This document shows positions 1 to 64,000 of a DNA stretch of 64,000 nt, one piece after another. Made by a program: the position numbers and the translations under genes. Every line of letters starts with the position of its first letter. The stretch's first letter is position 1. The notes below the pieces were generated by a model, which had not been told where the DNA came from, searched no databases, and worked only from the letters and a program-made list of their open reading frames with translations. Source of the DNA: Lunularia cruciata (taxonomy: Eukaryota; Streptophyta; Marchantiopsida; Lunulariales; Lunulariaceae); NCBI GenBank assembly GCA_948567375.1, contig OX419762.1:11414001-11478000 (forward strand). Reading direction: 5' to 3'.

Positions 1-719
1 AAAATGCTCTCATGCGGTGGCCCTTGTCACAGGTACGAGATTTTACCGGAGTATGAGAGTTTTGAATGTGATTGAAAGTAAGGAGAAAAGTTTTGCAGAA
101 GCCTTTTAAAGCTCATCCTGTCCGTTAATGTCTATTTTTTCTTTAAGCAGTCAGAAGAACCAGTTTATGTACTTTCTATCCACTATATGCGATTAGTGGC
201 CAAAATATTCATGTGACCGGCTCAATCAGTTTGCAAGAAAGAATAGGTCTGGGCTTAACTAGACAACACATCAAACACCTGCAAAGTATTCTTTCGAGAT
301 TTTACATGTGGACATTAAATCTCATTAAGTTAGCAGGGGCTCTTATGTAACGTTGTCGTCTATTTGAACAGGAAGTTGGCAAATTGTGCGCACATGTGTT
401 CCGACATATGCCATCCTGGGGCTTGCCAAATGGCAAAGAGCTGTAGAAAGAAGGTACCATGTTTGCACCTCTCACTGATTGCGCAACATAATTATTATGT
501 TTCTCAACTATGTAATTGCTGACTACTTAGTAATTCTGTTGTCAACTTCTTATCCTCAACGGCTTGCTTTTACCTGGGAACGGATGTCAGAACATCATGT
601 CTCTCTGTTCGTTTGCGGGCTTAACGTTCCTTACATTCAAGTAAGGAGCAATTCTTTTCCCTCGTCACCTTTGACCGATCTTCTATTAATTCCACTACGT
701 ACTTTCTCATAGTCGAATT
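1..719. other. no gene recognised at left edge
   Basis: I see no convincing exon, RNA gene or mobile-element domain here. The only open frame of note (479-712, plus) has no recognisable motif and looks like chance. The stretch may be the continuation of the decayed minus-strand relic that starts to its right. Confidence 0.4.
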
Positions 720-720
720 G

Positions 721-1150
721 ATCCGTCCACTCTTCATCTCTCTATCCAATGATTTCTTTTCTTAAACCAAACCTTTTCCAAACCTTCATTCTGGGCTATT
801 AGTGATACGAACTCGTCTTTCAATAGCCTGACCTCCACCTTAAGAACTCTGATTCTAAAGCAGCTGTTTTGTCCTTTTTCTGCCCTCTGCCCTCTGCCCT
901 CAGGGCTTCCTCCTTTTCGGCCAGCTCTCGCTTTAATCGACCCCTCTCTTCGGTCAACCGAGAAATTGCCAATCTGATTTCGCGATACATTTCGCGTGCC
1001 CTCCTTAGCACAGTTATAGCTTCTATCAACAGTTGGTCCCTAAAGCGAGGCCATCCAATTTCTCTAGACTAGTCCAGAATTTTCTCCTGCTCTGCCAACG
1101 TTAGTTTTCCAACTTTAGGGATCATTCTTTATACTAAGAGGCACAAACGA
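721..1150 (-). pseudogene. decayed coding relic with coiled coil
   Basis: On the minus strand the region 820-1029 reads as a charged, heptad-like segment rich in Glu, Arg, Lys and Leu, for example LTEERGRLKRELAEKEEAL, which is typical of a coiled coil. Similar codon-like sequence continues on both sides in other frames, so the open frame is only part of a once longer coding region. A short repeat of the 7-base unit GCCCTCT at about 883-901 lies at one of the frame changes and could be a slippage site. No family is recognised. It could be a host pseudogene or the coiled-coil part of an old element. Confidence 0.3.
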
Positions 1151-1651
1151 GTAGAAGATGGAGTGAGACTTACTTAACTGAGCTGGACTGAGTGGTAACA
1201 AAACGGTCCTATGAAGGAATGATTATGGCTAAAGGCATTCTTTTACTCTAGCATTGAGTAAATAAAGTAGTAGAGGATTTCCTCACACGAAAGCTACGAA
1301 TGAAGTTAAGTATGAAACTAATGTAACAAAAGACTTGAGCAGACTGACCAAAGGTATCAGTATCAGTTCACCTTAAAAGCACTGATGGTAAGTGCGGAGC
1401 ACTTCATTTGTGGTGTCCATCGTCGACAGTAGCGACAAGTCTGTGCACAAAAGTGTGCGTGAATTTATCGGCATTAACACTTGTATCACGGACGCAGGAT
1501 CTCAACACGAACTGTTTGTGTAGATGTTAGCACAGGACTTGGTGTATCGAATGAAGTTCAGGGTTGGTAGTGCACAAAGTCTGTTTCCAATCTTAGTTTC
1601 TTCAGCTATCTTTGAGTGCTGAAACTAAAATGGAGTGTCCACAAACATGAT

Positions 1652-1795
1652 ATCGGTGTACTTCCTCTTCATCACAGGCAATAGTGATGTGAACATGCCA
1701 CGAACTGAACATGACCTGAGTGTCTTGGTGTACTTCCTCTTAATTATAGGTAATAGTGCGGTGCACATGCCAAAGACTGAAGAAAGAATGGTTAT
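1652..1795 (+). repeat. two tandem copies of a 72-bp unit
   Basis: The sequence GGTGTACTTCCTCTT followed by an ACAGGCAATAGTG-like stretch occurs at about 1652 and again at about 1724, so two diverged copies of a roughly 72-base unit lie head to tail. They sit just upstream of the first exon I can support for the neighbouring gene. Each copy contains a pyrimidine-rich AG that could act as a splice acceptor, so the duplication may have copied part of an intron-exon border. Confidence 0.5.
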
Positions 1796-1801
1796 GCTCA
1801 G

Positions 1802-2883
1802 AAGTACAAGCAGCTCAGCGAGTCAACAAGCAGAATGAAGCATCAAGAACGGTTGTTGGCTTACTGGCTTGTGACCAGATATGCATGAAGTTGGCAGCAG
1901 AAAAGCAGGCAGAAGAGGAGGCTGAGCAACAACTTCGGCAGAGAAGGGCGAAAGAAGCAGAGGTGTGGGCATTTTAAGCTTGAAATCTATGTCTCTCCCC
2001 GCTAGCTGGGCAATTCTGGATTTGTCAACTGTTGTATTTTCAAATTCAGCAGAGAACCAGTGTAGATAGAGTTAGGCAACCTCAGGGTTTACACCTGTTC
2101 AAGCACTGGAAGTTGCTGAATCTAACCAGCTTGACCAAAGCACTGCGATTGGAGTTTGACTAGACTCTACCTGACTATTGTTTTCACTGCAGATTCTAGT
2201 AGCGACACCAAGCTCAGGGAAGCGGAGAAAGAATCGCCACCAGATGGATACTCAGCGTGAGGTTACCAGGTTTCAGGTATTACATTTTCCCTTTTTGCTT
2301 TCTCCTGGTGCTTCAACTAAAATGGTATTGATCAAGATGGTCACCGCGATCATATAGTGGGACACTTGAAACCTCATGGAAGGAGATCGCTAGAGGACCC
2401 CGATTGAGGCACATCATATCCAAAGAATAACGATACTTCCTATTTGTTTCGCGAGTACCAGTGAACACAACGTTACGCAACGCAATTTCGTCAGCTCTGC
2501 ACGGTTCACATGCTTATTCTTTCTTTCGAGTTAGTACAAGTCACAGTAGAAAGTCTAAGTTTACAACACAGGAGATTGCCAAGAGCATGTAAGCAGAATA
2601 TTCTATCCTAACGGAGAGTTTAGTTGTGTTTTCCATTCTGTTAGAATGACCATGTTAGCTATTTGCTTCGAAAATACATCATGTGTCCTCTGACTAGTCA
2701 TCTTTTTGATCGCAGGAGATACTGTCAAGTGCTAAACAGTGGGTACTGGTCATTGCACTCGTCCTTCTCCTGTGCTTGGGCATTTATTTTGCTTACAAAG
2801 GATTAGTGGAGCTAAATTCCTGGATGAACCGAAGAGACGCAGCCAAATTGAAGAGCAGACCACCATTTGGTCCAAGGTTTTAA
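1802..2883 (+). CDS. 3' exons of an unrecognised single-pass membrane protein
   Basis: I do not recognise the family. Three exons can be supported, all joined in phase and bounded by AG and GT: about 1802-1962, 2193-2276 and 2716-2883, ending in TAA. The first is rich in Glu, Gln, Arg and Lys (EKQAEEEAEQQLRQRR) and looks like a coiled coil. The second is a basic linker. The third carries one strongly hydrophobic segment (WVLVIALVLLLCLGIYFAY) about 30 residues before the stop, followed by a basic tail ending KSRPPFGPRF. This order suggests a membrane protein anchored near its C-terminus with its helical part in the cytosol. The 5' exons were not found, and there is no clear start codon. The exon structure is well supported by the phase match; the function is unknown. 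Confidence 0.5.
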
Positions 2884-5770
2884 TCAAGCAAATTTGATTG
2901 CTAGTGTTGCACGTAGATCGCAAGCAAACGTAGTTGATACTGTAATTGCAAAAATATAAATTATAGAACTCCCCATTCAAATGACAGCCCGTAGAGGAAC
3001 TTTATCTTCACGTTGGAATAGTGATTGTCAGAGTAGTGAAGGAGAAGTAAATCTAAAGGTCCAAGTGGGGCTGTCTGTAGCGTAGAACCTACAAGGTTGA
3101 GTGTGAGGTTGAAGACTTTCGGCCATTCTCCTGGACAGTGACGATATGGCTCTTGACTTACTTGATACGGGTGTCTGGAAATGCGATACGATAATGCTAA
3201 AGTCGACTTGTCACGTTTATCGTTCTACTCTGTAAAGTTAAGAGCAGGTGTACAATAGGGCAGATTCAGTGTCTTGCTTGTTGTTTCATTACTGACAGGG
3301 GATGACTGGCTTTGTGCTTACAAGCAGATCTCCTTACAAACGTTGATAGAAAATCGATCCTGACCATAACGCTAAAGTTTCTACACGGTTTCTGCTGAGG
3401 GTACGATAGAATTATACCCTTGCTGATTTAGTTTCAGTCTTTTCCAGTTCTACAGATTGTTCTTAACTTTGTGTTTGATCCTACACCTGTCCATTGCCAC
3501 CTCTCCATTGTCCGCACATCGCCATTAAATCACTGGAACCTAGCAGCTGGTGAAACATATATATAATAGAAGAACTTTGCCCACTTAGAGTCGTCAACCA
3601 GCTCTCCTATGGGCCCAAATCATATGTACCCAAGTACAATCATCCAGAAGGAGCTGGAGGAGGGCAAACGTGACGCGAAGCCACTTCACAGTTAGCCAAG
3701 TCAATCTTGATAGTTTAGTAATTTGGGAACTTGCTTTATGAACTTGATTGTTCGAAGAAGATCCTTGTTGAAAGAAGGTTTTGTGCTTAATTATACATTC
3801 GAAGTTCAGGTCCGCTCATAGAAGGAACTTGATTTGCAGTCATTAGACCGTACTCCAACTAGAATCAAGACGAGTGCAAAAATATATACATATATACTAG
3901 GACACTTATTCTCTAAAGACACTATGTTCACAATGTGGTACTAATATTTGCTCTCAACACCAAGATTTTCTCTCCCTGCCCTCTCCACAAGTCAAGAAAA
4001 GATACAAACATATGGTATGGAGTACCGAATATCATAGTCGTTTGAATCCTCTCCATTTTAATCGTCATCACCTGCACTTTTGAGTCAGATTCAGCAAGGC
4101 AAAATTTTAGACACAAAACGATTTTTTACGTCAAACATAAGTGTCTTAGTTCACAAAAAAAGAACATTCACTATCTGATTTGACTGAGGAGTGAAGGATC
4201 CATCAAAATGTGCGGATTTTGATGGTCTCAACTTAAGACGACCCAGAAGTACACAGATGCCTGAAACTTTTAGATCTACAAGGGCTGCAATGAGAAAGAG
4301 AAATAATAATACTTTTGTAGTTCAATACACGAAGTGGATCGTACAAAATAATAATGCCCAAAATCTCAATTTACATCCGTCCCGACGAAAAAATGGTCGT
4401 GCCACTGTACAAGAATAAGTAAAGGCGAAATGACTCGGCTATTCTAACTTTTTGCGGGCCCACAGAGCAGTGACAAATCACCCAACTGTACCTGCAGTAT
4501 GGACGTGGGAATGTCGATGATTGTTTCTCTCCAATCACAGCTGCAGTAGTGGCACATGATAATCCAAACAGTGTTAAACTTAGCAGGTAAGCGTCGACAT
4601 GCTATCCACACTCTAGTTATTGACACCAAGTCATGCAAAATCTATCCATTGACATCGGATTATGCAACATTTCGATCACTTTAAATAGAGAGCATTAGCG
4701 GGTGTAATTCATAGTAGAGTACTCACAGGAGGTTGATAGTTCTTCAGATTTTTAGACTGTGTAGATTATTTAACTTACTTAGCTCTGATGTTCTGAATGC
4801 AACAGTATAGAGTTCTCATTCGTAAGTACAACAATATAGATTTCTCATCCGAAGCTATTGGAAACTTTACACTCCATTTCTTGTAGGGCTTGATTGGTCT
4901 TCCCGATCCTTCTTGTTATCCTTTGCTTGTCACTTACTTGATAAGGTAGCACCATATCAGAGTCGAATTACCTAACCACACAAATTGAAACTTCTGCCTT
5001 CTCAAGTTTACTTCACTCACACCTTTTGGGGCCATTATGCGAACGCTTTAGTTCATGTGCCTTTGTTGTTGGGTGCTTTTTGCTTTTTGAGAGTTCCAAA
5101 TCTTGGTGACAGGTCAAATTCAGCTTCTCAACCAGGATAATGATGATGATGACTGACTAGTTAGACTATCCGGAGATGTTCTGGGCGATAGGCGGATCAT
5201 TCATGATGTCTAATATAAAGATCATCACGCTATGCTTGGAGGGATTCCTTCTTTTCAGTTCTCTGTCAAGCGGTAGATATCATATCAAAGGGCAAAGTGC
5301 TTGAATACAGATCATAAAACATAAAAGTTGGACCATGGAAGCTGAAGAGAAGTCACACGTTTCACAAGAAACATGAGAATCCTGTGACTGTTCCAGAATC
5401 TTGTGACTGGAAACAGCAGTTTCCTTACTGGTCCTTATTCTCACAGCGGACAGTGACGAAACAAGCCCATGATAAGGTTTCGATGTGGGGAGAGTTGATC
5501 CAAACGAGCAAATGCATGAAGGTATTGCCTTTTCGCTTCAGAGGAAGCAAACTTGTATCTTTTCTCTCAATCGAGAAGACAAAACTCTTCACTATGATAA
5601 TAAAAACGATCAATATCCTCTTCTCATTGTAAATTCATAGCGATATGATTTCCGTTATACTTTATTTATTTCTTAGAGGCGGTTGGATTCGTTCCACACA
5701 AGAGCTCGATCTTGGTTATATATTTGTCTATTGCACACAAGTGTTCGATCTTGGTGAGCTGCTAAAACTC
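2884..5770. other. intergenic, no gene recognised
   Basis: This 2.9-kb stretch has many short open frames on both strands, none with a known motif or a splice pattern that extends it. Its first few hundred bases are probably the 3' untranslated region of the gene ending at 2883. I see no transposon domain or RNA gene. Confidence 0.45.
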
Positions 5771-5821
5771 ATATAAATAAATAAATAAATAGATAGATAA
5801 ATATAAATATATAAATATAAA
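5771..5821 (+). repeat. (AAAT)n / ATAA-type microsatellite
   Basis: A run of AAAT units passes into ATAG and ATAAAT variants. Similar shorter runs occur at about 6490-6515 and 6585-6610. They look like independent slippage tracts in AT-rich intergenic DNA. Confidence 0.85.
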
Positions 5822-8409
5822 GTTCTATTGCATGTCATCCGGATACCATGAAACCCATCTCATCTTTCCCTCGAAAACAAAATCTCACAAAAAGTGTGAT
5901 TTCATAAGCCATTAAGGACCAAAAGATATCCATCCATCTGCCGGAACACTTGAACCATCGGCTGCTAAAGGAATCGTCGGGCCTAACACATTCATCCGTC
6001 CATTTCTCCTTGTCTCATTCATGCCTGTCCATTTGTTACTTCTTACACCAAAATCCAACCAAGGCTAAGGACCACACGGGGATCCAAGTCTACTATAAAT
6101 ATAAACAAATGGGACGAGTGTCCTGTTGATCCAATAGAAGGCAGGGTTTCATTTGGGTTAGTTGGCATTACCCCAATGAGTCTATTTTATACAACTTGTC
6201 GGTTTCATAGTCCTTCAAAACATTTGCTGCAACAACATGCCAAACAACAAACCACTTGCCTGTCCTTAGGATACAATGAGAGGAAAGTGGAAATGGTTTT
6301 GAGGCACAACCGTAAGAACTGGGTTTCATCCAGTTTGCACACGCTTATGTCATCCCAAAACATGACACTTTGCGGCAAAGTCACCGCCGAAAACTAGAGG
6401 TTAACGGCTGATGGAATCCAAGGAGGATTCCGTCCGCAGCTAAGGATCGCCAAGTAGACAATTTTCTTATAGAAGTAGAGAGAGATGACATAAATAAATA
6501 AATAAATAAATGAGATTTGATCTTAGACTTAATACAAACAGGTCTTTTCTTTTCTTTGTGGTGTGATAATAGTAAACTATACGTAAATAGATAAATAAAT
6601 GAATAAATTGATAGATTAGTTGTTGCTTACATTTTTAAGTGTCATCGACTCAATTACATATTAAAGCTTATTCCCAGTCACAGAAATGACAAAATCTCCT
6701 CCATAGTAAGAGGCACATATCCCATGTTGTAGGGAGAGAAGAGACATTAGAATGTTGACACGATGTTGGAAGATTGATGGGTGTAGAAGAAAGAAAAGAC
6801 ATCAAAGCGATGTTAAGTTATTTCAATAGTTTTCATCCCCCTTGTACCCTGTCAATCGTCACCTTCTTCTTGACCTTTTGGTGTAATTGTGGGGTTGTAA
6901 TCCCCACAATTAAGATATTTCAACAACATTTATTCCCATTCCCTTTTCCCAGCAGCCCCCGAAGCTGGCAGATGGCTTGTAATTAGCAGTTTTCCAAACT
7001 GACTTTCTCCCATTTAATTTGTTCACTACTTGAAGAAAGAGGTTTTGATGCTGTCATATTTTATTGATCCTCCAAGTCTATTCGTTCACTGGATGAGCGA
7101 AATTAAAGTATTGTGCTTTAATCATCTATTCTTGACTCATTTTCTTACATTAACTATTCAATCACTTGGCAAATTAGTACACTCTTTCACTCGTTTTACG
7201 AAGTTCTTTTATCTCTCATTTAACAAATTTTTTACCATATATTAGATAATCAGTGTAAGAATGAATACGATTGAAAGACCAGCAAGTCCACTTGGCCATT
7301 TTCAACCCACTTTTCAATTATTTTATTCCCTTTTAAGAATATATATTCTCTCATGACAAAATCTTACGTAAATAAACGAGTGAAATAGAGGACTACAATC
7401 CTCTACTCGTAATGCGAAAATTGACAAATGAACTCTTAACCTCTTTTAGATTATTGTTGCCAACGAGGATAGGTACTTCCCTCGCTCATCTTCCTAGGAT
7501 ATTCCAAAACTATAAAACGCCAAACTGGACGGTATCAGAATGATCTTCAGTGTAGATTTAAGTGCTGTACGATCTGCAACCCATTATGGGTCCGATAATC
7601 CAATAGTTCCGTAACCTTCAGACAAGCAACTAACTCTGATTATTTTCTCTTATTATTAGTTCAGCCCTAGGTAATAACAATTGAAAAGTTTCAAATCACG
7701 TATTCAGGAACAATTTAAAAAAGAAGAGGAAGAAGAAGTAAACAAAGAAAAAGAGAAAAATACTAAAATAAAAAATGATAATAACAAAAGAAAATTTAAG
7801 ACGAGAACTTGACCATGACCAAATGAGTAGACACCATCTTCATTATTTAGACTTTTTATAACCTTAATTCAAATAATTTGCCTCTATTAATTAGCGCATG
7901 GAAAAGTCAAATAATCGAGAAACTTATGACGCTACAGTATTTTCGGCTTTCAGTTTCAGTAGTCAACACAGTGTCCTACAAACTACATCCTCAACATCAT
8001 TATTCACACGTTATCTAATTCTCGAAGTTATGACATGGAATCTACAAGGCATTTGCGTAGCACGTGAATTTGATTATGTGGACGTTGGTAGTCTTTACTC
8101 CAACTGTTTATAATAAAATCGAGTACGAGTGCAAATTTTCACAGCTGAAATCAATTTTACAAAAGGACTTTTTCCATCTAGTGCACCATACTAAATATAG
8201 GAGATATCCTGTCGAGAAATACAAAGGAAGGAAATGTAAATATATATGGTTATTGAAACATACTGGAAGTGCAAGAAAGAAATTCGTAATATTAAATATT
8301 TGTTATTAGACCAAACTAATAGACAGTCAATACTATGCTGTATTTAAAACACAGCTTAATATTAAAGCGAGGTGAGGTCATACTCTACAATAATCCAAAT
8401 CTGGAGGCC
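5822..8409. other. intergenic, AT-rich, no gene recognised
   Basis: No exon chain or mobile-element domain is visible. The stretch becomes very A-rich on the plus strand at about 7700-7800. Open frames up to 81 codons have no recognisable content. A CACGTG G-box hexamer occurs near 8059 but is far from the next gene start. Confidence 0.4.
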
Positions 8410-8457
8410 CCGCCAAAATATATAACCGGAAGACGCAAATACCCCCGAATTTGGCGG
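8410..8457. promoter_or_regulatory. inverted pair of E2F-like sites upstream of ALDH2
   Basis: CCGCCAAA (8410-8417) and its exact reverse complement TTTGGCGG (8450-8457) face each other 32 bases apart. Each resembles the E2F core TTTSSCGC but differs at its last base. A repeated GGAGGCCCCG flanks the pair at about 8403 and 8468. They lie about 700 bases upstream of the aldehyde dehydrogenase start. A regulatory role is inference from sequence alone. Confidence 0.25.
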
Positions 8458-9158
8458 TAGTGGATAAGGAGGCCCCGGTTTGGGACTGCACCATGCGTTG
8501 TACAGAGGAAGGAGCTCCGGAAGCAACGCGAGGGACGTTATGTGTGTGACGCATTTAACATATCTACTTGATTTGACGGTTTCCGATGACGGCTTTCTAT
8601 ATCCGTCAAGTCAAAGTTCGGACACCCCACCGTTTTTTGACGCATTATTACATTCGCCCTCGAGGCATCGCCTTCCTTGGACCCAGAAGCAGCCGCAAGG
8701 TTTCGCAGTGCTGAGGAAAGTCTCATCGGGAACTTTGAGGTACAGGGTTGGTGTTCACTGAACTTGACTAGCCAATTTTAGAATCTTTGAGGATATTCTC
8801 TGAGTTCTCAGTGATTTGCTTAGGATTGTGTCGAATCTTCTTGGACAGTATCCCGCTTTTTTGCACCGGCCAAACACCTCGAGATGCCGAGGATGTCCAT
8901 AATCTGCCGGAGCGAGATGTCAATTGTCTATACTCTCCGCTCACTGCAGCACATGGTTCTCGTCCGGTTGCCATGCCCACCAGCACTATACTCTCCTCGA
9001 GAGCTAGTATATAGATCACTCCACTTTTCGATCTTAACAAGCGTGGTGTTTGTGACACCGAGAAGGACCACGAACAGATCTTTCACAGGCATAGATAGAA
9101 AACCTTTGGAACCCGAGTTTTGATTTCGAGTGACAGAATTTGAGCACCCGCAGCGGAT

Positions 9159-10784
9159 ATGGCGTCGAGGAAGATTTTGGGGTCGAGTGCCTCGTTTCTG
9201 GGCCGAATTGTTAGTAGGCCTGGAGCTGCAGCTGCAATTTCGGGGTCGAAATTGAACGGAGGAGTGAGAAGATTGTCAGCAGCAGCAGCGGAGAGGGAGC
9301 TGGAGACACCGGTGAAGGCACCGTTCGATGTGAAACACACGAAGCTGTTGATCAACGGAGAGTTTGTCGATTCTCTCTCCGGGAAGACGATGGCGACATA
9401 CGATCCCAGAAGCGATGAGTTGATCGCTGAAGTGGCGGAAGGGGATGCTGCGGATATTGACAGAGCCGTGAAGGCGGCCAGGAAGGCGTTCGATGAAGGT
9501 CCATGGCCGAAGATGAGCGCATACGAGAGGGCAAATATTCTAACCCGCTATGCAGATCTTCTGGAGCAGCACAACGATGAATTGGGTGCGTTGGATGCTC
9601 TGGACAGTGGGAAGCCTTATGATCAAGCTCGGGGTGTTGAAGTCCCACAGGTTGTGAGGAACTTCAGGTACTATGCCGGTTGGGCTGATAAGATTCAGGG
9701 CCATACTATTCCTAGTGATTCTGGGCACTTCGCATATACTCTTCATGAGCCTGTTGGAGTTTGTGGGCAGATTATTCCATGGAACTTCCCCTTGGTTATG
9801 TATGCATGGAAGGTTGCTCCAGCTTTGGCTTGTGGGAACACTGTGGTGCTGAAGACCGCTGAGCAGACCCCACTGAGTGCTCTTCTTGCTGGAGCTTTGG
9901 CTCTGGAGGCTGGGATTCCTCCTGGTGTTTTGAACATTGTTTCTGGTTACGGGGAGACTGCTGGAGCTGCGCTTTCTTCTCATATGGATGTGGACAAGGT
10001 TGCCTTTACTGGATCCACTGAGGTGGGGAAGAAAGTCATGGTTGCTGCAGCGACCAGTAACTTGAAGAAGGTGACTCTGGAGTTGGGAGGGAAGTCCCCC
10101 TTTGTCATCTGTGAGGATGCGGATGTGGATCAGGCAGTGGAGCTTTCTCACTTTGCTCTTTTCTTCAACCAGGGGCAGTGTTGCTGTGCAGGGTCGAGGA
10201 CTTTTGTGCACGAAAAGGTGTATGATGAGTACCTGGAGAAGGCTAAGGAGAGAGCTTTGAGGAGAGTCGTAGGGGACCCATTCAGAAGTGGAGTGGAGCA
10301 GGGTCCTCAGGTGGACAAGATACAATTCGATAAGGTTCTGGGGTATATCAAGCAGGGACAAGAGGAGGGCGCCAGGTTGATCACCGGAGGAGGCAGGCTA
10401 GGGAGCAAGGGCTTCTACATCAAGCCTACAGTTTTTGCGGATGTTGAAGATCACCACAAGATCTTCAACGAGGAGATATTCGGCCCTGTGCAGGCTGTTA
10501 CCAAGTTTTCTAGTATAGACGAGGTTATCAAGAGATGCAACAAGTCGGAATACGGGTTAGCCGCGGGAATTTTCAGCAAGAATATCGATCAGATCAACAC
10601 ACTTTCTCGAGGAATTCGCGCAGGGTCTATCTGGGTGAACACCTATGATATTTTTGATGCAACCATTCCTTTCGGAGGGTACAAGCAGAGCGGTCTTGGT
10701 AGAGAGAAGGGTATCTACGCACTAGAGAATTACACCCAAGTGAAGGCGGTAGTAATGCCATTAGTCAATTCCGCTTGGAATTAA
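9159..10784 (+). CDS. mitochondrial-type aldehyde dehydrogenase, ALDH2 family, intronless
   Basis: This is an NAD-dependent aldehyde dehydrogenase that oxidises aldehydes such as acetaldehyde to acids. The single frame of 541 codons matches the full length of plant mitochondrial ALDH2 proteins. Residues 1 to about 50 are rich in Ala, Ser and Arg and low in acidic residues, as in a mitochondrial presequence. The Rossmann-fold motif [10 protein letters not shown] is near residues 283-292, the general base Glu308 lies in LELGGKSP, and the catalytic Cys342 is the middle cysteine of [13 protein letters not shown] is at about 207-210. The tail has the conserved [14 protein letters not shown] and ends VNSAWN. 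All key residues are present and the frame is unbroken, so it is probably functional. The frame has no intron, whereas plant ALDH2B genes usually have about ten, which suggests a retrocopy or complete intron loss. Confidence 0.96.
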
Positions 10785-11925
10785 AGAGAGGATGAGGTCG
10801 CAGCTTTCAGCTTCCACCTTCTGTTCTCGAAAATCTACGCCGTTGATATGCGCAAACAAATGGTTCCTTCTCGCCCTCCTCGTGATGAGATACTGAGACA
10901 ACTTGACGAGATAAATCCCAAAGTAGGCAGGGACGTCGAGTTAGAAGCTTAGAGTTTATAAGGGGATTGTACACGTGATGTTTGTTGCACGCAAGCAGTC
11001 CCGACGTTCCCGACACGAGCATGCACTTTTTCTCGATGACAAGGTTCGTGTCATCGACTGTTTATATATAATGACGAGCAACAATCTGAGAGCTAGGTTA
11101 AATCAATATCTGCAAACAGTTTTAGAAACCTGTTATTGAATTCTCTTGTAACGGGCCTCACTTCAATCAAACCGGGAGTAAGTCCAACATTCCCCTTCAG
11201 ATTGATTATTCTTAATGGTTTCGCTGGGATTGTCTTTGTACCAAGTTCAGGATATCAATGTCAAGTTGCATATCTTTCAGTCTCCTCTCCTGCCAGTTCT
11301 GTGCCTAGCAATGGCCTGTTCTAAGCCAATTCGGTCAATGAGCATGAGCATTTTGCAGCCTCACAAGTGGAACATCTGCATTCGGACCACCTCTTACTAT
11401 GTGGGCTGGTTCCATAACTCTCTTAACAGGTTCTTCACTACCCTTCACCACAAATTTAATGTTAATGTTTAAGCCTTTCACTCACTGGGTTGCCTTCATT
11501 TTATGTAGAGTATTATGCGTACAACGAGCATCGAACAGAGTCTTCTAAATCAGATACTGAAAAGAAGAACACTGTCACTTGATTGCACCGAGAACTGCAC
11601 GTGTTATTAAACATTTGAATGCAGAACAAGATTCTTTGTTCATAAAGTACAATATAACACCAATTATTAAAATCTGTCGTTGATTATACGGGCGAGTTTT
11701 CTCATGAAGAGAGCTTGAACTCGCCTGATCCACAGATCTGCAATGTGCTGCCTGCAGTACTGTGCGTGTATGCCAAGAAGATGAACGCCACTGCATACTG
11801 CTACTCTTGCGTAAGTAAGGGGGCACCTACCGTTTGGAGTGCAACAACATCAATTCCGACACGCCACATTCCTGCCGATAAATGGTCGAGTATGTTCTGA
11901 AAGAACTTAGGTGGAAACCTCCATT
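10785..11925. other. ALDH2 3' flank, no further gene recognised
   Basis: The first few hundred bases are probably the 3' untranslated region of the aldehyde dehydrogenase gene. Between 11130 and 11480 there are overlapping short open frames on the plus strand and codon-like sequence on the minus strand, but no family can be named. A plus-strand gene is not supported. Confidence 0.4.
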
Positions 11926-12275
11926 TCAATGGTGGGCTACTATTGAGCTTTGCGGCTTTACTTATTAGGGTGTTTCAAATACCTTTTTACGGTACGGTCA
12001 ATCCGTAAATCTTTTGACGGAAAGTCTATAAAAGTCTTGTGGGTTGCGGCCCGGATACCGTGAATCTTACGGGAGATATTCGTATCTATAGGTTTTTTAT
12101 AACAAAATTTTACACATTACGAAAATCGTGACACACAACTTTTAACGGGCAATCCATATAATTTAATGAGTCAAATTTACGGCAAGTTCGAGTTCAATGG
12201 TGGGTTACTATTGAGTTACTATTGCGGGTTTACTTACTATGAGGTTTCAATATCTTTTCCCGGTGCCTGTGAAAA
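11926..12275 (+). repeat. pair of diverged direct repeats about 270 bp apart
   Basis: The block starting TCAATGGTGGGCTACTATTG at 11926 recurs from 12193 as TCAATGGTGGGTTACTATTG. In both copies the similarity runs for about 75 bases, through a GTTTCAA-like stretch and a CCTTTT or CTTTTCCCGGT segment. Two copies of the ends of one small element, or a tandem duplication, would explain it. No coding capacity is seen. Confidence 0.45.
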
Positions 12276-13734
12276 TGCGTAAGTCTTTTTATAGGTATGT
12301 GTAATTATTTTTATTGATTTTTGTGGATTCTATAAAAATCGATAAATTGGTTTCTGAAACCCCTTTTCTTGATATTCACTTTTACTTTCAAGGATATTGT
12401 AACTACTCTGCTTACTTATGCAGGTGAACGTATTTAGTGCCGTCACAATAATTGATTAAGAGAAATGTTTGATAGGAAGACGTTTCAAGTTTATTCGATC
12501 TTCTCGAGAACTAGTAGTGAGACAATTATGAATAAAGATGAATATTCTCTATTAATGCCAATTTGAGATTTCACCTAGAGAATATCTTGGGGTTAAATCA
12601 GAGTGTATTGTAAGACAATACTTGTGACATCAAGATGAGAACGTTTCTTTATAGCTATAATTTTATCCGAAATTTAACCACCACGTTGGTGGCAGTATGT
12701 TCAGAGAGGTTTAATGTTTGTTAGTTTTGGGCGATGTAATTATTCTACGAGTTAGTGGTACATATTGTGTGCAGCTAGAGCTAACAGCTATGCACATATT
12801 TTTCTCATTTGTTACTGCAGGGAGCAAATTTAGGTAGGAAAGGTAGTAATGTGTGAGGCATTGGTTAATAGCAAGCATCAACTTGTTTGCTTGTGAGACT
12901 TTCATGTTGAAAAAAATATTGAAACTAGAATATTGTTGGATTTCAAGATGAAAGATTTGAGTATGTGATAGATGATGGAACGAAGGTTGAAAACTCAAGA
13001 AATCTATTTGCCTTCTAGGGAGGCGAAAAACTAAAAATATATCTTCCATATCAAGTGGGGTTGTAAGCTTTGCTCTTGAGAGAATAGTAACAAAGAGCTC
13101 CTTTGCTACCCTAAAACTTGCTTGAGGTAACTCTATGGAAATATACTTCCATTTAGTCCAAGGAAACATCCAATAGCCCCTATGCTAGCTTAAGAATTGC
13201 TTAAAAATTGGTTGAAGGTAAGACCTGGGGCAAATGTATGTACTTTTATATGGAGAAAAGAGATAAGGAAATATCAAAGCGAGCATTAAGTTCTAGGGAT
13301 TATTTTAGACCAAAGATGACAATTATGAAATTTGACGCTTTTTCTAAAATTTGTTGGTGGAGAGAGGAGTTGTTAATACAGGAAACCTAAAAACACTACA
13401 TTCTGATTTGTGGATAAGACTAATTTCAAAGTTTCTATAAGTCAGATGTCGTAATCTTTTAGACAATAAATCTTATTGTATGCACATGTAAGTTTTATAG
13501 TGATGCTTCGCCGGAGAGTACCGTATGACAACCTTGTATCGTAATATTCTTTTCTGAATGAGCTACAGGCGTTTGCAAAAGCTTTAGCTCGTCGGTACTC
13601 CTCCACTCTCACGTCGCAGTCTTCTTCAGTCTATAGCTGTCAAGGGATGATTGCAGGAAAGCATGATTAGGGACACAAAACGAGATTTGCGCTCGTTAAT
13701 AGGACGTGCCAACGATCACAAAACGAGCTGATGA
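12276..13734. other. repeat-like AT-rich DNA with an unrecognised minus-strand frame
   Basis: The longest open frame is minus strand 12711-13169 (152 codons). It has no motif I recognise and a composition typical of translated AT-rich DNA. The plus strand of the same region has a codon-like look, but I cannot name an element. Confidence 0.3.
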
Positions 13735-14112
13735 CAGCCACGTTTAAGTGAAAAAAGGCGACCGCGTAGGAAAAATGAAGGATTGGAAGACCCCATCAAG
13801 CGTTTAAGTAGAAGACCCCATCACGTTTAAGTAGAGAAAAGCCGACCTCATAGAACAAAAGAAGGATGGGAAGGACCCCCTCAAGCCGTTTAACTTGGGA
13901 TACTAGTACGTCATGAAACACAGAATGTTTTAAGTAGAAATCTTAATAGTGGCCACGACAACCATGCAATATAGAATTTGTTTAAGTAGAATAAGCGACC
14001 GCGTGCGATAGATAACAAGAAGATGGGAAGATCCCATCAAGCCGGACAAGGAAAAGACATGACAAAATTGAGCTGACCCCCAATCGTTTAAGTTGAAGAA
14101 TGTTTAGGTTGA
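13735..14112 (+). repeat. irregular cluster of GTTTAAGT-containing repeats
   Basis: The core GTTTAAGT(A/T)GA recurs about seven times, near 13743, 13801, 13829, 13887, 13930, 13980 and 14087. It is often followed by a GAAAAAGGCGACCGCGTAGG-like stretch and a GGAAGACCCCATCAAGC-like stretch. The units are diverged and of uneven length, so this is a degenerate minisatellite or a scrambled element, not a regular array. Confidence 0.6.
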
Positions 14113-15180
14113 AATAGTTGTAGAATATTAGTATAGAGATGATCTTGAATTGGAGAAGTGTGGCTATTTAGAATCATATGTAAGTTTTGGTAATTGAGGT
14201 GTGTTTTTGGGTTTTATTCTTTGGAACAACCTTTATTCTAATTTAAGGAAACTTTTATTTATGTAAGATTTTGACATATTTTGATCCTTTTAATGATAAA
14301 ATTTATCGTGAAAAAGACAAACCAAAATTTTAAAGGAAAAGTAATAAAGAATAATACGACAAAGAAGAACACTTATACTACAAAAAAGTAACCTTGTAAA
14401 TCTTAGCTCAAGTGCTATTTTGAACTTGTTTCACATGCCATCTAATTGATAGATTAGTAGAATTTCATTTGAAAAATAAAATAGTCAGAATCATTGTAAT
14501 TGTCTTGATGAATTTTATAAATACTCCATAATTTTTTTTGTTAGATCATACTTGTATTAGGAAGATTAGTGCATGCCTTGGCAATGAAAGACATGGAATT
14601 GATCACAAAAGAAGCAACATGTACCAGAATATAAGGAAAAGGTATGCAAAACAATGAAGTATAAATAGAGCCTAATTGAAGAAAGTAATTAGTTAGAATA
14701 ATTTATTACATGGCTCACCAATGAGCTTAAGTAGGACAGAATATTATGATGGAGAATAATAGATTTATAACATAGAAATGGATTTCATTATTCTCATGTT
14801 CTATATATCTCTCATGCAAATATGCTTGCTAGATGATTTTCATATAATTAGTGGTATGATACTATATACAACATAATGATCTGTCTTAGAATAAGCAAGT
14901 ATGTAACGACACAAGGAGTTTGGATTGTGCTTAGAATAAGTTAAGGATTAAAATTGGGAAAGATCTGAATATTGTGGATCAAAGTCATGATTAAGAAAGA
15001 GCTTGACTCTTTCTAACAAAAATTTACTTTTAATCATAAAATAGGAACTTATAGAGACAAATACATAGTATGATAAAAAGCTAATTAGGAAAAGAAAGAT
15101 ATAAAAACACATGATGATTTATGGTAATAGATCTTTGAACTCAAGTAGATCGATGACAAATATTTGGTAGTTATAAATGG
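14113..15180. other. AT-rich DNA before a copia 5' LTR
   Basis: No gene is recognised. Part of this stretch may belong to the 5' LTR of the plus-strand copia element, whose left end I cannot fix. Confidence 0.35.
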
Positions 15181-15188
15181 TAGGTACA

Positions 15189-15261
15189 TTTAGTTAGAGT
15201 TATAACCTCTAACTAAATATACCTATTGTAATGGAATCTTGTTATTGTACATAACAAGATT
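15189..15261. repeat. two adjacent perfect palindromes
   Basis: TTTAGTTAGAG (15189-15199) and CTCTAACTAAA (15207-15217) form an 11-bp stem with a 7-base loop. AATCTTGTTAT (15235-15245) and ATAACAAGATT (15251-15261) form a second 11-bp stem with a 5-base loop. Only 17 bases separate them, and both lie just before a TA microsatellite in what is probably a copia LTR. Confidence 0.7.
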
Positions 15262-15276
15262 TCATGTTATTCTCAC

Positions 15277-15280
<4 letters not shown>

Positions 15281-15348
<68 letters not shown>
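15281..15348. repeat. (TA)n microsatellite
   Basis: About 34 uninterrupted TA dinucleotides, probably inside the copia 5' LTR. Confidence 0.97.
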
Positions 15349-15352
<4 letters not shown>

Positions 15353-17233
15353 CCTCCATCTTATACTCTTGTTTTACATCCTTGCCTACTTGCTTCACTC
15401 TCTCTTCTTGGAATGAAATCCTTGTATATCTTAGTTTCTACATGGTATCAAAGTGGTAGGGTGGCTAATAGAAGCAAGATGAAGTTTTTGCATGTGGAGT
15501 GAAGGAGAGAGTATCTAGAGAGGTGCTAAAGATCAAGTACTATCTTGTTGATGCATTCTAGTGATGCACATTGTTATAATTTTTGAATGTGATTTTGGAG
15601 GTCAAAAAAAATTTGTATATGACTCAACTAGAGAGCAAAGATGCTTGCAATATGGGTGTGATTTCACTAAATCCTTTTAGAAAAATTGAAAATCTTGAAT
15701 AATCATAGTACTTCTACATAGCTTTTAGGTTCTTATGTGTTTCTTTGATGTTGTTCATTTGGTTTCTTTACATGGTCCTTGTGGATCAGATCTTTCCAGT
15801 GAATGTTATGGGTAGAATGTTAGTGTTTTTTGTTTGAGCAGTGATATTCATACACAAATTTATTTTTAGCAATTTATGTTAGTTTATTCGTGTATAAGAT
15901 GCAATATATATTGAGCAATAAGCTTGAATATGTTAGTAATTATGGTGGAGTCCAAGACATTGATCACTTGAGAGAAACTTGATAAAATTATTTAGTAAAT
16001 TTGGAAATTTTGGGTGTAGACTTCAAGGTCAAGGGCTCTAGGAGCTTATCAATAAGGAGGAAATGGAATTGGTTTTGAACCAAACCAGCAAGAAGTCAAA
16101 AGAAGAACAAAAATAATGAAAGAAACAATTGTTCCAGGTAATCTTGATAATTTTTTCAATGTCTATGATTGATCATATCTAAGATTGTGACTTGTACAAG
16201 ACAGCTTGGGATGTATTGAGCAATATGCTCCAATTGAGAATAAAAGCTAGGAATTTGTCATTGTCATAATATTTCAACATAGTCAAGTAAGGATCAATGT
16301 GCATCAATAATTATGTCAACCAAGTGCAACTTTCATCAATTGAGCTTTGCCAAGGTTGAAATTAATCTAATAGTACTAATTAAAGTTACATTGTAGTGAT
16401 TATCCAATAATACTATACTCAAAGTCCCTAAAGACACATTATACTCAAGTTAGAAGGTAAATATTTTGCAAGTGTGAGGTGGTTATTTCACAAGTTTGAC
16501 AAATTTCACAAACACATTGAAAATAATCTTCTTGTGAGTTTATGGTAAGTTTGCTCAAGAAACTTATCATTATCACAGTGGAATTCTAATTTGGAGAAAA
16601 TTAATTAGCACCATCTGTACAAAATTAATTAGCACCATCTGTACATTATCATCTACCATTAATTATCATCATCTTCCCTTAAATATACCTATATTAATTA
16701 CAATTTTGATGCTAATTTAATTCTCTAATTTATTTTACGTCAAGTAACTTATTCATGAGTTAGAGAAAATCTGGCTTTTACTTTGCAAATAATGTTAATG
16801 AATACAAGTATTTATCATATTGATTTTGACTAAAAAACCTCTTTCTGAGTTCTAGAAATTATTTGAATTATGTTGGGTAAAGAGATGTGGTTGATTGGAA
16901 ATAACAACATTCAGTCAACTAACAAGAAGGTACTTTATTTGCTGATGTGGAGGATTTTGGGGTAGTGATTAGTACATAGGTGCTCAACATAAGAGGTTAT
17001 TAACATAGTGGTAATCACGAACATGGAAGTTGTGGACAACAACAATAGAATTTGTTGTCTTGGAAAACTTGTTCTTTTGGAAAGAGACTTAAGTTATAAC
17101 TTGCAATATTGCATGTTCCAAGAGTACTATGCAAGAGATTGCTACAAATGCTATAATGAATAAAAGTGTAACAATTAATATGACTCATAGCAACCAAAGA
17201 TCAATTGTTAATTATCAAATACTAGAGCTATGG

Positions 17234-17657
17234 TGTAATAATATGGAGTTTAGGGACAAAGTTAGTAGGGCTAACAAAGTAGCAAATAAGACAAATTAGC
17301 CTAGAATATTCTGGAAGTATCTAGGAAGCTTCTTAGGAAGCTTTCCGACTAGCTTAGCTTGCACCTCAAGTAAGTAGCTTCTAGAAGAAAGTTTCTAGAA
17401 GCTTCCAATTAGCTTAGCTTGCAGGCCAAGTAGGCAGCTTCTAGAAGGAAGCTTCTTGAGAAGCTTCTTAGTTAACTTGGCTTGCACTCTAAGAAGCGGC
17501 TCAATGAAGCTTCTTGAGAAGCTTCTCAAGGGCCTTGTATGCTACCTATAAATACCAAAGCCAAAGCTCATGCTAGGCAGTCGGAGTTTTCACTCATTCA
17601 AGTGTCCAATGTGAGCTTCCATTCTCCTATTTCTATCTTTGGTCTTGGTCTTTTACA
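17234..17657 (+). mobile_element. solo LTR of a Ty3/gypsy family
   Basis: A 424-bp unit begins TGTAATAATATGGAG and ends CTTTTACA. It is flanked on both sides by the same five bases, TATGG (17229-17233 and 17658-17662), a perfect target-site duplication. It contains a TATAAATA promoter-like box and tandem AAGCTTCT-rich stretches. The same LTR, in the opposite orientation, is the 5' LTR of the minus-strand gypsy element at 25453-25918. No internal region follows, so it is a solo LTR left by recombination between two LTRs. Confidence 0.85.
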
Positions 17658-20061
17658 TATGGTGCATTTGAACTAGAGATTGATTGGGTAATCAAGTCTA
17701 GAATCACCAATCACAAGATCTTATATAGTGATTGGTTCTATTTCCTCAAGCTTGTGAAGACTCCACAATTTATTTTAATACCTATTTTAAATAATTTTAT
17801 AAATAAATTAAATATAATACAATAGATATAACTAAAATAATACATTAAACTTAAGTTAAGAGATCTGAATGCAAGTAAGTCCTATGATAAGATAAAAGTT
17901 GGAGAGATTGATATTCTTCAAGCAAAATAATTAATGTGGAGGATGTGGTAAGATATGGTTGTAAGAACCTTTAAACACAATTGAAAAAGTTTACTACTAT
18001 AAGAAATCACATTGTGCTTGTGAAAAAAGAAAGCACATTGTATTTGTAAGAAAAAAATGCTTGTACACTTTTTTGGTTTGATGTGCCTTGGCATCATATG
18101 AAAGTGTAAGTTGATGAAGATTGAGCTTTGTGTACATCAATTTTACACCATTGTGGTGGGAACATATGACTATAGAATCACAATGATTACTTGCTTATAG
18201 CTACTCAATCTACAATGAGCATCTTGAAATTAGATTGCAAGGATGAAAAATCAAAGTACTTTATATTTGCTCTTGTTGGTTTAGAAGTGCAGTTTAATTT
18301 TCAACAATGTGCATCAATTGGTGGAGCTATCAATCAACTCTCCTTTTCTAACATTAATAATACTAGGAGATTATATTGTAGATGTAAGAACAAAAAACTA
18401 CTTTGGTGACTGTGATTAGAGCAAATGTTCCTCCATATGGTATGGATTTGGCAGTCAAAATATCCAAAAAAAAAATTACAATGGCCTCCTGATCACAAAC
18501 TACCTAATTAAGAGTATATTATTATCCACCTTCCATTGCAACTAAAAATTATAATCTAGACCAATTCTAAGAATTATTAAGTACTAATGTATATAATATA
18601 AGTTGGAGTAGATTTTACCATCTACTTATTACAATTAGATCAATTTTAAGCACAAGACTAGAGTTTACACTTACTCCTATCTCACAAAGATATAAGATAG
18701 TAATAAGATAAACTACTAGTATCAATTTTAACATCTTTATGTTTTAGATTGCTCAACCTCATAATAGACCTATATGTTATACTTCTCCAAGCAAGTTGAT
18801 CATTTCAAGGATTATAAAAAATAGAAAATCTTTATGGTTTGTAAGAGCAAAGTTGGACATATCATCAACAATGCTCTTTGTCTTATAACAACAAGAAAAA
18901 AGAACTAAGTCCTAAATTAGTGGTTGAATTTAGTACTATAAGCACAACATAACATTCAAGAGTACCAAATATTTATCAATGAACATACAATAGGATTTCT
19001 CAAGCGACCATGAAATAAGTCATGGAAATCAAGATTGCTTATGGATGTTGATCTAGAAATAAGGAAAGTTTAAAGGGTTTGTAAATAGTGTGACTTTATT
19101 CATTAGCATTATTGGTTAAAATTTGTAAGTATCATCAACTTCAAATAGACTATGAGGAGATTTTCTTTAACAATACCTATTGAAACTTGAAGAAGAATTA
19201 CAATTTTAAGAAGAAAGACTTTGGTGTAAGATATGACTCTTCAAATCAAAGTAAGAGTCGTTACAGTAGCAAAGTAAGAAACATTTGAGCATATAAGAAA
19301 CTTGATGTAGCCAATAGAGGGTGGAAGGTCAATATAGTCCTAAGCCTTTATTCTAGATCTTTTCACATTAGAATTCCTTTAAGGAGACATTAAATTTGAT
19401 GCCTTAATGTGTTGCATAATTATTCAACATTATTATTGAGATCTATTGCAAACATGGTCTCATGATACTTGGGAATTGTGAATTCTTAAGTCTTTGATTC
19501 TTTAGAATATAGTTTTATACATTCTTGAAAGTTCATGTGCACTTGTAGCTTTAAAATAAAACTTGAAAAAAGTATTATGCAAGTGATTTCTTAGTACACC
19601 TTTTAAATTGAGAAGAATCAAGTTCATGTACTTATAGAATGCTTGGTATGTGACAACATTCAAGTCATAGCAAAGTATCTTGAGAGAGAGTATGAAATGC
19701 AAAACTTATCAAACTAGTGAGATCACTTGAGAAGGTGAGTGTTTAAGTCAAAAGAAACAAGTGTTTGAGAGACAAGAAAAGAAAATTGTACTCAAAAAAT
19801 TGAGGTTCAAAACATACTTTGGCCTTATAATTTAGTTGTGAGGTCTTTGTCTTGCATTACACAATAAATACCAGATTGTTTACAAATAAGCTTTGAAGCA
19901 TAAACATATGTAATTGATAAAAGCTAATCATTTTGATATTTCTTTGAGGGGAAAGATAATGATATTTTCAGAAATTTAAGTTGCATGTATGATCTAGTAA
20001 GTTATAAGTTTATGGTGACAAAAGATGAAACAAAGCACTAGATCTAATATAAGTGTAATAT
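17658..20061. other. decayed repeat DNA, no domain resolved
   Basis: This stretch is AT-rich, with very short frames on both strands. It lies between plus-strand copia fragments and is probably the worn internal part of one or more copia copies. I cannot assign domains. Confidence 0.35.
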
Positions 20062-20421
20062 TTAGTTGGATATTCTATCTTCATTGCCTTTTGACATTGG
20101 AAATGTCTTATATGTACCCATATGAACTAGAAATCTATTATTTGCAGGACAAATGGCTGAGTAGGGACTGTAGGTGAACTTCAATAAAGATGATTGCTTT
20201 ACTAAAGATTCAGATAAGACTATCATAAATTGGAGTAACAAGAGTGGTAGGTTGTGTAAGCTAGATGTTCTGGCACCTAATTTATAGACTGCAATATATA
20301 GACAAAGCATATCAATTATGTAAGATATTGACAATCTAGCTAAGCAAGTTGTACAATGAATATTTAGAGGTTGAAAGCCTTTCAAGTTCAAACCTTGTGA
20401 TAAGATTATCCAAATTTGCAT
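20062..20421 (+). mobile_element. copia fragment, gag/pre-integrase part
   Basis: The plus strand reads stretches such as GNVLYVPI, GQMAE and NKSGRLCKLDVLAP. These match the pre-integrase segment of plant copia polyproteins (VLYVP, NLL, GQ and GRLYKL landmarks, in order). The copy is broken in several places and looks old. It may belong to the copia insertion that starts near 15.2 kb. Confidence 0.5.
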
Positions 20422-20516
20422 GTAATGATTCCTTTAGAGTCTATACAACATGCAAATTTGGTAAATAGGCTAGAGAACTCTTCAAAGAACCATCCAGTAG
20501 AGCAACTCAAGCACAT

Positions 20517-20546
20517 TGTTGCACATACACTAATGTATGTGCAACA
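20517..20546. repeat. perfect 13-bp palindrome
   Basis: TGTTGCACATACA (20517-20529) and TGTATGTGCAACA (20534-20546) are exact inverted repeats around the four bases CTAA. They lie just after the copia pre-integrase fragment. Confidence 0.8.
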
Positions 20547-20863
20547 TCTCAATCTCAAACATGACTAGTTTTGAGTATTTATGTACTACATTGATGAATT
20601 TTTCTTGTATACTTAAATTTACTTCCGAGAGAGTAAGACACCTATAGAAGTTCTAGCAACATTCCAAACATTCAAGAATTTGGTGGAGAAATAGTCTAGA
20701 GGATCTATCATTCACTTGAGATCAGATTGAGAAGGCCTATCTATCCTCTAGTTCAAGCTCAACTCAATATTTTGTACTCCTAAAGAATATCTAAAAGAAT
20801 CTAACTTATCTCTAGGTAGGCTTTATTGAATGTGTTAGCAAACTACTCTCTTGTGTTAATATA

Positions 20864-21085
20864 TTAGAGATCAAACTCTCCTCCAAGGAGGTTCTCCCTA
20901 AGAAAGTGATAATGCATCTCAATATGTTTTGTCCTAGCATGAAACATAAGATTACTAGCTGACTTGATGTTGCTAATGTTATCTACAACAATAACAATAT
21001 GATGAGAACACTCTATGATCCTTGATAAGCATGAGAGGAGGAGGAGCTTGGACATGAGAGGAAAAGGAAGATGAATTTGAAACAA
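20864..21085 (-). mobile_element. copia fragment, RNase H end
   Basis: The minus strand reads FHARTKHIEMHYHFLRE, the signature near the end of plant copia RNase H domains (HARTKHIEVHYHFVRE). It stands in the opposite orientation to the copia pieces on its left and abuts the truncated gypsy element on its right, so the area is a mosaic of insertions. It is a short old fragment. Confidence 0.7.
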
Positions 21086-21109
21086 AGGGTTTCAACTTGG
21101 AAATGTGAA

Positions 21110-24100
21110 AGATAGGGTGGACTCACATATGACAAGGCAAGGCAAGTCGCTAAGCAACAAGAGAAATGATTTGGGTGATATCAAATGGACCTATCCACTT
21201 AGGAACAAGTTTATGGACTTGGGTATCAAGTGGGAAGGGTAGGTTACTAGAAAAAAACATGACATTCTCACCAAGTTGAAAAGAAAATCATGACAATGTT
21301 GGTCCGCATATTATTTCTGATGATTTTGAGCAACAAGGAGATGAGATTTGAGATGGTGGTCAAGAAGGTGGAAGTATGAGGGACATGAGATGGAAGCAGT
21401 GCAAGAAAGGAATCTGGAACAAGCGGGTCTAAGGAAGAAGGGAGAGAATCCAATACTTGTATGTTTGGAATTATTGTAGGCAAACTAAATAACTACAAGA
21501 CACTTGTCCCAATTGGTATGGTGAACATGGACAAAGGCACAAAGTATATCTTCCAAGGTGTAATTTGCACATTTAGTTTGTCTACTTGTTTGAGGATGAT
21601 AGGCCATGGCCAAAATAAGCTTGGTGCCGAGTATTTGGAAGAGTGGTTTTGGTGAAACAAGAGTCACGGTCGGAGATGAGTACATGAGGCATCCCATAAT
21701 ACTTGAAGACATTGTCAAAGTAGATTTGGACCAATGTTAGAGCATCCATTGTATCAAAGGTTGGTGCCAAATGTATGTGCTTACTAAGCTTATCCACACA
21801 AACCAAGATTGTTTTGTGACCTTGCTTTGTTTATGAGCAAAGATGTGATGAGATCTAAGCTCACATGTTTCCATTGAGCAGATGGGATGGGAAGTGGTTG
21901 AAAGAGTCCACTTGGTTTTTGGTTGCTAGCCTTGTTGTGTTGGCAGCTCTCACAAGATGGGACAAAATCTTGAATATCTTATGCCATGTTGGACCCAACA
22001 CCATTGGCATTATAGGGTACCCAAGGTCTTGTCTACAGCCATGTGATCAGCAATTGGTAAGTCATGGGTTTCTTGAAGGCACACAAATCATAGTTCTAGA
22101 AACATAGATAGTTGGAACATAGATCTAGTTCTCCTAGAATAGAAGGCCTTCTTTGAAGGAGAAGACATTGTATTCCTTATTATGTGCAATAAGATGACCT
22201 TTTACCATCTAAAAGAAGGGATCTTGTTGTAAAGTGGTCCTAATTATGATTTGGACCTTGGAGTTGATTAACACTATTGTAATTGTTACTATGATGAGAG
22301 GAAGAGACTTCAAATCAGGTTGAATTGATAGGGCATCAGGGTCTTGATGACATGGAACCTATGGGTTTGTACTCAATTTTGAGGTCAAAAAATTATAGTT
22401 GTTCTTCCTATTGATGATATTGACTCTTCATGTGTTCCAAATGTAATGTCTACAACAAGAGCTTGTGATTGGTTTGCATGATCACTTGTTTCTCCAAGAG
22501 ATAATGCCTCCATACCTTAATGGCATATACTATTGCTAGTTGTTCCCAATCACAAGCAAAGTAATTCCTTTTGGTGGTCTTTAGTTGGCAAGACACAAAG
22601 GCAATGGGATGTAACCCATATAGGAATCCCTACTGCAACACAACTCCAATTGCAAAGTTAGAAGCATCAAAATCAACCACACAAGGTAGTTGAGGGTCAT
22701 ATAGTTGAAGAATAAGTCTTGAAGATACTATATGTTTCAGCTTTTGGAATGCTTCTTTTTGCTTGGCGGTCCATTGAAAGCTCAAGTTCTTCTCCAAGAG
22801 ATTGGTCAATCGTGTGGCCACATGAGCATAGTAGTGAAAGAACCATCAATAAAAACTTACCATTAAATGCCCATACTTTTGTAGCATCACTTGGAGTAGG
22901 CCAATTAGTAGTGGCCTTGATTTTCTCCTTTTCCATCTTGATCCCCTTTGATGAGATCTTGTGGCCCAAGAAGGTAACTTCCTTTTGCTAAAAGATACGC
23001 TTTGACTTCTTGCAGTAAACCTTTCACTAATGTAGTCGTCTTAGGACTTCTCACATGTGATTTGTGTGTTTTTCTTATCTTGTTAAAGATTAAAATATCA
23101 TCTAAGAACACCACCACATACCAATCTAATAGCCCATCCAAGACCCAATGCATCTGATCCATGAAGATTGTTGGAGCATTAGTGAGCCCAAAAGGTAGAA
23201 CTCTCTACTCAAAATACCCATAATTTGTGCAAAAGGTAATCTTTTGCACATCCTCTCTATCAATGGGAATCTACCAATAGCCATTTTGAATATCCAACTT
23301 GGAGAAAGATCATGCTCCACTCAATTGATCAAGCAAGTCATCAATTCAAAGGCAAGGAATATGTATTCTTCACTATTTGTTTGTTAAGACCACAGTAATC
23401 AATACAAAACCAAAGTACTCCATTCTTCTTTGGCACAAATAGTATTGGTGCTCCCCTAGGAGATGTGCTATATTGTATGAAATCCTTCTCCAATGATTTT
23501 CTCAATGTTGTTTGAAGCTCATCCAACTCCTTTGGTGAGAGCAGATAGATTGGTCTACTCACTTGAGTACTTCATGGCAATAACTCAATCTTGAAGGGCA
23601 TACCCCAATCTGAGGGTAATCCCGTTGGCATATCATCTAAAAAAACATCTAAAAACTCTTGAACTATTTGATCAAGCATTGCTTGATGAGAATTTTGGCC
23701 CTCCTTAGATTCTCCATATGTAGCAGCTTGATCCACACTCCAAAAATAGATTTATCTTCCTCCAAAGCTTCTTATGGTTTTTTTACTAACAAACTTCCCA
23801 TCTTGGGGCTTATCTTCTTTCAAAGCTTACTCTATGGCTGCTTTTTTGACAAACTTTCTATCTTCGGATTGATTATTCTTAGGTGTCTTACTCAAAGGTG
23901 CTAAACAACCTAATTGGAAATTTCTACCTTGGTGTTGTACTTGAATTTATCATTGGGTCCAATCAAATTGAACCTTGTGATGTTCAAGCCAAGACAAACC
24001 TAGAATGACATCATAGTGTAGAGGTGCCACTAGAAACCTCATACACTCCACATACTCCTTCCTAATCTTGAATATAACAAGATATGAAGCATGAAATGAA

Positions 24101-25918
24101 AAACCATTTCTACCATCTGCCATCATCAATCTACTTCCAATTATTAGCTTGATAGGAATGTTTAATTCCTTTGCTAATTGCATGGACATACAATCTCTAA
24201 ACTTGCAAAATCCACCAAAATCCACCAACCACAATCAAATATCATATCTTGCATAGGCCAAGCCTTCAATCCTATTGGAACTAATCAAGTTCCTAATAGG
24301 TCGCTCAAAATCTACTATTGAGATTCCTTGTTTCCCTAATCATTTTGCTCCACAAAATCCATCTAGGTGATTTGGCAAGGTCTTCCATTCTTGAGTGGAC
24401 ATTTAGCAATGCAATGTCTAATTTAGCAACAATAAAAATGACCATCATTTTTTTGTAATCTTTCTTTATCTATAGTGCCATGTGGTCTCCATTGGATGGC
24501 ATCAATCTCCATTGGTGCCAGCTCTTCCACCCATGTGTAGTGTGTTGGCAAGTTCTATGGAGGTCGAGGTTGAGACCAAGTTGTTGCAACCAAGGAATCA
24601 AAGTGTTTAGCCAATTGCATGGCTTCCTCCAAGTGTTTTGGGTCTTGCATAGTCACCTCTAGTTTGGTTCATGACTTCAAGCCTCTCACAAATCATTCCA
24701 AAGTTTCACCTTCTAGTATATCTAGAATTTGCATGATGGTATCCTAGAATTACTTGATGTAGCTTTTTATAGAGTCAATATGCTTCAACTTTGCCAACCT
24801 CTCTCGTGCAATTTGTGTAAGATTTATAGCTTAGAATTAACCAATTATTGTACTCTTGAATTCTTCCCAATTCAAGATTGGTGCAATAGATTGCCATTTA
24901 GCTTGCTCCTTTCAAAACTGCCACCATAGCTTTGCTACTCCATCCAATCGGCTAGAAGCAAAGAGAATCTATTTCCATTCATCTTGAAGATTTGTAACTT
25001 TGAAATAACATGTGTAGTCAAACACAAAATTCTCCACTACACTTCAAACATACTCACCTTCAAATACCTTAGGCTTCAAAAAATTGGATTTGCTCTCTCT
25101 ACATGCTCTTGGTGTTGATGATCTTGCTCTTCCAACAATCAAGTAAGATGCTTGATTTGTTATTGCATGGCAATGATAACCTTGGACATTGTCGCCATGA
25201 TTATTACTCTATCAAACTACCTATAGCTGATCTAAGTTAACATGTCACCGTTCTCCATAAGTTACAATTGGAAGTACCAAGGGTTCATCGGACAAGTTGA
25301 TCACATTCAAAAACATTTGCCCAAAGCATGAGATTATGAATTGATTGAAATCATGCTTGGGTAGTATATAGATACCAAAATCCCAATGGTTTGGCAGAAA
25401 TAGATTTGGTGGTCCATAAATCCCATCCATCCCATTCTTGCTTTGATACCAATGTAAAAGGCCAAGACCAAGGAGAGAAATAGGAGAATGGAAGGTTGGA
25501 ATGAAATATCACATTGGGACTCTTGAATAAGGGAAACTCCAAATGCCTAGCATGAGCTTTGGCTTTGGTATTTATATGGAGCATACAAGGCTCTTGAGAA
25601 GCTTCCTAGAGCCACTTTCTTTGAGTGCAAGCTAAGTTAATTGTGAAGCATCTTAAGAAGCTTCCTTCTAGAAGCCGCCTACTTGATATGCAAGCTAAGC
25701 TAGTTGGAAGCTTTCTTCTAAAACATACCTACTTGGAGTGCAAGCTAAGCTAGCCGAGAAATTTCCTCTTAGAAGTTGCCACTTGGCATGCACATTACCC
25801 AATACTGGGAAGGTACCATGTAGCTTCCTAGATACTTCTAAAATATTCTAGGCTAATTTGACATATTTTCTACTTTAGTAGCCTTGACTAACTTGTCGAT
25901 AAACTCCATATTATTACA
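21110..25918 (-). mobile_element. Ty3/gypsy element, 5' LTR through integrase, 3' truncated
   Basis: Read on the minus strand, the parts come in the usual gypsy order. The 5' LTR is 25453-25918. The primer binding site, complementary to methionine tRNA (TGGTATCAAAG), is at 25441-25451. A gag remnant with a zinc-knuckle-like stretch lies at about 24950-24350. A protease-like region lies at about 24240-23950 and reverse transcriptase at about 23560-22900, including FLDDILIF. RNase H is at about 22820-22560 and the integrase core at about 21900-21490. No 3' LTR is found; the element stops against a copia fragment near 21.1 kb. It has many breaks and is an old, dead copy. Its LTR is the same family as the solo LTR at 17234-17657. 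Confidence 0.85.
25453..25918 (-). repeat. 5' LTR of the minus-strand gypsy element
   Basis: On the minus strand it starts TGTAATAATATGGAG and ends TTTTACA, directly before the primer binding site. It has a TATAAATACC box like the solo LTR. At about 466 bp it is slightly longer than the solo copy, because of indels in the AAGCTTC-rich middle. Confidence 0.85.
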
Positions 25919-27552
25919 AATATGGTTTGGAAGTTGCTAAATTTGAAGTGAAGTAATACTAATGTTGTTCTTTATTATTTCTTATTAAACCTCTTGGGTT
26001 GGAGCCATTCCCAAAAGAATCACCATTTGTGGCACATTGTGGCAAAAAGAAAATCCAAAGTCACTATCATATAAGTTAAGTTCCATCTAATTCTTGAAGG
26101 TTATGATCCATTCAATCCAAAAAAGCTACTTCACTATGAAGAATACAGCTTCAAATGTGTTCTATTATTCCAAAAATGCATAGCTATAGAGGTTCTCTCC
26201 ATTAATGATGAATCTTTGGTTTTTTGATTCCATGGTACTTTCAACACTACAACTCACTTAAAACCCATCCAAGCATTGCCCCATTCTTTCAAAATTACCA
26301 AGGATACCAAACCTCAGCCACAAGTACTAGTGGTCACACACACTCAGCTACTTGAGTTCCTAATATAAAGTTCCTTCCCAACTACTCACCAAAGAATCAT
26401 TACCAATACTCAAAATTCAACAAAAGCAACAAAGAGCTCTTTCTCTTTCACTTTACTTTCTTACATGGATTAAATGAATATTTCTTGAAATCTCTTGAAT
26501 AGCTTTTTCCACTCCTAATCTAAGAAATCTACTAGTTGCAAAATTGCAAAGATCTATCAAAATTGCACTTCTTGCATCTGGACTATATGATTAGGATCTT
26601 ATTATCCTATCTTATCCCAATCTAATGATCTATACATTGTAAATTTACTATCATATGTCTTAAAAAAGTGTTTGAATTCTCTTCGAAGAAACCCTATCTG
26701 GTTCTCTTTGGACTCCTACTCCAAATATTACCAAATTAATAATAAATGTACAATTGCAAAGAATCTTCATTCAATGAAAGATTCTTCATACTATTCTATT
26801 GCAAAGAACTACCTTCACCTACATCTTTTCTAAGTAGATTTTCAATTCTCTCCTTGTAATCCATGATTTCTAGTACTATTGTATCACAACTTTCCTTTAG
26901 CTTCCTATTTGTATGTTCTCTTAACTTCAAGGATACTTGCTCTACTTTGGATCATCATATACTTGAGCATTGAGTCTAAGCTTGAAGTTTCAACTCAAAC
27001 ATATTTTCCTTGGTAAGTTGTATATTGCAGCTTCCTTACGGAGTTCTAACATTGAATCTCTAATAGTTTCTAACTTCAAAGTAATCCTAACTATTCCCTC
27101 CTTTGAATGATTATAAATTCTATTAATTTCATTGGTAATGGCATCCATCATCTTGGCTTTTACACCGACTATGTTATCTTTCTCCTCATGCAATTCTTTT
27201 TGCAAGGCATCAAGTTGGATTGCTACTTCTTTGCAATATTTAGCCATATGCAATTCCAAAGTAACAATGATTACCTTTTTGTTTGCTAATTATCCCTTGA
27301 TGTGTATCTTTTCCTCATCTTTGTTTGTAGTTGTTCTTTGTAGTCTTGTTGCCTTTGATTTCCTTCGTTCCAAAGAGCTTATTATTCTCCTTGCATTCTT
27401 TGGACATCTTCTTCATAAGTTTTATATTCTTCAATCAGTGAGGTATTGTGTCTCTTGACATTATGGTTCTCTTGTATCAAGGCATTCACTTTTATGCATT
27501 TGTCTTTGATCTCACTCTTCTTATGTCTCCTTGCAATTTGGTCATCTTTTCT
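25919..27552 (-). pseudogene. coiled-coil coding relic, left part, interrupted by the gypsy insertion
   Basis: On the minus strand, 26990-27259 reads an open, charged, helix-rich stretch (QLDALQKELHEEKDNIVG) with heptad character. Related codon-like sequence continues up to the edge of the 27.5-37.3 kb gypsy element. Sequence of similar composition and the same strand resumes beyond that element at about 37330-38750. I infer that one minus-strand coding region, probably an old element protein, was split by the insertion. The family is not recognised. Confidence 0.35.
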
Positions 27553-27830
27553 GTCATGCTATTTGTAGTTCCGCATCTAGATGCTCGGACATTGGAGTTT
27601 CCAGTGATAGTAGTTAGAGTTATTCTAGCAGTTTCTTAGAGATTACTTTCCAACGGTCAGATTTCATATTTGGTGTACTGACTTCACGATGGGGCCCAAC
27701 GTCACTTTGCACCGTTTGCACCGTCAAGTGTGCCGTCAGCGGGACCCTTAGGGTTTCAGTGCTAGCTCGAGTCCAGGGGGTAAAGTTTCAAAGTGAGCTC
27801 CAGAGAACTCACTTCTTTGATGTTGAGCCT
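27553..27830 (+). repeat. LTR-related segment at the left end of the gypsy element
   Basis: It begins TGTCATGCTATTTGTAG and aligns with 36957-37182 at the other end over nearly its whole length, apart from a block of about 45 bases present only here (around 27695-27740). The right-hand copy has about 108 further bases before this point, so the left LTR seems to lack its first part. No methionine-tRNA primer site is seen after it. Confidence 0.65.
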
Positions 27831-28584
27831 TCGAGTTCTTGGCTATGGTGGACAGAGGCCGGCAAGCGTCACCTGGATTCTCTATGCTTGAGTGGGTATG
27901 GCTTGACTGCAATCAGTGCCCAGTTGTTGGCAGTTTATAGAGTGACAGATCAAGTACTGATCTGAGTTGAGTTGAGAGTAGTAAGCAATCTGATTACATC
28001 AAAGAAGTGAAGTCAAGGGGAAATCGGGTGCAGGAACTTTGAGTGTTGGTGGTATCTCCAAGCTCGGTGGATCGTTGATAGCTCAATTCAAGTTCTGTGT
28101 TTCCCAAGTGTGCAAACGCTCAATCGATTGATGCAGATTTGGCAATTAGGCAGACGGTGTGTGGAAGTGCTGGCCAAATTTTGAGCAAAGAAGGAGCAAA
28201 TTTTGAGCATTGGTTGTGATTTTGAGCTCAAGAGGTGAAGGCAAGACCAATTTGTTGCGAGTTGGGCTCAGAAAGTCAAATTGAAGGTGGAGTTGGGAAG
28301 CTCTTCTCATGAATTTGTGATTTGGAAAAACTTGTGTTGTCAATTTGGCTTGAGTGGAAAGTTAGCGGAGGATTTGGCAAACAACCATCTTTAGGGTTTA
28401 CGTCAGATTTTGGTTGGGATTTACATCAGATTTTGGCCAGATTTTGGCTAGACTTCAAGGCATAGGGCTGTGGGCTATGAGAGGCTACAAAGGCCTAGAA
28501 GGGCCAGCTTGCTGGCATGAGGCCTAGCTAGTTTAGAGTAGATCTTGGTTATTGGTTGGCAAAATCTGCCTTTCCTACTTAGAT

Positions 28585-28656
28585 TGTGCGCAATAGGGTT
28601 TGACCCCTAGATCTCTTGTTTCTAGACTAGTGCCCTAGCCAACTGGTCCACCCTCA
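28585..28656 (-). repeat. tRNA-derived, SINE-like head in the gypsy leader
   Basis: On the minus strand this 72-base stretch has an A-box-like TGGACCAGTTGG (28639-28650) and a B-box-like GGTCAAACCC (28596-28605) at the spacing of a tRNA. Between them is a CACTAGTCTAGAAAC stretch that resembles the middle of plant tRNA-related SINEs. It lies antisense in the leader between the left LTR and gag. It may be a SINE insertion or a chance match; the acceptor stem is not convincing. Confidence 0.4.
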
Positions 28657-29305
28657 CTTGTTGTCCTAGTGACTGTGCCACTGTTATCTATACACATGTA
28701 GCTTTGGCTAGGAGAGGCAGTTTGATCCCATTCTTGGTGATCTTGGTAGCTTAAGATCTAGATACGAACTTCTCTTATGTCAAATGCCAAATGGAAGTAG
28801 AGTCAGTCCCATGTTGTGTTATGAGATGGAGGATTTTCATTTAGATTTCTTGTCATTGGACCTCCTCCATTCTCTGCTTCCTATTTGTGCACCACGTTTG
28901 TGTGAGGTGCCTTGACTTTTGAGCGTTGGTGCTCTTGTGTGCTCTCGGTGGTGAGGATGGAGTGATGAGCAGTCAGACTACCTTTGTGTCTCTCCTGTGA
29001 GGCAAGAAGTGATGACCTGCAGACCGTAAGAGTGCGTGTTATGATGGCAGGTTACAGGTTGCCCTTTCCCCTAATGTAGTTATCTCGGTTAGAGTTACAT
29101 TAGTGGGTGGTGCTTAGTTGGTGTTGGCACGTGGTGGTGTTGGCACTAGGTGGGGTACTTGCGGTCGCAATTGGTGGTTCGGGTTTGTTGTTGTGGTTAC
29201 TTTGTCACGACGGAGTTCTTTGGAGATTTTAGAGGAGTTAGCCCTGCAATACGTAGTGGGTTTACTCGGAGTGGTGCTCGGTATTAACTTGTATCTCAGG
29301 TCCCA

Positions 29306-30500
29306 GTGAGGGAGGAGATTGACTCTGAGTTGGAGTTCGACACACGAGCTGATTCAGTTGAGAGTGCACTTGGTGTGTCTGCACCATTGTTGTGGGACAT
29401 GGACAAGATTTATGGGGCCTCCAAAGGCCCTAGGCGTTACTCTGGTACAGCGGGTACCATTGAGTTGGATGACTTCATCCAGGAGTTTGATAGTTGGTGT
29501 GATCTGCAGTAGATGCGGAACCCGACTTTGTTCACACCCTTCATGGCATGGAAGGGGTTGTTTCAGCACTTGGAGGGTCCACTGATGGACGACTACCATG
29601 AGTTCAGGAGAGCTCATTTGGAAGAGACTGAGTTATGGAGACAGTATTGGTCTCCACACTATGTCTCCATCACTTCAGGCTTGGTGGCCAGGAGTAGATC
29701 GGCTGTACCTATGATTTCTAGCTCGCGTAGTGTGGGTGGAGCTAGTGGAGGTGCACTAGCTGGAGATAGTGCTACTACAATTGGAGGTACCACTACAGGA
29801 GGTGGTGTGGTACCGGGGTTTAACCCTATGGTGGAGTTCTTCTTGTGTTTGAGGCAGAATTACTAGGGAGTGCGGACTGACAAGCTGAGGAGCTTGCAGG
29901 AGTTCCAGCAGAAGGTTGGAGAGAGCCTACGCAAGGCATACACTCGCATGAGGCATCTGATCAATTTCACTCAGGGAGTTACTGAGGCCCAGGCAGTCCA
30001 GTTTTGGTATGGGATACTGGACAAGGAATTACGACGTAGAGTTTGTGATGCTATGTTGTTGCAGGCTACTTCGCCCACTTTGGCAGTAGTCTTTGGTTTG
30101 GCTGAACGTATTGAGCTCAATATGGTGGAGGAGAGAGTTGTGATATTTGGATTTGGTAGGGAGACCTCATCCACAGTTGTGACTTCTTCTAGAGTGCAGC
30201 AGAGTGCACCACGCCCAGTTGGTTTTCAAGGACAGGGTGGACAACCCCAATCGTATGGAGCAAATGGAGGGCCTAGTGGAGTTAGACTCTTACCCTCATT
30301 TTTGGGTCAGCAGCAGCCAATGAGTGGTGGTGTTGCTTGTTGGACTTGTGGTGGACCTCACCATAGGAGAGAGTGTACTCAAGGCAGCGGACCTGATACC
30401 TCGGGTGCATCACAACCAGCATAGAGGCAGTGTGAGCATTGCCATAGATTTGGTCACACTAGTGATTGGTGTTTTGACCTACACCCGGAGTTACGGAATG
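29306..30500 (+). mobile_element. gag region of the gypsy element
   Basis: Several plus-strand stretches read a retrotransposon gag: a helical capsid-like part (LRKAYTRMRHLINFTQG, FWYGILDKELRRRVCD) and then two zinc knuckles of the CCHC type, CWTCGGPHHRREC near 30338-30378 and CEHCHRFGHTSDWC near 30430-30472. A Gly/Arg-rich stretch (GGRGGRGGGRG) follows near 30540. Gag packages the element RNA. The region is broken in this copy. Confidence 0.8.
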
Positions 30501-31359
30501 GTAGGGCTGCTATGGTAGGTAGTAGAGGAGCTCTAGTTCATGGAGGACGAGGTGGTAGAGGTGGTGGTAGAGGATCTACACCTAGTAGGGGTGCAGTACC
30601 TGCCCTTACTTTTGACACAACTATGGCTACTCGGATTGAGCAGTTGGAGCAGAGATTGGCTAATATGGCTATTGCTCAAAGGAGATCAGATTTGGGTGCT
30701 GAGGCTTCCACCTCATATGCTTGTGATAGAGATGCTTTGGACTTCATGTGCAGAGCAGCACAGGTGGATGTAACTATAGTAGTGACTAGGAGTGCAGTAC
30801 GTGCTCCAGAGCCTAGAAGAGCATCAGTGGAGTTGGACCCACAGAAAGGAGAGGTTGGGAGACAGGTCAAACTTCCCCAGTCTTTCACACTATCTGAGGC
30901 ATTACAGACGACATCCATGGTTCCTAGACGTCCCTGTGTAGGTGTGGTAGGTGGTGATGGAGTACATGATGGACTACCTACTAGTCAGCCACCTGCTACT
31001 ACATAGACTGAGTCTAGCATGATGTTGGGGGCGGCTCAGCTGATTATGCGGCATCCTTTGTTTTCAGCCAGTGACATGTTTACATTGGGAGTTGACCCAG
31101 CCCCAGTGTTCTGGTTGGCTGCCACGTTGTGTGAGAGTAGAGATGGTGCAGTTCCTACTACTAGAGTAGAGGTGGTTGGTAGTGGAGCTGACTTAGTTGA
31201 GAAGCATGGGATCCGTTCAGCGACCAGTGGTTTATGGTAGGCAGCAGCGGCTAGATTGGAGGAGTTGCCAGCTAGACTAGCCTTTGAGAGAGCGCGGTTT
31301 ACACCTGGTGTTGTCCTATTGGATAACCAGAGGGGGATTTTTTGTTTGGTGGGACCTTC

Positions 31360-31700
31360 AGGGAAGGTCTATACACCACAGAGAGTCTTGTTAGACTCTG
31401 GTGCATAGCCCCTTATGTTGGGGAAGGCTGCAGTTGTCGGTCTGGAGTTACGGAAGACCAATGTGGAGAGGTGTCCATTTCAGACCCAAACATCTCTAGG
31501 TGGTGGTTTGACACAGTACATCACACGTGGAGAGCTTGTTGTCCAGATTCAGCCTGGTCATCCGACTGATAGCTCGGTGGTGAGAGCTCAGGCTATTGCG
31601 ACGATAGCTGAGTCATATGATGTGCTAGTTGGGGGAGCAGTGTTATACCCCATGGGTTTCAACATTGACTATTGGGAGGAGATAGCCTCTTATAGACCTG
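31360..31700 (+). mobile_element. aspartic protease region of the gypsy element
   Basis: The plus strand reads VLLDSGA near 31387-31407, the active-site motif of retropepsins, followed by the expected hydrophobic pattern and a conserved-looking YDVLVGGAVL near 31618-31650. The protease would release the mature gag and pol parts. It is immediately followed by the methyltransferase, not by reverse transcriptase. Confidence 0.75.
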
Positions 31701-32094
31701 GTTGGCAGTCTAGTGAGGGACGGGTATGTTGCCTACCAGTACGCTTCAGTAGTGGCAGTCTTGGCTCACTACAGTCCGAGACCATGGCAGCATCAATTTT
31801 AGCTTTCAATGGTGCAGTTACTTGGCCTGGTGACTTTTTGGAGGGGAATGCCCATGCCGAGGATACTCCAGTACCATAGGAGATCACTCGGCTTTGGAGT
31901 ACGAGTGGGATTGTTCCATCCACCTTGGATGTTCCATTGTGGAGTTCAGAAGAGGCATTGCAGCAGCATGCAGATCAGTTGGTGCAGCAGGCTTGGAGTG
32001 GAGCCTCCGTACCATCAGGAGGTGAGTGTGAGGATGAGCCTCCAGAGGTGATTGCTTTGACACCTCTGGATACCACACTCATTGCTTGGTAGTA

Positions 32095-33070
32095 TCCAAT
32101 AGAGGGGATATGCCTATTGGAGTTGTTTGGTGGGATTAGCACCGGACTAGCTACGGTGTTATAGGCAGGTATACGAGTACAGAAGTACTTGTATGTAGAG
32201 AGAGATGAGACTGCTAGGCGAGTCTCTCTACATCATGTAGCACACTTGGCCTATCGGTATCCAGAGTTATTACCGATGTCAACAATCAAAGGTTACCAGA
32301 AGGCCCTACCAGGAGACATTTCCTTATTGGGGGCGCATGACCTAGAGAGACATGGGCCTATTCACTTGGTGATTTTTGGATGGCCATGTCAAGGACATAC
32401 ACATGCAGGCCGCGGTTTGGGTCTTCAGGATCCTCGTTCTGGTGTGTTTTGGGAGATGTTACAGATACTACGACATCTCCAAGTTCATCAGTTTATTTCT
32501 CCAGCTTACCTTTTGGAGAATGTTCCTTTGATGGGTGATTCTTGCACTAGAGTAGTGACGAGTACACATCAGGTCCATTCTTGGATGGGACTTGCTATAT
32601 TTTTAGATGCAGCCAGAGTGAGATCACGGGCTCATCGTCTTTGTCGTTGGTGGACAAACCTCTTACCCAGAGAGGTTCTACAATGTGATTATGATGGGAT
32701 TCAACGACTTGACCACATCCTTGTTGATGATATCTTGGATGTTGGGCGTCAGTCTCAGACAATGGTAGTGGCTGATAGGTCACCTATGGTAATGGTGAAC
32801 CTAGTTGGATAGCCTAGAGCCACATTTCCCACACTCATGAGTTTCCCAGGCTCTCATGCTTTTCGAGAGGGAGGACCTGGACTTGTTTGGGACTCACAGT
32901 TACAGCAGTTGGTGGAGCCCAATGCTGATGAGAGAGAGCGGGCGATGGGTTTTCGCACCGGTATTACCGCTGTTCCAGCAGTGTTAGAGGCATCCAAGCG
33001 TCAAGTGTTAGGTCAGGCTATGGAACTAAACTGTTTGACCTGGATTGTGAGCCTTGGCTTGGTAGAGTAG
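32095..33070 (+). mobile_element. DNMT3-like cytosine-5 DNA methyltransferase domain inside the gypsy element
   Basis: The plus strand shows the landmarks of a C5 cytosine methyltransferase in order. Motif I, ELFGGISTG, binds the methyl donor (about 32119-32147), with YVERD about 20 residues later. The catalytic Pro-Cys is in GWPCQGH (about 32379-32400). Motif VI is LLENVP (about 32509-32530). VRSRAHR lies near 32615-32640. The C-terminal motifs IX and X are RERAMGFRTG (about 32935-32964) and GQAMELNCLTW (about 33011-33043). Spacing, the AHR region and the C-terminal ERxxGF to LGQ block resemble the DNMT3 de novo methylase branch more than DNMT1/MET1. Its place between protease and reverse transcriptase, on the same strand, makes it part of the element. 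This copy is broken and presumed inactive. Confidence 0.85.
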
Positions 33071-33164
33071 CGTAGGATGTGCTTGATAGGCATCACCACT
33101 CGGACACTTGTGACCCATGTGCCTATCGAGATGATTTAGGCACATGCTGGGGGTGATGGACCGA

Positions 33165-33537
33165 GTGGACATGGTATTCTTGGGACACATCTAGTAGCTA
33201 CTAGGGAGAGTGGTCTACTTGGAGTCCATCCAAGTGAGCATGGGCTACTTGGATTACACCCTTGGTCCACATGGGATGCAGCTAGAGGACGTGTGGAGCT
33301 TGCAGCCAGAGTGGAGGGAGTTTTTCAGATTGCTTACCACTTAGATTGCTGTGGACATTGTATTCTTGGGACACATCCAGTAGCTAGTTTTTCAGAGTGG
33401 TCTACTTGGAGTCCATCCAGGTGAGCGTGGGCTACTTGGATTACACCCTTGGTCCACATGGGATGCAACCAGAGGACGTGTGGAGCTTGCAGCCAGAGTG
33501 GAGGGAGTTTTTCACACAGAGGTTGGGACCTCTAGTG
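33165..33537 (+). repeat. tandem duplication of about 187 bp inside the gypsy element
   Basis: The unit starting GTGGACATGGTATTCTTGGG at 33165 recurs from 33351. Both copies carry GTCTACTTGGAGTCCATCC and CACATGGGATGCA, and the match extends to about 33537. It lies between the methyltransferase and the reverse transcriptase. Confidence 0.85.
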
Positions 33538-33689
33538 GTCGGGAGCATGACACTATTGCTCCCAAGGGCCCAGTGTAGCAGCCAGTCAGTACGTCTTCCA
33601 CTCCTACTACAGTTACGAAGGATACTTGGGAGCCAGATCTTGGACCCAAGCTTACTAGAGAGGAAAGACGGAGGGTTTGGAGGTTCTTG

Positions 33690-34690
33690 AGGAGTCACAC
33701 AAGTTGTTTTGCCTTTAGTATGAAGGATTTGGATGCTCTGAAGGGACCTGGTATACGGATTGAACTGACTAGCGACACACCAATTTTCCAACGTCCTTAT
33801 CGATATAGTGAGATGGAGAGGATATTAATTCAGAGCCAGAGTAGTGACCTTTTGAGGCTAGTTTGGTGGAGATTTCACATGGAGAGTATGCATCAGAGAC
33901 AGTATGCCAGCCAAGAAGGATATGCATGGCAACTATACAGATAGGCGGATGTGTGGAGATACCATCCTATCAACCGATAGAACAGGGCTGATTGGTATGC
34001 CATGCCTACATTGGAGGAGATTTTTGATGCAATTGGGCATGCAAAGGTCTTCAGTACTTTGGATCTTCGAGCGGGATATCATCAATTGCCGATCAAGGAG
34101 GAGGATAAGTCCAAGACAACATTTTGGGCTATTGATCCTCATGGCAAGGATGTGTTATATCAGTGAAGGTTCTTACCATTTGGGTTGAAGAATGCTCCTA
34201 CTGAGTTCCAGAGGGTCATGGATAGGATCCTAGCTGGATTGGATTTTGCTCGGTGCTATATTAATGACATTTTGGTTTATAGCACTACTGTGGAGGAGCA
34301 TGAGAGACAGTTGTTGGAGGTGTTTGAGAGGTTGAGATCTCATGGACTCAAATTACATCCTGGGAAGTGTAGGTTCTTCCATGAGCAAGTTGATGATTTG
34401 GGTCACACTATCTACCCTGGAGGACTTAGTGTCCAGCAGACCAAGGTGGAGGCTATTGCACGTATTCCTTGGCCTACGGATGTGAGCAGAGTGCGAGCAT
34501 TCCTTGGGTTGGCAAACTTCTATTGCCGCTATGTTAGAGGATTTAGTGCCATTGCCAAGGCCTTGACGAAGCTGACCAAGCTTACACATGAGTGGTGTTG
34601 GGGAGATGAGCAAGAGAGAGCTTTTGTAGAGCTCAAGGAGAGGTTGACATCTGCTCCTATTTTGAGGAGACCAATCAGGAGATGACCATT
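33690..34690 (+). mobile_element. reverse transcriptase region of the gypsy element
   Basis: Landmarks in order are FQRPYRYS near 33787, a leucine-Arg-Ala-Gly-Tyr-His-like stretch near 34060-34085, LPFGLKNAPTEFQRVMD near 34167-34220, and the catalytic-site block YINDILVYS near 34258-34284. FLGLANFYCRYV follows near 34500-34535 and leads into the connection segment. Order and spacing are those of Ty3/gypsy reverse transcriptases. The region is broken in this copy. Confidence 0.9.
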
Positions 34691-34990
34691 TCAGGTTCAC
34701 ACTGATTGGAGTATGTTGGGGCTTGGAGCAGTGCTCACCCAGCATGATGATGAGGAGAAGGAGTTTGTGGTGGCCTATGCTAGTCGCTCCAACAAGTCAG
34801 CGGAGGCAAAGTATAGTTCATATGAGGGAGAGTGCTTGGTAGCAGTTTGGGCAGAAGCACATTTTTGATGTTACCTATTTGGTAACCCCTTCACTCTCAT
34901 CACTGATCATCAGCCACTGAAGTGGTTGATGGAGTCCGACAAGCTTTCAAGGAAGCTTGCATGATGGGCTCTGATTTTCTAGGAGTATGA
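34690..34990 (+). mobile_element. RNase H region of the gypsy element
   Basis: The plus strand reads [13 protein letters not shown] near 34700 and [13 protein letters not shown] near 34815-34855, then FTLITDHQPLKWL near 34890-34928. These are the landmarks of gypsy RNase H, which removes the RNA strand during reverse transcription. Confidence 0.88.
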
Positions 34991-35419
34991 TTTCACGGTT
35001 GTTCATAGACCTGGAGTGGTAAACCGTGATGCAGATGGGTTGAGTAGAAACCCATGTCCCAGCCAACAGGATCAGACCGGAGCACGTTGGCAGATGAGGA
35101 GATGGTCCTAGGTTGACATGCATCGGCCTTTTTGTGTATATTTGCAAAGGCTTTGGTTGTATCTCTCTCAGCGCATACAGGATGAGTTATTGAGGTCACA
35201 GATCCAGAGAGTGAAGATATTGGTACAGTTCAGCGAGACATTCATGATGATGTCTTGGTAATGGACTATCTTTGCATTGGTGTTGTGGGTGGCATAGTTG
35301 GGGCCAAGGAGAGAGATCGTGTTCTTTAGCAAGCCAGATGGTTCAGATTGGAGGGTAGACACCTTTTGCATGTATGGGAGGATGGTAGAGTGTGAGTAGT
35401 ACCACTTCCATCACAGAGA

Positions 35420-36330
35420 CCACAATTGGTCCATCATGCTCATGAGGAGCTAGGACATTTTGGAGTAAGCGTACATATAGCTTACTCCAGAGTCATTATT
35501 GGTGGCGCGGTATGCAGACCACGGTACAGCAGTTTGTGGCCAGATGTGTGGTTTGTGACCGAGTTAGAGTATCATTCAATGCTCATACGCCATAGTTACA
35601 CCCATTACCTATCATGGGATTGGGTTACCATTGGAGTTTAAACTTCACCGAACCTTTACCGCTGATTGTGAGACATCATCGGTATGTTTTGGTGATGGTG
35701 GAGCACTTCTCCAAGTGGATTGAGTTGGTGGCACTTCCTGACAAGTCTAGTGAAGGGACAGTTTACTCGTTCTTGGATCGAGTTCTTAGTCATTTTGGTG
35801 CACCAGCTGAGGTTTTGACTGATCAGGGTACAGAGTTCTTGAGGGAGTTTCAGGTCTTGTGTGACAAGGCTTTGATTGATCATCGTACTACATCCCAAGA
35901 TCACCCTAAGGCAGATGGCTTAGCAGAGAGAGTGGTTCAGACGGTGAAGAGAGGATTGCAAAAGTATGGTTTGTAGAGAGGCCACTTGGGAGATTGGGAT
36001 CTCCAATTACCTTGGTTGGCCATGGGCTATCGGTTCAGCCGGCAAGCCTCCTTAGCATCCTTCTCTCCATAATTTTTACTCTATGGACAAGATCCAGATT
36101 TACCTACAGCCATTCGTCAAGATGTTACTGTAGTTTTGGACTTGGATAACCCCGATGTATGGATGAGCACATGTTCTCGATGGGCAAAGATCTTTTGGAG
36201 AGTGATGCCGATGGACTTTGAGAACTTGGCGATTGCTCAGCATAGAGATACTTTACGCTATGCTACCATTTGGGGAGGAGGTTATAGACCCTCGATCCGT
36301 CGATTTCATCCTGGAAACTATGTATATCTA
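35420..36330 (+). mobile_element. integrase region of the gypsy element
   Basis: A zinc-binding start is suggested by HHAHEELGHFG near 35428-35460. The catalytic core follows, with VMVEHFSKWIELVALP (near 35693-35740), VLTDQGTEF and HPKADGLAERVVQTVKRGL (to about 35970), giving the Asp, Asp and Glu positions. A C-terminal part with RFHPGNYVYL near 36301-36330 resembles the end of gypsy integrases. No chromodomain is seen. Confidence 0.88.
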
Positions 36331-36525
36331 TAATAGACAGCACCAACAACACTTGATGTTTCTACAGGCCGCACTATCTTGAGAGTGCGTGAGGTTTTGC
36401 CATCTAGAGTCCTTGTGTTAGAAGGACGTGATGGTTTTGTTTAGAAGGATCATGTGTGCAATTGTCCGCCATGCCACCTCCCAAACATTGATGGTACTAT
36501 GGACCCAAGCTTGGCACTTGTACGT

Positions 36526-36675
36526 GCAGGCTTGAGGTGTATGTTATGTGGCTCTTCTGGTGGAGCTGCTACTATATTAGTGTGTGATAGCTGTTCGAGA
36601 GGATGGCATATGGCATGTATGACTCCTCCCCTCACGGTGGTTCCTCATGGACAGTGGTTATGTCCTAGATGTACT
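36526..36675 (+). mobile_element. PHD finger downstream of the integrase
   Basis: Within one open stretch (36454-36678) the eight zinc ligands of a PHD finger are present in C4HC3 order: Cys-x2-Cys in CMLCGSS, Cys-x2-Cys in CDSC, His and Cys in WHMAC, and Cys-x2-Cys in WLCPRC just before the stop. The conserved Trp is next to the His, and a second Trp precedes the last Cys pair. PHD fingers usually read histone H3 tails. Its position matches that of the chromodomain in chromoviruses, so a role in choosing integration sites is a fair inference. This domain is unbroken in the window. Confidence 0.88.
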
Positions 36676-36833
36676 TGACCTATAGCTAGTTCATTCTTTA
36701 TATGGTATAGATTGCAGACATGCGACTAACTATGGGGCTCCATAGCACCCGGCCTCCTGATCTTTGCCCATTAGAGGGTATACAATATACTTAGAGTAGA
36801 TGGCTATCTGGAGTTAGAGGGGCCTAACCACCA

Positions 36834-36848
36834 ACTAGGGGGGGCGAT
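36834..36848 (+). promoter_or_regulatory. purine tract before the 3' LTR
   Basis: A G-rich tract ending in about seven G's (36838-36844) and then CGAT directly precedes TGTGGCACTTTAGAG, the apparent start of the 3' LTR. It fits a polypurine tract, the primer for plus-strand synthesis. The tract is short, so the exact border is uncertain. Confidence 0.5.
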
Positions 36849-37325
36849 TGTGGCACTTTAGAGTCTATGTATGACTTATGTATGAGTTGTGCTTCTATAG
36901 TGTATGATGTTGACAGCGATGTATGTTATGTAGCGATGTATATACGCACGACTGCTGTCATGCCATTTGTAGTGCCGCATCTAGATGCTCAGACACTGGA
37001 GTTCCAGTGATAGTAGTTAGAGTTATTTCAGCAGTTTCGTAGAGACTACTTTCCGACGGTCAGATTTCGTGTTCGGGGTACTGACTTCACCATCAGCGGG
37101 ACCGTTAGGGTTTCAGTGCTAGCTCAAGTCCAGGGGGTATAGTTTCAAAGTGAGCTCCAGAGAGCTCACTTCTCTGATGTTGCTTACTACTCTCAACTCA
37201 GATTGCTTCTTTGATGTCGGCACTTTAGAGTCTATGTATGACTTATGTGTGAGTTGTGTTTCTATAGTGTATGATGTTGACAGCGATGTATGTTGTGTAG
37301 CGACACACGCACTATACACACGACA
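36849..37325 (+). repeat. 3' LTR sequence with a second partial copy
   Basis: It starts TGTGGCACTTTAGAGTC. Its first part of about 108 bases is followed by the segment shared with the left end (36957-37182). A piece matching the inverse of 27960-28012 comes next, and then a second copy of the first part from 37219. The layout is therefore part A, part B, inverted scrap, part A again. Rearranged or nested LTR ends could explain this. Confidence 0.6.
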
Positions 37326-38750
37326 TTTCCTTCTCTTTGAACTTGTTTGTGTGTACTCTTTACTAATGAAGTGTAGTCCACCACATTGGGCTATTCCTCT
37401 CTATATTGAGGAAAAATCATCTACAAGAACCTACGAGGTAGTCCTATTGAGTTTATTATAAAATTTTCCCCATCCACTATATGTGGTGTTGCAAAGAAAC
37501 TATGTACTCCTTCTTCTTCTTGATGTAGTGTAGGTACGGTCTCCTTTGCTTTGTCTTCCACATCCACCTAGTCCTCATCTTGAACTTCTTGTCTAAACTT
37601 GAGCTAAACTTGCAAGTTCTTCTAGTCAAAGGTCTTCTTGTTCTTTATTGCTACTTCTGCTTCTTCTTCTTCTTCTTCTTTTCTTTGTACTTCCTTTGGA
37701 AGAACTAATTGCACTTCCTCCTAATAGTCTTTTTTCTCCTCCAAACTCAACTCAATGCACTACATGGTAAGTTTATCTTCTACAACATTATGTTTGGTTT
37801 CTTCCTCTGTTTTCTTAACTTTCCATTCCTTCTTCATCAAAAAAAACGTCTATTGCTTGAGAATTCTTCCTTGCTCTCTTTGGTGGTCTTTTTATATCCT
37901 CATTGCTAGAGGGTTGCTTCTTCTTCTTGGAGATGGCTACCACTATCAAATCCTTCATTTTTATGAATTCTCTTGATGAGAGAAACTTGGCATCTATATC
38001 TTAGTAATTCTTGATTGTGGAGGGTCTTTCAGGTTGAGCCAAGAAGTACTCCAATATGAAGTGACTGCCTAATTTTCTCTTCTCATCTTTGCTCAGCAAA
38101 TTCATCTCCATGTAGAAGTGAATTGAAAATAGAGCCAAGTAAGTAGCTCTACCTTCCTCCTCAATTTCCTTAATCATGATGCAGGCATGTTGATGGAACA
38201 TAAAAGCCTAATTGATAAGTTCTTCCCTAAATTCTCAAAGAACATTGCCAGATTGATATTTAGGTAGATAGTTCATTTTGGGTAAATTAGTCTATTAATA
38301 GACTAAATGAGATATTTATGATCAAGGTCTTTGTAAGAATGAACCTTACACCCGCTACTCTTTGACCTCTTCTTTGCAAAGGTATTCTTGATAATTGCAT
38401 TGAATTTCATCTCCATCTTCCCAAATTTGGTGTCTAACACCATCGCCCTTATAGTTCTTGAATCTACCTTGAGTACTATCCTCTAGTACTCCTCTATCCA
38501 ATTGTAAGGATCCCACAAAGATTCCTAGTTGCTCTCTCACTTCTTCTTTGCATCTCTTGAATGAATCCAAAGAACCCAATTCCAAATTCTAGAGTAGAAA
38601 CATCAAATGCTTACTTTGAGTAGATCACTCCTAACTCTCATTGCTCATTTTTTGATTCTTGGAGATTGAAGGATCACCTCGTGGATCTTCCTTATAGTTG
38701 TCTTTGCTTTGGCCATATTGCTAACAAGTGTTTTTCTTTGAAAAAGAGAC
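37326..38750 (-). pseudogene. coding relic, right part, beyond the gypsy insertion
   Basis: On the minus strand, charged open stretches (for example EEVREQLGIFVGSL near 38500-38540) and a Lys/Glu-rich repeat of GAA codons at about 37650-37685 continue the look of the relic on the left of the gypsy element. A start-like ATGGCCAAAGCAAAG is at about 38717 (minus). The family is not recognised. An old element ORF split by the gypsy insertion is the simplest reading. Confidence 0.35.
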
Positions 38751-39550
38751 TAACAATTATAGAGAGAAAGATCACTCAAGCACTCTTTGGAAAAGTTATT
38801 ACAAGAATATGCTAGCAAAAGTGAAAACTGATCTTAGCAATTGATTTATAGACACTGATTCTTCTATAATGGTCCTCAACGGGCAAGATATCACTCTTCC
38901 ACACATGCAAACTCTCCAAGTGGCGCCATCAGCTTATTGCAGCAGTTCTTTATCTCTGTTGACAATGTCATTTAAATCAATGTATGGTCACTAATTCCAA
39001 CAAATACTCAATTGCAAAGATTCTTCATACTTGTTCTCTTTGTACTTATCCAGTTTCCAGACTTGACTTCTTCGTATCTGCCCCTTTGTTGATATCTTCT
39101 TCTCTTCCACATAGGCCTAAAATGAACTCCAAAGAATATCCCTAAAAGAGGTTTCTTCCTCTAAACATGACACAATCTTCTTCAATCTTCTTCCGTATAA
39201 AAGTAATAAAATGAAACAAAATTACACTTTTGAAAAAAGGTGTGCATCACAAGATCAATCTAACTTAATCCCTTCTCTTTTACTGCTGAGAAGATTGTTT
39301 GTCATCGCACGAAATTACGTTTCTTTCAATGACTGTTTATGTTAGTTAGATATGCTTTACTTCGGTAAGTGTTAACTGCACAAAACTGAAAGAGAAATCC
39401 GAGTGTCAATTCCTAACTTCTAGATCAGATTGAAAATCGTCTGATTAATCTCATTTATGGAAGCATCCTCTACTTATGGAGGAGGATTAAAATCTCCGTT
39501 TTGATCCTCAGGTCTCCGTTTAAGTATAACTGCATATACTTTGCACTAAT

Positions 39551-40159
39551 GGACCAGTAACTCAATGCGAGACCTTTAACAGAAGTGCTTTATAAAAGTT
39601 GGTTTGAGCGTCAAGTCCTGCTTAGTCCGAGGGTTTTGAATTATTTATTTCTTCAATCAGAAGGTCTCAATAGCTCTCAGTAATCATGCTGAGACCACAT
39701 TTTAGGACCAGCAGCTCAATACCAGGGAACTTTCACATTCTCAGCATTTAAAAAAAGAAATGCATTGCAGATTCAATTCCAAGTTATGACTTGAACTTTC
39801 AAGAAAGTTTTAAATTCTAATTTTCTTTTCCACTCAACAATACTCTATAATGTAACGCACATGTAACCACCACAATCAGGACATAGAAGTTATGACATCA
39901 GCCGGTTCAAATTCGAGATAAAGCGCAAGAGCAATTTCATGATGGAAGTTTAGAACAGATGACATAATCTGAAATTATGAATTCTATGAAGCACATTAGA
40001 TATGGTTAGGGAATAAGATCATAAAAAAGAACACTAGTTTTGTTTTAAATATGGTCACAAGTTCCTGTATGTCATGTGAGGAGCAGTAGCTTTAAGGCAA
40101 GAGCATTCTCAATCACAGTTAATTGAAACTGGTTTGCAGGTTCGAGTCCTGCCTGGTCC
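39551..40159 (+). repeat. three degenerate tRNA-like units
   Basis: Three stretches start GGACCAG or GGAGCAG and run for about 80 bases: 39551-39628, about 39705-39785, and 40080-40159. The third is best. Its T arm is GCAGGTTCGAGTCCTGC, its 3' acceptor strand CTGGTCC pairs with GGAGCAG except at one position, and its D arm is GCTTTAAGGCAAGAGC. The anticodon region is about 8 bases too long for a normal tRNA and its loop cannot be placed, so I treat these as tRNA pseudogenes or tRNA-derived repeats. Confidence 0.5.
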
Positions 40160-40298
40160 AAATTTTTATACCTTAGAGATTATAATTAGATGCAACGCCA
40201 ATTATTCATGATCAAGAAAAGTCCCCGATGAATCTGGAGGTTATGATCTAAGATAATAATGTTAAATGTAACGCCATTGTTCATGATCAGGAGAAGTC

Positions 40299-40594
40299 GA
40301 GATCCCGAAGCTGCAGAGAGACTTTATGAGACCCGTTCAAGATTATTTTATTTTTTTCCTTTATCGACATTGAGCTAAAAGATGTCTTACGAAATGGGGA
40401 TAATTCAAAACCAATAAGCTATGTGATTGCTCTGGATTAAGTATTCGAGATCCAGAACCTGCAGAGAGACTTTATGAGACCCGTTCAAGTTTTCTTTGTT
40501 TTCCTTTATCGACATTGAGCAAAAAGATGTCTTACGAAATGTGGATAACTCAAAACCAATAAGATATGTGATTCATGTGGACTAAGTTAAGTAT
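40299..40594 (+). repeat. two tandem copies of a 148-bp unit
   Basis: The unit begins GAGATCC(C/A)GAA and contains CTGCAGAGAGACTTTATGAG and ATGTCTTACGAAATG. It occurs at 40299-40446 and again at 40447-40594 with few differences. A shorter related pair (TAACGCCATTGTTCATGATCA and TGCAACGCCAATTATTCATG) lies just upstream at about 40190-40290. Confidence 0.9.
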
Positions 40595-41757
40595 TCGTGG
40601 ATTCATTATCCTTCCATTCTTGTAATGAGTCTCTGGGTATGATTTAAGTTCCAAATATACACTTCATAAGAGGTTATCATCATGATTATTATTATATCAA
40701 TATGGCTCGTGTGTGTGTTTAATCTTCACTGATTATTAAGCATTGGCACCAACGCAGTAACAAGGACAAATATATCAGGCTAACAAGTTTCCTCCCAGCC
40801 GTTCGGAATAGTGCTTTCCTCTTAATTACTTATGTTTAATGTTCATACTAAAGACTCATATAGCTAGTCGTAATTTCGTTTATATATGTACTATTATATT
40901 TATCTCCTTTTCGGAAAAATTGAATTTAATCTATTGATTTCCTTGGATTGAAAAGACTTCTAGTTCGTCCGCTACTCGGCTTTTCCTGCGCAGTATCATT
41001 ACTTAACCGGGAAGTCGTTAGACTTTCCTGAAACCACAGTAATCTTGAAGGTGAAGGACTTCAGCCAGAACTGCAATTTTGCAGTCACCTCAAGACCTGA
41101 AGAAGGCAACTCTTGGTATGGAGTACCCAAGTGACCGGGAAGTCCGTAAGTGGCGTAATGCGTGCCACAGAGTTTGGGACTTGCCGATGACCGGGGAGTA
41201 TTTAGCGGGAATGAGTTCTTCCCGGGTAGATCTGAGAATACCCGGTAGTCTATTCCATCAACCGGCAAGCGGACTGGTTCCTTAAAACTCTGATTAGAGG
41301 AAATTCTCGTGATCCGCAGGTATTTCCGAGCAGAACGAAACAGAGTTTGAGTTCGTTCCTTGTAAAGTCTGGTGATACTCCCACCTTTCCTTAACCGGCA
41401 AGTAGGCAGGTCCTCGAGAAGCCAGCAAGTTACTTCTCGTACAGCTTCGCGTCTTAGTCTCATTTTACCTCCGGGTAAAATGTTTGTCAGCCTTATCGAT
41501 GGGTCTTCCCATCCTTCTTGTTATGCTATGCGTGTCGCTCTTTCACTTACCTTAAATGACATACGCGGTCCCTCTTCTCAGTCGGGTTCCACATGTGGGC
41601 AAAGAGTTTGCGGTAAACTTTCTCTGAAAGTTTGTGCGTTCCTCACAGATGAAAGGCTTGTCGGGACACGTGGTCACATTACAGTATAAAACCATCAGTT
41701 TCATAAACGAGTTGGCCATATTTCGTATATAAGAAGGGAGAGAGGACGGAGGAGAAG
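40595..41757. other. intergenic, GC-richer block before U2
   Basis: From about 40980 the DNA becomes richer in GC. A 154-codon minus-strand frame (40999-41463) covers it, but it has no motif I recognise. CCGGG(A/T)A-like words recur. I see no supported gene. The last 100 bases hold the U2 promoter. Confidence 0.35.
41725..41734 (+). promoter_or_regulatory. TATA box of the U2 snRNA gene
   Basis: CGTATATAAG lies about 30 bases before the U2 start, the standard place for the TATA box of plant polymerase II snRNA genes. The usual plant upstream sequence element near -70 (RTCCCACATCG) is not found there. The closest match, GTTCCACATGT, is at about 41586-41596, some 170 bases upstream. Confidence 0.6.
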
Positions 41758-41758
41758 T

Positions 41759-41957
41759 ATACCTTTCTCGGCCTTTTGGCTAAGATCAAGTGTAGTATCT
41801 GTTCTTATCAGTTTAATATCTGATACGAGGGTCATTGACCCTCATGATATTAATCTAATTTCTCTCAGGGTGCGAGTCCAATTCGGCAGCTTGCTGTCGA
41901 GGACTTGCCAGTGTCGCCTTGGTTTAGCACTACCTCTCAGGCCGGCGCAGCCCACCC
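41759..41957 (+). ncRNA. U2: U2 spliceosomal snRNA
   Basis: U2 snRNA pairs with intron branch points in the spliceosome. The first 65 or so bases match the conserved U2 5' part, starting ATACCTTTCTCGGCC and including the branch-point pairing sequence GTAGTA. GAGGGTCATTGACCCTC is a well-formed stem IIa. Further on, TCGGCAGC and GCTGTCGA form a paired stem III, and the RNA ends near GCCCACCC, as plant U2 does, for a length of about 199 bases. The Sm-binding stretch reads AATTTCTCTC where plants usually have a longer run of T. The kept pairing argues for a real gene, though a variant copy is possible. Confidence 0.92.
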
Positions 41958-43412
41958 TCTCCTCACGGGGAGGCCCAACGAACTGAAGACAGGATTGGGA
42001 TGATGTATACAGTACAAATCAAATTTTCATATCTATGAAAAAGTACAAACCAGAATTGCATTCGAATGTGGTGGCACCACAATGACTGCCACCTTCTCGA
42101 AGGCCGTGTGCATGTACCCCCTTCACCATGAAATCGAGTATTGTTGGTCTGGCAATCCGGCTCCAGCAAAGAATGCATACTAAACGAGCTAATCTCTAAG
42201 GAATCCGAGAGTAGATCAGCACGAAATCCAGCGGGAGCGACGCAGGACCAACATTATCAGTCAAAATAGGGAGTTTCTTGAAACTCTGGTACTCGGGGGG
42301 GGGGAGCTATCGTAGAGTGGATTTCGTCAGACAGATTTCTCCGCTTATTTACTTGATGCCCGTCTGCAAATTGTACTTGTTCAGGAAAATGGAACTTCGG
42401 ATCTTCGGTGGACAGCTTCATACCAGGATGCCGGAACATTATAAATATTATCTGATTACGGAACGACAAGCACAATGTGTCGACCTGCAAAATTTGTTGA
42501 CATGCATCTGAACGCGACATTCTATGACAACGCGGACGGGTCTGCGATTTCAGTAGTTGCATGACTCGAGGGTCATTCAACTACAGTCCTGCACAGATGC
42601 ACATTATTACATGTTAATTAAATTTCGAAGTTCTCAGCTCTCCTCTCCGTGTGGAGTTGATTGTCTGTAAAGAGAGGTCTCCTGTAAGACTTATGGACTG
42701 TGCCCTCCCTGTTGATTTCGGAAAAACGTTCTCATGATCTGGAAAGAAGAGATTATATTTCGTTCTCCAAAAAGGGAAAATTGTCAAGGTTCAATATGTA
42801 CTTCCTTCTGAGCTCAAGATTTCATCCTGCTGCATCACTGAAGCTGGTGCTTGGTGTTCATGTGACAAGAAAGCAAGGAGCAGTGAACCTGACTATGATG
42901 TGCTCAGCGGAAGGTATGCAGAAGAGCAATTTACTGAATGATTATGAGTGAGAAGTTTGTGGATCTGAATCATGGAATCGACTGGACAATGCAACATATT
43001 TGATACGCATTTTGAGAGAGTAATAGCACAGGAAGGCGCTGGGATGACCTCGAGTGACAGGGGTTTCACTGGGTGGCTGGGTGGGGGGAAGGGGACAACA
43101 CGGTGCGTGGAGTACGCCTCTCCGATCAACCGCTTCTATCACTCTTCTATCCGTCGATATCTCTACACCTTGCATCAGCTTATATTGTAACCATCAGCCA
43201 ACCTGATACTTCGGATCAGTTTTAGAATCAAAAGGTTCGAATGGTGAGTCGAATCCGTGGTGGATAGAAGCTTACTTGATTGTAACTCTACGGTACCGTC
43301 TCTCTCCTTAACATTGCAGACCTTGAAATTGTTATTGTGAAAATAATAATGCGTCTGTTATCACTGAGCAGAAAACAGCAACGCAAGAGAGTGAGCAAGC
43401 AGGCGCTCTGTT
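41958..43412. other. intergenic between U2 and the PKA regulatory subunit gene
   Basis: No gene is recognised. A run of ten G's lies at about 42296-42305. A G-rich stretch at 43071-43094 has four runs of three or more G's and could form a G-quadruplex. The last 200 bases are probably promoter and 5' untranslated region of the next gene. Confidence 0.4.
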
Positions 43413-46400
43413 ATGGGGTCCTCTCGTGAGATAATGATCGGTATGGCTGACATCAAGCTTAAACAGAAGGCCAAGAGCATCTCCGGCCCTCCTGTAAATA
43501 TTCCAATAGTAATCCTACTTCACCTTCTGCTTGCAGCTTCTTTAGCTCGGGCTACAAGCATGCCTGGATTGCATTTAGGGTGAGATTTAGATTGGACCAA
43601 ACCACTGATTTTGCCCTGAATCGTCAATTTTGGGTGCAATGTCGCTTTGTTATGCAATGTAGGATTTGATCATGCTTTGCTCGAGCACTGGATTATTGTG
43701 TGCCAATAGTTTGAAGCGACCGTTGTACTTAGCCTGCACAAGGCTGTGCTGGTGAACAAAGCAACGATGGAGTGAAGGGACCTGCGGCACTGTTGTGTGA
43801 TTCAGTCAAACTTGGAAGAAATCCGCTGAGAAATTTGTCGCGGAGAAATTTGCCGTAGTGATTGATAAAATGTTTTCAAATTCTGCACCGAGGGACTTCG
43901 ACTATGAGGATCTGGCTGCTTTAGTACGCGCTCGAGGAGTGTGATGAACAGATCCTATATTTGTTTCTTGCTGAGGAGCTGTTGTTATCATGGCTAGTGC
44001 TTCTCTTATTCCCAACCAGCTACTTCAAAATTATGCATTCAGCCATAATTCTAGGTCTTTTGACATGAATGCAGAGGGCAAGGCAGAGGAGCAAGACTTT
44101 ATCCTTTCGCCGAACCGGCGTCAGTGCCGAAAACTTCAAGGGGGATGAAGTATTCGAGAAAAAGGTAAATCAGTTAAAGCGTTGACTCTGAGCAGAGACT
44201 TCACCAGGAGTATTAAGTGAACGTAAGAACAGGGAGGGTAAATTTGCTTTGCATTCTGTGTACTGTCGACAGAAGGAATTATTCCCAGATGCCCCTCAAA
44301 ATTTCGATTCCTACGAGTTTCAGTCATTAGTTGGTATTTGCAAGCGGTAGGAGACTCGGGTGGACAACGCCTTGGACGTTTAGTCATCTTGCTGTTTATA
44401 AAAGCTTGCCACAGATGGTTCTCTCGTATAGAAAACTGAGTGCATATACAGGGCCCACCATCTTCATGACCAGAAGTCTCACTGATCTCAAGAGACCGTA
44501 ACTCTGTAAATGGCTGATGGCCTTTGTTTCAAAATAACATTTCGATTGAAGCCAAAAAGCTCTAGTACTACAACTTATCAATATTACGCTGATTTGGACT
44601 GAAGGTATTGATAGTTGCAGTAGTTGTCTTGTGAGATAGGTAGTTGAAAAGAGTGAAGATGCAAAGAGTCGAATTCGTGGCTGTTTCGCCAAGATTTACC
44701 TACTTCAGCATCTGGATGAGGAGCAATCGAACACGGTACAAAGCAACCATAGTTTGTAAACATGAGCTATCGAAACTCTTTCTAATCTTGCAACCTATCC
44801 ACTTCAGAATACGTGTTTTGTGTGCATCTCCAGATTGTCGCTGGGTTGCAGACGCTCATAGATAATAGAATGTGAGGGCACTGTCTTTAATGTGGAATTT
44901 GTGCAATAGATTGTGGACGCGGTGGAAGAAGTCCGTTACATGGAAGGCGAAATTATTATCAATCAAGGAGAACCCGGAGAATACTTTTACATTCTAGAGG
45001 TGGAATCACAATCAGCTCTTACTTTCTGTCCTTTCATACTGCTACCTTCCAATGCGAGATATAAGTTTAATCAGAAATGAGTTCGAAAGAAAACCACTCC
45101 TGCCATTCACACAGATCTTGTTCGCCATTCATTCTCAGGCATTGTGGAGAATTTATAACACTGTTATCTATACAACCAGAAGACTTCTCCATGGATTCAA
45201 TCCAGACTAAACTTTGAAACCTGTTATCAGCAAGGATCAGCTGATGTTTTCGTAAAGCATCCTGGATCCAAATACACAGAGTTGGTGAAGCAGTACTCAG
45301 CTGGAGACTGTTTTGGGGAGCTAGCTCTTTTATACACTGCTCCACGGGCCGCTACTGTGAAGGTCAGTGAGGTCCTGCATAAGTTCAGCTCACTTTGTGC
45401 CTGTTTTTGATCGTTACTTTTTGTCATCCACCAATTTAAAAATTTGTGGACGACAAAATTGGTAGATGACTTACCGGGAGAAACCTTGGTGTGTTTGATG
45501 CAGGCTACCACTGATTGCTTACTCTGGGCAGTTGACAGGTCAACTTTCCGGGCCATATTGATGTCGACAACCAAAGAGAAAAGAGGATTGTACGAGAAGT
45601 TCTTGAAAGACGTCCCTCTTTTGAAGGTTAGAGCACACGGATCCAGCCTAGCATTCTCTTCCTACTTGTCGTCTAGTCAGTTTCGACGGAAAGAAACCTC
45701 AAAACTTAAGGTTCTGGTCCGAGAGGGGTGAGTTCGAATCCCACTGTCAACAGCTCTTAACACTTTTCTTTGACAAAGATCTTTGGGCTTTTTAACACTT
45801 TTGCAAAGTGTCACCCAAGACTGAATCATGACTACTACGTTACTTATAAAAAGATGTAAACCCGCTTGGTAAACGTTTGGAAGTATTCTTTGCCCCATTT
45901 CCAGGTTACTGTCAGTATAGCCCTAAGACAGTAGACTTCTGAATGGCTTCATGTTCTGTTTCAGACTCTTCACAGTTATGAGAGAGCATCCATTGCTGAT
46001 GTTCTTGAACCCGAGTACTTTGGACCTCAGCAGATCATTATCGTCGAAGGAGGAAAGGGAGACAAGTTCTATATGATCGAAGAGGTTAGTACCTTACTAC
46101 AAGGTCGACGCTGTATATTAGTTTGAAGCTTGGTGAACTGACTACTTACTTCCTGTCATGGGAAGTGCTTCTTTTCTGCAGGGAGAGGCAGAGGCCAGAT
46201 CAATGGGCAAGGTGATGATGAGGTACAAACGTGGAGATTATTTTGGGGAGCTGGCTCTGCTCAATGATGCTCCTCGTGCTGCAACAGTTACTGCATTGAC
46301 GAAATGCAAACTCGTATCAATAAATCGCGATCAGTTCAAGGTTTGTTCCCGTTTGAGGGACTCATTCTGTTGAGAGATTTCATGCTTTTTGTGAGTTTAA

Positions 46401-47501
46401 GTGGACATGTTGTCCCACCGTTGAGAAGGAGGCTTAAAGATGTAACTTCAACTTTTTGCTTGAATGAATGGGTGTAGAGAAAGACTCAGGTATGTGAATT
46501 TTGGTCATGAGAAGAGTTTGAATACTTGCGTAGAAAGATTGGTTCATGCACTTTATGATGCTTACATCTAAGAGCTCTCTCGGAGATAAACCTTCGTATG
46601 GTGAGAACGGTGGTTCCCGAGGTCAGTTCTCGGTTCTGACTTTGAAACCCATCTTTTCTGAAGCGTTTGGCACCAAGTATTGCGGAACAAGAGACCACAC
46701 TGATCACTTGCTCTTCCACAGAAAAGATTCCGGTTCACATTGCCAAAGAGATTCTCCGAGAAAATCAGAGAGGCAACATTTAATGAAGCTATCCATTTTT
46801 TCAAGCACCCTTTCAAGCCTGAAGACTTGAAGCTTTTAAGCCTGAAGTCTTGAAGCCTTACATTTTGCCAGGCTGGGTGTGGCTTTCGGGCAGTCGACAT
46901 CATGGAACATTCGCTCCATGATGAAGGTTTCTGCACCGAACTTTGCTCGAGCTGTCGACATCATGGAACATAGGCGTATCCACTTAAAAAGTGTCCAACT
47001 TTGAATTGAGTTGGTAATTGAGAAAGGTCTTCCGCCAGTCTTTCGACTTTGCTTACATGCAGAGGAAAATGATTCTCCATAAAACGATCACTTCCTTCAC
47101 AAGTGGAGGTGTTTGAGAGCGGCTAGACTTAGAAAGACCGACTAATGCGTCCTGAGACGTTAGGATGTCAGGGAGACCAGGAGGCTAGCAAAGTCTACCG
47201 GTAGACGTGAAGGAAGAATTCCTAGGGCCATCTGCCGCAGGTGTAAAGATATAAGGTCTCATGTAAACAATTCTCATCCTTGCAACTGATGTCATCTCAG
47301 AGATTGTTGGGCAAGCTGGAAGATATTTTACACCGCAAGAAGGAAGATTACGAGAAAGGGCACGCAAACGCAGCACTTTCACCCCAGGATGCACCGTTCA
47401 TTCCACCAGAGCTACCCCCAGAAGCATCCCCGACCCATGATCCTTCAACTTCTTCAGCTGTTCCATCTCCTTCCTCGGCCGCTGTACTTACTGCGACATA
47501 A
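43413..47501 (+). CDS. cAMP-dependent protein kinase regulatory subunit
   Basis: This protein binds the kinase catalytic subunit and releases it when cAMP binds. Eight GT-AG exons, all in phase 0, are well supported: 44075-44164, 44640-44735, 44910-44999, 45231-45362, 45504-45626, 45965-46084, 46182-46340 and 47301-47501, giving 336 residues. The first carries the pseudosubstrate FRRTGVSAEN, with Gly at the acceptor position as in type I subunits. Two cyclic-nucleotide domains follow, with phosphate-binding cassettes FGELALLYTAPRAATV and FGELALLNDAPRAATV. Arg-Ala-Ala in both favours cAMP over cGMP. The end, RLLGKLEDILHRK, is the family's terminal helix, followed by a Pro/Ser-rich tail. A likely first exon is 43413-43493 (MGSSREIMIGMADIK, or the inner ATG at 43443). 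A dimerisation exon may lie at about 43820-43925 but is unproven. Confidence 0.92.
45423..45470. repeat. intronic hairpin in the PKA regulatory subunit gene
   Basis: GTCATCCACCAATTT (45423-45437) and AAATTGGTAGATGAC (45456-45470) are inverted repeats matching at 14 of 15 positions, with an 18-base loop. They sit in the intron just before the exon that starts at 45504. Confidence 0.7.
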
Positions 47502-49486
47502 TCTAGTCTGTGGATAACAGCAGCACTGAGCAATGGTCGTTTTCTTTGATAGTCTTTTCGTTCTCATCCAAGTACATCTGCTCAGACACAAGGTCCTGAC
47601 AGGAAAAATCATCCGAATCGAACACGATTGGTTCCTCTGCGGGAAGAAGATATTTAGGTGAACTTCATATATCTGAAAAGCTGTGGTCCCTGGCTGAGAT
47701 TTGACATTGAGTTCAAAACTATAGAAGTTGACTAGGAAACTACAAGCGTAGTGGGATGAAAGAAGAAGAGGCACGGGCGGAACACACACAGCACAAGCGT
47801 GAGCACGAGTCTATGCCAGTCTTGAGATTATTCATGTCTACCTTGGATTCCACCTGCCGAGAATGAAGTTCAGAGCCTCATTAGGCTAGAGTCGATCGTC
47901 ATCATCGTAAATAGACAGTAAATCTTAAGTGATTCAAACTGGGGAATCACTTGAGAGCTATTTCGTGTGCACTGTCCCATACAGGCAAAGTGTACGTGCT
48001 ATGCAAGTCGCGTTCAAACCACACGACTTGCATAGCTCAGACGTGCTGTAGGGCAGATTCCTGAACCGGAGACTATGGGGCTCAGCACCATTTTAACCCC
48101 TTTGTCCTTTCCTGTAAAGCTTGATGGAGCCTATCAGACCTCACTCTTCTCTTCCTTACTTTGTGATGTATTTGTTGAACAATTAACGCCATTTGTTTTT
48201 CGTCCTTCCAAACCTTCTACTTTACTTTTCATAGTGAAACTACTAAACTCAAAAATAAACAAAATTTTGCTCAAATGAAACAAAGGTTGGTCATCACCAT
48301 TACTTGGAACAAAATATACATTTTACATTTCAATAATTCCAATATATATAAATAAATCATTCATGATCGTAAAATTTTCGTTATCTAATGTATATTGCGA
48401 AGGATGTATTAAGTCCCAGATATTAAGACAAATTTACAACTTACAAGTGTAGTTATCAACTTGTATAAAAGGATAATTCTAATGACTAAGTATGTAAAGC
48501 TCCTAAATATTTGTTTTTTTGGTGAGAGAAACACCAACTACAATAATATTTAATGATAGTGATAGGGACGAGTCACTGGTTTGCTCGCCTAATCTTCAAA
48601 ATATTATTGCACAGAGCTATTTATATATCCTTTAGTATGACATATAACACCTATTTAGGTAAGTCTCTATTTTGGTTATACCTTTTATTAGTGGCTAGAA
48701 CTGTACAGTACATATGAGCATATCTAAGTTTTCTCTTCTTTTCTCAGTAATTAACAATATAATTTTCTTGTCTTCACATGCAGTCGCGTTTTTCTCTTTG
48801 TGCTAAAGAGGTTCGCATTTACCAAATTAGTCACTCTTCATGGCGCTTCACACAATTAGATAAGTCTTGGAGTTGGTAAAACTATTTGCCCACGAATATT
48901 AGTGGATTTTGAAATTCTTGACTACAATGCATTCACGTGTGATTCCGTCTTCGACTGGTAAAGTCTATCAAACTCGCAGTTTTGCAAATTTGTACTCAGA
49001 AAAAGATGCTTCATTCTCCAATTTTAGTGAACTGTGCAGAAATTCGCAGCAGAAATTATTTTTAGGATTAAAATGGCTACATTTAGTGCAAAGTTAAAAC
49101 CTGCAAAGAACGCATTGCTAGAAAAGAGTAATTTCTAGTTGCTAAAGAAAGATGTTAGCATTGAATTGACGCGTTCGACAGTCAGGTTGTGAGTCTAGAC
49201 GCAGGTAGATAAAAGCATAAATCTCAAATACACGCAAAGAGAGAAGGACCGTATTCATGTCAACTAGGAGAAGGGACGACTAGACAGACCTCTCAGAAGT
49301 TCCTACCAAAGCTCCAGATTTAGGACTCGAACTTGTGGGTCTCTTTACTCGTCCATCTCTTTACTCAATTTTACAGTATATCCAGATGCAGTAAATTCTG
49401 ACATTATGAGCATCTTCAAAATCTACAATTACAAGGCTCTCAAAAATAATTTTATGGGGACGCAGTTCCCAATCGCTAGGTCGATT
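47502..49486. other. intergenic between convergent genes
   Basis: The PKA regulatory subunit gene ends on the left and the cysteine synthase gene ends on the right, tail to tail, so both 3' untranslated regions and terminators lie here. The middle (48280-48560) is very AT-rich. Open frames of about 60 codons have no recognisable content. Confidence 0.5.
47998..48036. repeat. perfect 13-bp hairpin between convergent genes
   Basis: GCTATGCAAGTCG (47998-48010) and CGACTTGCATAGC (48024-48036) are exact inverted repeats around a 13-base loop. The place, about 500 bases past the PKA regulatory subunit stop, suits a 3'-end or small-RNA hairpin, but no function is shown. Confidence 0.8.
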
Positions 49487-53156
<3,670 letters not shown>

Positions 53157-54900
53157 CTCTAGACCTGCCAACAATTCACACCTTCAGCCGCTAAATTGAT
53201 CTAACCATGAAACGGTCCATAACACTGCGAACCAACATCCTCCACTCCGAAGATAATTCTCTGTTTCTCTAAACCCTGGCAAAAACCATACGAGTCCCAT
53301 CCAGCCAACCACATGTAGGACCTCCGACTTAAACCAAGACTAAACCTACAAATACTAGTCCATCGGAATCCAGAACTTACCCTCCAAAGCTGCTAAACCT
53401 ATCACAGAGTCCCCGTCACCATACTACAACATCCGAAGCAGACTCACAACTAGATTCAATCATAATTGCAGAGCTCAAGTAATCGAAACCAGACCATTCG
53501 TTCGTCCATTCACGCATTCATTTTCCATTATACACAGTGCCCCGATTCTAACCCTTCCTCAACCAGAACATCCCCTCAGACAATTAAAAGTCGTACAGTC
53601 GACATCCAAAACCCCAAGCAAACATTCTCACGTCGAAACCAGACCAGACACGAAACTCAGCATAAATTGCCCTCGACAATTCGGTCCAATGGATACCTGG
53701 TAAAAGAGAAACCTGACGATGACCTCAAGATCCCCGACTCTCGTTGTCGTCGAGATCTCCTCAAACTTCAGTCTGTACCTGTGAAATCATACGACAGCGG
53801 GCAGACAAGAGCGAAAGGACTCTTCTTCTAAGTTTTCACGGGGGAGAGTTCGTCTCATCGGGTCGTGCCGCGGCAGCGCTGAGGATTTTGGATCCCAAGG
53901 ATTTGCCTCTTCCACATCAGGAAGGGATCCGTCCTACAGGTAGTAGTAACGCAGTAACTTTTCATCATTTGCTTCCTGGGAATATTCTCCAGAAGTTATG
54001 GACGCTAAAGATTTGCCGTAAAGTAACAGTTCAGGTACTCACTCGTTAATAGGTCTAACAAATCTTGGTCGAGAACCTTATCAGAATGTCCAGTAGCTGC
54101 CGTTGATTTAATTTTATGCGTCTCGTCGATTTAATTTTAATTGATGGTCATATCCAGGTAATAAACCAGCCGGTATTTCTTTCCGGATTGACGTAGGGAA
54201 CGTTGAGGTAAGGTTCGAGGATATCCAGTGTAGAATCTCGATCGGTTGTCCGTCGATATTTGATCCAGCGACTGGTGGAAATGTCCGACTGGATCATCAC
54301 GGTGAAAAGAGCTGCTTGAAAGTTACTTGGGTACATGCATGCATCAAGTACCGGTGCGCAAGCGCTGACTGGAAGCTTGACCCGACGGTTTATCTATCAG
54401 ATCTGGCGTTTTCCTTCGGTCAGTGCCGAGATCCAGATAACAAAGCCGGATGTCCCACTCCCGACTTTGTCCAAGTGTCTTCAGTCGTCGTTAGCCCCCT
54501 AATTGTGTCGTGCAACGCGTTCAGACCGCCAGTCTAGATCCGCCGCCAACTGCGTGGGCTGTTTCATCGGAATATTGACTCGGATGTCGCAAGTTGCTAC
54601 GTTCCCACTAAACTTAGAGGTGAGATTATAGTTTGGCGTTGCCCTATAAGTTTCGCTTCTTAGCCACGTTGACAAGGCCCTTAATTCGGCGTTTATGAAT
54701 CTTAAATGAACCCGCCTGCACCTTCCCCAGTACAGGATGAGTAATGTCTTGTCGTTTATGTAGGTGAATTTTGGCATCCTTCCGCCGGATCCTCTAAAAT
54801 GAAGATAAAGGATAAAGACCAAGTATGATAGGAGAGAATCAAAATCAAAAAATGCAGTGACACAAACAATAAAAACAAATGAAATCAGAAAATGGGCAAG
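53157..54900. other. promoter side of cysteine synthase and gene-island edge
   Basis: The first several hundred bases are the 5' flank of the minus-strand cysteine synthase gene. Open frames of 60-147 codons on both strands carry no known motif. Base composition shifts at about 54800 from moderate GC to the AT-rich repeat block on the right, which marks the edge of the gene island. Confidence 0.45.
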
Positions 54901-56035
54901 AATATAGACCTCGCAAGCGTAGATCATAAATATGAATTGCACAATCTTATTTTAGATCAAAGAAATCGCTAGAAACAAGCTAATAAAATAGAATATCTAC
55001 TTGATCGCAATAACCTAGAGCTTCATTCCAACAGCGATGATGCTATATGTTTTCATGTGGATAAACTTTGCTCAACCTCATGCACAATGCACTATAGAAA
55101 TATAATTCATAAAAAATGTCATATATCAACTCTAGAGAGTTTATTTATTTCTTCGTTTCAATAGGCAATTGTGAGTACACATAAAGAAAGTCATACACAA
55201 TCTCTAGAGTACTATAATTAGTCAAAACAGAATCATTATACTTACTCAACCTACATTACTCTAGCACCATAGAATCCTGATTATATATACAAATTCTTCC
55301 GCTTATAGTTCAATAGGTTAAAGCAATAAAAGTGAACTCTTTAAAGCTCCAACTCAAGGTATACCTTTTCTTGCAAAGACTAGAAGTCTAGCTTTAAGGG
55401 CACACACAGCACAGCAGAAATGGCAGTTCTAATAATGCCTAAATATACAAATGCTACTACTAAGTAATTATTAATGACTACTAACACAAATACCATCATC
55501 AAATGGAGCATCTTAGCAAACTAACTAAGGCGTTACACTTGATGAGATAATTATCATACATATATACATAGGCACACAACATACATTGTTATCAACATAT
55601 ATCATTATAAACATCATACATTGTAAAAGCACAACTCATATAGAAAGCTATACACAAACTCTAAAGCACCACAATTATTCCCTCTAATGGGTCTTAGTGT
55701 GCCATCTGGTTCCTCTAACTTTAAATAGCCATCTACTATGTGTATATCATAATCCCTATTTTACTTGACTGTTAATTGTAAATGAAATTTGTATTGAAAG
55801 AAGGACTAACTAGCTAAACATCAAGTATAACAAAGACATAACCACTACCCTTGAGGAAACATCACAAGGAGAGGAGTCAAACTTAATGGTTGGTTTCAAT
55901 TTTAGTTTTTTCAATGCTTGTAAATATCCATAAAATATTTTACAATGAATGGAGTTTTATAGCATTAGACTATTGGAATAAAGATGAAGAATATCATACA
56001 CTTGAACCCTTGCTTTGGTGGTGGAATTTTTCACA
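54901..56035. other. AT-rich repeat-like DNA
   Basis: No gene or element domain is recognised. Many short A/T-rich direct words (CATACA, ATCATTATAAACAT) recur, and no frame is long enough to interpret. Confidence 0.4.
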
Positions 56036-56039
56036 CAAT

Positions 56040-56460
56040 TCTAGATATTAGTGATGTAGACTACAATGTATTTGGAGCTATGAATTTTCTTTAAACATCT
56101 TTTGAGAGGTGGATAGTAAAGCATTTAGACAAACTCACTTGGATGAATTTTTTTGTTGCAATGGCTCTATACAGGTTTGGGCATCATGGAATGGTATGTC
56201 AATAGCTCAAGGGTGAACATTTTGGGTACAAGAACATTTTGGGCATGATTGACTATTAAATTCATTGAGCAAGTCATGATATCAATTGTATCAATCCTAA
56301 GGAAGGAGGTGAAATGGCCCAATAGAGAAGAGAGAATGAAAATTTCTTTGATATTTGCCCGGAAAGGTTTTCAAAAGTGTGTGGGATTAGAGGACGACAC
56401 TTCTTCTTCCCTTAGCTCAAAAACCAAAAACTGATGGAGAAATATATTTAAGCTGCAAGT
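56040..56460 (+). pseudogene. PIF/Harbinger-type transposase relic
   Basis: This is the middle of a DDE transposase of the HARBI1 type. Adjoining plus-strand frames read FVAMALYRFGHHGM (about 56150), then VKWPNREERMKISLIFARKG (56307-56366) and KCVGLEDD, then KPKTDGEIYL (about 56423). These correspond in order to the family landmarks for LG.YG, a WP..EER helix and GF..C.G.IDGT. The first catalytic Asp region reads GLEDDTS where GAIDGTH is usual. The two frames differ, so there is at least one frameshift near 56235, and a stop follows the last block. Terminal inverted repeats were not found. It is a dead fragment. Confidence 0.5.
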
Positions 56461-56925
56461 GATTCTGTCCCACAATTAGATAAGTAGTATATGACGGTTA
56501 AAGGATAATAAAACACTTTGACATAGTTAACGTAGTGTTATATGAAAGTTCTTTATCGTGAAGATATGTCTCTCTTGCTTTATTAGTTTTCTCTTTGAGT
56601 TATTATACTTGAGTTCATATGCATTGAGTTTTCATAGAGTTTTCATTGAGTTTTCATTGAGTTTTCATTATGGTGGTTATTAAACAAAGATGTCGGGATT
56701 ATGTAATGGCATGGTATGCTTTAGGAGATCTACAATTTGGTCAAAGTTAAATCACCAAGTGGAGTGTAATTTAAATGATAGCACATAATATTTATTAGGG
56801 GATTTAGATTATGTACCCATGTGTCACCTTGTACACTCTTTCAAACAAGCATGCTTACAAGAGAAGGCTGATTTGAACCAATCAGATGTTTGTACACAAG
56901 TAGTCAATAAATTTGAATGGGAGTG

Positions 56926-57220
56926 TTGAAAGCCCAATGGCATTTGCTAAGAGAAATAAAGAGTTCAGTCAAATGACCTATCTAGGAAGTGACCTTCTTG
57001 TTGAAGTGGGTTAGAGTTTGTATAATTCTACACAAATTTGTATGCTATTGTAATCAATAAAGAAATTCATGTTTGTTATATGAAGTCTCAAGTCTAAATT
57101 TTGTCTAGAAAGGGAGATGGATTTGTTAATCCAAGACAATAAACTTTGTATTCTAATAAATAAAGAAATTCATGTGTTGGATATGAAATATAAAGTCTCA
57201 AGTCTCACTCTGTGTGGAAT
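56926..57220 (+). mobile_element. copia-type LTR, 5' part
   Basis: A purine tract GAATGGGAG leads into TGTTGAAAGCCC at about 56926, the classic junction between the 3' end of a copia internal region and its 3' LTR. The following 150 bases include polyadenylation-like AATAAAG. The words AATAAAGAAATTCATG and GAAGTCTCAAGTC recur about 105 bases later, so part of the LTR is duplicated. The right end is not resolved, and the element's pol region is not seen to its left. Confidence 0.5.
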
Positions 57221-57679
57221 TTAGTATGCAAAATATGCATGCAAGTATTATCCCAAGCCAATATGCACAAGAATAAAAGTATACAAGGGGTATCATACTT
57301 GGGACTTGGGACTATGAGAGTGACAATCCACCACGGGATAATGGATACCATACCTTGGATGCGTGAGAAACACATGGGATACAAGTATGAGATGATGCAT
57401 AAGAGCAATGAAGAGGTGTATCAATTATCAAAATCCAGAGGGAAATTATTATTTTTGGTTGTTATAGAGTATACACAACATGTGTTGGTATGAAGTTTAG
57501 GTGAGAATATTATGGTGGATTTGCAAGGCCAAAAGGATATAGTTTTAGTGTTAGGGTTGAATGAGTTTCAAGGTCTATGGTGAGAATTTGGCATTGGTAA
57601 ACCATTAATATATGTATTTAGAAGTATGTTTGGATATATATTCTAGACATGGTTGCTAGTATAAATTTAAGGTAGTAGA

Positions 57680-58430
57680 AGGTTTAGAACCTCATAAAAT
57701 TAAGAGATAATTAGAGTGCTAAAGAAAAAAGTTGAAGGAGTGGGATTTAGATAGAGTGTGAGAATGGAGTTTGACTTAATAATGGGAGAAAGGAGGGAAA
57801 AGCAAAGAAATGTACAATACATTGTGAGCATAAGGGAGAAAATCAAGAGTACCAAGTCAAAACTAAGAATTCAAAAGAGTAAGAGGTAGAAATTTGAGTG
57901 ATAAGAAGAAGCAATTGTGAATTCATAAGTGGTTTTATTGATGGAGATATAAAAAACCAATGAAAAGAAAGGGAGGAAATCAAGAGTTCAAAACTAAAGG
58001 AAGGAAATCAAGCAAGAAAGAATGATAAAATTGGGAGATGGGAATATATTGCAAGTTCAAAATGGGAGTTTAAGGAGATCAAGTGATAGAAAAAATATCA
58101 AATCAAGAGAAGTAGGAGAGAGGTAAAGTTTGACATAGTAAGAAACAAGAAAGAGATTGCTTGAGCTCAAAAATAGAGAATAGTTTTAGTATGAGAGCAA
58201 CTAGGAAATGAGAGCAAAAGAGCAAGTGAAAATAGGAAGTAGAGAAAGAATTGGAGAAAATTGGGGTGAGGGAAAGCAAAAGAGGAAGAGAAAATCAAAA
58301 GGAGTAAAGAATCAAGAGAAAATTGAAAGGTGTAGAGAGAGAACTATACAACATTTTCAACAAAAAATTGAGAAAATTGAGATGGAGAATAGTGAGTTGA
58401 GAGATGGTTGTTTTTTATATGAATAAGTGG
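57680..58430 (+). other. long purine-rich strand
   Basis: For about 750 bases the plus strand is dominated by A and G (runs such as GGAGAAAGGAGGGAAAAGCAAAG). Its translation is accordingly rich in Lys, Glu and Arg, and one stretch (58208-58426) is open for 72 codons with a coiled-coil look. A decayed coiled-coil ORF of an element or a simple purine tract are both possible. Confidence 0.45.
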
Positions 58431-58919
58431 TGAAAGAAGAATACATGGAGGAAACACAAGAGTAGCCTTGAATCATTTAATTTCACATTGCAATAGATTA
58501 TATGACTTATATCAAGTGGTGTTCAAAGACAAAACCAAATTAAAAGTGTAGCTAAAGCAACTTGAGAAACCAATCTTGATGTACTAAAATTGCCATTTCT
58601 ATCAAGTATCCTTGATCATATGTGAATCCATAAATCATCACTCACTAAATTTGTAGAATTTTGATGAATTATTGAAGTTGAATTGCTTCATGAATGCTCA
58701 AATTGTTGAAAGTTAATAAAATAAATTTTAGAACTATTTCTCATGTAGGCCGTGCTAACCCAAATATTTTTAGGAAAATCAATCTTGAGATACTCCATCA
58801 ATAGGAAATCATATACACTATTAAATAAATAGTGAAGAAAATCATGATAAAAAGTGGTTCACTTCTTGTCATGGAAGCGACATCCCCTGCCAAACAATCT
58901 CAGCACTTTATTAATTGTA

Positions 58920-58920
<1 letters not shown>

Positions 58921-58990
<70 letters not shown>
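58921..58990. repeat. (TA)n microsatellite
   Basis: Thirty-five uninterrupted TA dinucleotides. Confidence 0.97.
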
Positions 58991-58993
<3 letters not shown>

Positions 58994-59476
58994 ACTCATC
59001 ACTTTCATCCTCTTGGACTCTTGAATGTTTACCACTCAACGTGTATCATCAATATTGTCTTCTTGCATACTTGATTGATTACCATATTATCCCTATGACT
59101 TTAAGACATATTATGCTCTTGGTTGAAGCAGACATCAATGCAACCACTCATCATAACTTCAATAGCAAGCCAAACACAACAATCTCTGCCCTTTGCTTGT
59201 CTCAACCATATTATCCCAAAGAGCAACATCTATTGTTGAGCAAGTTCATGCATAACTTGAAATTTTCAACATGAATAACTTTGGTTAACATATTAGTTGT
59301 ATTAACCTTCTATGTGTATCTTTGCAAATTAATCTCACCATTTGTCACAACTTCCTTGATAAAATGATATCTCATAAAATGATAGCTTTGTCCTTGAATG
59401 ACATACTTGATTCTTGGCCAAGTGAATAGCACTTTGGCTACCACAATAAAGTTTGGACTTCATTTTTGGGAGTGTT

Positions 59477-59676
59477 GCATCCTTGGCTAATCTTTGTAGC
59501 CATAGTGCTTCTTTAGTAGCCTTAGGTGTTGCCATATATTCTACCTCTATAGCAAAAAGAGCTATAGTAGAGTCTTGCATCCTCAACTAATCTTTGTTGC
59601 CATATTTCCTCTTTAGCAACCTCAATTGTTCCCATATATTCTACCTTTGTAGCAAAAAGAGCTTTGGTAGATTGGA
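59477..59676 (-). repeat. tandem duplication of 100 bp in the copia RNase H region
   Basis: The plus-strand unit starting GCATCC at 59477 recurs at 59577. Both copies contain CCATATATTCTACCT and AGCAAAAAGAGCT. It is a local duplication within the copia fossil. Confidence 0.85.
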
Positions 59677-60833
59677 TAGTAGACTTCCAACTTATTGGAC
59701 CACCAACAAGGGTAAAAATAAATCATATTATACCTTTGCTTGTCTGATTCTCCTACAAAATCAAAATCTACATACCCTATAATTCTTCCTTCTTGGTCCT
59801 TCTCTACATCAAAGACAATGCCAATATTTATAATCCTCTTCAAGTAACAAAGTATCCACTTCACAACTTCACAATGTTGTTCTCCTCAATTTGCCATATA
59901 TCAACATACTCAAAGCATAATAAATATTAGGTATAGTGCATACCATAGCATACATTAAACTCCCGACAACACTAACATAAGGAATATTTTATATTAATTT
60001 TCCCTACTCCTTATTTGATGCACATTGCTCGATGATATCATAAAATGTTTTGCCATTGGAATGCTCATTGGTTGGCATTCTCTTTACCAAAAAATGCAAG
60101 TAATTTTTTGAAATACCTCCTTTGCAATATACACAACTTTCCCTTGCTTTTGTCCTAGTGAATTTCAATTGCAAGCATTGACTTTAAATAACCTAAGTCC
60201 TTCATATCAAACTCCTTACCAAGTTGTGCTTTCAATTTCTCCACCTCAATGATATCCTCCATGACATACAACATATCATCCACATACAGTACCAAGATAA
60301 TTAAATCAAGTATTCTAGGTCTATGTAGCTTCTTGAGGTACATACAACAATTTGACTCAATTTTATTGAAAGCATCACATGAAATCATCAAATTTCACAT
60401 ACTAAAGTCTTGGACTTTAGTACGTGAAATTTAATTACTTAATGACTTTTTTAACCTACAAACTAGGTTCTCATTCCTTGGTACCATAAAACCTTTAGGT
60501 TGATATAGGTAAATTCACTCTTACAATTCTCCATGTAAAAAATAGTTGTAACATATAGTTACTCAAACTACAAGTTATGCAATGTAACTATTGCAAACAA
60601 TGCACAAATAGTTGAGATTTTTACTATTGGTGGAAATATCTCATTGAAGTCAATACCTTCATTTTGGCTATAACCCTTTGCTAAAATCCTTACTTTGTAT
60701 TGATCTACACCTACTTTTGGAAGTCCTTTCTTTCTCCAAAATAACCATACATAACTAATTGCCTTTTTTCCTATATGAAACTTTTCAAGTATAGATTTTG
60801 GCAAAAGGATTTCATCTTCTTTTCCATTGCACA

Positions 60834-60890
60834 ATGCAATCTTTGACACTCTTGATCTTACACAATGCAATCTTTGACACTCTTGCTTTT
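60834..60890. repeat. short tandem duplication in the copia reverse transcriptase region
   Basis: CAATGCAATCTTTGACACTC occurs at about 60834 and again about 28 bases later, giving two units of roughly 28 bases. Confidence 0.85.
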
Positions 60891-63163
60891 TCATGTGAAG
60901 AAGGCTCAACATTTTCCATAAGAAGAGCATAAGCTAGAAATGAATCATTAAATCTATTTGGAGGTCTTCTATCCATATTTGGATACCTACATTCATGTAT
61001 ACTTCTAGACTTTGCTCTTCTACTCATTCACTTGGTAGATTTACAAGAGGTGAGATGTCTTCACTTCCAACATCAGAATTTATCTTAACAACATTTGACT
61101 AATTTTGTCTTCTTATATAGTAATATCTCTATCATAATAGTCTCATAAAAAACTGCATCACTACTTGCAACAAGGTAACATCTTTTCAGATCCCATGATC
61201 TTTATCCTTTTGTATCCTTCTCATATCCTAAGAATATACAATTTTTCTAGATTTAGGATCTAACTTTGTCCTTTAAATTTTCTTGTTAAACATGAATATA
61301 GGTTACTTGTAAACATGCCAACCTATCCATCTTACACTAAATAGTGATAGAGGAGAAATGTTTACCATATGAAGCCATATTTATAGCATTTGCTTGAATT
61401 TGGCGTTGCTTAACATACTTCTTGCTTTTTCCAAGAGTGGAAAATTTATCCGCTTTGTCACAATTTTTGTTGAGGAGTACCCAATATGGTAAAGTGACAA
61501 ATCATCCCTTCACTCTTACAATATCTATCAAACTCTCCATATTGTATTTTGTACCATTATTAGATCTCAAACACTTCACTTTCCTTTTGGTTTGTTTCTC
61601 CATCATCACCTTCCATTGTTTAAAGATAGAGAGGACCTTTTATTTTTGCTTCATGATGTAGATCCATACTCTCTTAGAATAATCACCAACCAAAGATATA
61701 AAATATAATGCTCCAAATTATGAGGCTTTAGATAGGGCTCCAAACATCAAAATTCATATAGTCTAAATTCTCTTTGTGCAATGAACTCCTATGGAAAAGC
61801 TCACCCTTTGATGCTTTTCTATTACTCAATGCTCATAGAATTTTTAACTTACAACTTTTAAGGCCCTTCATAAGTTGTTGTTTGTAAAATGCACTTAGAT
61901 CTCCTTCACTCATATGATGCCAAACATAGATTCCATAAGTGAGTGAGATCTTTTGGATCTTCTTTGGTGCATAATTATTCACAAGTATAATAAATCAGGG
62001 ATAAAGAAGTACTCATCGTCCTTTCATTTGCAACTATCTCTCTCTCATTGACTTCTCTAATGAGCAATGGTTTGAGTCTTGGAGTGTTAGCCTTGGAGGA
62101 GTAAGATGGAGTTGGGGTTCTTTTCCTTCTTAGTCCATGGTGTGCTTTCATAATAGCCATAAGAGGTTCATCTTGAGTGAGAGATAGGCCGGCTCACATG
62201 CTACACATTGAGGCAAAAATATAAATCATGAGATAATGCAAGACTTGGTTGGGTCATTTCTTCCATTTCCTTACCTCTAGGCTCTTATCATCTCCTTCTC
62301 ACTTCATCTCATCCCCAGTGACAAGCTCTCATAGTTCTTGTCTCACAAGAAAATACTTCATGTGTAGTTTCCATATAGCATAGGTGCCTTTGTCAAGCTT
62401 CTTAAATATGATAGAACTCATATGAGGAATATGTATGCAAAAATAGAGAATAAACAACTCTACCCCTTTCTTTGACTATCTCCCTTACGCACAATAGTAA
62501 CTCCAAGCTCAAATTTACACCTCTCTAAACATGCACTTCTATCAAACCCCCAAAGGCAAGATGTCAAGATCTATCATAAGACATAGAAAAGACACCCATT
62601 TGAAGAAGAATTGACAAAAGGTGATCTCCACAATAGTGATCAAGGGCAAATACACCAAGAAGCTCCAAGAAAACCAGGATTTCTGAGTTTGAAGGCATTG
62701 AATCCGAGTGGCCCCTTAAAATGTGAGTTTTTCCCTCCAATTTTCTTAGAAACGTGTCCTCTACCCTTGTTGCTAGTGTTATTTCCTCCATAATGAATCT
62801 ATGGAGTTGTTGTTTGAAAAATATTTGCATTCAAAATATTTATTATCAAAAGCTCTGATTGCATTGAAATTTGGTGGTCATCTAAATTTGAGCCTTCTAA
62901 ACAAGATAGTTCCAAGGGATATAGTTGATGCTATTTTGGTAAAAATACATTTTTTTGGCTCTTGAACCCACACTAGAAGTTTTGACAAGGTGTATTATGC
63001 CAACCACTCTTCATCATATTTTGGCTAATGAGACTTTGGGTTCAACATCACATCTTGCTACTCCACCCTAGTGAGGATTGCTCTCTCCAAGCTGCACTTC
63101 TCTATCTTGCTATGCACTAGCATGCATACAAGGATCCCTGTGCTCCTCATTGCTCTAATAACA

Positions 63164-64000
63164 TGTCAAAAAACTCAAAGCAAGACACAAGAGAAAGAGA
63201 GTGGAGATAAACCAAGAGAATGATATAAGTAGGCAGCACCACCTAGTATGTATACATAACTAAGAATAATGTGCAACCCACCAAGGAGGGTAGGTACCAA
63301 GAACAAGTGTGTCACATATGCGGTGGCTTTCTAACTAACTCCATACCAAGTAGACTAAGTAAGAACTCAATGTTATACAAGTTCAGTCTTACTCTAAACT
63401 AGTTCACACCTTCAAATAGCTTGGAATCTCAACACTAAAGAATGATAGCCACATTGGATTGAGGAGGGAAAATTTTATTCAAGTGAAAATCTACAATAGT
63501 TTCAATTTCAAATGCAACCATATTTAGATGGAACTCCCTTACAAATTCAATTGCAAATTCTCAAAGTAGATGTTGCATGCCTCTTTATTTTGCACTTTTG
63601 GTAATTTCAACAAACCTTAATATAAAGGAAGCAATGATTTTGAACTTTACAGATTCACCTACCCATCATGAGGTCAGGGAAAATTTTGAAATGTTTCTTC
63701 TTCTCTCTCTTTTGTTCTCCTCTTAAAAAATAGAAGTGATCATTCCCATCATCCCCTTCTACCATGTGTCACTCTTAATCATTAACATTAAATCACTTTT
63801 TCTTTTTATCATCTAGCACACCCATAATGTCTTACCTAATTAATCACTAATTATGCTCCTTAAATATGTAAATTGAAACCCCATTGTCTACATAATCCAT
63901 TCTTGTCACCTATATACCATTTTGCAAAACACTCCATTTTCATATAGATTTTTTTACGGGTACCATAAATCTCTTTAGATATTTTGGTCTAGTGCACATA
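63164..64000 (-). mobile_element. probable 5' LTR of the copia element and flank
   Basis: Sequence right of the primer binding site should be the 5' LTR on the minus strand. Its inner end (CA) is at 63164-63165. The outer end is not identified and may lie beyond the window or be lost. Nothing else is recognised up to the right edge. Confidence 0.4.

Follow-up and report, generated by a model that had tools for sequence, protein, structure and literature searches.

A DNMT3-like cytosine methyltransferase carried by a Ty3/gypsy-type retrotransposon family of Lunularia cruciata

Described methyltransferase-bearing retrotransposons

Retrotransposons with DNMT3-type cytosine methyltransferases have been described from the charophyte Klebsormidium nitens (KnitGypsy-Dnmt3; de Mendoza et al. 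2018, PMC5890265) and from dinoflagellates (SymbioDIRS-Dnmt3; PMC5890265), and the text of the 2018 paper interprets the charophyte case as one of acquisition within the K. nitens lineage. A 2025 paper (PMC12344493) mentions, with reference to the 2018 work, that DNMT3 occurs within retrotransposon structures in streptophytes and dinoflagellates. The kind of element reported here is already published, and the family found in Lunularia cruciata is a bryophyte variant of it. Bryophyte members are not named in the titles and abstract openings of the literature searched; the supplements of PMC12344493 may list some. As far as those titles and abstract openings show, what is new is the bryophyte branch, the placement of the enzyme before a conserved leaky-type stop codon, the presence of a PHD finger, split repeats that are flanked by target duplications, and evidence that a single association extends across green plants.

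According to the main text and legend text of the 2018 paper (PMC5890265), KnitGypsy-Dnmt3 resembles the Lunularia element in its LTR gypsy domains, a DNMT3-related enzyme in the coding region, DIRS-like repeats and purifying selection on the enzyme; gypsy domains and a DNMT3-like enzyme were likewise found in Lunularia, together with a DIRS-like repeat arrangement as judged against that legend. The two differ in the position of the enzyme, which by the paper's wording lies in the 'Pol polyprotein ORF', whereas in Lunularia it is the final domain of an ORF1 that ends at a TAG predicted to be leaky, and in the PHD finger of the Lunularia element, a term absent from the 2018 main text. Lunularia is moreover a land plant, with at least 110 copies; this comparison is by description and not by sequence, and no named K. 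nitens protein was among the matches listed. SymbioDIRS-Dnmt3 likewise combines a DNMT3-type enzyme with split repeats in one retrotransposon (PMC5890265, main text), but it has a tyrosine recombinase, unlike the Lunularia element with its DDE integrase and 4-bp target duplications.

The element and its family in the Lunularia genome

The window, a stretch of 64,000 nucleotides, contains one decayed Ty3/gypsy-type element spanning positions 27552–37325 on the + strand, with a C5-methyltransferase between the protease and the reverse transcriptase (RT). Its domain order was established by matching its successive segments to proteins from two further copies, to which the segments from gag to the PHD finger (29405 to 36675) were 80–100% identical, with several frame changes. 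By this matching, gag (29405–30811, three stops), whose translation has one CX2CX4HX4C zinc knuckle plus a further motif that resembles a knuckle but is irregular, is followed by a retropepsin region with an LLDSGA motif (31313–31864, one stop), the methyltransferase (32093–33079, three stops, 89% identical to other copies, with GWPCQGH at 32378) and the ORF1 tail (33083–33575). The tail of this copy contains a tandem duplication (33207–33327 and 33394–33514; 121-bp copies, 97% identical, spaced 187 bp) and ends at a TAG (33576–33578) followed by CAGCCA, an instance of CARYYA and a predicted leaky stop before ORF2. Beyond it lie the RT with RNase H (33904–35000) and the DDE integrase (35381–35964), both frameshifted and with stops, and a PHD finger (36505–36675) at the C-terminus of the integrase ORF, which is free of stops although most segments have them. 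Pfam searches of the + strand agreed, with PF00145 at 31.6 bits (cut-off 22) in the piece 32165–32809, RVT_1 in 34167–34682, rve in 35596–35973 and the PHD finger in 36445–36675. The protease call combines the motif with a weak Asp_protease_2 match (Pfam) in the related protein P0017; the better copy of the element in the Lunularia genome itself gave no Pfam protease match.

This copy is dead. The first-pass annotation had described it as a fossil with the methyltransferase between protease and RT on the same strand, and both points were confirmed, the former by stops and frame changes across the element, the latter by Pfam and segment matching. Its account of the domains was right as far as it went but had missed the PHD finger after the integrase. 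It had also placed the enzyme inside pol; the enzyme does lie upstream of RT, but in better-preserved copies it is the last domain of ORF1 (gag-pro), before the in-frame TAG.

The order of RT-RNase H and then DDE integrase, 3' of gag and the retropepsin-like region, is that of Ty3/gypsy elements, and the best solved-structure match of the element's RT was Ty3 RT (4ol8, 233 bits). The integrase is of DDE type (rve, Integrase_H2C2) rather than the tyrosine recombinase that defines DIRS elements. The terminal repeats are less conventional. The left end is a repeat B (27552–27996, starting TGTCA), 91–92% identical to the repeat B of another copy, where it measures 449 bp. On the right, a polypurine-tract-like AGGGGGGGCGAT (36837–36848) stands immediately 5' of an internal repeat A (36849–36955), followed by an internal repeat B (36956–37182, shortened here) and a terminal repeat A (37216–37325) ending in CGACA. 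Repeat B is thus common to both ends, yet the extreme ends are B on the left and A on the right. The flanks carry matching TTTC tetranucleotides (27548–27551, read in the left flank, and 37326–37329), so the stretch from TGTCA to CGACA is a single insertion rather than a chance juxtaposition. LTR sequence outside the coding region, as first annotated, is therefore present as repeats, but in the arrangement B ... A-B-A and not as a simple LTR pair. Two minus-strand relics lie elsewhere in the window: fragments of another gypsy RT/RNase H at 22462–23306 (26–37% identity to the enzyme-bearing family), and a diverged remnant of repeat A with adjoining sequence at 55581–55747 (70–78% identity).

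When the methyltransferase of one copy was searched against the genome (566 Mb, 74 contigs), at least 110 near-full-length enzyme copies were recovered (at least 373 of 374 residues, at least 96% identity); as 110 were scored out of 14,316 candidates, family counts are lower bounds. Sixty-eight of the 110, counted from the listing, had no stop in the matched stretch. In the PF00145 search of the genome, 123 of 2,161 candidates were scored, all above the cut-off, and of eight loci extracted from this search four were host-like, namely two exon-split DNMT3 genes (L029 and L030), a DRM-like locus (L002) and one that is CMT-like by eye (L003). Twenty copies of the element were fetched, chosen mostly for long open frames. 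All 20 contained the enzyme, with same-strand ungapped stretches of the protease in 20 and of RT in 19, and the PHD stretch was ungapped and stop-free in every one.

The B-coding-A-B-A split, as in DIRS elements, recurs across the family. The left end was repeat B (440–454 bp) without repeat A in 4/4 copies whose left flank was read, with which the window agrees, and two copies of A were present on the right in 18/20, mostly with B between them and with a polypurine-like tract just 5' of the first. A 4-bp target duplication was found in four of five copies tested (L011, L014, L018 and the window) and failed in L021. The palindrome GACAGCTGTC occupied the A|B joint in 13 of 19 joints found, a count that excludes L022, whose joint is non-palindromic. 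Our reading of these sequences is that the conventional LTR would be A.GC.B and the integrated form a cyclic permutation of it, the circle having been opened by integrase at the A|B joint. The B|A joint of L021 contains an extra CATCA, identical to the five bases that directly follow left B; a circle joint retaining primer-site bases would be expected to look like this. Copies in which the stretch after left B is visible read ATCAGAG there, which we take to resemble part of the initiator-tRNA primer site; the TGG expected of such a site is missing.

ORF1 (gag-protease-methyltransferase) reached 1428 aa in one copy and ORF2 (RT-RNase H-integrase-PHD) 1037 aa in another; the two share one frame and are separated by an in-frame TAG. 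In 21/21 copies this TAG was followed by a CARYYA hexamer (17 CAGCCA, 3 CAGCTA, 1 CAGTCA), a context that increases readthrough in tobacco mosaic virus and others when 3' of a stop (PMC4132726, in the part of the text consulted). Eight related proteins, from Marchantia and environmental sources, stop 87–141 aa past the enzyme, which at the level of proteins fits an ORF1/ORF2 split. We infer from the sequence that the TAG is read through, in which case the enzyme would be made with Gag and in excess over RT. The case for readthrough is weakened on two counts: CCA, CTA and TCA can turn into one another by C-to-T change in the absence of selection, and in P0258, P0265 and the Closterium protein P0266 a single predicted frame continues from the enzyme into RT with no stop.

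The enzyme and its relatives across green plants

In sequence and fold the enzyme is DNMT3-like, yet lies outside host DNMT3. It has the DNMT3 catalytic fold, and the match to DNMT3A was collinear (E 2e-10), with DRM2 scoring lower (E 0.009); DRM, with its rearranged catalytic domain, was set aside on this ground. Of the 54 matches that the enzyme search gave with E up to 1, none was named CMT or MET1. Among non-element enzymes tried, DNMT3A/B scored highest, and host DNMT3 was about level with the best phage enzymes. GWPCQGH was intact in 18/20 copies and the ENV motif in 19/20, and the W, C, Q, E, N, H and R positions were invariant or at least 90% conserved among 34 relatives.

In the tree, element enzymes lay across a 100/100 branch from host and animal DNMT3, so that orthology with the host genes, which share the fold but are exon-split, was rejected. 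A phage or bacterial origin was likewise rejected, as the listed phage methyltransferases were 25–36% identical; six of them grouped with DNMT3, away from the element clade. One long-branch mycobacteriophage enzyme had fallen on the element side in an earlier tree, and the final tree omits it together with host DRM. A host or bacterial gene sitting at this locus by chance was rejected both on the tree and on the presence of the enzyme in 20/20 copies. The tree proposed in the first-pass annotation thus came out with the enzyme apart from host DNMT3 and phage enzymes and among retroelement enzymes (100/100), in a comparison that lacks CMT, MET1 and DRM. Altogether, we are highly confident of the identity of element and enzyme as described.

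Relatives in the protein collection came from Marchantia polymorpha, M. paleacea, Riccia sorocarpa, Calypogeia fissa and three Sphagnum species, and further ones from Closterium, Haematococcus, Monoraphidium, Scenedesmus and many unnamed environmental proteins. Tracheophytes were not named among the matches listed, and neither the enzyme nor RT had a relative in scans of IMG/VR. The bryophyte and Closterium records belong to the same enzyme family and are mostly predicted gene models, which their sources, unlike the present account, name hypothetical, unnamed, reverse transcriptase or methyltransferase. Among them P0007 and P0012 (Marchantia), P0022 (Sphagnum) and P0266 and P0267 (Closterium) have the enzyme before RT, as in Lunularia. 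The chlorophyte gypsy polyproteins (Haematococcus, Monoraphidium, Scenedesmus) share the enzyme clade, the RT group and a C-terminal PHD finger, but differ in having the enzyme between RNase H and integrase. Over all 270 enzyme-bearing proteins, the enzyme lay between RT and integrase in 101 and before RT in 14; it followed gag in 13 pieces with RT outside the piece, followed RT in 8 with integrase outside, directly preceded integrase in 15 with RT outside, and stood alone in 119. Of the 101 proteins with the enzyme between RT and integrase, 95 matched a PHD finger, as did one of the 14 with the enzyme before RT (P0265); several of the 14 end early, and the finger is missing from P0047, P0050 and P0268, though these extend well past the integrase core. 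The Lunularia copies, unlike most of their enzyme-before-RT relatives, carry it. P0187, a gypsy polyprotein that includes a PHD finger, is recorded as a protein of a Minisyncoccia bacterium MAG and is probably eukaryotic contamination.

In the enzyme tree, the 32 sampled retroelement enzymes, those of Marchantia, Calypogeia, Sphagnum, Closterium and chlorophytes included, formed one clade (100/100). Within it the after-RNase H form was a clade nested in the before-RT form (94/86), inside better-supported forks, where the before-RT layout was assigned without domain order for P0054, P0062, P0066 and P0071 and from gag-enzyme pieces for P0001, P0002, P0013, P0017 and P0018, the after-RNase H layout of P0049 comes from a piece without RT, and P0268 and P0048 fell below the length cut. 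The after-RNase H form was also a clade in the RT tree (100/99), which grouped the carriers (99/98) against Ty3 and against five further gypsy sequences from the Lunularia genome, three of the five being near-copies; L050, one of the intended outgroups, is itself a member of the enzyme-bearing family, and in another tree, with two outgroups, the carriers were grouped at 92/96.

One old capture and one relocation is the simplest reading of these trees, which suggest that the capture was not local. We tentatively propose, at somewhat less than even confidence, that a DNMT3-like enzyme was captured by a single gypsy lineage before the chlorophyte/streptophyte split (or early in one of the two, then spreading), that this lineage brought the enzyme into land plants, and that the enzyme was relocated once, from its place before RT to the gap between RNase H and integrase; in bryophytes it would then be part of a polyprotein made at Gag level and followed by a leaky stop, and particles would contain their own cDNA methylase and an integrase that reads histones and inserts permuted DNA derived from a circle. 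Independent captures, two or more, from a single unsampled DNMT3-like donor, one before RT and one after RNase H, are possible but rather doubtful. The existence of two insertion points, the 94/86 value of the nested clade, the lack of a PHD finger in some enzyme-before-RT relatives and a donor not pinned to any sampled gene would all suit them; the single clade of retroelement enzymes, the nesting of the after-RNase H form by well-supported forks and the union of carriers against six other gypsies in the RT tree speak for a shared origin. No host or viral DNMT3-like gene branching between the two layouts was recognised among the matches listed.

Constraint, methylation and proposed function

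Compared with one Marchantia protein, the enzyme was the most conserved part of ORF1 (74% identity, against 62% for gag, 58% for protease, 47–51% for linkers and 37% for the tail). Among stop-free copies within the genome, pN/pS was 0.47 for the enzyme (n = 10), 0.25 for RT (n = 13), 0.27 for gag (n = 3), 0.42 for protease (n = 19), 0.74 for integrase (n = 9) and 0.28 for the PHD finger (n = 20), values by which the enzyme appears to be under weaker constraint than RT, gag and PHD. Repeat pairs, found in 17/20 copies mostly picked for open frames and hence leaning young, diverged by 0.2–7.8%, and that of the window by 8.4%, the highest of 18. C-to-T type differences per cytosine across the 18 pairs amounted to 10.2% in CG, 4.5% in CHG and 1.7% in CHH contexts, which suggests that the copies have been methylated. 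In the enzyme family the CG/CHH and CHG/CHH ratios were 6.2 and 4.8 for RT, 3.2 and 3.4 for the methyltransferase and 9.5 and 6.8 for integrase; a control gypsy family of the same genome, one not known to carry the enzyme, gave 6.0 and 4.9, from three copies of one family (1.1 kb each, three pairs). Given these similar ratios, general host methylation explains the footprint, which does not indicate the agent, and a self-methylation footprint was dropped as an interpretation.

The scheme that we favour, and consider about evenly poised between right and wrong, has a packaged, Gag-level enzyme methylating element cDNA as its main role. A bryophyte Ty3/gypsy lineage would have captured a DNMT3-like methyltransferase long ago and retained it. 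Most ribosomes would halt at the TAG, yielding Gag-Pro-methyltransferase with the enzyme at Gag level and packaged, and a minority would read through to add RT-RNase H-IN-PHD. Within the particle the enzyme would methylate double-stranded element cDNA, probably at CG, before integration. The cDNA would probably circularise, and integrase would cut the palindromic A|B joint within the LTR to give the B-coding-A-B-A form, the PHD finger helping it to select chromatin. Pre-methylated cDNA may enter as already 'self' or silent, and so escape sensing or limit harm to the host. A packaged, cDNA-acting enzyme is suggested by the Gag-level position, the preserved catalytic motif and the long retention; chromatin targeting may be inferred from the PHD finger, which is closest to those of chromatin proteins such as CHD4, KMT2C/D, KDM5B, PHF21A and BAZ2. 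Against the scheme stand the relaxed pN/pS of the enzyme within the genome, a mutation footprint like that of the control family, the relatives that continue from enzyme to RT without a stop, the rarity of the PHD finger among enzyme-before-RT proteins and the one target duplication that failed.

An enzyme acting mainly in trans on chromatin, where it aids host silencing of its own and other elements and by such self-restraint keeps an abundant family tolerable, appears unlikely. The high copy number with a CG/CHG mutation footprint, as of copies methylated after insertion, and the closeness of the PHD finger to histone readers such as CHD4, KDM5B, PHF21A and BAZ2 would accord with it, but the footprint does not exceed that of the control gypsy family, and the host owns DNMT3 genes and DRM-like and CMT-like loci. 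Still less probable is a domain kept for nucleic-acid binding or particle assembly with catalysis dispensable: the conservation of GWPCQGH, ENV and the catalytic positions tells against it, even though pN/pS is relaxed within the genome despite the highest identity in ORF1 and the K. nitens enzyme was inactive in yeast, a result that the text of the 2018 paper calls inconclusive (PMC5890265). Morozov et al. 2019 (PMC6338049) suggested that methylases borne by retrotransposons defend against competing DNA, such as viruses or other mobile DNA, and the text of that paper calls such transposons absent from land plants such as tracheophytes; we regard this role as very improbable here.

Here a parasite carries host silencing chemistry, in high copy, in a land plant. 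The first-pass annotation had inferred a land-plant or near-land-plant relative of a known phenomenon, with the enzyme inside pol, and this is upheld in part, in the form of a bryophyte variant of the KnitGypsy-Dnmt3 kind. The combination of a DDE integrase with DIRS-like repeats bears on the origin of such repeats. Marchantia polymorpha holds relatives of the element and its methylome has been studied (PMC5784723), so what the element gains from methylating DNA is directly testable. The trees argue for an association older than the K. nitens lineage and extending across green plants, in contrast to the text of the 2018 and 2019 papers (PMC5890265, PMC6338049), and the partnership of methyltransferase and retroelement looks old and widespread in green plants.
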